A stretch of DNA of 42,318 bases, taken from positions 1 to 42,318 of the forward strand of contig JAJSAH010000008.1 in assembly GCA_024274875.1 (NCBI GenBank), in the 5' to 3' direction. The notes below the pieces were generated by a model, which was not told where the DNA came from, did not search any database, and worked only from the letters and a program-made list of their open reading frames with translations. Positions 1-42,318 of this stretch are shown in pieces. The stretch comes from an archaeon. GTDB lineage: Archaea; Micrarchaeota; Micrarchaeia; CAILAH01. The stretch's first letter is position 1. Each line of letters opens with the position of its first letter. A program made the position numbers and the translations under genes.

Positions 1-3000
1 AAAAAATGCTCAAGAACATCCATCGTTGAAGTGCTTAGGAAATACAATATTGAAAACGGGGCGCACAATGTTATTGGGCAGGGGGAAGTTCAGAGGATTG
101 TTGAGATGAACCCAATTGAGAGGCGGAAAATCATCGATGAAATAGCGGGCGTGGCGGAGTTTGATGCGAAGAAAAATGAGGCAATGAAAGAGCTTGATAC
201 TGTTCAGCAGAGGATTAATGATACAAAACTCGTGCTGAAGGAGAGAGAAGGATACCTTAAAGACCTTGAAAAAGAGAGAGAAACTGCGCTTAAATACCTT
301 GATATAAAAGCAAAAGTGATTAATCTAAGAAATAGTGTAATATACCTTGAAATACAGAGGACAGAAAAAGAATATGATGAGATTACAAAAGAGTATGCGA
401 TGAAGAAAACTAAATTGAAAGAGATTGAACAGGATATTGCAAGAATAGATGAAAAAATAGAAAGTGAGAGCAAAAAGATCGGTGAATTATCTGAAAAGAT
501 AAACAAAAAAAGCGCAGATAATTCTGCATACAGGGAGTATGAGCAATTAAGGACTAATGTTGCAGTTGCATCTGAGAAAAAAAGCATGCTTGAAGACCAG
601 AAAAAACAGCTTTCAGTTAAAATAGAAGAGATTTCAAAAAAGAAGGCTGAGTTGGAGGAACAGTTGTCTAATTATGGGAGCGAAGCGGATGAGTTTTCCA
701 AAGAATTAAGAAAATTGCGCGGTGAATTGTCGGAGATAAAACGCAGGTTAGATATGAGCAAAAAACGCAATTCCACGCTAGTGAATGAATCTATCAAAAT
801 TGGAAATGATATTGAAGCGCTTGAGAGGGACATTGATGATAAGGAAAGATTGCTTAATGAGTTATCGCTTAAAGTTTCCAAGGCAGGGTATTTAATCAAT
901 GCTAAAAATGAAGAACTTAAAAAGATCGATGCAATGCTGAATGAAGGGAATTCTGGGAAATCGCGCGAGATTGAGAAAGAGATAAAGGAGCTTGAAAAAC
1001 TGCTCGATGAAAAACGCAAGCAGTTGGATAAGTTGTTTGCGCGCGAAAGAAAATGCAACGAGCAGAATGCAGAAATTGACAAGCAGTTATTGAAATTGAA
1101 GAGCGAATACTCAAATTACAGGGCGGTTAGCGGCAGGTTGCATTTTGAGAATGTGATTAAATACATACACGAACTTAAAGAGAAAAATGTTGTTAAAGGC
1201 ATACATGGAGCGGTTCACGAGCTATGCAATTTCGATTCAAAGTACGCAACAGCCATTGAATCTGCGGTTGGAGCAAGATTGAATTTTGTTATTGTTGATG
1301 ATGTTGAAACAAGCAAGGAAATAATTGGGCATTTAAGGAGCAAGAAAATAGGCAGGGCTACTTTCCTCCCGTTGAAAATGAATGTGAATGTTGATAATAA
1401 GAAACTTAACTATCCAGGGGTGCTAGGGAGGCTTATTGATTTCATAGAGTATGACCCTAAATACACTGGCCCAATGTATTACATATTCGGAGATACTGTT
1501 CTCATAAACAATATAGAGATTGCAAAAGATGTGGGGCTGATCGGGAAAGCACGGCTTGTTACTATTGAGGGCGATGTTATTGAGAGGAGCAGTGCAATAA
1601 CTGGCGGGCATTTCATCTCGAGCATGAAGCTTAAAGAGCGCAAAAAAGCTGCTGAGTTAGAGGAAAAGATTAACAAACTGCAGCGCGAGAAAGAGGCATT
1701 AATTAATGAGTTGTACGAATTGAGGGACAACTCAGCAAAAATAAGGAGAGAGCGCAGCGAGATTGAAGTTAGAATACGTTCGTTGCAAATCGAGCTGGAT
1801 ACTGCGCTGGAAAAGCGTAAGGAAGCTGATGAACTAAACATGAAGCTTAAGCAAGTCAAGAGAGAAATTGCTGAAATTAGCAGAGAAAAGAATAAGCATG
1901 CAAATGAGTTGGAGAGAGTCAAAAGCTCAGTAGAAAAAATGAGGGAGAAGCTTGAAAACATGCGCAAGCGCAAAACTGATATAGATTGCGTGCTTTTCAA
2001 AAAGAGCAATGCTGATGAGGATCGGATGAACGAACTTGTTGAGATGATTAGCGAGATTGAGGGCAAAATGAAAGGGAAGGATGCTGAAAAAGATATGCTG
2101 ATTAAAAACATCGGAGAAACTGATTCGGAAATTAGGAAATTAATGGATCAAATCGCAAATGCTGAAAAGGAGATATCTGATATTGAAAGCAAAATATTGG
2201 AGATGGAAAATGCAATGAGCGAGAAAAAGGCCGATATGGAAAAAGAGAGCAAGATGATAAAATCATTGATAAAAAAGAGGGAGGAAATTCAAAGCATCGT
2301 TGATTCATATTCTGAACAGAAAGGCGCGCGCATCAGCCAAAAGGAAAAATTACTGCAAGAGTTTGGAAAGATAGAAACAAGGAAGGCTGTGCTTGAACAA
2401 AGGTTGACTGATTTAAAATCTGAATCAAATGATGAGGAGTTTGAGCTCATCCAAGGCAATATAAACCACTTGAAAGCGGAGCTAAGGAGAAATGAGGTCG
2501 AGCTTGAAAGCATGGGCGAGGTTAACTTGCTTGCCCCTAAAGTGTATGAGGAGAAGCTTGCCGAAACGCAGCAGGTTGGCGAAAAACTCTCAAAACTTGA
2601 GAATGAGCGCGAATCAGTCATCGAAATGATTAAAGAAGTTGAGAAGCGAAAAACATCTGTGTTTTTGGAGGCGTTTAGAAAAGTTAATGAGAATTTCAGC
2701 AATTTGTTCAGCCAAACATTTGGAGATGGAAAAGGCTATCTTAGATTGCAGAACGAGCAAAGCCCGTTCGATGGGGGCGTAGAAGTGAAAATAATCAGAA
2801 GAAACTCTAAGGAAGAGAGAATTGAAAGCCTGTCTGGAGGAGAGAGATCTATTATTGCCATTCTGCTCGTTTTTGCAATTCATATGTACAGACCGTCAGC
2901 GTTTTACATACTCGATGAGGTTGAATCTGCGCTTGACAAAGTTAGGAGCAGATTGTTCGCTGAATTGTTGAACAAGCTTGCGAGCAGAACGCAGTTTATC

Positions 3001-3132
3001 GTTGTGTCGCATAATGACACAACAATATCCTCCGCTGAAGCCGTAATAGGAGTTAGCAAGGCTGGGGCAGGGTCTAAAGTGGTTAGTTTGGCGCTGAACA
3101 AACCCATGGTGAGCGAAATTAAGGGTAAGTAG
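1..3132 (+). CDS. smc: Chromosome partition protein SMC (5' end outside window)
   Basis: SMC ATPases form dimers that organise and segregate the chromosome. The reading frame is open from base 1, so the N-terminus with its Walker A motif is missing; a GTG at 31 is not the real start. The first visible part matches the archaeal SMC N-terminal head (NVIGQGEVQRIVEMNP, then RRKIIDEIAGVAEFD). A long heptad-rich coiled coil follows. The hinge lies at about nt 1190-1630 (KGIHGAVHELC, IESAVGARLNFVIVDD, then AITGGH). A second coiled coil returns to the C-terminal head, with the ABC signature LSGGERS near nt 2830, Walker B FYILDEVESALD near 2905 and the switch histidine in VVSHND near 3005. The stop TAG directly abuts the ATG of the next gene, so the two are probably co-transcribed. 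Family identity is secure. Confidence 0.97.
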   Translation, partial: KKCSRTSIVEVLRKYNIENGAHNVIGQGEVQRIVEMNPIERRKIIDEIAGVAEFDAKKNEAMKELDTVQQRINDTKLVLKEREGYLKDLEKERETALKYLDIKAKVINLRNSVIYLEIQRTEKEYDEITKEYAMKKTKLKEIEQDIARIDEKIESESKKIGELSEKINKKSADNSAYREYEQLRTNVAVASEKKSMLEDQKKQLSVKIEEISKKKAELEEQLSNYGSEADEFSKELRKLRGELSEIKRRLDMSKKRNSTLVNESIKIGNDIEALERDIDDKERLLNELSLKVSKAGYLINAKNEELKKIDAMLNEGNSGKSREIEKEIKELEKLLDEKRKQLDKLFARERKCNEQNAEIDKQLLKLKSEYSNYRAVSGRLHFENVIKYIHELKEKNVVKGIHGAVHELCNFDSKYATAIESAVGARLNFVIVDDVETSKEIIGHLRSKKIGRATFLPLKMNVNVDNKKLNYPGVLGRLIDFIEYDPKYTGPMYYIFGDTVLINNIEIAKDVGLIGKARLVTIEGDVIERSSAITGGHFISSMKLKERKKAAELEEKINKLQREKEALINELYELRDNSAKIRRERSEIEVRIRSLQIELDTALEKRKEADELNMKLKQVKREIAEISREKNKHANELERVKSSVEKMREKLENMRKRKTDIDCVLFKKSNADEDRMNELVEMISEIEGKMKGKDAEKDMLIKNIGETDSEIRKLMDQIANAEKEISDIESKILEMENAMSEKKADMEKESKMIKSLIKKREEIQSIVDSYSEQKGARISQKEKLLQEFGKIETRKAVLEQRLTDLKSESNDEEFELIQGNINHLKAELRRNEVELESMGEVNLLAPKVYEEKLAETQQVGEKLSKLENERESVIEMIKEVEKRKTSVFLEAFRKVNENFSNLFSQTFGDGKGYLRLQNEQSPFDGGVEVKIIRRNSKEERIESLSGGERSIIAILLVFAIHMYRPSAFYILDEVESALDKVRSRLFAELLNKLASRTQFIVVSHNDTTISSAEAVIGVSKAGAGSKVVSLALNKPMVSEIKGK

Positions 3133-4092
3133 ATGAGAATTAAACAGCTGGAATTTGATGCTGTAATACCAAGATGGGATGCATTCAATCCAAATTTTTT
3201 TTATTTGATCGGGCGCGATATTGACCACGCAGTTGCATACATTAAAGATGGGGATTTTGAGATATACACTACAAAACTTAATGAGGCAATCTGCAAAAAA
3301 ATGTTCGGAGAAGACAGAGTGCATGTAATAACCAAGCTAAGCGAGATAAGGAACGCTTTGCAAGGCAGATGCAAAATTGATGCTGATTATATTCCATATG
3401 CAGTATGCAAGAGATTGAAGAGCAAGAATATGCAATTAATCACAAATGAGATAAGAACTATGAGAGAAGTTAAAGATGCGCAAGAAATAAAACGCATTCG
3501 CAAAGCGAAGCGCATCATCGAATCAATCGTGTTTGGATTGGAGAATGTGCGCGGCATGACTGAAAGACAAGTTAAGAGAACATTGCTCGTGAAAATTGCA
3601 GAAAACGGGGTAAGAGAGGCATTCAACGCAATAGTTGCAAACAGTTCAAATGCAAGATTTCCGCATTATTCTGGTGGGAATTCAACAATAAGAGATTATG
3701 TGCTTATAGATGCCGGGGTTAAGCATAAAATGTATAATTCAGACATCACTAGATGCATTGGAAACATGAATTCAAACTGCAAAAAGAGGTATGAGCTGTT
3801 AAAACATTCAGTGATGGAGATAAGCGATGAAGCATACGCCGGCAGGAAGATTGCGGATTTTATCGAATGCGCTAATAAGATCATCAGAAAAAATTCACTG
3901 CATGATTTTCCGCACAGCATCGGCCATGGAATAGGATTGGAAGTTCATGAATATCCATCCCTAAACAGCAGATCGCAAAATGCGTTAAGAAAAAACGCAG
4001 TAATAACTATTGAACCTGGGCAATATGATAAAAAGGGAATGAGATATGAAAATATGTTCATAATAAAAAACAACGGTGCAAAACTCCTCTGA
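3133..4092 (+). CDS. M24 family metallopeptidase (Xaa-Pro dipeptidase/aminopeptidase P-like)
   Basis: A 319-residue pita-bread-fold metallopeptidase. The N-terminal ~110 residues resemble the creatinase/prolidase N-domain; the catalytic domain follows. All five expected metal ligands are visible: D193 in LIDAG, D204 in SDITR, H265 in GHGIGLEVHE, E294 in IEPGQ and E306 in RYENMF. M24 enzymes of this layout usually cleave Xaa-Pro bonds in peptides in the cytoplasm; the exact substrate cannot be read from sequence. The ATG follows the smc stop codon with no gap, which implies translational coupling. The gene ends two bases before the stop of the convergent gene at 4095. Confidence 0.9.
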   Translation: MRIKQLEFDAVIPRWDAFNPNFFYLIGRDIDHAVAYIKDGDFEIYTTKLNEAICKKMFGEDRVHVITKLSEIRNALQGRCKIDADYIPYAVCKRLKSKNMQLITNEIRTMREVKDAQEIKRIRKAKRIIESIVFGLENVRGMTERQVKRTLLVKIAENGVREAFNAIVANSSNARFPHYSGGNSTIRDYVLIDAGVKHKMYNSDITRCIGNMNSNCKKRYELLKHSVMEISDEAYAGRKIADFIECANKIIRKNSLHDFPHSIGHGIGLEVHEYPSLNSRSQNALRKNAVITIEPGQYDKKGMRYENMFIIKNNGAKLL

Positions 4093-4094
4093 GT

Positions 4095-4427
4095 TTATCG
4101 TTCGAGCACCAGCTCAATGAGTTCATTGCGGTCTTTGCTGTAAGCCGTGAGTTTTAGAATTTTGCTGCATAACTCTACATAATTGAACTTAACTTCCTTC
4201 ATGAGGATTTCAGTTGCTTTGTAGTCAGGCGCAGATAATAAAGTATGAGATAAATCTTTTATCTTCCGCACCTTAGATTTTAGGTCTGCATCCGCCAGAT
4301 CACTCTCATTAACTAGCAACCGTACGCTTTCAGAAGGCACAATCATAGCATGCAACCTATATGAAACAAACCTCTTTGGCTTGACATTGGCCTTTATCAC
4401 TGGTTGAGTTATTTTCGTACTCATCAT
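4095..4427 (-). CDS. Hypothetical protein, 110 aa
   Basis: Not recognised. The product is a small soluble basic protein, probably helical in its second half (an alternating Leu/Ile/Lys pattern towards the C-terminus), with no Cys pair, signal peptide or membrane segment. Two adjacent ATG codons open the gene (4427 and 4424). There is no Shine-Dalgarno site. An A/T-rich box (aaaatatatttaaac on the minus strand, about 4447-4461) lies about 25-30 nt upstream, so the mRNA is probably leaderless. It faces the M24 peptidase gene tail to tail with a 2-nt gap. Codon usage looks like the neighbours, and I consider it a real gene of unknown role. Confidence 0.7.
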   Translation of the reverse strand: MMSTKITQPVIKANVKPKRFVSYRLHAMIVPSESVRLLVNESDLADADLKSKVRKIKDLSHTLLSAPDYKATEILMKEVKFNYVELCSKILKLTAYSKDRNELIELVLER

Positions 4428-4466
4428 AAAAAATAGATTATAAGTGTTTAAATATATTTTGAAAAA

Positions 4467-5378
4467 TCAAACCTTGACCGTTTCATACATCTCGCTGTCG
4501 ATGCTCTCGATGTTGATCATCGGCCCGTGTTCAGTTTCTACAATATAATCTGGCCTTGGCTCGTTCATCTGCTCATAATACATCGAGAGTATCCCTGCAA
4601 AATTTCCGAGAACAGATTCGGGTTTTGCATCCTTGAACATCAGTTTGAGTATCCTGTTGGCCTGGTTCGGCTCGAACTCTCCATCCATCAATTCCCTAAG
4701 CACTTTGCACGACTCTTCTCTCACCTGCTCGATCTCAGGATAGATCGCAAGCGGATTCCAAGATCCAGAGAATAATGCATACAAAACAGGCATTGAAATG
4801 AAAGTGTCTCTATCAAGCTTTGCAGAGTATTCCTTTTTCTTTCCTTTTGAACTTGCTTTATTTGAGCAGGACATGACAACGCCTTCATGGACTAAATCCA
4901 TCAACCGCGATTCGATTTCGTTTTTATCGAATATCAAAGTTGTCTTGTACAACGGAATATTGCCTACATATTTTATCAACCGCTTCTCAGAATATCTTTC
5001 CTCAAAATATTTCATCAACTCTCTCAAAGTGAATACTGGATTCAACTTAAGAAAGTTGTAAAACGCATTATCGAGCACATCTCCATTTTCAAGGCTGATG
5101 CTCGATTCGATATTTTTTTGTATAGAGTTCGCTATACTGAACATCACGCTCTCATAATCTCTCAGGACATTGTTGGCTTCAATCGCTTTTTCAGCGAATT
5201 CCTCAACATCGATCGATGATAAATTCTTGCTTTCTTCATGCATTGCTTTCCTAAGCGCCCTATACGCCTCAGTGAATACGCCTAAAGATATAACATCATA
5301 CATCAACTGCGCGCTCGCGCCGAATTCCTCCTTCAACTCCTCATAAACAACAACATCTTCGCACTTGCCCTTTGCCAT
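4467..5378 (-). CDS. Hypothetical protein, 303 aa
   Basis: Not recognised. The product is an acidic, helix-rich soluble protein without signal peptide or membrane segments. Residues about 110-200 (FTLRELMKYFEERYSEKRL, then IESRLMDLVHEGVVMSC) have the pattern of a winged-helix-like segment, but this is only an impression. Two Cys occur (near residues 6 and 172) with no metal-binding spacing. The ATG at 5378 is preceded by an AAAGGGG purine run, which supports this start. It is transcribed away from cdc48, with a 200-bp A/T-rich gap between the two start codons. Confidence 0.75.
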   Translation of the reverse strand: MAKGKCEDVVVYEELKEEFGASAQLMYDVISLGVFTEAYRALRKAMHEESKNLSSIDVEEFAEKAIEANNVLRDYESVMFSIANSIQKNIESSISLENGDVLDNAFYNFLKLNPVFTLRELMKYFEERYSEKRLIKYVGNIPLYKTTLIFDKNEIESRLMDLVHEGVVMSCSNKASSKGKKKEYSAKLDRDTFISMPVLYALFSGSWNPLAIYPEIEQVREESCKVLRELMDGEFEPNQANRILKLMFKDAKPESVLGNFAGILSMYYEQMNEPRPDYIVETEHGPMINIESIDSEMYETVKV

Positions 5379-5578
5379 ATTATTACCCCTTTCGCATATT
5401 CATTTATCAAACCAATAAAAATGTTCTAAGGATTCAATAAAGTATATATAAGAGAAATGAGATTATGAAAGCATTTTAAATTTACTAACTTAATCCTATG
5501 CGGGCAGTTCCATGCGCGTTGATATGTTCTTAAAGTTGTCTAGAAGATCACACGCAGGGTGAATGAATTGGTGATAGT
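5379..5578. promoter_or_regulatory. Divergent intergenic region between the 303-aa gene and cdc48
   Basis: This is a 200-bp A/T-rich gap between divergent start codons. A strong TATA-like box (aagtatatataagag, about 5441-5455) reads well on the plus strand and would give cdc48 a leader of roughly 100 nt. A second A/T-rich stretch (gcattttaaattt) lies near 5470-5482. Just before the cdc48 ATG is a GGTGAT ribosome-binding site. I see no small gene in the gap. Confidence 0.4.
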
Positions 5579-7729
5579 ATGGAACGCAAAGAAATTGAAC
5601 TGAAAGTTGCAGAAGCGTTGCAGCATGATGTTGGCAGAGGCATCGTCAGAATAGACAGCAATGCAAGGAAAGAGCTTGATGTGACTACTGGAGATGTTGT
5701 CGAATTAAAAGGTAAGAAAACAACTGCAGCAATTGTCTGGCAAGCCCACCCAAGAGATGAGAGTTATGGCATAATACGGATGGATGGATATTTAAGGCAA
5801 AATGCAGGAGTGGCAATCGGCGATAAGATTGCGATAAAGAAGGCAGATGTAAAGGAAGCAAAAAAAATCACTCTGGCGCCAAAGCAAGCCATGCAATTCT
5901 CGCCGGGGTTTGATCGAATTCTAAAAAGAAGGCTTGTTGGAAGAGCGCTCACGCGAGGAGATGTCATATATGTGGCTATTTTCGGCACACCTTTTCCATT
6001 AGTTGTTACGCAAACATTCCCCACTGGCGTCGTGCTGATAGGCAATGAAACTGAACTTGCGCTTAAAAATGAGCCTGCAAAAGAGTTAGCGGGCGTGCCA
6101 TCGATATCTTACGAGGATATCGGCGGACTAAAAGAAGAAATACAAAAAATCAGGGAGATGGTTGAGCTTCCGCTCAGGCACCCTGAGCTGTTCCAGAGGT
6201 TGGGGATTGACCCGCCTAAGGGAGTTTTGCTGTACGGGCCTCCCGGAACGGGCAAGACGCTGCTTGCTAAAGCGGTTGCGAGCGAGAGCGAGGCAAATTT
6301 CTACTATATAGGCGGACCTGAACTAGTGAGCAAATATGTAGGTGAAAGCGAAGAGCGGCTAAGAAAATTGTTTAAAGACGCTGAGGAAAACGCGCCAAGC
6401 ATTATATTCATGGATGAATTGGATGCGATTGCGCCTAAGAGAGAGGAGGCTACCGGAGAGGTTGAGCGCAGAGTAGTCAGCCAACTGCTTACTTTAATGG
6501 ATGGGCTTGCAAGCAGAGGTCAAGTGATTGTGATCGGCGCAACAAACAGGCAGAACGCTATCGATCAAGCGTTGAGAAGGCCGGGCAGGTTCGATAGGGA
6601 GATTGAGATAGGAGTTCCTGATAGAAGAGCGAGGTTTGAGATACTTGAGATTCACACAAGGCATATGCCTTTGAGCAAAAATGTTGACCTGAAGAAGCTT
6701 GCTGAAATCACATACGGATATACCGGAGCGGATATCTCATCGCTGTGCAAAGAAGCTGCTATGCGTGCGCTCAGAAGAATACTGCCTGAGTTGGATTTGG
6801 AAGGTCCGATTCCTCAGGAGATGCTCGATAAGATTGAAGTAACTCATGCAGATTTCATGGAAGCTATGAAAGAGATATTGCCATCTGCATTAAGGGAGGT
6901 ATTCACTGAAATACCGAATGTAAAATGGGAGGATATTGGAGGATTAAGCAAGGCAAAGCAGATGCTCAGAGAAGCAGTTGAACTGCCGCTTAAGCACCCA
7001 GATTACTTTGATAAGCTTGGAATAAGGTCTACAAGAGGAATACTGCTGGTTGGGCCTCCCGGCACAGGCAAGACGCTGCTTGCGAAAGCAGTCGCAACCG
7101 AGAGCGAAGCAAATTTCATATCTATTAAAGGGCCTGAGGTGCTAAGCAAATGGGTTGGTGAAAGTGAAAAAATAATAAGGGAGATATTTAGGAAAGCGCG
7201 GCAAGCAGCACCGTGCATCATATTCATAGATGAGATTGATGCAATCGCTCCAATCAGAGGATATGATGAAGGGTCGAAAGTAACAGAGAGAATTGTGAAT
7301 ACCTTGTTAACTGAGATGGACGGTATGGTGAACACAAAGAAAGTTGTTGTTATTGCCGCTACGAACAGACCGGACATAATCGACCCTGGGCTGCTGAGGC
7401 CTGGAAGATTTGATCACATAGTCGATGTGGGCATGCCTGATGTTGAGACCCGCGAAGAAATATTCAAAATCCATTCAAAAAGGATGCCAGTTGCAAAGGA
7501 AGTTGATTTCAAGAAGCTTGCGCAGATGACTGAAGGATATACCGGTGCAGATATTGAGGGAATATGCAGGGAAGCAGGTATGATACTGATAAGAGAAAAC
7601 CGAGTTAATGATAAAGTGCAATTGGAGGATTTCATGAAGGCGATGCAAAATATCAAGCCATCTGCATCTAAGGGAGATATAGGCAGGATAGAGAAATTCA
7701 AGGAAATGGAGAACATAATGTACAGATAG
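5579..7729 (+). CDS. cdc48: Cdc48/VCP-type AAA+ ATPase
   Basis: A 716-residue hexameric unfoldase of the Cdc48/VAT/p97 family, which extracts and unfolds proteins for degradation or remodelling. Order of domains: an N-terminal double-psi barrel and Cdc48 domain 2 (about residues 1-175), D1 with Walker A GPPGTGKT near 220 and Walker [13 protein letters not shown] near 275, then D2 with Walker A GPPGTGKT near 492 and Walker [13 protein letters not shown] near 545. Arginine-finger regions ([11 protein letters not shown] and [11 protein letters not shown]) are present in both rings. The last three residues Met-Tyr-Arg fit the HbYX pattern that docks proteasomal ATPases on the 20S core. GGTGAT lies upstream of the ATG. 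The two membrane-protein genes downstream follow closely and may be co-transcribed. Confidence 0.97.
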
Positions 7730-7756
7730 GTGGTTTGAATAGAGCTTAACTTTAAA

Positions 7757-8131
7757 GTGTTTGGGTCAACTTTCCTTGTTTCAATGGCGCTTGCATTCAT
7801 CGTTTTTGCGGTTACGCCCACTAATGATCTAATTTTATTGGTTAAACTTGTTGCATTGGCGCTGGGAGTAACATTGCTCTCTCCATTATGGTATCCTCAT
7901 TTGCGCGGTATTAAAGCAGGCGATAAAGTGTTTATCGCTAACCCTTCGCCTTTCATTAAAATCAAGGGAAGGTATGGAATAGCACAAGAGGATGGCAGGA
8001 AAGGTTCCATAATCACAGTTATCAGCGAAGATGGGCATGAAGTGAAATGCAAAATAATTTCATACGCAACCACATTCTCAAAAGCAAAGGTGATGGTGAA
8101 GGATGATGCGCAAGTTGTTGAAGTGAGGTAG
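7757..8131 (+). CDS. Small membrane protein with two TM helices and a C-terminal beta-rich domain
   Basis: Not firmly recognised. From GTG 7757 the product has 124 residues: two hydrophobic helices (about residues 4-20 and 25-45), then a basic, glycine-containing beta-rich tail of about 75 residues (KAGDKVFIANP, YGIAQEDGRKG) recalling small barrel domains such as NfeD C-termini. The start is uncertain. GTG 7757 has no nearby ribosome-binding site, whereas AGGTGG at 7728-7733 sits 5 nt before an in-frame ATA at 7739, which would add six residues (IELNFK). The gene lies between cdc48 and an M50 protease and is probably in one operon with both, suggesting a membrane-associated proteostasis role (inference). 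Confidence 0.75.
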   Translation: MFGSTFLVSMALAFIVFAVTPTNDLILLVKLVALALGVTLLSPLWYPHLRGIKAGDKVFIANPSPFIKIKGRYGIAQEDGRKGSIITVISEDGHEVKCKIISYATTFSKAKVMVKDDAQVVEVR

Positions 8132-8142
8132 GTGAAGCGTGC

Positions 8143-8769
8143 ATGTTCGGCATAGGTGCAAGAGAATTTGAAGAGATTGGAATTTCAATGATATCCATAT
8201 CGATAGCTTTGCTTATCGCAGATATTGGTTTGCGAGGGTTGTTAGTTGAAGTGCCTTTTGTTGAGACAGTTAAACAACTTGGCGTGCTCATAATTACTGT
8301 TGGCGCAGGGTTCATTCTTCATGAGCTCGCGCATAAATTCGTTGCGCAAATGTACGGGGCAAAAGCTGAGTTCAGGATGTGGCCGCAAGGCCTAGCTATG
8401 ATGTTTTTATTCGCGCTCGTGTTTGGGTTTGTGTTTGCCGCGCCAGGAGCAGTATACATATATGCAACGCAAATTAGCAGGAAAGAGAATGGCATCATAT
8501 CCGCTGCAGGACCTGTAACAAACATGATTCTTGCGATCATATTCCTAATGTTTCTTCCGTTTGCAGTAATAAATTTCGGCCCAAAATCAATCATAAGCGA
8601 GATAGCTCTCATAGGATACAGCGTGAATGGAATACTTGCATTGTTCAATTTAATCCCTATATTTCCGCTTGATGGAAGCAAAATACTAAGATGGAATTGG
8701 ATTGCATGGCTGGCTATCGCAGGCACAGCAGCGGCAATTTATGTAATTCCAATTATAATGTTTGGATAA
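8143..8769 (+). CDS. Site-2 protease-like M50 metallopeptidase
   Basis: A 208-residue integral membrane zinc peptidase. The first active-site motif HELAH is at about residues 60-64 within a hydrophobic helix. The third zinc ligand is in the LDG motif (NLIPIFPLDGS, Asp near 176). About six hydrophobic segments are visible. M50 proteases cut transmembrane substrates within the bilayer, often to release signalling or damaged proteins. There is no PDZ or CBS domain, so it is a minimal S2P. The ATG at 8143 has GGTGA eight bases upstream, and the gap to the preceding gene is 11 nt, fitting an operon with cdc48. Substrate unknown. Confidence 0.88.
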   Translation: MFGIGAREFEEIGISMISISIALLIADIGLRGLLVEVPFVETVKQLGVLIITVGAGFILHELAHKFVAQMYGAKAEFRMWPQGLAMMFLFALVFGFVFAAPGAVYIYATQISRKENGIISAAGPVTNMILAIIFLMFLPFAVINFGPKSIISEIALIGYSVNGILALFNLIPIFPLDGSKILRWNWIAWLAIAGTAAAIYVIPIIMFG

Positions 8770-8779
8770 AAAAATAAAA

Positions 8780-9145
8780 TTAACCAAACAAATCATTTAT
8801 TGCCTTCGAGCTCGTGCTTTCATCCTCAAAAAATGCGGAAATATCGGGGTTGTGAGAGCTTTGCTCACTGGATGCGGAACTTGAATCATCATCGAGCGAT
8901 TCTAAACCATATGAAGAAGAGCTAGAACTGTTGTCGGAATTTGTTGAAGATGGAGTTTCAGAAATGCGAGTATTCCTGAATATTGAATTTTGGTCGACTG
9001 CCAATGGCGCACCGCAAGAAACGCAATTCGCATTCACATAAAAACTGTTCATAGATAAATCAGTTTTTATGGATATCACATGCGCATAACCGCACTTTGG
9101 GCAAACAATTTTTTTCTTCATATATACAGATTCTCCTTCTTCCAT
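8780..9145 (-). CDS. Zinc-ribbon protein with Ser-rich tail
   Basis: About 121 residues. The N-terminal half holds a zinc ribbon with two knuckles, CPKC and CVSC, about 25 residues apart. The C-terminal half is a low-complexity Ser/Asp/Glu-rich tail, probably disordered, ending in a short hydrophobic motif (AINDLFG). No specific function is recognised; such proteins often serve as adaptors or RNA/DNA-binding accessories. The ATG at 9145 is preferred over an upstream GTG (9154) because AGGTG lies 6 nt before it. A later ATG just before the zinc ribbon is possible. It follows the DUF4139-like gene on the same strand with an 18-nt gap. Confidence 0.75.
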   Translation of the reverse strand: MEEGESVYMKKKIVCPKCGYAHVISIKTDLSMNSFYVNANCVSCGAPLAVDQNSIFRNTRISETPSSTNSDNSSSSSSYGLESLDDDSSSASSEQSSHNPDISAFFEDESTSSKAINDLFG

Positions 9146-9163
9146 ATGGAACACCTCTTTTCA

Positions 9164-10534
9164 TTAATACCTGCTTGAATAAGAGTACACATAATCTATG
9201 TATGCAACTCCGCCATCACCATCCACGCTAACTTCCCATACTATTTTATTGCCGTCAATCTGCTTAGGATTAATCGATGCTGACTCAAGTTTGAAATCTG
9301 CGTATTGAGGGATGTAATCTCTTACCTCAACAACCTGAGATTCTGAATCAAAGTTGCTAATAGAAAGCCTGACTGTAACTGTGTGCTGCGTCCTATCGTT
9401 GAATATGCCTCCTGTTTCATCTGAAAGCACCTGTTTGCTTACCTTAAACTGGGGTGCGTCCGAAACAAACAGCTCAACGCTGTCTCCGCTCGGCAGCATG
9501 CTTATGGTATCTTGCCCTATGAACCTGCCATTGCTTATCACCCTTACCGCGCCTGATGGAAGAATTTCGCTGCGAACATTAGTTAAGTTGTAAGTCGTAT
9601 GCACGTTCTCGCCTATGTAAGTGTCCCACACAAACTTCTTAAAAAGCGGAACATCATCAGAAAAGAGCATGAGAAGTTTTGACCCGCCAGCAGGGATGTC
9701 CATCTTTGAATCTGGCTCATAACTCCATATGCCACCAACCAGTTCTGGCTGGAATGTTATTGGGCCTGACTCCAACGCAGCATTTGATACCCCATATTTA
9801 TAGTCATAAGCAAACGACCTTATTGGATAGTATGCATCGGCAAAATTTGGGTTTATCAGCGTTAACATAATATCTGCATTATCATATGATTCATCGCCAT
9901 TATTAGATATTGTTGCGTATTGCACAAACTTGGCTGAAGAGCCATCATCGTTCGGAATCAAATCATATGTTATTGTCCAAGCAAGATCATCTTTGGGATA
10001 TCCTAAGGAAACCTTTGCGCCACCATATTTCGCCATGCCGAACAAAGACAATGTCCTTTCAAAGTAATCCTCATCCTTATATGCGCTCGATTCAGGAAGC
10101 GACATGCGAATTATCCCTGACTTAAATACAATGCCCATGCTCGAATTGCTGCCTATACCTAAATGCATGCCATCATACCATATCAGTTCGCCTTCTGCAA
10201 CCATATCATCAGAAGTCCAAACTTTTATGCGCTTTCCTATGCTCTCATTAAGAAGGTCATCAAATGATTTCATAACCTGCCGCGTTTTTTTTGTTTCCAA
10301 ATAAGAGAGAGTATATACATCCGCTCCATTGCTGAACAGAGATATTGAAGAAGGGTTTGGGTTAGATATGTCATCAATGCTTATTGAAAATGCGCCTTTT
10401 GCATCTAAATTGTATGTCCTAATCACATAAGCATGCGAATTAGGGTATAATGCAACCGAAACTGATGAACTTGCATGCCCTATCGCTATCCAACTTAAAA
10501 ACAATATGCTGACCAATATCGCGCGGTAATTCAT
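9164..10534 (-). CDS. Secreted DUF4139-like protein
   Basis: About 456 residues. An N-terminal hydrophobic segment (AILVSILFLSWIAIGHAS) looks like a secretion signal. The rest is beta-rich with no C-terminal anchor. The second half, with GRFIGQDTISMLPSGDSVEL and the following immunoglobulin-like strands, resembles the DUF4139 family of extracytoplasmic proteins; this is my reading of the pattern, not a search. The start at 10534 is chosen because the ATG overlaps the stop of the upstream gene (ATGA) and GGGTGAGG lies just before it. It is probably translated with the upstream metallo-beta-lactamase-fold gene. Molecular function unknown. Confidence 0.65.
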   Translation of the reverse strand: MNYRAILVSILFLSWIAIGHASSSVSVALYPNSHAYVIRTYNLDAKGAFSISIDDISNPNPSSISLFSNGADVYTLSYLETKKTRQVMKSFDDLLNESIGKRIKVWTSDDMVAEGELIWYDGMHLGIGSNSSMGIVFKSGIIRMSLPESSAYKDEDYFERTLSLFGMAKYGGAKVSLGYPKDDLAWTITYDLIPNDDGSSAKFVQYATISNNGDESYDNADIMLTLINPNFADAYYPIRSFAYDYKYGVSNAALESGPITFQPELVGGIWSYEPDSKMDIPAGGSKLLMLFSDDVPLFKKFVWDTYIGENVHTTYNLTNVRSEILPSGAVRVISNGRFIGQDTISMLPSGDSVELFVSDAPQFKVSKQVLSDETGGIFNDRTQHTVTVRLSISNFDSESQVVEVRDYIPQYADFKLESASINPKQIDGNKIVWEVSVDGDGGVAYIDYVYSYSSRY

Positions 10535-11157
10535 ATCCTCACCCATTCACCAAGCTTAGGTTTAATTCCCTTCTCCTTTGCAACAAGCATAAACTCAACC
10601 AAATCTTTGCGGTCTCCCCAATACACAGGAACTACATGATCAAACTTCATCTTATGGCACATCCTTCCAACCTGCGTTGCACCCATCGTTTCCATGCCAC
10701 GAATAGGCAGTATTGCGACATTACCATCTATTTTGTACAACTCATCCATCTCATATGTATCGCCTGCGTGATACACTGAGCTCTTGCCGTTCTTAATTAG
10801 ATAAGATACTGCATATTTAGATTGGGGATGGAACGCAGGAAGAACATGAACTTCAAATCCGCTAAGCTCAAACACATCGCCAACCACAATATCGCTCTTG
10901 TATGTTGAATCTACGCTGAGCATTGCTAGTACCTGCCTTGGAGCAATCACATACGGTCTGTATTTAGAGAATAACTGCTCAACCAAATCCCTGTCAAAGT
11001 GTTCTTTGTGCTCGTGAGTTATGAGAATGAGCTTTAGATCATCGCACTCTTCAATGATGCGGCTTTTATTAACATGGTATGATACTGGATCAACAGCAAC
11101 TTTGCCACCTCTGAAAGAAATCAAAACACCTGCCTCGCCAAGGTAGAATAACTCCAT
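10531..11157 (-). CDS. Metallo-beta-lactamase-fold hydrolase (UPF0173/UlaG-like)
   Basis: A 208-residue soluble protein with the metallo-beta-lactamase fold. The metal motif reads THEHKEHFD (HxHxEHxD, with Glu where the commonest form has Asp) near residue 48. Further ligands are the His in LPAFHPQSKY (about 114) and the Asp in YHAGDTYE (about 133). Short members of this group include the UPF0173 hydrolases and the UlaG lactonase; the substrate cannot be assigned. The gene is the first of a three-gene minus-strand set and overlaps the DUF4139-like gene by 4 nt. Confidence 0.85.
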   Translation of the reverse strand: MELFYLGEAGVLISFRGGKVAVDPVSYHVNKSRIIEECDDLKLILITHEHKEHFDRDLVEQLFSKYRPYVIAPRQVLAMLSVDSTYKSDIVVGDVFELSGFEVHVLPAFHPQSKYAVSYLIKNGKSSVYHAGDTYEMDELYKIDGNVAILPIRGMETMGATQVGRMCHKMKFDHVVPVYWGDRKDLVEFMLVAKEKGIKPKLGEWVRI

Positions 11158-11196
11158 GTTACCACACTTTTAAACATTATTCCATTAATTATTATT

Positions 11197-11985
11197 ATGC
11201 GTAGATTGTTTTTATTACTATGCTTATGGGCAATTGGCTTAGGGACGATCGCTGCGACATTCTCCTACGAAAAAACTACTGTTAAAATATATCCTGACCT
11301 GGAAGGGAATGCGCACATAGTCGAAAAGATTGAGATTAAGATTGAAGGTGAGGATTCAATAAACGCGTATGATAACAATATTGCGATTACAAATGATATC
11401 ACCAGCTGGAAATCGCGCACGGGCATAGATGAAATAAGATACCACATAAACGCGAATATCGCTCCCATCTCAAACTTAAGAATCATACCCCTGCCAAAGA
11501 AAAGGCTTAGCATAATAAACCCTGCATATACCGGCATCCTGCAGATTGAATATGATGTTTCAGGGCTGTTCAACAAAACCCTAGTTAAAGCAAGGACATA
11601 TCATTACACAATTGAAAAAGATGCGCTATCTTTCACCACAAACAACAAAGGAGATATAGTGTTAAATGAGAATGATTATTTATACATAATTATTCCCGAT
11701 GAGTCAGAGATTGTTTCGGTGGACCCTTTATCCCAAAATATTGATGTGTTGGATAAAAACGAAAAGGAATTCTTTTGGAAAGGAAAGACGACGCTTGAAG
11801 ATTTCAGGTTTATATACTTGCATAAAATCTCGCTCAGCGATGAGGTTGAGCAATATTTCATATTCATAAGGGATCAGTTTAATGCGTTCATATTCTCAAA
11901 AGAGGGAACTTATTTAGGCATTATGATCGTTTTAATCATAGCGACATATATGCTCTTAAAAAGCAAGGTGAAGAACAATGAATGA
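11197..11985 (+). CDS. Secreted, C-terminally membrane-anchored protein of unknown function
   Basis: A 262-residue protein with an N-terminal signal (LFLLLCLWAIGLGTIAA), a beta-rich extracytoplasmic domain of about 200 residues, and one C-terminal membrane helix (GIMIVLIIATYMLL) followed by a short basic tail. This is the topology of an anchored surface protein. The extracellular part begins YEKTTVKIYPDLEGNAHIVE, a pattern like other predicted archaeal surface proteins with an N-terminal Ig-like domain, but I do not recognise a family. A TATA-like box (about 11167-11178) is centred 25 nt before the ATG, so the message is probably leaderless. The 3' end overlaps pheS by 8 nt. Confidence 0.75.
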   Translation: MRRLFLLLCLWAIGLGTIAATFSYEKTTVKIYPDLEGNAHIVEKIEIKIEGEDSINAYDNNIAITNDITSWKSRTGIDEIRYHINANIAPISNLRIIPLPKKRLSIINPAYTGILQIEYDVSGLFNKTLVKARTYHYTIEKDALSFTTNNKGDIVLNENDYLYIIIPDESEIVSVDPLSQNIDVLDKNEKEFFWKGKTTLEDFRFIYLHKISLSDEVEQYFIFIRDQFNAFIFSKEGTYLGIMIVLIIATYMLLKSKVKNNE

Positions 11986-13402
11986 GTATGAGCAAAAGAT
12001 ACTTAAATGCATAAAAAATAGAGAGAAGAGCGCCGAACAGATTGCTGAGCAAAGCGGGTTGAAGCTTAATGGGGTATACAGCACGCTTGAGCTGCTTGCT
12101 GATAAGAATGCTGTAAAAATGCGCATTGATGAAGAGGTTTCATATGAAATAACTGAGAAAGGGCGCGAATGCATTGAAAACGGATTCCCTGAAGAAATTG
12201 TTCTTAAGAAAGCATCAGAAAATGCCTTAATCAATCAGCTCGAAGGTGCTGAAAGAAGCGTCGGCGTTGGAATGGCTATAAAGAAAGGGTGGATAAGCAT
12301 AAAGAATGGTAGGTTGCAAATAACTAATGATGGAATAAAAATATTGAAAGAGGGGTATGAATTAAAAGACCTGCTAAAAAGCAGAAATGCAAATGATGAA
12401 CTTATCAAAAGAGGCCTGCTTGCGAAAAAGATTGTAAAAAGAAAATATGCGAGTATTACTGAAGTAGGCCTTAAAATGCTCAGCGAAATGCCTTCCAGCA
12501 AACAGGCCTTGATTGACAGGTTATCAAAAGAGGTTATTATACGCGGAGATTGGAAAGCTGCTGAATTCAAAAAATATAATGTAACAGTTCCTGGTGAAAC
12601 GCCTATTTTAGGAGGCAAACACATACTCAAGCGATTTATGCAAAAAATCAGAGAGATATTTGTTGAAATGGGCTTTGAAGAAATGGAAGGCGGTCTTGTG
12701 GAAAGCGCATTCTGGAACTTCGATGCGCTGTTCCAGCCGCAGGATCACCCTGCAAGAGAACTCGCAGACACATTCTATCTAAGCAATCCCAAAAGAATAA
12801 ATATTGATGATCGAAAACTTGCCGGAAGAATAAAAAGAATTCATGAAAAAAGATGGGGCAGCAAATGGTCGTTTAAGGAAGCAGAAAAAGCAGTATTAAG
12901 AACGCATACTACAGCAGTGTCTGCGCGCAAACTGCATTCGATGACTCTGCCTCAAGGCAAATTTTTCTCCATAGGGAGAGTGTTCAGGAATGAAGCAATA
13001 GATTACAAACATCTTGCAGAATTTCATCAAGTTGAAGGAATACTCGCGTGGGATAAAGCAAACTTCAGGAACTTACTGTGGATACTCAAGGAATTTTACA
13101 GGAGATTAGGGTTCGAAAAGATAATGTTTAAGCCAAGTTATTTTCCATATACTGAACCTAGCTTGGAGGCGCATGCATACTTCAAGGAAAAAAATTCATG
13201 GGTTGAAATAGGTGGAGCAGGCATATTTAGAAAGGAGGTTTGCAAACCTTTGTTCAATCATTATCCAGTCCTTGCATGGGGCTTGAGCTTAGAAAGGCCA
13301 TTAATGATTATGCTAGGGATCGATGATATAAGGGCATTTTACAAGAATGATATTAAAATGCTTTCTAAGATCAATGAGGGTGCTTTGGAATGGCTGTTAT
13401 AA
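11978..13402 (+). CDS. pheS: Phenylalanine--tRNA ligase alpha subunit
   Basis: The catalytic subunit of the heterotetrameric enzyme that charges tRNA-Phe. The N-terminal ~190 residues are winged-helix repeats, as in archaeal and eukaryotic alpha subunits. The class II core follows: motif 1 around residue 205-260 (ILGGKHILKRFMQKIREIF, then LFQPQDHPARELADTF), motif 2 FRNEAIDYKHLAEFHQ near 340, and motif 3 GLSLERPLMIMLGIDDIR near 435. At 474 residues it is close to the family size. The ATG lies inside the end of the preceding gene and has AAGGTGA upstream. It overlaps pheT by 13 nt, so synthesis of both subunits is coupled. Confidence 0.97.
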   Translation: MNEYEQKILKCIKNREKSAEQIAEQSGLKLNGVYSTLELLADKNAVKMRIDEEVSYEITEKGRECIENGFPEEIVLKKASENALINQLEGAERSVGVGMAIKKGWISIKNGRLQITNDGIKILKEGYELKDLLKSRNANDELIKRGLLAKKIVKRKYASITEVGLKMLSEMPSSKQALIDRLSKEVIIRGDWKAAEFKKYNVTVPGETPILGGKHILKRFMQKIREIFVEMGFEEMEGGLVESAFWNFDALFQPQDHPARELADTFYLSNPKRINIDDRKLAGRIKRIHEKRWGSKWSFKEAEKAVLRTHTTAVSARKLHSMTLPQGKFFSIGRVFRNEAIDYKHLAEFHQVEGILAWDKANFRNLLWILKEFYRRLGFEKIMFKPSYFPYTEPSLEAHAYFKEKNSWVEIGGAGIFRKEVCKPLFNHYPVLAWGLSLERPLMIMLGIDDIRAFYKNDIKMLSKINEGALEWLL

Positions 13403-15009
13403 AGGCAAACGTAGAAGATTTAATAACGCTTTGCGGCGGCGCAGTTAGTGAAAGCAATGTTGCTGGTCTGCTCGATAAGGTCGGTGCGCCGCTTGATGAA
13501 AGGGAAGGAGATACATTATATATAGAGGTGACTCCTGACAGGCCCGATTATCTGGCTGTTGAGGGAATTGCGTATTCATTAAGAAGTTATGCTGGAATTC
13601 ATCAGGAGATTAACAAGAACATTAAAAAATCAAGTTATTCGATTGATGTTGATAATGCAATTTGTAGGCCGTATATCGCTTCGCTTGTTGCAAGAAATGT
13701 GAAACTTAATTTAGATGCAGTTGAAAGCTTGATGCAATTGCAAGAAAAGATGCATGAAACATTTGGCAGAAAAAGGAGAAAGATTGCCATAGGAATGCAT
13801 AATCTGGATTCGATCTCTGGGAAGGAGATTAAATACTATGATGGAAATGGAGATGAAAAGTTTATCCCATTATTCGAAACTAAAGAGATGAGTTTGAGAG
13901 AGATGTTAAGCAAGACCGAGAAAGGAAGGGATTACGCTAGCTTGATAGAAGATAGGTTCCCGATCGTTTCTGATTCATCAGGTATCATTGCCGCGCCACC
14001 CATACTAAACTCTGAAAGAACGAAGATTGATGAGCATACATCCAATATCTTTGTTGATATTACTGGGATTAATAGAAACAGCGTTGAAAATGCCGCTGCA
14101 ATAGTTGCGCTTGCGCTTGCAATGAGGGGTGGTGAAATAGAAAGCGTAGATATTACATACAAACAGTCCGGAGACCATGTAACAACTCCAAACTTAAATG
14201 ATAAACTTATCCAATTCAATCTCAATTCAGTTAATAAATTGTTGGGGAGCAAGTTCACATGCAGTGATGTTGCGGATCTTTTGTTAAAAACCGGAATGCA
14301 AGCAATTAAAAAAGAAGGAAATAAGATCACCGCAGCATATCCTGCTTGGAGAGTAGATGTGTACGATGACAGCGATATTGCAGAGGAAATCGCAATTGCG
14401 CACGGTTATAATGAATTTGCACCTGCAAAGCCTGAAATGTTTACGATTGGCAGAGAACTTAACAAAAAACGCGCATTAATCCAGGAACTTATGATTGGAA
14501 TGGGATTCAAAGAGATATGCACATTTGTGCTGACAAATGAAGATAATGAGTTTAAGATGTTGGGAATTGATAGCTCAAAGGAGAAATGCGTTAAGATTGC
14601 AAATCCATTAACTGTTGAACACACAATAATTAGGAAATCTATTATCCCATCAATGCTAAGAACAATAGCAACAAATAAGAAACATAAGCTTCCAGTGAAA
14701 TTGTTTGAGATTGGAGAGGTCGTAGATGAAAATGGCGGGACTAATTGGGTATTGTGCGCGGCGATTTACGATGAATTGTGCGGTATGCAGCACATTAGCG
14801 GAGTATTTAATGCGCTCATCTCAAAATTTAGCATTGAATATTCAGCGAGCGAGCATGCCCTTCCATACATGATTCCTGGCAGATGCGCAAAAGTTGAGAT
14901 GAAGAATGGGATTCATGCGGTTATTGGAGAAGTGCATCCGCAGGTGCTAAAAAATCATGGTCTCGAATTTCCAGTAGGAATAGTAGAAGTGAACATTAAA
15001 GGTTTTTAA
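13390..15009 (+). CDS. pheT: Phenylalanine--tRNA ligase beta subunit
   Basis: A 539-residue beta subunit of the archaeal/eukaryotic short type, lacking the bacterial EMAP and anticodon-binding extensions. The N-terminal domain contains TPDRPDYLAVEGIA near residue 45. The B3/B4 editing domain follows, then a B5 domain (FNLNSVNKLLGSKFT, near 275) and a catalytic-like core without a functional aminoacylation site (GFKEICTFVLTNEDNEF near 370; FPVGIVEVNI at the end). The ATG is within the last codons of pheS, preceded by GAGGGTG. The next gene starts at least 55 nt downstream, after a TATA-like stretch, so the phe operon may end here. Confidence 0.97.
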   Translation: MAVIKANVEDLITLCGGAVSESNVAGLLDKVGAPLDEREGDTLYIEVTPDRPDYLAVEGIAYSLRSYAGIHQEINKNIKKSSYSIDVDNAICRPYIASLVARNVKLNLDAVESLMQLQEKMHETFGRKRRKIAIGMHNLDSISGKEIKYYDGNGDEKFIPLFETKEMSLREMLSKTEKGRDYASLIEDRFPIVSDSSGIIAAPPILNSERTKIDEHTSNIFVDITGINRNSVENAAAIVALALAMRGGEIESVDITYKQSGDHVTTPNLNDKLIQFNLNSVNKLLGSKFTCSDVADLLLKTGMQAIKKEGNKITAAYPAWRVDVYDDSDIAEEIAIAHGYNEFAPAKPEMFTIGRELNKKRALIQELMIGMGFKEICTFVLTNEDNEFKMLGIDSSKEKCVKIANPLTVEHTIIRKSIIPSMLRTIATNKKHKLPVKLFEIGEVVDENGGTNWVLCAAIYDELCGMQHISGVFNALISKFSIEYSASEHALPYMIPGRCAKVEMKNGIHAVIGEVHPQVLKNHGLEFPVGIVEVNIKGF

Positions 15010-15048
15010 AATTTATTCAAAAATAGGTATTATCTCAATTTTGGTCAC

Positions 15049-15069
15049 AAGGAGTTGGAGCTTATGTAA
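15049..15069 (+). promoter_or_regulatory. SD site followed by ATG-TAA start-stop, in frame with the HEAT-repeat gene
   Basis: AAGGAG (15049-15054) and a second GGAG (15057-15060) precede ATG at 15064, which is followed at once by TAA (15067-15069). The frame then stays open from 15070 into the HEAT-repeat gene. A TATA-like box (ttttaaaatttatt) ends near 15017, so this ATG would lie near the start of a separate transcript. It could be a start-stop regulatory element, a recoding site, or a sequence error or mutation at codon 2. Confidence 0.35.
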
Positions 15070-15204
15070 AGGATCAGCGCTAGGGGAGAGTTTGCGAGGC
15101 AGAAGCACAAAGGAGGGTTTAGCTTAAATTCTATCTCTAGCAAGGCGGACGTACGCGAGGCGATAAATAACTTAAAATGCGCAAGCAATGACAAACGTGG
15201 AGAT

Positions 15205-15957
15205 ATGTGGCTCAAGCTTATCCATCATGAATACGGAAAGGATGTGTTTAAAACTCTCCTAATCTCCAGAAGCAATCAATCGCTTAAGATGGAGGCGCTG
15301 CTCGCAATGCAGCTTATGGGAGATGATGGGATAAAGATAATGAAAGAGGCCTTTCCAAAATGCGATTCATGGACTAGATCGCAACTCGTGGGAATATTCG
15401 CGTTTCTTAAGAAAGACTGTGTTGTCTCGGAGCTTGTGCAAGCTGTCGATGATAAAAAAATCACAACCGAGAAACGGCTGCTCGCTCTCAATGCTCTATC
15501 AAACTGTTCTTCAAAGCATGAAAGCATGATTATAAAGATGCTGAACAGCAAAGATCCTTCAGTGAGATCAAGGATTGCAAGAATTATCGGAAAAAGGAGA
15601 TTTGAGAAAGGCAGGAGCAAGCTCAAAGCGATGCTGCTTGAGGAAAAAGATCTCGGAGTTTTGTATTCGGTCATTGAAGCGCTTAATGACTTGGGTGAAA
15701 ATCTCAGCGTTGAAGAAGTGATGAATTTGAGAGATGGGTATTCACCTGACAAGAAATCCATACTAAGAAAACTTAAGAAAATTGCAAAGAAATACGGGGG
15801 AAAGGTTTATGCGCTTATTTCTGCAATAATAGCAATATTTGTGTCATTAGGATATTCCCTCGCAAGCATAAGCTCTTTGTTGAATATAGTTATAAAGAAT
15901 CCTTCCCAAACTAGGGTGAGTGCAAGCAATGAGGAAGGAGATAATGAAGATTTATGA
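15205..15957 (+). CDS. HEAT-repeat protein with C-terminal membrane anchor
   Basis: From ATG 15205 the product has 250 residues: about six helical HEAT-type units (SLKMEALLAMQLMGDDGIK, DPSVRSRIARIIGKRRFEKG, then DLGVLYSVIEALNDLGENL), a basic linker, one membrane helix (ALISAIIAIFVSLGYSLAS) and a short acidic tail. It is probably a cytoplasmic protein-interaction scaffold tethered to the membrane; partner unknown. The true start is unclear. The frame is open back to 15070, and residues encoded from about 15139 (KADVREAINNLKCA) look like an additional helix, so ATG 15205 may be internal. AAAGGAGGG at 15109-15117 has no standard start codon behind it, and the first in-frame ATG upstream (15064) is followed directly by TAA. 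Confidence 0.7.
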   Translation: MWLKLIHHEYGKDVFKTLLISRSNQSLKMEALLAMQLMGDDGIKIMKEAFPKCDSWTRSQLVGIFAFLKKDCVVSELVQAVDDKKITTEKRLLALNALSNCSSKHESMIIKMLNSKDPSVRSRIARIIGKRRFEKGRSKLKAMLLEEKDLGVLYSVIEALNDLGENLSVEEVMNLRDGYSPDKKSILRKLKKIAKKYGGKVYALISAIIAIFVSLGYSLASISSLLNIVIKNPSQTRVSASNEEGDNEDL

Positions 15958-17386
15958 TACATATGACGGGAAGATAAAGGAGTTTGTACCTGTTGAAAAA
16001 GGAAAAGTAAGGATGTATGTATGCGGTCTGACTCCATATGATGATATGCACGTAGGGCATCTTAGGACAAGCGTGTTTTTTGATGTTGTTAGGAGGTATT
16101 TGGAACATATAGGATATGAAGTGATATATGTTCAAAACATAACCGATGTTGAAGATAAGCTGTTTAACAGAGCAAATGAATTGGGAATTCCTCCTCTTAA
16201 ACTGGCTGAAAAAAACATGAGCAAAGCGCTCAAAGAAATGGATGCGGCGAATATAAAAAGACCAACCCTATTGGAGAAAGTGTCTGAAAATATCACAGCA
16301 ATAATAAACATCATCAAAAAAATTATGGAAAATGGGTATGCTTATGCATCTAATGGGGAAGTTTACTTCTCAGTAGCGAAGTTCAGAAATTATGGCAGGC
16401 TGTCAAAGCAAAAAATAGACCAATTAATGAGCGGCACAAGGGTTGAGGTTAATAAAAATAAGAAATCTCCATTGGATTTTGCGCTGTGGAAAAAAAGCAA
16501 GAAAAATGAGCTTGAATATGAGTCGCCGTGGGGAGACGGGAGGCCTGGTTGGCATATTGAATGCTCTGCAATATCTACAAAGTATTTGGGAAAGACAATA
16601 GACATACATGGAGGAGGAAGGGATTTGATATTTCCGCATCACGAAAACGAGATCGCTCAAAGCGAAAGCGCATACGGGCAAAGATTCGTCAACTACTGGA
16701 TGCATACAGGATTTCTCACAATCAAAGGAGAAAAAATGAGTAAAAGCTTAGGGAATTTCATAACTGCTGGCGAACTACTCAAAAAATATGATGCAAATGT
16801 AATAAGATGGTATCTGCTAACGCGGCATTACAGGAGCCCGATTGATTTTGAATACTTATACTTCGATGAGGTTAAAACGCATATTGAAAGAATTTCTCAA
16901 ACAATAGAATTCTCGCGCGTGTTCATCGAAAGAGGGTATAGTGGAAAAAATATTGATGAGGAAATTAGTTCGATTAAGGCCGATTTTCACATCAGCATGC
17001 AAAATGATTTTGATACCCCATCAGCGCTAGGGAAGATTAATGAGATTGTGCATGTGCTCAACAGGGAGATTAAACGCATCGGCGCTTCCAGCGAGAGCGT
17101 AAGGCGCGCGTTAGAAACTCTAACCGAAATGCTGGGAGTGCTTGGCATCCAGATTCCTTTTAAGAGTGATGAGGAATATCTCAATAATCTTGAAGAAATG
17201 TGCGAAAAGCACAAAATAGGTTCTTCTGAAAATCTGTATGCGATTGTTGATTCATTGCTTGGCATAAGGGAAAAACTAAGAAAAGATAAAAAATATGAGG
17301 AGGCAGATTTAATACGCAAACAGCTTGAAGATGCAGGCATTATTGTTGAGGATATTGCGGGTGATGCCATATGGAGAAGAGGATAA
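15944..17386 (+). CDS. cysS: Cysteine--tRNA ligase
   Basis: A class I synthetase that charges tRNA-Cys, about 480 residues. The HIGH-type motif is HVGH near residue 35 and the KMSKS loop is EKMSKSLGN near 263. Zinc ligands are visible: C in YVCGLTPYDD, C in HIECSAIS near 205 and the histidines of FPHHENE near 230. The C-terminal DALR-like helical domain follows, ending with KKYEEADLIRKQLEDAGI. The start at 15944 is preferred because GAGGAAGGAG lies directly upstream and the protein then begins MKIYDTYDGK, like other CysRS; earlier in-frame GTG 15920 and ATG 15929 are alternatives. It overlaps the HEAT gene by 14 nt and glyA by 16 nt. Confidence 0.96.
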   Translation: MKIYDTYDGKIKEFVPVEKGKVRMYVCGLTPYDDMHVGHLRTSVFFDVVRRYLEHIGYEVIYVQNITDVEDKLFNRANELGIPPLKLAEKNMSKALKEMDAANIKRPTLLEKVSENITAIINIIKKIMENGYAYASNGEVYFSVAKFRNYGRLSKQKIDQLMSGTRVEVNKNKKSPLDFALWKKSKKNELEYESPWGDGRPGWHIECSAISTKYLGKTIDIHGGGRDLIFPHHENEIAQSESAYGQRFVNYWMHTGFLTIKGEKMSKSLGNFITAGELLKKYDANVIRWYLLTRHYRSPIDFEYLYFDEVKTHIERISQTIEFSRVFIERGYSGKNIDEEISSIKADFHISMQNDFDTPSALGKINEIVHVLNREIKRIGASSESVRRALETLTEMLGVLGIQIPFKSDEEYLNNLEEMCEKHKIGSSENLYAIVDSLLGIREKLRKDKKYEEADLIRKQLEDAGIIVEDIAGDAIWRRG

Positions 17387-18543
17387 ATTTAGAATATATT
17401 AAAGAGATTGTGGATAAAAACGATGAATGGAGGGGCAGAACGCTCAATCTGATAGCTTCCGAAAATATTATGTTTCCAGAAGTTAGCATAAAGATGTACG
17501 CTAATGATTTCATGCACAGGTATGCAGAAGGAAAGCCATATAAGAGATACTACAACGGAACAAAATACATAGATGAACTCGAGTTAGAGTGCGTTAAGTA
17601 TTTTTGCGATAAATTTGAGTGTGCGTATGCGGATGTTAGGCCTATCAGCGGAGCTGTAGCGAACCTTGCAGTTTTCGCTTCTCTCCCGCATAAATCAGGA
17701 AATGTTGTTACAAATTCACTTCCATCGGGAGGGCACATCACGCACAATAGCATGGGAACCATCAATAAGATTGCAAAAAGGAAGGTGTATAATTTCCCAA
17801 CTGCCGAGAAAAATCCATTCAAAACAGATGTTGATGGCGCTGTAAGAATCATAAAGAGGGTTAATCCAGATTTTATTGTATTCGGAAAAAGCATGTTCTT
17901 GCATCCAGAACCAATAAAAGAAATCCGCAGCGAATTTCCTGAAATTAATATAGTATATGATGCTGCGCATGTGTTTGGATTGATATATCAAAACGAGTTC
18001 CAGGACCCATTTACTGAAGGGGCAGATATAATCACAGCATCAACGCACAAAACATTTCCCGGACCGCAAGGAGGGATTATATTAATGAAAAAGCATATGT
18101 TCTTTGAAAAAGATGTTGATTCTGCGATGTTTCCAGGCATACTAAGCAATCATCATTTGCACAGAATTCCTGCGTTGCTCGCAACTGCAATCGCATATGA
18201 TGAGTTCCACGAAAATTATGCTAAGCGCGTCGTGCAAACTGCACAACAAACCGCGAAAATGCTCGCAGAGAACAATCTCGAGGTGTGCGGGTACGATGGA
18301 AAAGAGTATACACATACACACCAAATTGTGATAGATGTATCTAAAATGGGAGGCGGAGCTAAAATTGCTGATTACTTAGAAAGCAAAGGAATAATCGTGA
18401 ATAAAAACTCCCTCCCGTGGGATAAGAGCGTGGTCAAGCCGAGCGGAATAAGAATAGGAGTTCAAGAAGCTGTGCTTAAAGGCAAGGACAGCAAAGAAAT
18501 AGCAGGAGCATTATTGGATGCAATAAATCAATACATGCGATAA
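17371..18543 (+). CDS. glyA: Serine hydroxymethyltransferase
   Basis: A PLP enzyme that interconverts serine and glycine and supplies one-carbon units on a pterin carrier. The internal aldimine lysine lies in STHKTFPGPQGG (Lys near 226). Other family motifs are NLIASEN near residue 25, RYYNGTKYIDELE near 58 and SGAVANLAVF near 94. At 390 residues it is somewhat shorter than typical family members, mostly at the C-terminus, which ends soon after GIRIGVQEAV. The ATG overlaps the end of cysS by 16 nt and has GGGTGAT upstream. Its 3' end overlaps the convergent gene at 18528 by 16 nt. Confidence 0.96.
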   Translation: MEKRINLEYIKEIVDKNDEWRGRTLNLIASENIMFPEVSIKMYANDFMHRYAEGKPYKRYYNGTKYIDELELECVKYFCDKFECAYADVRPISGAVANLAVFASLPHKSGNVVTNSLPSGGHITHNSMGTINKIAKRKVYNFPTAEKNPFKTDVDGAVRIIKRVNPDFIVFGKSMFLHPEPIKEIRSEFPEINIVYDAAHVFGLIYQNEFQDPFTEGADIITASTHKTFPGPQGGIILMKKHMFFEKDVDSAMFPGILSNHHLHRIPALLATAIAYDEFHENYAKRVVQTAQQTAKMLAENNLEVCGYDGKEYTHTHQIVIDVSKMGGGAKIADYLESKGIIVNKNSLPWDKSVVKPSGIRIGVQEAVLKGKDSKEIAGALLDAINQYMR

Positions 18544-19325
18544 ATCCAAATTTCCCTCTCCTTATTTTTAGTTTTAATTTTTGCAAGCATCTGCGTGTTA
18601 GGGTTAATCTCAAGGTTAAGCGTAGAGACCTCCTTATCCATTATGGATGAGATGATTTCAAAAGAAATTAGGTACTTCCCCATGTTTGTTTTCACCATGA
18701 GCAACTTCGAAGATTTCACATATCTGCTAACTTCATTTAGCTCACCAATAACATCACGCAATGTCTTGCCATTATGGGGCGAAGCCATTTTTGCGTTCTC
18801 AAGAGCAACCCTGAATAATTTTTCCTTGCTGCTATGAACAGGCATTTTCACATCAACGTTCATAATTTTTGCAACCTCAAGTATGCGATTATATATATCA
18901 AGATCAATATCGGACATGTTAACAGTTTTTATGTAAGGATACACGCGACGTTTTTTTGAGAAGTTTGGCATCTCCTTAGGAGGCCCAACCACATAACATG
19001 AATAAACCGTGCTATAACTGTCAACAAGAGGTATCAAATCAATCCCTTCTGGCAAATCCCTTCTCAAAACCACATACTGAACTGTCGCGCCATCACTTGA
19101 AAAGTATATATTGGCAGGACCGAACAATGTTTTTATGAATGAGCTTTCAACACAAAAAGAGTTCACAAGCGGTTTTTTATTAACCTTCGCGATGGTTTCA
19201 GGTTTCGGCTTATTTGCAGTTGCAATTGGTTCAAAGCTTCCGCTCTTCTTATCATCAATTTGAATTTTATGCGTAGAACCTTTGCGATTAGAACCTTGTT
19301 TTTTAAACCATGAGAACCATGCCAT
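18528..19325 (-). CDS. Hypothetical protein, 265 aa
   Basis: Not recognised. The protein begins with a short aromatic/basic segment (MAWFSWFKKQ) that could sit at the membrane surface, then a Lys/Ser/Pro-rich linker to about residue 55. A folded domain follows with strands such as ATVQYVVLRRDLPEG and YSTVYSCYVVGPP, helices in the middle, and a final strand-rich part that ends REIWIYRMY. There are no transmembrane helices or obvious catalytic motifs. A TATA-like box (tttttataatat, minus strand, about 19345-19356) is centred about 25 nt before the ATG, pointing to a leaderless message. The stop overlaps the end of glyA. Confidence 0.75.
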   Translation of the reverse strand: MAWFSWFKKQGSNRKGSTHKIQIDDKKSGSFEPIATANKPKPETIAKVNKKPLVNSFCVESSFIKTLFGPANIYFSSDGATVQYVVLRRDLPEGIDLIPLVDSYSTVYSCYVVGPPKEMPNFSKKRRVYPYIKTVNMSDIDLDIYNRILEVAKIMNVDVKMPVHSSKEKLFRVALENAKMASPHNGKTLRDVIGELNEVSRYVKSSKLLMVKTNMGKYLISFEIISSIMDKEVSTLNLEINPNTQMLAKIKTKNKEREIWIYRMY

Positions 19326-19360
19326 GAGTGAGTTCGAGCAACCATATTATAAAAACATTT

Positions 19361-19660
19361 CTACAACTTTTTGAGCGTGCCAGATGAGCTTAATAATTTT
19401 ACTCTGCATTTGCCTTCCTTGAACAAAACAAGAGATTGAAGAACTGATTTAAAATGCCTTGCAGAACATTTAAGCACACCTTCGCCATTTTCTGCATCAT
19501 ATCTGACAAATTTTACATATGGATTGTGCAGAAACCCCATACATCTAAGGATGAAATTCCTCATATTTGCCTCGATAACACGCTGTTGCAATGGTTCCTC
19601 AGAAATGCACCTAAACTTCACATATCTCTTCTTAATGCGCACGCTCTTTTTGATTACCAT
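19361..19660 (-). CDS. rnp2: RNase P protein component 2 (Pop5)
   Basis: About 99 residues. Pop5/Rnp2 pairs with Rpp30 in archaeal RNase P and activates the RNA catalyst for tRNA 5' processing. The sequence shows the expected RNP-fold pattern: KKRYVKFRCIS for strand 1, QQRVIEANMRNFILRCMGF for helix 1, and KFVRYDAENGEGVLKCSARH before a final helix. ATG 19660 is chosen because it lies just after the rnp3 stop with GCAGGTGA upstream, although the frame stays open further back into rnp3. The order rpl15e-rnp3-rnp2 is a known archaeal arrangement, which strengthens this call. Confidence 0.85.
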   Translation of the reverse strand: MVIKKSVRIKKRYVKFRCISEEPLQQRVIEANMRNFILRCMGFLHNPYVKFVRYDAENGEGVLKCSARHFKSVLQSLVLFKEGKCRVKLLSSSGTLKKL

Positions 19661-19664
19661 GCAT

Positions 19665-20159
19665 TCACCTGCTTTTTTCCAGCCTGCTGGCAATAACTCC
19701 AGCAAATTCACTCATAGACCTCAAAACATCTTTTTGGTTAAATCCAAGCAATTCGCCAACAAACGCAAGCTCTTTTGGAGATTTTATCGAATATATATCG
19801 GATGCTCCTGAAGTGAAAATGTACGGAATTTTATATGCCTTAAGCACACTACTGAAAAATTGCACCTTCTCTAACTTTCCATCCAAAATATGCTGCCGGA
19901 TGTCCGAAAAGCACATTTCAACATATCCGCGCTTATCGCGAATTTTTGACAGCAAAGGAACATCAACCCTAAAATCAATAAAATTGACCAAATCATATCT
20001 GCCTGAAAGATTGTTGCCCGCGCCAACAAACGCTATGTTCACTTTAGAGCTGTCATACTTCGCGCTGTTTAAAAGAAGATTTGGGATGTATGCAGCCGAA
20101 TACCCTTCCTCGCAAAACCCATCCCAATCAAAGTTGATATGAAGATCGTAAAAAGGCAT
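19665..20159 (-). CDS. rnp3: RNase P protein component 3 (Rpp30), short form
   Basis: Rpp30 has a TIM-barrel (PHP-like) fold and forms a heterotetramer with Pop5 in RNase P. Visible motifs: YDLHINFD at the N-terminus, RYDLVNFIDFRVDV in the middle, and SGASDIYSIKSPKELAFVGE then LGFNQKDVLRSMSE near the C-terminus, all typical of archaeal Rnp3. At 164 residues it is clearly shorter than common archaeal Rpp30 (roughly 200-240), and the neighbouring genes leave no room for a longer form, so part of the barrel is trimmed. It sits 4 nt after the L15e stop and 4 nt before the Pop5 start. Confidence 0.85.
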   Translation of the reverse strand: MPFYDLHINFDWDGFCEEGYSAAYIPNLLLNSAKYDSSKVNIAFVGAGNNLSGRYDLVNFIDFRVDVPLLSKIRDKRGYVEMCFSDIRQHILDGKLEKVQFFSSVLKAYKIPYIFTSGASDIYSIKSPKELAFVGELLGFNQKDVLRSMSEFAGVIASRLEKSR

Positions 20160-20163
20160 AAGC

Positions 20164-20685
20164 TCACTGTTTAGGTCTTCTCCTGCCCTTAAATCTCAAT
20201 CCCCTGCATTTTCTTCCTGCGCTGGTTAAGCCCCTGTATGCCCTGCCTTTCCTGTTTTTCGCATCAACCTCAACCTCTTTGCGAATAGGGTCTATGAGAA
20301 TTACCTCAAAATATTTGCAAATGCCATCATCGCCAACCCAATAGGAGTTGAGCACTTCAAGATTATCATATTTTCTGCTGGCGCGTTGTTCAGCAATCAC
20401 TTGGTCCGAAAGCTGAGCCGAGAAAAACCTACCTGAATGAGAAGGTTTGCGGCCTTTCTTAAGCTTCGGCACCTTGCGATCTCCTTTCTTGATTCTAACA
20501 CGCACAGCAACATAACCCTTTTTTGCTTTGTATCCTAAATTTCGCGCCCTGCTAAGATTAAGCGGCCTCTCAACCCTGACTATAGCTGGCTCCCTCCTCC
20601 ATTGCATAAGCCTTTGCTTATAGAGAGGAGATTTATTTTTATATTCCTCTTGAAATGCCTCCGTCATATATCTATAATAACCCAT
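20164..20685 (-). CDS. rpl15e: Large ribosomal subunit protein L15e
   Basis: A 173-residue basic ribosomal protein found in archaea and eukaryotes. Recognisable parts: MGYYRYMTEAFQEEYK at the start, then LYKQRLMQWRREPAIVRVE, RNLGYKAKKGYVAVRVRI, and the C-terminal AYRGLTSAGRKCRGL followed by a KGRRRPKQ tail. ATG 20685 is preferred over an upstream start (20715) because AAGGTGG lies a few bases before it and the protein then has the family N-terminus. It is the first gene of the rpl15e-rnp3-rnp2 set. tRNA-Leu lies immediately upstream on the same strand. Confidence 0.96.
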   Translation of the reverse strand: MGYYRYMTEAFQEEYKNKSPLYKQRLMQWRREPAIVRVERPLNLSRARNLGYKAKKGYVAVRVRIKKGDRKVPKLKKGRKPSHSGRFFSAQLSDQVIAEQRASRKYDNLEVLNSYWVGDDGICKYFEVILIDPIRKEVEVDAKNRKGRAYRGLTSAGRKCRGLRFKGRRRPKQ

Positions 20686-20766
20686 TATACCACCTTCGTT
20701 CAGGCTAACGCCCACATTCGTGTTTATTTGATAAAAGCAATATTTATATAAGTAATTATGCAGGTA

Positions 20767-20850
20767 TGCAGGGGAGGAGATTCGAACTCCTGAACCCGCT
20801 AGGGGACCAGACCCTGAATCTGGCGCCGTTGACCGCTTGGCTACCCCTGC
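20767..20850 (-). tRNA. tRNA-Leu (anticodon CAG)
   Basis: A class II tRNA of 84 nt including the discriminator A. The acceptor stem GCAGGGG pairs with CCCCTGC. The anticodon stem CCAGA/TCTGG encloses loop TTCAGGG, giving anticodon CAG (Leu, codon CTG). A long variable arm (CCCCTAGCGGG region) and a standard T-arm with TTCGAAT are visible. No intron and no encoded CCA. Confidence 0.96.
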
Positions 20851-20876
20851 AGCAACTGAATTAAAAAAGCAAAATT

Positions 20877-21077
20877 TTATTTTACTTCAAACGCAACTTT
20901 GAGATGCGCGCGGTACTCAACAATCTTCCCATTATTTACTTTCGCCTTGAAACCAAGAACATCTATGCTTTTTATTCCTTTTATTGTCTTAGATGCGCGC
21001 CTGACCGCTTGACATGCTGCATCCTCCCAGCTCTTCTTAGATGAGCCTAACAACTCAATTACTTTAACAACAGCCAT
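20877..21077 (-). CDS. Dodecin-family flavin-binding protein
   Basis: A 66-residue dodecin. These form hollow 12-mers that store and buffer flavins in the cytoplasm. The whole family pattern is present: VVKVIELLGSSKKSWEDA, AVRRASKTIKGIKSIDV, then the final strands KIVEYRAHLKVAFEV. The usual stacking Trp is in the SKKSWEDA segment. The ATG has a GTGGT stretch shortly upstream. The gene lies between two tRNA genes on the same strand. Confidence 0.93.
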   Translation of the reverse strand: MAVVKVIELLGSSKKSWEDAACQAVRRASKTIKGIKSIDVLGFKAKVNNGKIVEYRAHLKVAFEVK

Positions 21078-21115
21078 TAAACCACCATAAAAAAATCAAC
21101 ATAAAACATTAAAAA

Positions 21116-21189
21116 CGGGCCCAGAGGGATTCGAACCCCCGACCTACTGGTTAAGAGCCAGCCGCTCTACCAAGCTGAGCTATGGGCCC
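21116..21189 (-). tRNA. tRNA-Lys (anticodon CTT)
   Basis: 74 nt with discriminator G. Acceptor GGGCCCA pairs with TGGGCCC. The anticodon loop reads CTCTTAA between stems CTGG and CCAG, so the anticodon is CTT (Lys, codon AAG). The T-arm holds GGGGG TTCGAAT CCC. No intron. Confidence 0.96.
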
Positions 21190-21278
21190 CTCAGACCATT
21201 GCGAGGAGTATCAACAATATCGACGCCTCAATAATATAATTATGATTTAAAGTAAAAAGGTATTTTAAATATAATCCT

Positions 21279-21923
21279 TCATAACTTTGGTTCAAGAAAA
21301 CCTTTCTTGCGCAAGGATGAATAGAGATGCACATAAAAAGGAGATAGCTTTCCGCAAACGCGGACATTTCCATCTTCAAGCAATTTCCTAAACTCTTCTA
21401 TATCTGTTGCATCTGCCTCCACATACGCATTTCCAAGCTCTGATTGAATGTGAGCATCCGAACCTGCGGTCATAAGAAGGTTGTGAGATTTTGCATAATC
21501 TTTTGCCTTCTGATTAATATTTAGCGAGCTAACCCTCGAATTAAAACATTCTAAAGCATCTACATGAAGTGCATATTTACCGATATTCTGCGGAGCATTG
21601 CGCATAAAGTCAAAAGGATGCGCAAGCGAAGTGAACGCATCCTGCTCCCGCACAGCATCAATTATCTCGTAAAAATCGCTGGATTTTATCTCTTCATTCA
21701 AAAAATATATAAGCAAATCAAATTTTTCATTTCCGTCCACAATCGTCTTCTCAACTCCCCTAATTATCATTAAGTCCGAAAAATCATTCCAAGCACTGAT
21801 CTTGTTATGGTCCGTGATGGCGATTGCGTCCACCTTGTGCAGTTTAATCACGCGCTTAACCTCGCTTCTTGTGATTAAGCCATCCAAAGAGTAATGCGTA
21901 TGGACATGCATGTCTACCTTCAA
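21279..21923 (-). CDS. PHP-domain metal-dependent phosphoesterase
   Basis: 214 residues with the four PHP metal motifs in order: HVHTHYSLDG near residue 6, ITDHNK near 36, SLAHPFD near 98 and GSDAH near 152. Stand-alone PHP proteins hydrolyse small phosphoesters such as histidinol phosphate or oligonucleotide ends; the substrate here is not assignable. The start is a TTG at 21923 with AGGTG about 6 nt upstream, giving MKVDMHVHTH, a typical family N-terminus. The C-terminal ~40 residues are basic. Confidence 0.9.
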   Translation of the reverse strand: MKVDMHVHTHYSLDGLITRSEVKRVIKLHKVDAIAITDHNKISAWNDFSDLMIIRGVEKTIVDGNEKFDLLIYFLNEEIKSSDFYEIIDAVREQDAFTSLAHPFDFMRNAPQNIGKYALHVDALECFNSRVSSLNINQKAKDYAKSHNLLMTAGSDAHIQSELGNAYVEADATDIEEFRKLLEDGNVRVCGKLSPFYVHLYSSLRKKGFLEPKL

Positions 21924-21983
21924 AAAAACACCTAAGATATAGCAATTCTAAATAATATAAATGATTTCGATAAAAAACAAGAT

Positions 21984-23003
21984 ATGCACTTGCCTCTTGG
22001 GGTTACACTGCCATTAGTGGGGATTATCTCATTTGCATTGACCTACATTGCCCTGCCGCCTCTAATACGAAAGCTAATGCGCAAAAATATGGTCGCTCCA
22101 GATATGAACAAGAAGGGAAAACCTAAAGCCGCAAAATTCGGTGGCATTGCAGTGTTTCTCGGGTTTATCGTTGCATTCCTGCTCCCACTCCAACTAAACA
22201 CCAGCAGCATATCTGCTGAGATATTGCTCGGAGTTGCGCTGTCAACATCGCTCATTGCATTTCTTGGATTTGCGGATGATGTTTTGGACATCCCTGACAT
22301 ATACCGCGTAGTGCTCCCACTGTTCGCAGCTTTGCCGCTAATGCTTATCAAAGTTGGAACAACTACTATGCAACTCCCATTGCTCGGCGAGGTTGATTTT
22401 TATCTAGGATCAATTGCACTTCCTATTGTAGGAACAATAGGATTAAACATGTACGTGCTACTGCTGATTCCAATCGGAGTTGTGGCAACTTCTAACTTAA
22501 TTAACTTGCTGGCTGGATTCAACGGCCTCGAAGTTGGGTTGGGGATCATAATATGCATATTTCTAATACTCTTTCTCATAACTTCGGGACTCGATAAAAA
22601 TAAAGTGATTGCAATATTTCTGCTCATATCTCTTATAGGATCGCTGGGAGCGTTCATAATATTCAACTGGTATCCTGCAAAAGTGTTCCCAGGAAATATC
22701 GTTACTTATTTGATAGGCGCATCCATAGCTGCAGTCGTTATTTTAGCAAATATAGAGCGATTCGGGGCGATACTGTTAATGCCGCAGATTGTTGAATTTC
22801 TGCTTAAATCAAGATCAAGATTCAATGCCGAAAATTTCGGCACATATGTGGATGGAAGATTGAGGTATGATGGAAAAGTGTGCTCGCTAACGCATTTATT
22901 GATGAAACTCTTCAATCCAACTGAAAAACAACTTGTTGTTATGCTGTATGGAATACAAACGCTTGCTGGAATAGCGGCACTGCTTTTGCTTGTGGCAGCA
23001 TAG
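21984..23003 (+). CDS. Polyprenyl-phosphate GlcNAc-1-phosphate transferase-like enzyme (GT4/MraY-WecA family)
   Basis: A 339-residue membrane enzyme with about ten hydrophobic helices. Family motifs: MNKKGKPKAAKFGGIAVFLG (nucleotide-sugar loop) near residue 45, the catalytic GFADDVLD near 95, NLLAGFNGLEVG near 173 and VFPGNIVTYLIGA near 236. Enzymes of this group transfer a sugar phosphate, usually GlcNAc-1-P, from the UDP-sugar to a lipid phosphate to start N-glycan or surface-polymer assembly in archaea. A TATA-like box (aaataatataaat, about 21949-21962) lies about 28 nt before the ATG, so the message is probably leaderless. Confidence 0.93.
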   Translation: MHLPLGVTLPLVGIISFALTYIALPPLIRKLMRKNMVAPDMNKKGKPKAAKFGGIAVFLGFIVAFLLPLQLNTSSISAEILLGVALSTSLIAFLGFADDVLDIPDIYRVVLPLFAALPLMLIKVGTTTMQLPLLGEVDFYLGSIALPIVGTIGLNMYVLLLIPIGVVATSNLINLLAGFNGLEVGLGIIICIFLILFLITSGLDKNKVIAIFLLISLIGSLGAFIIFNWYPAKVFPGNIVTYLIGASIAAVVILANIERFGAILLMPQIVEFLLKSRSRFNAENFGTYVDGRLRYDGKVCSLTHLLMKLFNPTEKQLVVMLYGIQTLAGIAALLLLVAA

Positions 23004-23045
23004 CAAAGATAAGAATAAAAATAAATTGCGCTTTAAGTGAATTCA

Positions 23046-25694
23046 ATGCTGATTAAGTCAATAGAACTCATTAATTGGAGATCCCATAAACATACATTAT
23101 TGCAGTTTTCCAGGGGAACAAACATTCTAATAGGCATTATGGGATCCGGCAAAAGCTCAGTGTTAGAGGCAATATGCTTTGCTTTGTATGGGACCATACC
23201 AGCGATGCATAGGAGAAAAATCAAAATTGGCGATGTTATATCAAAAAACATTCTTGGAACCAAGCAGCATTGCAGAGTTAATTTAGTATTCGAACATGAT
23301 AATGCGGAATACAACATAAGTAGAGAGATAGCAAATGGCAAGAGCAACGCAGAGTTAAGAGAGAACGGGAAACTTATAGAAGCGAAAAGCGATGCTGTCA
23401 GTTCAATGATAAGCAACCTGCTCGGAGTTAATTATGATTTATTCATTAAAGCTATTTATGCTGAACAGAATAAACTAGATTATTTCCTCACTATAAATCC
23501 TTCTGAAAGAAAAAGGCAGATTGATGCTCTAATAGGAATGGATAGATTCGAATCTGCACGCTCGAACATACTGAAGGTTGCGAATAGGATGAGTAGGGAA
23601 ATTTCTATATTGCAAGATTCATTAGGAAAATATGACCTAATAAAACTTAATGAGGAAAAACGCAGGTTAGAAGAAGAGATGCAAAGAAATGAGAATGAGA
23701 CCAAAAACATATCTGATAAGTTGGAGGCACTTTCAAAGAAGATTGTGCTATTGGATGCAGAATTGAAAGAACTTGGAGAAAAGAAAAAGATTTATGACGA
23801 ATTATCAAAAAAAATCGCGGAACGTGAAACGCAGATTGTGGAGATGAGCAATAACTTAAAGGAATATAATGAAAGGGATATGGAGTCAAAGATAAGAATC
23901 GCAAGTGAGTTACGTAGTAAATCTGATGCTCTTTCAAAAGATCTTAAAAAACAGGAAGAAAGAATGGCTGATTTAAACAGACTTATTGGAAAACTGCGCA
24001 GCACTATTGAAAATGCCAACAAAAAAAATAAGGAAAAGGCAGATTTGATAGGAGAATTGAAGGAGATTGAATGCGATAGAACTAAGGAGGAATTAATTGC
24101 TTCTCAAAAAGAATGCAATGAAAATATCGCAAAGCTTGAGAAGGAGTTGGGGGCAGCATCAAAAGAAATCCAATTGTTGGATGAACAGTGCAACCATCTC
24201 AATTTGGAGATTCAAGAAATTGAGAAATTAGTTGAGAAATTTCCAGACATTAAGCAATTATCTAATAGAGAACTTGAAATAAAGAAGGGGGAGAGAGATA
24301 ATTGCATTTCATGGATTGCCTCACTGAAGGAAGTAATCAAAATTAACGCTGACTCGATAAGCAGATTGGAGAAGGATGATTTGGGCGCATGCCCTGTCTG
24401 CGATACTATACTTGATAAGAAGAAAGTTCAAGAGATAATTGCAAAAAAGCGCGGAATGATTGAGAATTCAAAGAAAGAACTCGAAGGATACCATAAAAGG
24501 TTGATCGCGTTGAATGATGAGATTGCAAAATATGAAGAGATGCTTGAAAAAAGAGATGAGGTGGAAAAGAAAATCTTGGAGCTTCCATCAAAAAAATCAA
24601 AACGCAAAGAGATGGAGGAGCTGAAAGCAGATATCAGAAAAAAGATTGAACAAAACATGAAATTATTGGAAAAGCGCAGGAATGAACTCAAGCAGGTGGA
24701 AGCATTAGTCCACGCCGCAGAAAAAATTGAAAGCATTAAAACGCGGATTAAGGAGATAGATGAATTCATAAAACTTAACGAGAATGCTGAGGCTGACTTG
24801 GAAAATTTTACCAAAGAACAAAAATCATTGGCGGATGAAGTTGAGAAAGGGAGAGTTAAATTGGTTGAGATAGAGAGGCAGATTGTTGAGTTAGATGCAG
24901 GCATAAAGGAAATCGAACAGAACGTAGCGCTTAGAAAAAGAATCGAAAGTAGAAAAAATGAATTGATAGAACTTAAGCGCAGGATTTCAGATGTTGGGTA
25001 TGAAGAAAAGCAATATGAGAAAACATATGATGCCGCAACTGAACTAAAGATTGAGGCTGAAGGGCTTAAAGCAAAGAAAGATGGGTATGCGAAGAATCTT
25101 GCGCTGCTCAAAAATAATCTAGATTATGTAAAAAAGCAGATAGATGAATACAGCGAGATTGATAAAAAAATTAAATACATGAGCAATTGCGTTAAAGATA
25201 TGAAGGAGTTTCAGCAAGCGCTCGTGGAAACGCAGGCTGCTCTTAGAAGCGAGCTCGTGAACTCAATCAATGCGGTGATGAAACGCATATGGAGAGTTGT
25301 ATATCCATACGAAGATATAAGCGAGGTGCGAATGGCCGCAACTGAAAGCGATTACCTACTCCAAGCAAAAAGAGGCGGTGAATGGATAAGTATCGAGGGC
25401 AATACAAGCGGAGGTGAGCGCGCATCAATCGTGCTTTGCCTCAGAGTAGCGTTGTCCATAGTTCTCGCTCCGCAAATGAATCTTCTTGTTCTGGATGAAC
25501 CTACGCATAACTTAGATGAAAACGGGATCGGCGCGCTTGCGCAGATATTAAGAGATAAGCTTCCAAGCATAATAGGACAAACATTCGTCATTACTCATGA
25601 TGATGCGCTTAAAGAGGGTGCAAGCGGGCGCTTATACATCTTCAACCGCGCAAAAGAGAAACATGAACCCACATTAATTTCAGAAACATTCTGA
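23046..25694 (+). CDS. rad50: DNA double-strand break repair ATPase Rad50
   Basis: About 882 residues. Rad50 acts with the nuclease Mre11 to tether and process DNA ends. Walker A GIMGSGKSS is near residue 30, followed by a Q-loop region (YAEQNKLDYFL). Long coiled coils flank a zinc hook CPVC near residue 450. The C-terminal head carries the ABC signature SGGERAS near 789, Walker B LLVLDEPTHNLDENG near 815 and the switch histidine in VITHDD. ATG 23046 is preferred over the upstream GTG 23037. No Mre11, HerA or NurA gene is adjacent, although these commonly cluster with rad50 in archaea. Confidence 0.97.
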   Translation: MLIKSIELINWRSHKHTLLQFSRGTNILIGIMGSGKSSVLEAICFALYGTIPAMHRRKIKIGDVISKNILGTKQHCRVNLVFEHDNAEYNISREIANGKSNAELRENGKLIEAKSDAVSSMISNLLGVNYDLFIKAIYAEQNKLDYFLTINPSERKRQIDALIGMDRFESARSNILKVANRMSREISILQDSLGKYDLIKLNEEKRRLEEEMQRNENETKNISDKLEALSKKIVLLDAELKELGEKKKIYDELSKKIAERETQIVEMSNNLKEYNERDMESKIRIASELRSKSDALSKDLKKQEERMADLNRLIGKLRSTIENANKKNKEKADLIGELKEIECDRTKEELIASQKECNENIAKLEKELGAASKEIQLLDEQCNHLNLEIQEIEKLVEKFPDIKQLSNRELEIKKGERDNCISWIASLKEVIKINADSISRLEKDDLGACPVCDTILDKKKVQEIIAKKRGMIENSKKELEGYHKRLIALNDEIAKYEEMLEKRDEVEKKILELPSKKSKRKEMEELKADIRKKIEQNMKLLEKRRNELKQVEALVHAAEKIESIKTRIKEIDEFIKLNENAEADLENFTKEQKSLADEVEKGRVKLVEIERQIVELDAGIKEIEQNVALRKRIESRKNELIELKRRISDVGYEEKQYEKTYDAATELKIEAEGLKAKKDGYAKNLALLKNNLDYVKKQIDEYSEIDKKIKYMSNCVKDMKEFQQALVETQAALRSELVNSINAVMKRIWRVVYPYEDISEVRMAATESDYLLQAKRGGEWISIEGNTSGGERASIVLCLRVALSIVLAPQMNLLVLDEPTHNLDENGIGALAQILRDKLPSIIGQTFVITHDDALKEGASGRLYIFNRAKEKHEPTLISETF

Positions 25695-25718
25695 TGCTTG
25701 AGTTTTCGTTAAATGATA

Positions 25719-25804
25719 TGCAGGGGGCAGGATTTGAACCTGCGAAGGCGCTAGGCCACAGGGTCCTAAACCCTGCGCGTTTGACCGGACTCCGCCACCC
25801 CTGC
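25719..25804 (-). tRNA. tRNA-Leu (anticodon TAG)
   Basis: A class II tRNA of 86 nt with discriminator A. Acceptor GCAGGGG pairs with CCCCTGC. Stem CAGGG/CCCTG encloses loop TTTAGGA, giving anticodon TAG (Leu, codon CTA). A long variable arm and a T-arm with TTCAAAT are present. No intron. It lies 24 nt after the convergent rad50 stop. Confidence 0.96.
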
Positions 25805-25874
25805 GCAACTGAAAAGAATACACAATATTCTGGTTCAATAAAAATTATAACACTTGGCATAGAGTAAGTATGCG

Positions 25875-26564
25875 ATGCAGATTAACAACGAATTCCTGGG
25901 TAATCTCAGCGGATACTTAAAGGCAATGGAGACCACAGCAAAAGAGATGAATGCGCCAGTGGTAAGAGTCGAAAAAGAAACTGCACAGCCGTTTGAAATA
26001 CTTCTTTACACAATGTTATCTGCGAGAACAAAAGACGAAGTGACTCTAACAGCATTCAAAAAACTAATGCAAAAAGGAAACAATCCTGATGCAATTTCTA
26101 AGATGAGCGCAGAGGAAATTCGAGAACTGATAAAACCTGTGGGATTTTACAAGAACAAAGCAAAATATGTAAAAGAAATGTGCAGGATAATTACGCAAAA
26201 GTTTGGGAGCAAAGTGCCTAAAAACATAAAAGATCTTACATCGTTGCCGGGGGTTGGAATCAAAACTGCAAACATCGTTCTTGCGAGGGCATTCGGCAAA
26301 AAAGTAATTGGCGTGGACACGCATGTTCATAGAATATCAAATCGGATAGGAATAGTGCATACAAAAACTCCAGAGCAAAGCAGCAAATTGCTTAATGAGA
26401 TTATTGAGAGAAAGTATAGGTCAAAATTTAACAAAATACTTGTTGCATTCGGACAGACGATATGTCTTCCAATTAGACCAAAATGCAAAATCTGCCCGAT
26501 ACGCAATGTTTGCTTCAGGCGCGGTGTTGAAAAACATAGAAACATTTATAAGAATAAGATGTGA
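25875..26564 (+). CDS. nth: Endonuclease III (DNA glycosylase/AP lyase)
   Basis: A 229-residue base-excision repair enzyme that removes oxidised pyrimidines and cleaves abasic sites. The helix-hairpin-helix LPGVGIKTANIVL is near residue 123 with the catalytic Lys in GIKTA. The catalytic Asp lies in GVDTHVHRISNR near 146. The C-terminal 4Fe-4S cluster motif is complete, with spacing C-x6-C-x2-C-x5-C (nt about 26464-26517). The ATG is near a TATA-like stretch (aaaattataacac). The C-terminal tail beyond the cluster is short and basic. Confidence 0.96.
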   Translation: MQINNEFLGNLSGYLKAMETTAKEMNAPVVRVEKETAQPFEILLYTMLSARTKDEVTLTAFKKLMQKGNNPDAISKMSAEEIRELIKPVGFYKNKAKYVKEMCRIITQKFGSKVPKNIKDLTSLPGVGIKTANIVLARAFGKKVIGVDTHVHRISNRIGIVHTKTPEQSSKLLNEIIERKYRSKFNKILVAFGQTICLPIRPKCKICPIRNVCFRRGVEKHRNIYKNKM

Positions 26565-26615
26565 AGTGTTTTTTGTAATGGTGGGAGGATGGATAAAAAT
26601 GGTAAAAGTTCACTT

Positions 26616-27500
26616 ATGAGCGGCAAACTGCATGATCACCATGCGAGCATCAGAAAGCTCGTAAAAGACAAGCTAAAAAACGGCGCAACACACACGGATA
26701 TTGCGCTTGAGCTTCTTAGCAAGGAAGATGTTAAGATTAGGATCAACCCCAAAATTCTCACACCTGATGCCGTGATCGCAAACTTCGTTGCTGAAAAACC
26801 TAAGATTGCGTTAAAACACTCTGATGTGCTTTCTGAAGCGTCAAGGATGAATTATAGCATAGATGGCTCTAATTATAAATCATATGCTATATGGGCTCTA
26901 ATTTCCTCCCATTTATTCTATCCTGAAATAACAGGAAATCATATCGTAAGAACGAACAGCATGGATGAAACGAAGCCCATATTAAAAAAGTTGTATAAAG
27001 ATATGGAAAGGTTGCTGAAAAGCGAGGATGGAAAACATGTAAAAACCATATCGCAGTTTACGGATATGGTTGCAAAACAGACCGCTGAGATAAGGGCTAT
27101 GATTAATGAGGAAAAAGATAGGGTTATAAAGCATAAATTGTCGAGAAATCCAGATAACACGCTTAATATGTTGCACTCGAGCGGATGCAGAGTCATTGCA
27201 TTGAACGAAAACGAAACCATAGATCCGTTCATACTTACTATTGCTGCAAACTCGAGTTTTGAAAAAGTGTTTATAGTGACCAAGAAGAACAATGGGAGGC
27301 TGAAAGTTTCGCTGAGAGCAGTCAAGGGGAAACTTGGCGCAAACTTATATCGCGTGCTAAATGAAGAAGAGAGGAAGGCCCGCGCAGGGAGCGAACAGAT
27401 AGACGAATGGAATGGAAGCGCAAGCGCAGGCGGTTCTCCGTTGGACGGAACGCGTATAAATTTTGATAGGCTTGCGATGATTATTTCAAAACATAGTTAG
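26616..27500 (+). CDS. Hypothetical protein, ~294 aa, with weak DHHA1-like C-terminus
   Basis: Not securely recognised. The protein is soluble and starts with a basic His-rich helix (GKLHDHHASIRKLVKDKL). The middle is helical (residues about 100-190). The C-terminal 80 residues alternate strands and end with GSASAGGSPLDGTRINFDR, which recalls the glycine-rich loop of DHHA1 domains in DHH phosphoesterases, but the DHH catalytic motifs are absent. Start choice is unclear: ATG 26589 abuts GGGAGG with no spacing, while ATG 26616 overlaps the stop of a six-codon frame (MVKVHL from 26599) that has GGGAGG at a proper distance. The 3' end overlaps the convergent gene by 4 nt. Confidence 0.65.
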   Translation: MSGKLHDHHASIRKLVKDKLKNGATHTDIALELLSKEDVKIRINPKILTPDAVIANFVAEKPKIALKHSDVLSEASRMNYSIDGSNYKSYAIWALISSHLFYPEITGNHIVRTNSMDETKPILKKLYKDMERLLKSEDGKHVKTISQFTDMVAKQTAEIRAMINEEKDRVIKHKLSRNPDNTLNMLHSSGCRVIALNENETIDPFILTIAANSSFEKVFIVTKKNNGRLKVSLRAVKGKLGANLYRVLNEEERKARAGSEQIDEWNGSASAGGSPLDGTRINFDRLAMIISKHS

Positions 27501-28279
27501 CTGTTTTTCACATTGCCAAGCAATTCAGTGAGCTTGTTGGTCTCATCAATGTGCTTTAATGTCAAAAGCATATTTTGGTCGTTAATTATCTTAAGAAGAT
27601 ACTGCAAATCTTTCTCATTTTTAAGATCCATCAAAAACTTCGCAATTTCTTCCTTATCTAACTTGAAATCGCTAGAATAACCTTCAACCATCACAACGCG
27701 CATATCCAAAACGCTGCTGTCTTTCTTTATAGGGTAAACGACTGGACCCTGCTTAGAAGACTTATCTGCCTTATCTTCTGAAAGAGGTTCCATGAACATA
27801 AATTTCATACCAATATCACGCATCATAGAAACGCCTTCTCGCTTGATGCTGCTGGGAGATGAAAGCAATCCTTTAAAGGAATACCCATAACTTTGCAGAT
27901 AATTGTCAGCGCCACGAATAAAAAATGCCAATACCTCCGTCTTATTGACATCATCTGAAATATAATAGCGTTTCAAGTAAAGCATCGCAGATGATTTAGA
28001 GTACACAAAATTAGCAATCCCTATCACATTTCCCTCCGAATTTTTAGAAACGAGCATAAAATTAATGCTCTTTCTAATCATATAGTCCCGCACATAGGTT
28101 ATGTGATCGATTATATCGCGCAAAACGAACATGTCGATAAAATTGGAAGATAGCATTTTCATTAAAGATTGCTTCCTCCTTGCTTTATCCTGCGCATCTA
28201 TGATCGAAACAGGCATCATAAAATACCCATGGCTTAATGCATTCTTCGAATATTCAGTTATAGGTGATTGCTGAGACAT
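27497..28279 (-). CDS. Hypothetical protein, possibly GNAT-fold
   Basis: About 260 residues, soluble. Residues about 75-160 (FMLVSKNSEGNVIGIANFVY, a strand-turn-strand, then LYLKRYYISDD and the helix EVLAFFIRGADNYLQSYG) follow the order of an N-acetyltransferase (GNAT) fold, but the acetyl-CoA loop (Q/RxxGxG/A) is not clear, so this is tentative. The C-terminal third is helical and charged. ATG 28279 is chosen because GAGGTTG lies about 6 nt upstream; a GTG six bases earlier is possible. It directly follows tRNA-Gln on the same strand. Confidence 0.65.
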   Translation of the reverse strand: MSQQSPITEYSKNALSHGYFMMPVSIIDAQDKARRKQSLMKMLSSNFIDMFVLRDIIDHITYVRDYMIRKSINFMLVSKNSEGNVIGIANFVYSKSSAMLYLKRYYISDDVNKTEVLAFFIRGADNYLQSYGYSFKGLLSSPSSIKREGVSMMRDIGMKFMFMEPLSEDKADKSSKQGPVVYPIKKDSSVLDMRVVMVEGYSSDFKLDKEEIAKFLMDLKNEKDLQYLLKIINDQNMLLTLKHIDETNKLTELLGNVKNS

Positions 28280-28299
28280 TTGCACAACCTCAACTTAAT

Positions 28300-28370
28300 A
28301 GCCCCGCCCGGATTCGAACCGGGGTCTGAGGATCCAAAGTCCTCCATCCTTGGCCGCTAGACGACGGGGC
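28300..28370 (-). tRNA. tRNA-Gln (anticodon TTG)
   Basis: 71 nt. Acceptor GCCCCGT pairs with GCGGGGC (one T-G pair). The D-arm reads TCTAGCGGCCAAGGA, typical of Gln/Glu tRNAs. Stem GAGGA/TCCTC encloses loop CTTTGGA, giving anticodon TTG (Gln, codon CAA). T-arm CCCGG TTCGAAT CCGGG. No intron. Confidence 0.96.
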
Positions 28371-28406
28371 TGGGTAAAATGATTTAGAGCATATGATTTA
28401 AATATA

Positions 28407-29123
28407 TTAACGCACCGGCTCGTAATCATCATGCGGTTTCTCGAACAACATATATTTCAAAGTGTTGGTCGTATGGAATTTTATGAATTTAAAATATCCC
28501 CATTTTTTAAGCCTGCGCACGCTTGTGTATACCCTCGCATGCTCATGAAACATGAAATCTCCTCTACCTACTAATCTCATGCTAAGGTCGCCGTCCTCAA
28601 AAGTGTTGAGTTTTTCATTAAACCCGCCTGCATCAAAAAATACATTCTTGCTAAATGCGCTGTTGGAACCAATAAATGCAGGTTTGCCTATTTTTATAAG
28701 AAACTTTATCCAACTTTCAGTATACAGTTTGCTGCCTATCTGCACAAATAAATTTTCATACGAAGAAAGTTTCTCCTTAGGAAAGATTGGACCTGTTGCT
28801 GCAATCGCATTCTTATTAATAAATGCATCTGCGTATGCAGATATAAGAGTGGAAGATGCTATGCTGTCAGCATCGATAAACACAAGATACCTCCCTCTGC
28901 TGGCTTTCGCGCCTTCGTTGCGGCCTTTTGATATGCCTCTGCCAGTCATAACTACTTTATCTGCATATTTATCAGCTATTCGAACAGTGCCATCATCGCT
29001 TCCGCCATCAGATACAATTATCTCATAAGAAACATCGGTGTTTTGCGAATATAAGGAAGTTAAACAATCTTCAATATACTTTTCTTCATTAAGCGTTGGG
29101 ACGATTACAGAAAGCGTAACCAT
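28407..29123 (-). CDS. Family 2 glycosyltransferase
   Basis: A 238-residue GT-A fold enzyme that uses a nucleotide sugar or dolichyl-type donor. The N-terminus LSVIVPTLNEEKYIEDCL and the motif VSDGGSDDGT near residue 40 are classic GT2. The metal-binding Asp pair lies in VFIDADS near 85, and the acceptor loop has FEDGDLSMRL near 172. There is no long membrane segment, although a short C-terminal basic/aromatic stretch could touch the membrane. A TATA-like box shared with the divergent E1-like gene is centred about 25 nt before the ATG, so the message is probably leaderless. Confidence 0.92.
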   Translation of the reverse strand: MVTLSVIVPTLNEEKYIEDCLTSLYSQNTDVSYEIIVSDGGSDDGTVRIADKYADKVVMTGRGISKGRNEGAKASRGRYLVFIDADSIASSTLISAYADAFINKNAIAATGPIFPKEKLSSYENLFVQIGSKLYTESWIKFLIKIGKPAFIGSNSAFSKNVFFDAGGFNEKLNTFEDGDLSMRLVGRGDFMFHEHARVYTSVRRLKKWGYFKFIKFHTTNTLKYMLFEKPHDDYEPVR

Positions 29124-29141
29124 ATTGTAATTCTTTTTACC

Positions 29142-29153
29142 ATAATATAAAAA
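29142..29153. promoter_or_regulatory. Shared bidirectional TATA-like box
   Basis: The A/T stretch ataatataaaaa sits about 25 nt from the minus-strand ATG of the GT2 gene (29123) and about 30 nt from the plus-strand ATG 29177 of the E1-like gene. Neither start has a convincing Shine-Dalgarno site. One box probably directs leaderless transcription both ways. Confidence 0.4.
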
Positions 29154-29176
29154 TGTTTTCCAAGCATAAAAACAAC

Positions 29177-29833
29177 ATGAATCTCAGAAGATACGAGAGG
29201 CATATTGCATTGCATGACTTCAGCGGAGAGGATCATAAAAAACTCCTGGAAAGCAAGGCGATTGTTATAGGATTGGGAGGAGTAGGAGTTCAAGTTGTGG
29301 CTAACCTCGCTGGATTGGGAGTTAATCTTGGAATATGCGATGATGATAACATTGAGGAAAGCAATCTTAACAGGCAGTTCATATATAAGGAATCCGATAT
29401 AAATAAAATGAAAGCGGATGTTTGCGAAAAATGGATTCAGGCATATAATTCAGATATAGAGGTGATCAAACACCGTAATGTTGCTTCAATAAACTTTAAT
29501 GAATATGATGTCGTGATTGATTGCACGGATAATATAGATAGCAGGATAAAGATAAGCAAGATAAGTAAAAAAAGCAGAATTCCGCTTATATATGCATCAG
29601 CAGTAGCATACATCTCAAGAGTGGGCACATTCTGTAAAAAATATCTGCACGAAATCGCAGTAATTAAAGGTGAAAGCAGTTGCGAAAGTGCGGGTATATT
29701 CCCACCCGCTGCAGGCGTTGCTGGATGCATCGCAGCATCTGAATGCGTAAAAATACTGCTCGAAAAATGCATGTGCGATAAAATGATAATAAACAATCTT
29801 GAGAGTAATGCGCAGAAAGTTATCAAAATTTGA
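29177..29833 (+). CDS. E1-like ThiF/MoeB/HesA family protein
   Basis: About 218 residues with the adenylating Rossmann fold of E1-like enzymes. The dinucleotide loop is VIGLGGVGVQVVANLAGLG; the conserved Asp/Arg region is DDDNIEESNLNRQF; DCTDNIDSR follows. The C-terminal half has SSCESAGIFPPAAGVAGC and ends with a helix ASECVKILLEK. Family members adenylate the C-terminal Gly-Gly of ubiquitin-like sulfur carriers (ThiS, MoaD, SAMPs). The zinc CxxC pairs are incomplete, so its activity class is uncertain. ATG 29177 is chosen because of the TATA spacing and the family N-terminus MNLRRYERHIAL; an earlier ATG at 29153 lies inside the TATA region. Confidence 0.88.
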   Translation: MNLRRYERHIALHDFSGEDHKKLLESKAIVIGLGGVGVQVVANLAGLGVNLGICDDDNIEESNLNRQFIYKESDINKMKADVCEKWIQAYNSDIEVIKHRNVASINFNEYDVVIDCTDNIDSRIKISKISKKSRIPLIYASAVAYISRVGTFCKKYLHEIAVIKGESSCESAGIFPPAAGVAGCIAASECVKILLEKCMCDKMIINNLESNAQKVIKI

Positions 29834-29834
29834 C

Positions 29835-30125
29835 CTAATGCTGTGTGCTTACAACAATTTCTCCATCTCCTTCTACTATGCACTGGCAGGCAAGTCTTTT
29901 GTCCGGTTCGGATTTGAGCAGTTCCAAAATCATCTTTTCGCGATCTGAGGGCTCATTTAGGAATTCCATGCCGCGCGCAATCCTAACTAAGCATATTCCG
30001 CATCTGCCATCACCGCATGCAAAACGCATGCGGATCCCGCACTCATTCATAATCTTCCTTAATGAAACTCCTAAATCTGCCTTTGCCTGCTTGCCTTCAT
30101 CCGCAAACACAATTCTCGCCATCAT
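29835..30125 (-). CDS. Plant-type 2Fe-2S ferredoxin
   Basis: A 96-residue beta-grasp electron carrier. Cluster ligands are C37, C42 and C45 in ACGDGRCGIC, and C80 in RLACQC near the C-terminus, the normal C-x4-C-x2-C...C spacing. A reductase partner is not adjacent. The gene is convergent with the E1-like gene, with one base between the stop codons. Two tandem ATG codons (30125, 30122) are both possible starts. Confidence 0.93.
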   Translation of the reverse strand: MMARIVFADEGKQAKADLGVSLRKIMNECGIRMRFACGDGRCGICLVRIARGMEFLNEPSDREKMILELLKSEPDKRLACQCIVEGDGEIVVSTQH

Positions 30126-30170
30126 ACCACGATATTATTAAAAGCATAAGCATAATAAAAATATTAATTC

Positions 30171-30261
30171 GCCTCCGTAGCTCAGCGGCAGAGCGGCCGC
30201 CTTGTACAATAAACAGGTTCAAGCAAGCGGCAGGTCGTGGGTTCAAATCCCACCGGGGGCT
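30171..30261 (+). tRNA. tRNA-Thr (anticodon TGT) with 19-nt intron
   Basis: Acceptor GCCTCCG pairs with CGGGGGC, discriminator T. Anticodon stem GCCGC/GCGGC. The loop reads CTTGTA, then an insert at 30207-30225 (19 nt), then A38, so the anticodon is TGT (Thr, codon ACA) and the intron is at the canonical 37/38 position. T-arm GTGGG TTCAAAT CCCAC. The spliced tRNA would be 72 nt. An A/T-rich box (ataataaaaatatta) lies just upstream. The last 15 nt are copied twice more in the tandem array that starts inside the gene at 30247. Confidence 0.94.
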
Positions 30262-30438
30262 TGCGCCAGCCCGGTTTGCAAAACCTTTCGGTTTTGCCGT
30301 CTCCTCGGTGCTGCGCACCTACGGATCCCACCGGGGGCTTGCGCCAGCCCGGTTTGCAAAACCTTTCGGTTTTGCCGTCTCCTCGGTGCTGCGCACCTAC
30401 GGATCCCACCGGGGGCTTGCGCCAGCCCGGTTTGCAAA
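30247..30438 (+). repeat. Tandem repeat, period 78, carrying the tRNA-Thr 3' end
   Basis: Two identical 78-nt units (30247-30324, 30325-30402) and a third partial unit of 36 nt (30403-30438). Each unit starts with the last 15 nt of the tRNA-Thr gene (ATCCCACCGGGGGCT). The rest is G+C-rich and can form three hairpins: GGGCT/AGCCC, GCAAAACC/GGTTTTGC with a TTTC loop, and GGTGC/GCACC. The array ends about 16 nt before the stop codon of the convergent HD-hydrolase gene. The unit length is a multiple of three and lacks stop codons in five of six frames, but no frame has a ribosome-binding site or natural protein composition, so I treat it as non-coding. Confidence 0.9.
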
Positions 30439-30454
30439 TCCTCCAGTTTGCAAT

Positions 30455-31657
30455 TCAGCAAACTAACTTAACATACACTTTTGCAAGATCCGTACGCAAC
30501 TTAGCGAATTTTTTCTTAACATCATTAAACTCATCACCATAAATCCTTATCCGCGGTATGCTGGAAGAAGGTATGGACACAACCACATTGCGCAGATTGA
30601 GATGAATTCGATCGCGCGTAACGCGCAATACAGATTTCTCAAAATTATCTCTAAACCCGGACACGCGAAGAATTATTTCGTGAGCATCGACATTTTTTGG
30701 AACCAAACTCCTCCCAACAGTCACCTTAAAACCAACTAACATGCTCTTAATCAATGGAATTTTATTCTTGCACTGCTTAGGCACGCCAATCTCTACATAG
30801 TTATGCAAAAACGCATATTCAGGATTGCCATAAATAACAATGCGCTTCTTTCCTGGAAGGGGAAGTTTTCTGAACATATCTATTCCTATGTTTGAGCGCG
30901 GTGGCAAAACAATAACATCATCTGAATAAGATGCATGATTTAGGTATAAGTATGATTCAAGATCTATATCTGGGTTTATTTCCGATAGCTTTTGCTTAAA
31001 AAATGATACTATTTTTTCATCAAACAATCTGCTAGCCAAAAGCATGCTATGTTTTGCAATTGTTTCAGAATTTCTAGTTTTTTGGTCATCTCCAACATAC
31101 TTAAGCGTTTTCAGGTTATGGAGATTGTCAAAAAGTTTAACCAATATTGCGTCCAAATCCCCTGAATTGATAAGATGATCATAATAAACTCTGCTGCGCT
31201 CATGGTATAAGTCAATCCTGTATTCATCTGAAATTTTGTAATACTCCTGCTCATTCGCAAAAATCCATCTTCCCCCATGCAGTTTAGGTTTAGTAAGATT
31301 TATCACAATCCCTGCAACACGTTTTCCAAATTTCTTTTCAATGTCCTTGTAATAAATTCTGCCATCCTCTATCACATCATGCAACAATGCCGCAACCACA
31401 ACAGTGGGTCTGCAACCATACTCTAATGCGTAACTAGCTACTCGCAAAGGATGATTTATGTAGGGCTCTCCGCTCTTCCTAAACTTATTCTTGTGCACTT
31501 CTTTTGCGAATCTGAGCGCCATATTTATTTTTTCCTTTGAAAGCGAGTCATTAACCTCTATAAGCATTCTTGCGAATCTCTTCCTAACTGCAATCTTCTT
31601 AGCTCCTTGCTTCGCGTCAAACGGCAGAGATAATTGCATAGGTTTCTTATTAACCAT
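30455..31657 (-). CDS. RelA/SpoT-type HD hydrolase
   Basis: 400 residues. The N-terminal ~200 residues match the HD hydrolase domain of the RSH family: H69-P70 in INHPLRVA, H93-D94 with E97-D98 in ALLHDVIED, and D177/N181 in KLFDNLHNLKTL (bacterial form KLADRLHNMRTL, so Arg is replaced by Asn). There is no recognisable (p)ppGpp synthetase domain. The C-terminal ~170 residues form an unrecognised beta-rich domain. The hydrolase-only layout recalls bacterial small hydrolases and animal MESH1, which remove phosphates from ppGpp or NADPH. Activity in this archaeon is inference. A short A/T-rich region precedes the ATG. Confidence 0.85.
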   Translation of the reverse strand: MVNKKPMQLSLPFDAKQGAKKIAVRKRFARMLIEVNDSLSKEKINMALRFAKEVHKNKFRKSGEPYINHPLRVASYALEYGCRPTVVVAALLHDVIEDGRIYYKDIEKKFGKRVAGIVINLTKPKLHGGRWIFANEQEYYKISDEYRIDLYHERSRVYYDHLINSGDLDAILVKLFDNLHNLKTLKYVGDDQKTRNSETIAKHSMLLASRLFDEKIVSFFKQKLSEINPDIDLESYLYLNHASYSDDVIVLPPRSNIGIDMFRKLPLPGKKRIVIYGNPEYAFLHNYVEIGVPKQCKNKIPLIKSMLVGFKVTVGRSLVPKNVDAHEIILRVSGFRDNFEKSVLRVTRDRIHLNLRNVVVSIPSSSIPRIRIYGDEFNDVKKKFAKLRTDLAKVYVKLVC

Positions 31658-31705
31658 TAAAAATATCTGTCGTTTTGGGATTTTTTAAACTTTTTGATAA
31701 AAAAA

Positions 31706-32185
31706 TTAAGAGAGGTCCTCTAAAATAGATTCCAAATCCTCTTCATGCTCTATCTCATCTTTGAGTATCTCGCGCACGATTTCTTCAGTAATCTCATCCT
31801 TGCCCTTCACAAAGTCAAGTATTTTTGAGTATACTTTTATCGCGCACCTCTCACCTTCAATGTTCTGGTTTAAGAGCGCAGCCGTGCTAGGATCAGAAGG
31901 CGTTGAATAACCACAGTTGGTGAAATTGTACCATTCCTTTGGCTCAAGAATCGGCGTGCCGCCTAACTGCATTATTCTATCCGCCAACATGCCAGCGTGC
32001 CTAAGTTCATCATTTGCATGCTCAGTTAGTTCTGCAACTACTTGCGGCCTCATCCTGCCTTTGGCGACCTTAGCGCCAACCCAATACTGATAGTATGCAA
32101 GCCATTCATCCGCAAGAGCTTTGTTCAACTCGCCTAAAAGCCCCTGCACATCTACTTTCACGATTTCAGTACCTACTTTGCCCAT
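31706..32185 (-). CDS. Ferritin-like di-iron protein (Dps-like/bacterioferritin-like)
   Basis: A 159-residue four-helix bundle. The di-iron ligands are visible: E27, E60 with H63 (ELRH), E109 or E111, and E143 with H146 (EIEH). Two Cys (C90, C113) lie in and next to the middle connection, a feature recalling the archaeal Dps-like (DPSL) group. Such proteins store iron and detoxify peroxide in the cytoplasm. The ATG at 32185 is preceded by GTGATA. It is divergent from the malate/lactate dehydrogenase gene, with a short shared upstream region. Confidence 0.88.
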   Translation of the reverse strand: MGKVGTEIVKVDVQGLLGELNKALADEWLAYYQYWVGAKVAKGRMRPQVVAELTEHANDELRHAGMLADRIMQLGGTPILEPKEWYNFTNCGYSTPSDPSTAALLNQNIEGERCAIKVYSKILDFVKGKDEITEEIVREILKDEIEHEEDLESILEDLS

Positions 32186-32250
32186 ATTATCACTGCTAAT
32201 AATTGCATCAGAGAATTAATAAGGTTATCAATAAAAATATGAGAGATACA

Positions 32251-33069
32251 ATGAGCATAGGGATAATTGGATTTGGAAGGATCGGTGCGATGTCCGCGTT
32301 CGAGCTTCTTGGAAAAGGGCATAACATTAAATGCTACGATGTGATTGAGCAAACATGCAGAGCGCACATGCTTGACCTAAGGCATGCTTACCCAAACATG
32401 AGCATAGAATTTTGCAAGGTAGAAGAGATGATTGACTGCTCAGCAATAATTATGACTGCTGGAGTGCCAAGAAAACCCAACCAAACAAGAGCAGATCTCT
32501 TTCGCATAAATAAAAAAATCGCGCTATCGATTATTGAGAAATTGAATGGATTTGAAGGAAGCTTTATAACTGTAACCAATCCTGCTGATGCAATAAACAC
32601 AGTTGTATCGCAAACGTTTGATGATAAACGGTGTTTTGGATTTGGATCACTTATCGATTCCGCCAGGTTAAGAGTAATCACAAAAAACATGAGCGACTTT
32701 GTAATTGGAGAACATGGAGAACTTTTTGTGCCCATAGTAAGCGATAAACATGCCGACCGCGATGCCATCGTTAAACAAATAAAAAGGGATAATCTATACC
32801 TCATTGAGAACAAAAAAGGGACTGAGTTCGGCCCGGTTAAGCATATTGCCAATTTAGCAAATGATATATGCAAAAACTCCGAATTTGAAACTATCGCCTC
32901 AGTTTATTGCAATGGAGAATATGGGATTGAAGGGATAAGCATAGGTGTGCCAATACAAATCAGCCACGGCAAGCTAAAAAGCATAAACGAAATCAATCTT
33001 GATGACTGGGAGGAGAGTAGATTTAAAGAAGGAGTTGATTCAATCAGGAGAACTATTTCAACGAGCTAG
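32251..33069 (+). CDS. Malate/lactate dehydrogenase family protein
   Basis: About 272 residues, somewhat short for the family (about 300-320). The NAD-binding loop is GIIGFGRIGAMSAFEL. Substrate and catalytic residues are in place: Arg in GVPRKPNQTRADLFRIN, Asn in TVTNPADA, Asp and Arg in SLIDSARLRV, and the catalytic His in VIGEHGEL. The Arg in the PRKPNQTR loop favours malate, but the loop differs from standard MDH, so the substrate is left open. ATG 32251 gives the family N-terminus MSIGIIGFG; ATG 32239 is an alternative. The 3' end overlaps the convergent CorA-like gene by 17 nt. Confidence 0.9.
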   Translation: MSIGIIGFGRIGAMSAFELLGKGHNIKCYDVIEQTCRAHMLDLRHAYPNMSIEFCKVEEMIDCSAIIMTAGVPRKPNQTRADLFRINKKIALSIIEKLNGFEGSFITVTNPADAINTVVSQTFDDKRCFGFGSLIDSARLRVITKNMSDFVIGEHGELFVPIVSDKHADRDAIVKQIKRDNLYLIENKKGTEFGPVKHIANLANDICKNSEFETIASVYCNGEYGIEGISIGVPIQISHGKLKSINEINLDDWEESRFKEGVDSIRRTISTS

Positions 33070-33886
33070 ACGACCTGTTGTATTTTATGTACCATACGGA
33101 GACGATTACCGCAAGAACCGTTGAAAATAAGGTTAAGCCAATAATAAAATCCGGCGTAACTAATTGCGCAAGCGGAGCAACGCCAAATATTGTTGCAACT
33201 GTGTTTGGGACTGATATAATCAAGCTTATTATTGTTAATATGAGCATAATCTCAGTAAGTTTTGCAACATTGATATTCAACTCTTTTGAAATTTCAAGTT
33301 CGAATTTGTTGCGCATAAAATTTATTTCCTTCTTAGTAGAGATTATCCTATCCAGCAGATATCTTGCATCTTCAATCAAAACATCAAAATCATACTCAAT
33401 CAGATCAATCGATATGAATTTTGATTTTGACCTATCTATCCTAAAGCACGTGCGCAGAAACGATTCAACCACATCAGTTAGGTCGCGCAAGCTTCGCGAT
33501 AGTTCCTCATACATCTCAAAATTGTATGATTCCTCGTACTTATGAATCTGCTCTTTTGCTTTCAAGTACTCTTTCTCATACTCATCTAAAGCTTGATCCA
33601 GAGCGTAATATGCAATAAGGGTATTTTCTGAATTCCTGCGTTTTTTTATCTCGTTCAGCCATTTGTTATCTATCGCAGGCAGAAAAGGATATGATATGGA
33701 TAAATTGTCCTTAAAAATAGTGATGAAATTATAACGCGGAAGAACAAGCACAAGAATGGCATATTTTGAGTAATTTCTGAAAAATGATGCGCCAAGAGTG
33801 CGAAGCTCGCTAAGGTCCTCATGTATGCCTAATGATTCCGCCTTCTCCCTAAACTTATCAAAATCACCAAAATAAAAACGAGGCAT
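33053..33886 (-). CDS. CorA-like membrane protein
   Basis: 277 residues. A cytoplasmic alpha/beta N-terminal domain is followed by long charged helices (residues about 85-205) and two C-terminal membrane helices (LTEIMLILTIISLIISV and FIIGLTLFSTVLAVIVSVW) with a short basic tail. This is the CorA topology. The stretch PNTVATIFGV at the end of the first helix corresponds to the pore-mouth GMN region of CorA, but GMN itself is absent, so ion selectivity is uncertain. It overlaps the end of the dehydrogenase gene and lies just downstream of the nucleotide-sugar operon on the same strand. Confidence 0.78.
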   Translation of the reverse strand: MPRFYFGDFDKFREKAESLGIHEDLSELRTLGASFFRNYSKYAILVLVLPRYNFITIFKDNLSISYPFLPAIDNKWLNEIKKRRNSENTLIAYYALDQALDEYEKEYLKAKEQIHKYEESYNFEMYEELSRSLRDLTDVVESFLRTCFRIDRSKSKFISIDLIEYDFDVLIEDARYLLDRIISTKKEINFMRNKFELEISKELNINVAKLTEIMLILTIISLIISVPNTVATIFGVAPLAQLVTPDFIIGLTLFSTVLAVIVSVWYIKYNRSSSSLK

Positions 33887-33916
33887 AAGATGATATTAAC
33901 AAAAAGATTTAAAATA

Positions 33917-34639
33917 TCATTTTGAGTTCAGAGCCATAGAGAGCTCGACTACGCTTATTATTGAGTTCATCATCTCATAATCCGAAACCCTGCCTATGTC
34001 CGCCCAATACTCAGTAAATTGATATCCAAATATTTTCTCGCCTTGGTTGAGCATTCTCGGAAATACATGTTTTGAGAAATCTTCGCCAGGCCCCATATAA
34101 TCAAATATCTTGGGCTCAAAAACATATATTGCGGCATTGATCAGATTAGAGAGAATTGGCTTTTCCCTGAAAGTGCCTATTGAATCATCATCATTTACCT
34201 CAACAATCCCATATTCAACAGGAGTGCCCCTCAGCTTAAGAGCAACCGTAGCGATGCCTCCCTTCTGCTTGTGGAATTCATGCATCTTTTTCATATCTAT
34301 CCCTGTTACATGATCGCCCATAGCAACGATGAATGTATCGCTTAGCTTATCCTTTAATTGATACACCGAACCAGCAGTATCAAGCTTCTTATCCTCAACT
34401 GAATAATCAATCTTTATGTTCCACTTGCTCCCATCACCAAAATAATTGCGTATTTGATCATGCAAGTAGCCGACAGTAAGTATGAATTCAGTTATTCCAC
34501 TGCGCTTAAGATTCAACAGCACATATTCCAATAATGGCTTGTTGCCAAGTTTCAACATTGGCTTAGGCACATTGTATGTATATGGCCTCAATCTTGTTCC
34601 TTCACCACCGCAAAGCACTACTGCTTTTAAACCATTCAT
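33917..34639 (-). CDS. Sugar nucleotidyltransferase
   Basis: A 240-residue GT-A-like NTP transferase that joins a sugar-1-phosphate to a nucleotide. The N-terminal signature is VVLCGGEGTRLRPYTYNVPK with the family Lys in PKPMLKLG. The metal Asp lies in VAMGDHVTG, and the sugar site has GTPVEYGIVEV and FREKP. The C-terminus holds the closing motif EYWADIGRVSDYE. Likely products are GDP-mannose, dTDP-glucose or UDP-GlcNAc; the sequence does not decide. ATG overlaps the stop of the epimerase gene (ATGA), with GAGGTGAG upstream. It is the third gene of the operon starting at 36548. Confidence 0.92.
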   Translation of the reverse strand: MNGLKAVVLCGGEGTRLRPYTYNVPKPMLKLGNKPLLEYVLLNLKRSGITEFILTVGYLHDQIRNYFGDGSKWNIKIDYSVEDKKLDTAGSVYQLKDKLSDTFIVAMGDHVTGIDMKKMHEFHKQKGGIATVALKLRGTPVEYGIVEVNDDDSIGTFREKPILSNLINAAIYVFEPKIFDYMGPGEDFSKHVFPRMLNQGEKIFGYQFTEYWADIGRVSDYEMMNSIISVVELSMALNSK

Positions 34640-35787
34640 ATTCTCACCTCTCTAATATTAGATTCCCATCTAGGCAGTTTTCCTTCAAATTGCTCAATTA
34701 TATCAAGTATTCTCTCAGATGAATGCCCATCTCCGTAAGGGTTCTGGGCTGATATCATTTTTTGCCTAACTGCCATATCACTCATAATATTCTCAACATT
34801 GAGAATTATGTTTTCCTTCTCAAAACCTACGCACTTGTTCGACCCCGCTTTTACGGTTTCAGGGCGGTCAGTAACATATCTAAGCGTTAAGCAAGGAATG
34901 TTAAGGCTTGCAGTTTCTTCCTGCAATCCACCGCTGTCAGTAAGAACTAAATCGCTCTGTTTAACAAGAGAGAGCACATCCGTGTATTTCTCTAAGGAAG
35001 GATACTTCCATATTATGTGCTCAGCATTATTAAGCTTCTTGAGATACCCATACTTCTCTGCTGCTTTCTGCGTGCCTGGCAGAACCGCGCAGAATATTGT
35101 GTATTCATCCAAAGATAACAACGCATCGAAAATCCCAGACATGCGCTCTTTGCTGAGCGTATTCTCCCTCCTATGAGCAGAGAAAAATATGAGCTTATTC
35201 CCATCTGGAATTCCAAGCGCCCTCCTTATATTTGGATTTCGATTGCTGTATATTCTAACCGCATCGACAATAGTATTTCCAGTAAGGAAGACCCTACCCT
35301 TAGGATGCCCCTCATTGAGCAAGCAATTAACATTGTACTCAGTGGCAGCAAAAAAGAGCGAGGATGATGCATCAGCCGTGCGTGTGCAGATTTGCTCAGG
35401 AAATGGCTCCCATGAATGAGTCCGCAGACCTGCTTCAACATGCCCTACCGGAGTCATGCATAACGCAGATGCCAAAGATGAAAACATCGCAGAAAATGTA
35501 TCGCCATGCACGAGAACAATATCAGGCTGCTCTTTGCTTATGGCGGACTTTAAGCCCATCAATATTCCGGAACCAATCTCTACAGGATGGCCTTTTGCAT
35601 CAAGATCGTAATCTGGAGTCCGTATCCCTAAGTCATCAAATACCCCTGAAAACAACTCATTATCGTAATGCTGGCCGCTCCACACAATTATATTTTCATG
35701 GCCTCTCTTTTCAGCCTCAGTTATCACCGGCGCCATCTTGATTATCTCAGGTCGCGTGCCCATAGAATGCATAATCTTCAAACTCAT
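34636..35787 (-). CDS. wecB: UDP-N-acetylglucosamine 2-epimerase (non-hydrolysing)
   Basis: About 383 residues, GT-B fold. It converts UDP-GlcNAc to UDP-ManNAc for surface glycans. Family motifs: GTRPEIIKMAPV near residue 9, VHGDTFSAMFSSLA near 84, GHVEAGLRTH near 103, SAHRRENT near 200 and TDSGGLQEE near 277. The Arg/Glu pair expected in the PEEINR segment is changed to PEQICTRT, a small deviation. The ATG at 35787 overlaps the stop of the upstream RHH/nucleotidyltransferase gene (ATGA), and the 3' end overlaps the next gene by 4 nt. Confidence 0.93.
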   Translation of the reverse strand: MSLKIMHSMGTRPEIIKMAPVITEAEKRGHENIIVWSGQHYDNELFSGVFDDLGIRTPDYDLDAKGHPVEIGSGILMGLKSAISKEQPDIVLVHGDTFSAMFSSLASALCMTPVGHVEAGLRTHSWEPFPEQICTRTADASSSLFFAATEYNVNCLLNEGHPKGRVFLTGNTIVDAVRIYSNRNPNIRRALGIPDGNKLIFFSAHRRENTLSKERMSGIFDALLSLDEYTIFCAVLPGTQKAAEKYGYLKKLNNAEHIIWKYPSLEKYTDVLSLVKQSDLVLTDSGGLQEETASLNIPCLTLRYVTDRPETVKAGSNKCVGFEKENIILNVENIMSDMAVRQKMISAQNPYGDGHSSERILDIIEQFEGKLPRWESNIREVRI

Positions 35788-36548
35788 GATTCCCTCTCCG
35801 TATCCATCCATTCAGAAGTGAACATATATCCTGCAAGCGCGCCCTTAGATGCAAGCACAGGAAACACATCCCTCTCAAGCATCCCCTCATCAGGCAGAAA
35901 ATCTTTCACCTGCTTATTCATAATATACAACCCAGTATTAACTATTCTCGTAGAAGCATGTTTTTGTTTCTCGCTGAAACTCGTTATTTCATAACCCTCC
36001 ATCTCCACGCACCCATACTCAGAGGGATTTTGCTTTTCTCTTACTGCAATTGTGGCGACTTTTCCAAGTTTGTTGTGATAATCAAGCATCCTTATTAAAT
36101 TAAACCCAAATATGGAATCGCAATTCGCAACAATGAATACTGGCCCTACTAAACTCATGCATGCTTTCACTGCTCCAGCAGTCCCAACTGGATTGGATTC
36201 CAACAAGTACAGAATGTTTGCATTAAACTTTGAGCCATCTCCAAAATAAGCGCGAATGCGAGATTCGTCACTTCTAAGAGCAATAACAAATTTATGTATT
36301 CCATATCCTAACATCCACTTAATCAAATGTTCAAGAATCGGTTTTCCATCATGCGTGCGCATAGCTTTGTCCTCGCCACGATCTCCGCCAGCAAGTATTA
36401 TTGCTGTGGATGCATTGCTTAACAAAGCTTTTCTAAGAAGATATTCTATTGCTTGCGAACGATTCTTAATCGCGTTCCCATCGATTCGCTTCTCAATCTC
36501 ACCCAATATATATGGGTCAATCGAAATCGCAATCTTAGTTTGTTTCAT
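35784..36548 (-). CDS. Ribbon-helix-helix domain fused to a sugar nucleotidyltransferase
   Basis: 254 residues. The first ~45 residues read as a ribbon-helix-helix DNA-binding domain: strand KIAISIDPY, helix LGEIEKRIDG, then NRSQAIEYLLRKAL. The rest is an NTP-transferase domain starting TAIILAGGDRGEDKAMRTH. The usual GxGTRL loop is altered to GGDRGEDKAM, Asp is in VANCDSIFG, and GTAGAVKAC and NPSEYGCVEM follow. The protein stops at EWMDTERES, just where related enzymes have the W-x-D-x-G motif and a further helix, so the C-terminus is trimmed. It is the first gene of the operon. A 13-bp palindrome lies between its TATA-like box and ATG. Sugar-transfer activity is uncertain because of the altered loop. 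Confidence 0.82.
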   Translation of the reverse strand: MKQTKIAISIDPYILGEIEKRIDGNAIKNRSQAIEYLLRKALLSNASTAIILAGGDRGEDKAMRTHDGKPILEHLIKWMLGYGIHKFVIALRSDESRIRAYFGDGSKFNANILYLLESNPVGTAGAVKACMSLVGPVFIVANCDSIFGFNLIRMLDYHNKLGKVATIAVREKQNPSEYGCVEMEGYEITSFSEKQKHASTRIVNTGLYIMNKQVKDFLPDEGMLERDVFPVLASKGALAGYMFTSEWMDTERES

Positions 36549-36550
36549 AC

Positions 36551-36563
36551 TAAGTAATACTTA
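36551..36563. promoter_or_regulatory. 13-bp perfect palindrome at the operon start (possible RHH operator)
   Basis: TAAGTAATACTTA has 6-bp arms around one central base and lies 3-15 nt before the ATG (36548) of a gene whose product begins with a ribbon-helix-helix domain. A TATA-like box (tttatatttttt, minus strand, about 36572-36585) lies further upstream, so the palindrome would cover the transcription start. RHH proteins usually bind short inverted repeats at their own promoters. Autoregulation is inference. Confidence 0.45.
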
Positions 36564-36583
36564 TCTGCATAAAAAATATAAAT

Positions 36584-36934
36584 TTATTTGAGTTTTAAGT
36601 GCGAATATGCCTCAACTGTGCGCGCGATGTGCATAATCGCGTATATTGATATTGCCAAAAACAATAAAAATGAGACGCCTTCCACTAACTCCCAATCAAA
36701 CCACGGCGTTGCTGAGAGAAGTTGGATTATGCTAATCATTGCCATTATGAGAAATGCATATGAAAGATAGCGCAATGCATACGACAAGCTTTTTCCCTTA
36801 AGTTTAAGCGCATGCCCTATCAGCATCTTTGCGAGAAATAGGGAGATAAATAAATTAACCAAGCGAACCATGGTTAAAAGCGGATTGGACATATAAATGT
36901 ATATGAGAACATCCATCATTTCATTGAATGGCAT
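36584..36934 (-). CDS. Small membrane protein, three or four TM helices
   Basis: About 116 residues, not recognised. Hydrophobic segments: LLTMVRLVNLFISLFLAKML, ALRYLSYAFLIMAMISIIQL, and GVSFLLFLAISIYAIMHIA, with a short charged C-terminal tail. No catalytic motif. ATG 36934 lies 26 nt from the centre of a symmetric A/T box shared with the divergent transporter gene and is preferred; ATG 36940 is the alternative. The gene lies 35 nt upstream of the nucleotide-sugar operon on the same strand and could be read through into it. Confidence 0.65.
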   Translation of the reverse strand: MPFNEMMDVLIYIYMSNPLLTMVRLVNLFISLFLAKMLIGHALKLKGKSLSYALRYLSYAFLIMAMISIIQLLSATPWFDWELVEGVSFLLFLAISIYAIMHIARTVEAYSHLKLK

Positions 36935-36952
36935 ATACATGAATCCCTATAA

Positions 36953-36966
36953 AATTATTTAAATTA
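36953..36966. promoter_or_regulatory. Symmetric bidirectional TATA-like box
   Basis: AATTATTTAAATTA is centred about 26 nt from both the plus-strand ATG 36986 (transporter) and the minus-strand ATG 36934 (small membrane protein). Neither start has a Shine-Dalgarno site, so one box may drive leaderless transcription in both directions. Confidence 0.45.
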
Positions 36967-36985
36967 TCTCATATTATAAAAAAAG

Positions 36986-38113
36986 ATGAAAACGCATTTA
37001 ATTCAGAAACTTAGATACCTGCTGAACAACGACATTAATGAAGTGTATGCATCAATTTCTATCCGAACGCTGTTTTCATCTATGGTGTCTATATTCATTC
37101 CAATATTCCTATTTATTTCAGGGTTCCCGCTGTATTTAATACCTCTTTTCTATCTTGTGAGAGCTGTTGCGGGCATACCTTTGTGCAAAGCATCAGAGAT
37201 TTTATCTGGAATATTCAAACCGCCGATACTCATAGCAATCTCTTCAGTAATTTTTTCAGCATCTCTGATGGGCATCAATTACATAAGCATGGATGCAGCA
37301 GTTATTGCAATTTTGGCAGTAGGGTTTGAAGCATCAGACCTGCTATTTTGGGTGCCATTCCACAACATATTTGCAGCAACATCAAGCAGGAGAAAGATGG
37401 ATAAGGAGTTTGGCACATGGCAAAGCCTAGCCTCATTCGCACCGCTCGTTTCGCCCGCGATTGCTGCGATCATCATAATACTATTTGGCTATAATATGCT
37501 TTTTGCGCTTGCAAGCGCAGGCATGCTCATCTCAGCAGTGCCATTATTTTTTATAAAACACCAACCAAACATCAAACCAAGAATGAACTCCATTGCGCAA
37601 ACATCAACTAAATTCCTTGCAGAAGGCGTGCGGGTTGATGGACTTAATGTATACTGGCCCATACTCATATTCATCGTGCTGGGTAGTATTGAGGCGCTGG
37701 GAGAGATATTCACTGTGACATCGCTTTCTGCAGCGGTAGCGATGCTCCTAATAGGATATGTTGATAATGACAAGCTGCATGAACTGCTGAAAAAAATTGG
37801 CGGAGCATTGCACTCAACAACCATCTTTATAAGAGTATTTATGAATAACTTTGCTGCAATACTCATTACAATGATCGGAGCAACTGTGACAAACAGCGCG
37901 CTTGTATCCCCATATTTTGTGGAGTTTTATAAAGAGATTAAGAGAGATGACGCGGTGTTAATGAGGAGAGAAGTTGATTTGAGGAAGGGAAGAATAATTG
38001 CTAACATATTATTTCTGGTTTTGTTATGGATTTTTCCGCAAAGCATGCTGTTCACAATATTCTTCTTAGCAATAAGCCCAGCATCAATCATAATGGCGTC
38101 ATCTAAATATTAA
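36986..38113 (+). CDS. MFS-like membrane transporter
   Basis: A 375-residue integral membrane protein with about ten hydrophobic helices and a central polar loop (near residues 185-205, IKHQPNIKPRMNSIAQTS). The N-terminal half (SIFIPIFLFISGFPLYLI, then FWVPFHNIFAATSSRRKMDK with its charged loop) follows the major-facilitator pattern. The second half is less typical and contains a hydrophilic insert (YVDNDKLHELLKKIG). The substrate is unknown. The family call rests on the helix pattern only. Probably leaderless (shared TATA-like box). Confidence 0.6.
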   Translation: MKTHLIQKLRYLLNNDINEVYASISIRTLFSSMVSIFIPIFLFISGFPLYLIPLFYLVRAVAGIPLCKASEILSGIFKPPILIAISSVIFSASLMGINYISMDAAVIAILAVGFEASDLLFWVPFHNIFAATSSRRKMDKEFGTWQSLASFAPLVSPAIAAIIIILFGYNMLFALASAGMLISAVPLFFIKHQPNIKPRMNSIAQTSTKFLAEGVRVDGLNVYWPILIFIVLGSIEALGEIFTVTSLSAAVAMLLIGYVDNDKLHELLKKIGGALHSTTIFIRVFMNNFAAILITMIGATVTNSALVSPYFVEFYKEIKRDDAVLMRREVDLRKGRIIANILFLVLLWIFPQSMLFTIFFLAISPASIIMASSKY

Positions 38114-38138
38114 ATAATTGCTGCAAAATATATATCAT

Positions 38139-38261
38139 ATGTTCAATGAACGCGAGAAAATCGATGCAGGCATGCTAATTATGCTTGTAGGAATGCTTGC
38201 AGTAATAAGCATCATCATTGCTGTTTGGCTTCTTGGAACAGGAAGCGTACAATTAGTGTAA
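38139..38261 (+). CDS. 40-residue single-pass membrane peptide
   Basis: A short frame with ATG 38139 and stop TAA 38259-38261. The product starts with a charged segment (MFNEREKIDAG), then a single hydrophobic helix (MLAVISIIIAVWLLG) and a short polar end. It lies 25 nt after the transporter stop on the same strand and just before the convergent tRNA-Met. A TATA-like stretch (aaaatatatat) precedes it closely. It has the look of a small membrane protein, but a chance frame cannot be excluded. Confidence 0.45.
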   Translation: MFNEREKIDAGMLIMLVGMLAVISIIIAVWLLGTGSVQLV

Positions 38262-38272
38262 TATTAATTAGA

Positions 38273-38420
38273 TGCCAAGGGGGGGATTTTCAACTGGAAA
38301 CTTTGAACCCCCGACATCCAGATTTCCCGGAGCGCCGTTTAAGTCACAGCCAAACGGCTCATAACTCATAGATAGTTATGCTATGAGTCTGGCGCTCTAA
38401 CCAGGCTGAGCTACCTTGGC
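38273..38420 (-). tRNA. Elongator tRNA-Met (anticodon CAT) with two introns
   Basis: Acceptor GCCAAGG pairs with CCTTGGC, discriminator A. Anticodon stem CCAGA/TCTGG with loop CTCATA + A. A 58-nt intron (38324-38381) lies at position 37/38 and can form hairpins CATAACT/AGTTATG and GCCGTTT/AAACGGC. The T-stem GGGGG/CCCCC encloses 22 nt instead of 7 (38286-38307), so a second insert of 15 nt sits in the T-loop; exon TTCAA can pair with intron TTGAA. Removing both gives a normal 75-nt tRNA. The exact T-loop splice sites are ambiguous by a few A residues. Confidence 0.92.
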
Positions 38421-38486
38421 ATTGACATATTTCATACCAATAAACTTTTTAAAGAATGAATGCTAATTTCTATTTGAGGTGCGCGC

Positions 38487-40310
38487 ATGGTAAAAAACAA
38501 CCTAAACATCAAAAGCATACCTAAAAAAAAGCTCACAGAAAAACAGATGAAGATTCTCGAAAAATATTCTGACAAGTTGGATTCGCTCATTACCCTTGAG
38601 TATAAGAACATTGTTAGGAATGCAAGGTTATGGAGAAAATATGGATATCAAGGCGGCGCGCACGGACTTAGGAACGATAAAGAGGCAAAAAGCAAAGAAG
38701 TTAAGAATGCACAGCAGTTTTTAAATGATATAAACGCCGTATTTAGATTTACCACAGGAAAAAAGCTAGTTGCGGATGGCATCTATGGAAGAAGAACTTT
38801 TGAGAGAACGAAAGAGTTCCAAAGAAAAATAAATGAGTTATTGCGCTCATATAACCGCGGTGTAAGAGTAGAGGTATCATCTGTTGAGAAAAGATTGATA
38901 TCTTTCATAGTGCGCTCTTTCAAGAAAAGAAAGATTGATTTATACAAGGATAAACCCGGCAGATACTCATGGAAAAGCAATGATGGAAAGAGAAAGTATG
39001 AGCTCAGAATGCTTAAAACTGAAAAAGGCATCAGAAAGGGAGAGCTTGTCGTGCGCAACGCTTCAGGCAGCATTCTTAAACGTATTAATTTCAAAATTGA
39101 TGCTAAGGGTAATGTGAGCTATGATAAAAATGCTGTGATGCTCTATGAGATAATGGTGGATGGATATTTTGGTGTTGAAACGAGAAGGGCGGTAACGCTC
39201 GTCGCAAAAAGAATGCTTAAAGATACGGTAAGGCCTCAGACGATCAGAAGACCGGTAAAATCCAGCATTACCATGACGCTGGGAGTTTCGTTTGCTCCAT
39301 ACCTTGCAGAACTTGCTGGATACATACATTCTGAACTCAGATCGCATGCAAGAGGAAATGAGTATGAAGGAAACAAAGATTTAATTGATGAAATTGTCAA
39401 TATATATTCAAACATGACATATAAAGATGAAATAAAGTTAAGGAAAAACAGGCAGAAGATTAAAGTTGATGGTAAGGAATATAACGCTACATGGCAGGAT
39501 ATGCTGCGCGCGCGCATTATTGATGATGTGCCATACGAAAAATTCTTGAAAGAATGGATGAAAATGCTGAAAAAATCTGGCGTGAAACTCTCAAAAGAAC
39601 CCGTGCAAAAGTATATGGTTTTGAAGGAAATAAGCGCTGGCGGAAAAGGAGGAGGAGTGTTTGCGGTCGATTTTGAAAACTCAGATCTGAAAGCGCTGTA
39701 CCTTAACACTTCAAAACACATAAAGAAGGTGTTAAAGCCATCCCCATGGAGAAAAGAACTGCTCGATCAGCTAAAGAATGATTATGAGAATGCATGCAGA
39801 ATTGTATCTGAATTGTCTGAGAAAAATGCACGCGATAAAAGCAAATTCATAAACTCTCTGGAAAAAGAACAAAATATCTATTTCATATTGCACAATATGT
39901 ATGATCTGTGCGGATATATGCCATCAGTGAATAACATAATGGAAACAGATTATTACTATGTAAGATCTATTGAGAAAAAAGCATTCAAAGAAAACTTGCT
40001 GAAATTCATAAAGTATGAATGGAAAGATGAGAAAAAGAGAGAAGCAATGAAGGATATGTTTGGAGGCGTGTTCACAAGCCCAAGTGATCCAACTGAAGTT
40101 TGGGAAGATTTGTTAGATGAATACTATGATGACAAAGGATACATCAACCTTAGAAAAATGCGCGAAGATGATGAAAATATATGGGCAATGTTCATATCAT
40201 TTGCATATGGGTACTCAAAAATAAGGGAATATAACAGAAGAAAATTCATCGCTGAAATGAAAAAGAAGGAGAAATCAAAATCAGGAAATAAAATTGTGGC
40301 TAAGCGTTAG
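38487..40310 (+). CDS. 607-aa protein with peptidoglycan-binding-like motifs
   Basis: Not recognised as a whole. It is a very basic, soluble protein without signal peptide or membrane helix. Two stretches match the core of PG_binding_1-type domains: ADGIYGRRTFERTKEFQRK near residue 96 and VDGYFGVETRRAVTLVAKRM near 224 (pattern DGxxGxxTxxAVxxFQ). The remaining ~370 residues are helix-rich and charged, with DLCGYMPSVNN and acidic clusters. In archaea, which lack peptidoglycan, such motifs may bind other polymers or be structural. GAGGTGCGCGC precedes the ATG, supporting the start. The 3' end overlaps the pilin-like operon by 11 nt. Confidence 0.7.
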   Translation: MVKNNLNIKSIPKKKLTEKQMKILEKYSDKLDSLITLEYKNIVRNARLWRKYGYQGGAHGLRNDKEAKSKEVKNAQQFLNDINAVFRFTTGKKLVADGIYGRRTFERTKEFQRKINELLRSYNRGVRVEVSSVEKRLISFIVRSFKKRKIDLYKDKPGRYSWKSNDGKRKYELRMLKTEKGIRKGELVVRNASGSILKRINFKIDAKGNVSYDKNAVMLYEIMVDGYFGVETRRAVTLVAKRMLKDTVRPQTIRRPVKSSITMTLGVSFAPYLAELAGYIHSELRSHARGNEYEGNKDLIDEIVNIYSNMTYKDEIKLRKNRQKIKVDGKEYNATWQDMLRARIIDDVPYEKFLKEWMKMLKKSGVKLSKEPVQKYMVLKEISAGGKGGGVFAVDFENSDLKALYLNTSKHIKKVLKPSPWRKELLDQLKNDYENACRIVSELSEKNARDKSKFINSLEKEQNIYFILHNMYDLCGYMPSVNNIMETDYYYVRSIEKKAFKENLLKFIKYEWKDEKKREAMKDMFGGVFTSPSDPTEVWEDLLDEYYDDKGYINLRKMREDDENIWAMFISFAYGYSKIREYNRRKFIAEMKKKEKSKSGNKIVAKR

Positions 40311-40545
40311 AGTTAGTGATATTAACTGCCCATTCAAGATCTTCCATTAGTTGATTTTGCTGGCCATAATAAATTATAGAATCATTTACCAGCCATGCAT
40401 CAGTTTTATGCATTTTGCTCACAACACCTTCATAGGACGGTGGAAGATAAGATGATGAGCTTATTAGCAAAATTATAAACACTAAAAGCATCAGAAGAGA
40501 TAATGCTGGTTCCAACGATAAGATAAATCCTCTAACAAACTTCAA
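40300..40545 (-). CDS. Pilin-like small membrane protein (fourth gene of cluster)
   Basis: About 81 residues if started at TTG 40545, which has GAGGTGG 6 nt upstream and gives KFVRGFILSLEPALSLL, a short basic n-region, a Gly before the hydrophobic segment and an acidic residue soon after, as in archaeal class III (prepilin-type) signals. A longer start at 40569 would overlap the previous gene more. One hydrophobic helix (LSLLMLLVFIILLIS) is followed by a short soluble part. It overlaps the upstream gene by 14 nt and the convergent 607-aa gene by 11 nt. Confidence 0.6.
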   Translation of the reverse strand: MKFVRGFILSLEPALSLLMLLVFIILLISSSSYLPPSYEGVVSKMHKTDAWLVNDSIIYYGQQNQLMEDLEWAVNITNSNA

Positions 40546-40888
40546 GCAAACCCACCTCGCCCATATCATAAATATAAACTATGCGATTTATGCACAGCGA
40601 ACTTGCACTGCCACCATATACATATCCTTGCCGCGTTTTCAAAGAGACATTTTGAATTCCTAAATTGCGCAACTTAGAGAGTAAAATCTCATTATCTCTC
40701 CCATTAGATAATTGAGAAATAACTTCATAGCTCCTTGCAATTTTCTGAGCTAACTCTGAATTTTGCGATAGCTTTTTGGCAGTGAATGCATATGCATTCG
40801 TCAAAATAACTGAGCATAAATAAAACAAATATAACGCCAATATGAATGCAATAATCAAATCTATGCTTATGGAACCCTTTCGATGCAT
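40532..40888 (-). CDS. Pilin-like protein (third gene of cluster)
   Basis: 118 residues. The N-terminus MHRKGSISIDLIIAFIL has a basic n-region, Gly at the likely cleavage site and Asp five residues after it, where pilins usually have Glu. A single hydrophobic helix leads into a soluble domain ending GEVGLLEVC, with two Cys in that domain. The ATG overlaps the stop of the upstream gene (TAATG), and its GGAGGTGG ribosome-binding site is inside that gene's last codons. Probably a surface pilus or minor pilin subunit. Confidence 0.68.
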   Translation of the reverse strand: MHRKGSISIDLIIAFILALYLFYLCSVILTNAYAFTAKKLSQNSELAQKIARSYEVISQLSNGRDNEILLSKLRNLGIQNVSLKTRQGYVYGGSASSLCINRIVYIYDMGEVGLLEVC

Positions 40889-41193
40889 TATCCACCACCA
40901 CCTTTCCGCTTGTATAGATAAGCCGAACCAATGCGTTGATCTTCATCTACGCAATAAACTTTCGAACTTATCAAGCAAGTTTGGTTGAGTTCGTAATCGC
41001 TATGCCTAAGCGAATATGTGTATAGAGTTGCAAGAAGCGAAGTTGATGATGCTTGATCATGCAGCATTGCTCTCTTAATCGAATCGCCCGCCTGCAGGGT
41101 TATATTGTGAAGTGCATTATAGAAAATAGTTACCACCAATATGAACATTAATATGCTAATAAGGTACTCTATGCTTATGCTGCCTCTGTTCAT
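40888..41193 (-). CDS. Pilin-like protein (second gene of cluster)
   Basis: 101 residues. The N-terminus MNRGSISIEYLISILMF is the best class III signal in the cluster: short basic n-region, Gly cleavage site, and Glu at +5 (S-I-S-I-E), the position needed for type IV pilin assembly. One hydrophobic helix is followed by a soluble domain with two Cys. The C-terminus RKGGGG is encoded by the purine-rich ribosome-binding site of the next gene. ATG overlaps the upstream stop (ATGA). Confidence 0.72.
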   Translation of the reverse strand: MNRGSISIEYLISILMFILVVTIFYNALHNITLQAGDSIKRAMLHDQASSTSLLATLYTYSLRHSDYELNQTCLISSKVYCVDEDQRIGSAYLYKRKGGGG

Positions 41194-41801
41194 TCAATCA
41201 CATCAACATAATCAACATCATACATCCCATCACCATTAGAGATGGAAATGCCTATCACAGGTTTAAGCAAAGAAAAATCCTCATCAAACCCTGCCTGCTG
41301 CATATGATTTCTCCCTATTTTAACCTTGCCAGCATCATAATCATAAACCAAAACCATAGAGCAGGCATGAATTTCTTCCTCGCCATTATCAGTTATAATC
41401 ACAATCTTATCGCTAGCATCGAAAATAGGGGGCAATTTATTGAAATTGCCTTGCTTAAAAGAGTATAGCGTCTCATCCAACATGCTGCTATCAACATACC
41501 CGCACCATATATCAACATCTGCATTTTTTTGCGATTCAACCTCTGCCTCTAATTCCTCAAGCCTTGCAGCAGCTTCTTCAATCTTTTCGAATACATTGGA
41601 AGCATCACTCGGCTCAGCCAATGTATTTTGTATCTTTCTCTTTATTATCATTTTTTCATAGTAAAAATCTTGAAGCGCGAGCATCTGATGCTCATTGCCC
41701 ATTTCTTCTCTTATATGCAGCAAGTAATCATTGTGCATCAGCAGAACAGATTCTATGACCAACATTACCAACACAAAAGAAATCAATCCGCGCACAAACA
41801 C
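41190..41801 (-). CDS. Pilin-like/secreted protein, first gene of cluster
   Basis: About 203 residues from GTG 41801, giving FVRGLISFVLVMLVIESVLL: a short basic region, Gly, then a hydrophobic helix, but without Glu at +5. A long coiled-coil segment (residues about 45-90, KIEEAAARLEELEAEVES) and a beta-rich C-terminal domain follow. An ATG further upstream (41843) would put the start at the edge of the divergent tRNA gene and is unlikely. An A/T box (41807-41823) lies between this gene and the initiator tRNA gene. It may be a larger pilus-associated or adhesin-like subunit. Confidence 0.62.
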   Translation of the reverse strand: MFVRGLISFVLVMLVIESVLLMHNDYLLHIREEMGNEHQMLALQDFYYEKMIIKRKIQNTLAEPSDASNVFEKIEEAAARLEELEAEVESQKNADVDIWCGYVDSSMLDETLYSFKQGNFNKLPPIFDASDKIVIITDNGEEEIHACSMVLVYDYDAGKVKIGRNHMQQAGFDEDFSLLKPVIGISISNGDGMYDVDYVDVIE

Positions 41802-41806
41802 ACCAT

Positions 41807-41823
41807 ATATTTTTAAATAATTA
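41807..41823. promoter_or_regulatory. A/T box upstream of initiator tRNA-Met
   Basis: atatttttaaataatta is centred about 29 nt before the first base of the tRNA gene, a normal archaeal TATA distance. It also lies upstream of the divergent pilin-like operon, though for that gene it is close to the preferred start codon. Confidence 0.4.
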
Positions 41824-41843
41824 GAGTTTAATATGTGTTGCAT

Positions 41844-42089
41844 AGCGGGGTAGGGCAGCCTGGAGTGCCCGCCGGGCTCATAACGAGGGCGCTTCCGCCC
41901 CTCGTGCTCCCAGGGAATTTCGCTGACGCGAAATGAAAAAGGGAAACTAACGAGGGCGCTTCCGCCCCTCGTGCTCCCAGGGAATTTCGCTGACGCGAAA
42001 TGAAAAAGGGAAACTAACGAGGGCGCTTCCGCCCCTCAATAATTTTGGGGGACACCCGGAGGCCAGTGGTTCAAATCCACTCCCCGCTA
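41844..42089 (+). tRNA. Initiator tRNA-Met (anticodon CAT) with 171-nt repeat-containing intron
   Basis: Exon 1 is 41844-41882 and exon 2 is 42054-42089. Acceptor AGCGGGG pairs with CCCCGCT, with the A1-T72 pair and discriminator A typical of archaeal initiators. Anticodon stem CCGGG/CCCGG with loop CTCATA + A, and the initiator-type G/C pairs next to the loop. T-arm AGTGG TTCAAAT CCACT. Spliced length is 75 nt. The intron (41883-42053) is at the canonical 37/38 site and is filled mostly by a 67-nt tandem repeat. The exact splice boundaries are inferred by analogy; I did not verify a bulge-helix-bulge fold. Confidence 0.93.
41881..42037 (+). repeat. Tandem repeat, period 67, inside the initiator tRNA-Met intron
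   Basis: Two identical 67-nt units (41881-41947, 41948-42014) and a 23-nt partial unit (42015-42037). Each unit begins TAACGAGGGC, so it carries the anticodon-loop/intron boundary sequence. Each contains two perfect hairpins: GAGGGCG pairing with the CGCCCCTC arm (one extra C), and ATTTCGC/GCGAAAT with a TGAC loop. No open reading frame. Confidence 0.9.
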
Positions 42090-42318
42090 TAAGATATATA
42101 ATTTTACTTTGCTGAGAAGGAATGATTTAGAAAAGGGGAGATACAAAGCATATTAGGGGGGTTGGGTTGAGAAGGGAGGGGGGCAAAGCCCCCAGCCCTC
42201 TGGTGGTTCAAATCCACTCCCCGCTATAAGATATATAATTTTACTTTGCTGAGAACGAATGATTTAGAAAAGGAGAGATACAAAGCGTATTAGGGGGGTT
42301 GGGTTGAGAAGGGAGGGG
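42067..42318 (+). repeat. Direct repeat, period 137, carrying the initiator tRNA-Met 3' end (runs off window)
   Basis: Unit 1 is 42067-42203 and unit 2 is 42204-42318, cut by the window end after 115 nt. Both start with the last 23 nt of the tRNA gene (T-loop, T-stem 3' strand, acceptor 3' strand) and continue with A/T-rich then G-rich sequence. The two copies differ at three positions within the shared 115 nt. Near the end of unit 1 is a strong hairpin GGGGGC-AAA-GCCCCC (about 42179-42193). I see no gene here. Confidence 0.88.

Follow-up and report, generated by a model that had tools for sequence, protein, structure and literature searches.

The hairpin unit of a tandem-repeat intron in an archaeal initiator tRNA-Met gene recurs at other tRNA genes of the same family

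Background

Why should the intron of an initiator tRNA-Met gene be built almost entirely of a tandem repeat, and does such an array bear on how the intron is removed or on how it arose? The question is raised by a locus near the end of a 42,318-nucleotide stretch of archaeal DNA (contig JAJSAH010000008.1 of assembly GCA_024274875.1, phylum Micrarchaeota), the whole of which is referred to here as the window. The host family is taken to be the Micrarchaeaceae from the names of its relatives, and five genomes of this family were sampled.

Results and discussion

The initiator tRNA-Met gene, as read from the bases, occupies positions 41844-42089 of the forward strand. Exon 1 (41844-41882) runs from the 5' end to A37, carries the anticodon CAT at 41879-41881 and ends in CCGGGCTCATA, and exon 2 (42054-42089) runs from A38 to A73 (ACCCGG...CCCCGCTA). 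When folded, the spliced product forms a perfect cloverleaf in which the initiator marks, namely the A1:U72 pair and three G:C pairs at the base of the anticodon stem, are present. The exons, the cloverleaf and these marks bear out the identification, made in the original prediction, of an initiator gene with an intron, which is single and placed at 37/38, a recognised site for tRNA introns. Within the assembly (833 kb in 24 contigs, 89.7% complete), the anticodon-stem pattern CCGGGCTCATAA is found only once, and the gene's description as the sole visible initiator therefore holds for that assembly. Neither ARAGORN nor the Rfam tRNA model detects the gene, because of its insert, and the Rfam group I intron model has no match in the window, where only tRNA matches were obtained.

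The intron (41883-42053, 171 nt, or 67+67+21+16 nt), delimited from the sequence, Tandem Repeats Finder (TRF) and a relaxed bulge-helix-bulge (BHB) motif, lies on the same strand and was resolved into its parts by repeat finding and folding. The first 67-nt unit (41883-41949) consists of a hairpin H1 (41883-41905), the sequence CTCCCAGG and a hairpin H2 with the arms ATTTCGC/GCGAAAT; the second unit (41950-42016) is identical in sequence, and the partial third unit of 21 nt (42017-42037) is H1 without its closing GT. A unique 16-nt tail, AATAATTTTGGGGGAC, completes the intron (42038-42053). TRF reports a repeat at 41881-42037 with a period of 67, 2.3 copies, a 100% match and a score of 314, confirming that the tandem-repeat intron is real. 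Each 67-nt unit forms two stem-loops and folds better than 200 of 200 shuffled sequences (z of -3.4); of the two hairpins that had been called perfect, the second is so, but the first has a bulged C. The view that such an intron is unusual also holds, in that no interruption was present in those initiator genes outside the host family that were read and had a recognisable exon 2. The array lengths given here are taken from short-read MAG assemblies, and the initiator intron may be under-assembled in copy number, because its array of about 157 bp is close to the length of a short read and the contig ends 265 bp past the intron within another tandem repeat. This adjoining repeat (42066-42318, forward strand) has a period of 137 bp and 1.8 copies, is cut by the contig end, and contains the T arm and 3' acceptor strand of the initiator tRNA together with downstream DNA; a 51-bp piece of it recurs in the T-loop region of a further tRNA gene (G000:C7:8171, G000 being the host genome).

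The 67-nt unit is present at three places in this genome, the other two being T-loop introns at position 59/60 of tRNA-Arg(TCG) and tRNA-Tyr(GTA). The tRNA-Arg(TCG) intron (C20:22896-23053) holds 2.3 copies (TRF match of 98%) that are 96-97% identical to the unit in the window, and the tRNA-Tyr(GTA) intron (C16:3177-3290) holds 2.3 copies of a shorter, 56-nt version; the former gene also has an anticodon-loop intron and the latter an anticodon-loop insert. The orientation of the unit relative to the tRNA is identical in all three genes. Both units of the Arg array on C20 share two bases that differ from the initiator array (GGT for GGG and CTAACG for CTGACG), and the complete units of the initiator intron are identical to each other. 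Such array-specific variants suggest that the units of an array have been homogenised or that they were duplicated only once the copies had separated. The dispersal of the unit in other tRNA genes, which goes beyond the original prediction, is a more important fact than the initiator array itself. Elsewhere in the window, an elongator-type tRNA gene (CAT) on the minus strand (38273-38420) has an anticodon-loop intron and a short T-loop intron that shares the BHB motif described below and has no hairpin element.

With the 134-nt array and a plain core pattern as queries, matches were obtained in three related genomes, Candidatus Micrarchaeum SulCav_AS07-7 (G001), AlinenSediments_bin-3077 (G002) and Micrarchaeota SKW51 (G004). 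Among 295 genomes, the plain core pattern matched four of the family and one other, G094, where the match looks like coding sequence and is probably due to chance. A broad scan with the core pattern gave three contigs of Micrarchaeota of the family, the remaining titles being almost all bacterial; judged by these titles, the bacterial matches were taken as chance occurrences in GC-rich genomes. One further archaeal match, upon inspection, showed no obvious tRNA, and no exact match to the core was found in viral contigs. R1, a covariance model built on the 32-nt core, detected the element in five of the five family genomes and in none of 36 other genomes of the class. The element is thus restricted to the family in the genomes sampled.

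A second covariance model (R2), built from eight sequences, yielded 25 sites across all five family genomes when each array was collapsed to a single site. Twenty of these are tRNA-associated, lying in tRNA introns, in pieces of tRNA genes or right beside the 5' end of a tRNA, and five lie away from tRNA genes, one of which is probably a chance match. The tRNA-associated sites comprise introns at 37/38 (initiator Met, Gln, Cys), T-loop introns at 59/60 (Arg, Tyr, Gln, Asp, Pro, elongator Met), sites abutting tRNA 5' ends (Ala, Leu, Pro and others) and two sites in tRNA fragments. Assuming that 3% of the DNA is tRNA-related, the binomial probability of 20 in 25 is about 1e-26, and it is about 1e-16 (13 of 18) upon leaving out the sites that were used for R1 or found by similarity. 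In G001, the intron at this position of the initiator gene measures 302 nt and again repeats the core, but its loop holds other hairpins; in G002, the intron at 37/38 of the initiator gene measures 36 nt. The Rfam tRNA model finds only 8-13 matches per genome in G001-G004 (9 in G001, at 93% completeness), which suggests that most tRNA genes in these genomes are heavily interrupted.

The element consists of a covarying stem of about 23 nt (consensus nnRGGGGCGCATCCGCCCCYnn), followed by CCCAGG(TA) and usually by a second hairpin. Pairing in the stem is maintained in 98.6% of cells across eight distinct cores, and four of the nine pairs are changed on both sides. The stem covariation is 0.488, as against 0.248 in shuffled alignments (none of 500 reaches 0.488) and at most 0.242 with the partner strand slid. 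These values support the view that the stem is kept by compensatory changes, at the RNA or the DNA level, in what are few and related sequences. In the introns whose boundaries were read by eye, the foot of the stem lies directly at exon 1 or very close to it. Elements beside tRNA 5' ends have the opposite orientation, and their foot, again as judged by eye, faces the tRNA at a distance of 0-4 nt; in one tRNA-Cys intron of G002 the element is reversed with its foot towards exon 2. A rule of orientation, with the foot facing the tRNA, can tentatively be proposed from these boundaries, which were judged by eye without a scored control. A reversed copy is also present between the 16S rRNA and tRNA-Ala genes on contig C49 of G001, where the tRNA-Ala itself has two long introns.

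We consider it likely that a hairpin element specific to the family, which spreads from one tRNA locus to another and is duplicated on site, has colonised ordinary BHB introns of the kind removed by an EndA of the ARMAN-2 type. The starting state would be a BHB-type tRNA intron at the canonical position 37/38, the body of which was taken over by the short element of the family. This element would have spread at the DNA level, perhaps by recombination or gene conversion, mainly into introns at 37/38 and 59/60 and into the sequence immediately preceding the mature tRNA, and would have been duplicated on site. Each unit would fold on itself and the splice sites would therefore still meet, such that the three-unit EndA could cut out the whole 171-nt array as one intron and the exons could be joined. 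The hairpin looks like a small sequence spreading among tRNA genes rather than a source of alternative RNA products.

An alternative that retains some plausibility is that whole introns move between tRNA genes by gene conversion or recombination, as in Thermoproteales, with the hairpin merely a passenger. The arrays of the initiator and Arg genes agree in unit sequence and in copy number, and the introns of the initiator, Arg and Tyr genes have homologous 5' ends in spite of residing in different tRNAs and at different positions. Their 3' tails, however, are specific to each site, and the movement of whole introns leaves unexplained why the element should occur outside introns, reversed at tRNA 5' ends and in intergenic DNA. 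We therefore hold this possible, though doubtful.

Replication slippage at tRNA genes that form cruciforms, with no dedicated mobility, would also account for part of the data, the arrays being scars that are kept because EndA removes them. All eight scoring tandem arrays in 92 kb of DNA around 33 tRNA loci overlap a tRNA gene, where tRNA bodies make up about 4% of the DNA, though three of the loci (four arrays) entered the count because of the finding itself and the unbiased count is four of four. The breakpoints fall in tRNA loops, namely the D-loop and the T-loop at 59/60. Some arrays repeat the tRNA from about position 59/60 of the T-loop to the 3' end, as in tRNA-Thr (30247-30442) and two Gly genes, and an array on contig C20 of the host genome (C20:424-584) repeats a tRNA from its 5' end to the D-loop. 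Slippage does not explain, however, why one covarying core should be shared by different genera and different tRNAs, and we give this reading only a modest chance of being correct.

The tRNA-Thr(TGT) gene is followed, within 30171-30442, by a 78-bp tandem repeat in 2.5 copies, which contains the tRNA from A59/T60 of the T-loop to the 3' end plus hairpins, and Gly-type tRNA genes (loci L025, L033 and L041) have 84-bp arrays in which the 3' end of the tRNA is repeated. At the start of contig C20 (locus L022, 380-671), a 5' fragment of a tRNA, up to the D-loop, is repeated 2.4 times together with a hairpin directly before the intact gene. On contig C21 of G004, a tRNA 5' fragment is duplicated, with the element inserted after the GG of the D-loop and an intact copy adjacent. 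Direct repeats inside introns are also found in the initiator and Tyr genes of G001, in the Gln gene of G003 and on C21 of G004. Several contigs end in arrays of tRNA ends, and tRNA loci therefore probably break the assembly.

Bacterial REP/RAYT and MITE elements are short dispersed palindromes that sometimes occur in clusters, and the hairpin element is similar to them in these respects. Its mobilisation in the same manner, by a transposase acting in trans, would agree with its short, hairpin-bearing and dispersed form, with its conserved flank and with the GTAG that precedes many of the second hairpins. Yet GTAG is not general, the restriction to tRNA loci is strong, and no gene for a Y1 transposase (TnpA/RAYT) was found in the five family genomes, whose assemblies are incomplete. 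The position of the element inside introns that are predicted to be spliced is a further difference from these bacterial elements, and overall we regard such a mechanism as unlikely.

The preferred reading, colonisation of BHB introns, is supported by the geometry of the splice sites. All seven of the element-bearing T-loop introns tested have a central helix of 4 bp, bulges of 3 nt and exon boundaries at TTCRAA^ and ^T60. The motif combines the T-stem, a central helix of TTCR with TGRR and the bulges AA^N and NA^T, and gives the product TTCRAAT; the introns of Arg and Tyr conform to the strict 4-bp-helix/3-nt-bulge motif. The genes differ in their inner helix, which is long in some (9 in Pro; 5 in Arg, Gln and Asp) but weak in Tyr and elongator Met. 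In the Asp intron of G004, GAAGG at the intron start pairs with CCTTC at the intron end and not with its own local arm, CCCTC, a single case that fits selection on the inner helix of the BHB. The MFE fold of the tRNA-Arg precursor is a full cloverleaf with a BHB and self-folding units. Counting against the preferred reading, the BHB of the initiator is relaxed: the GGG of the unique tail is predicted, from constrained folding and a BHB scan, to pair with the CUC of nucleotides 32-34, which supplies three of the four central pairs next to an A-G mismatch, with an inner run of 5. Imposing the cloverleaf on this precursor costs 5-7 kcal/mol relative to the free fold.

The genome encodes a splicing endonuclease that matches archaeal BHB tRNA introns, its EndA being similar to that of ARMAN-2 (4fz2) over the full length with an E-value of 2e-124. 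The ARMAN-2 EndA accommodates noncanonical introns (PMC12397907; PMC4033280). Short T-loop introns of 23-48 nt with the same BHB motif, but lacking the hairpin element, are found in 11 of 117 genomes of the class, as against none with a reversed-pattern control, and the element was therefore probably added onto an older and wider intron habit.

The original prediction had held that the repeats, by providing several near-identical 5' junction contexts, could lead to alternative or multimeric circular intron products. Every unit does start with TAACGAGGGC, which resembles the exon-intron junction. However, a scan of the repeats for the pattern of outer helix, 4-bp helix, 3-nt bulges and inner helix found no splice-competent motif at the internal TAACGAGGG junctions of the initiator precursor, these unit junctions being without an anticodon stem and without a central helix. 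The units of the initiator are closed hairpins when the cloverleaf and the central helix are imposed, and in tRNA-Arg the best strict BHB is the outermost one, which removes the entire array. The absence of internal BHB motifs leaves alternative splicing at internal units without support, and we attach very little credence to this explanation of the repeats. That the arrays are artefacts of assembly, as contig ends within them (the end of C8 and the starts of C7 and C21) might suggest, is scarcely credible in view of the array-specific variants at three loci and of the same element in independent MAGs from other studies.

Relationship to known systems and implications

The introns resemble the archaeal BHB introns associated with the epsilon2-type EndA of ARMAN-1/-2 in their positions at 37/38 and 59/60, their 3-nt bulges and central helix and the presence of the endonuclease gene, but differ in having a body made up of tandem copies of a dispersed hairpin element and, in the initiator, a relaxed BHB. 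Transposed introns of the Thermoproteales type are recognised by the occurrence of nearly identical introns in several tRNA species of a single genome, and such introns are present here. In Thermoproteales, similar introns in different tRNAs were interpreted as transposition in work of 2010 that is described in PMC4033280 and PMC4090602. In contrast to those introns, the present ones belong to another phylum, the part they share is a covarying hairpin unit that is tandemly repeated, and this unit also occurs on the 5' side of tRNAs and between genes. In Caldiarchaeum, the disruption of a tRNA gene has been tied to an integrated mobile element (PMC3293823); both cases involve the gain of an intron and repeats of part of the tRNA at a tRNA gene, but no integrase-bearing element is seen here and the units measure 56-137 bp. 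A limited literature search found no earlier description of hairpin elements in the tRNA introns of Micrarchaeota. Transposition of tRNA introns is already known from Thermoproteales, and the hairpin-element version proposed here is what is new.

This lineage offers a recognisable covarying unit at many tRNA sites, a tentative rule of orientation and array-specific variants. Given such a unit and such variants, the gain, movement and duplication of introns could be dated by the comparison of strains. Introns laden with the element also help explain why tRNA finders miss such genes, as seen with ARAGORN and Rfam on the initiator and in the low Rfam counts of the four relatives. On a more speculative note, a mobile hairpin of the Micrarchaeaceae, as RNA or DNA, might insert foot-first at sites of tRNA processing (the EndA sites at 37/38 and 59/60 and the mature 5' end), survive through its removal from transcripts by EndA, and so drive the gain of tRNA introns. 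We put this forward tentatively; if true, the insertion of a mobile hairpin at processing sites would be a driver of tRNA intron gain in archaea.
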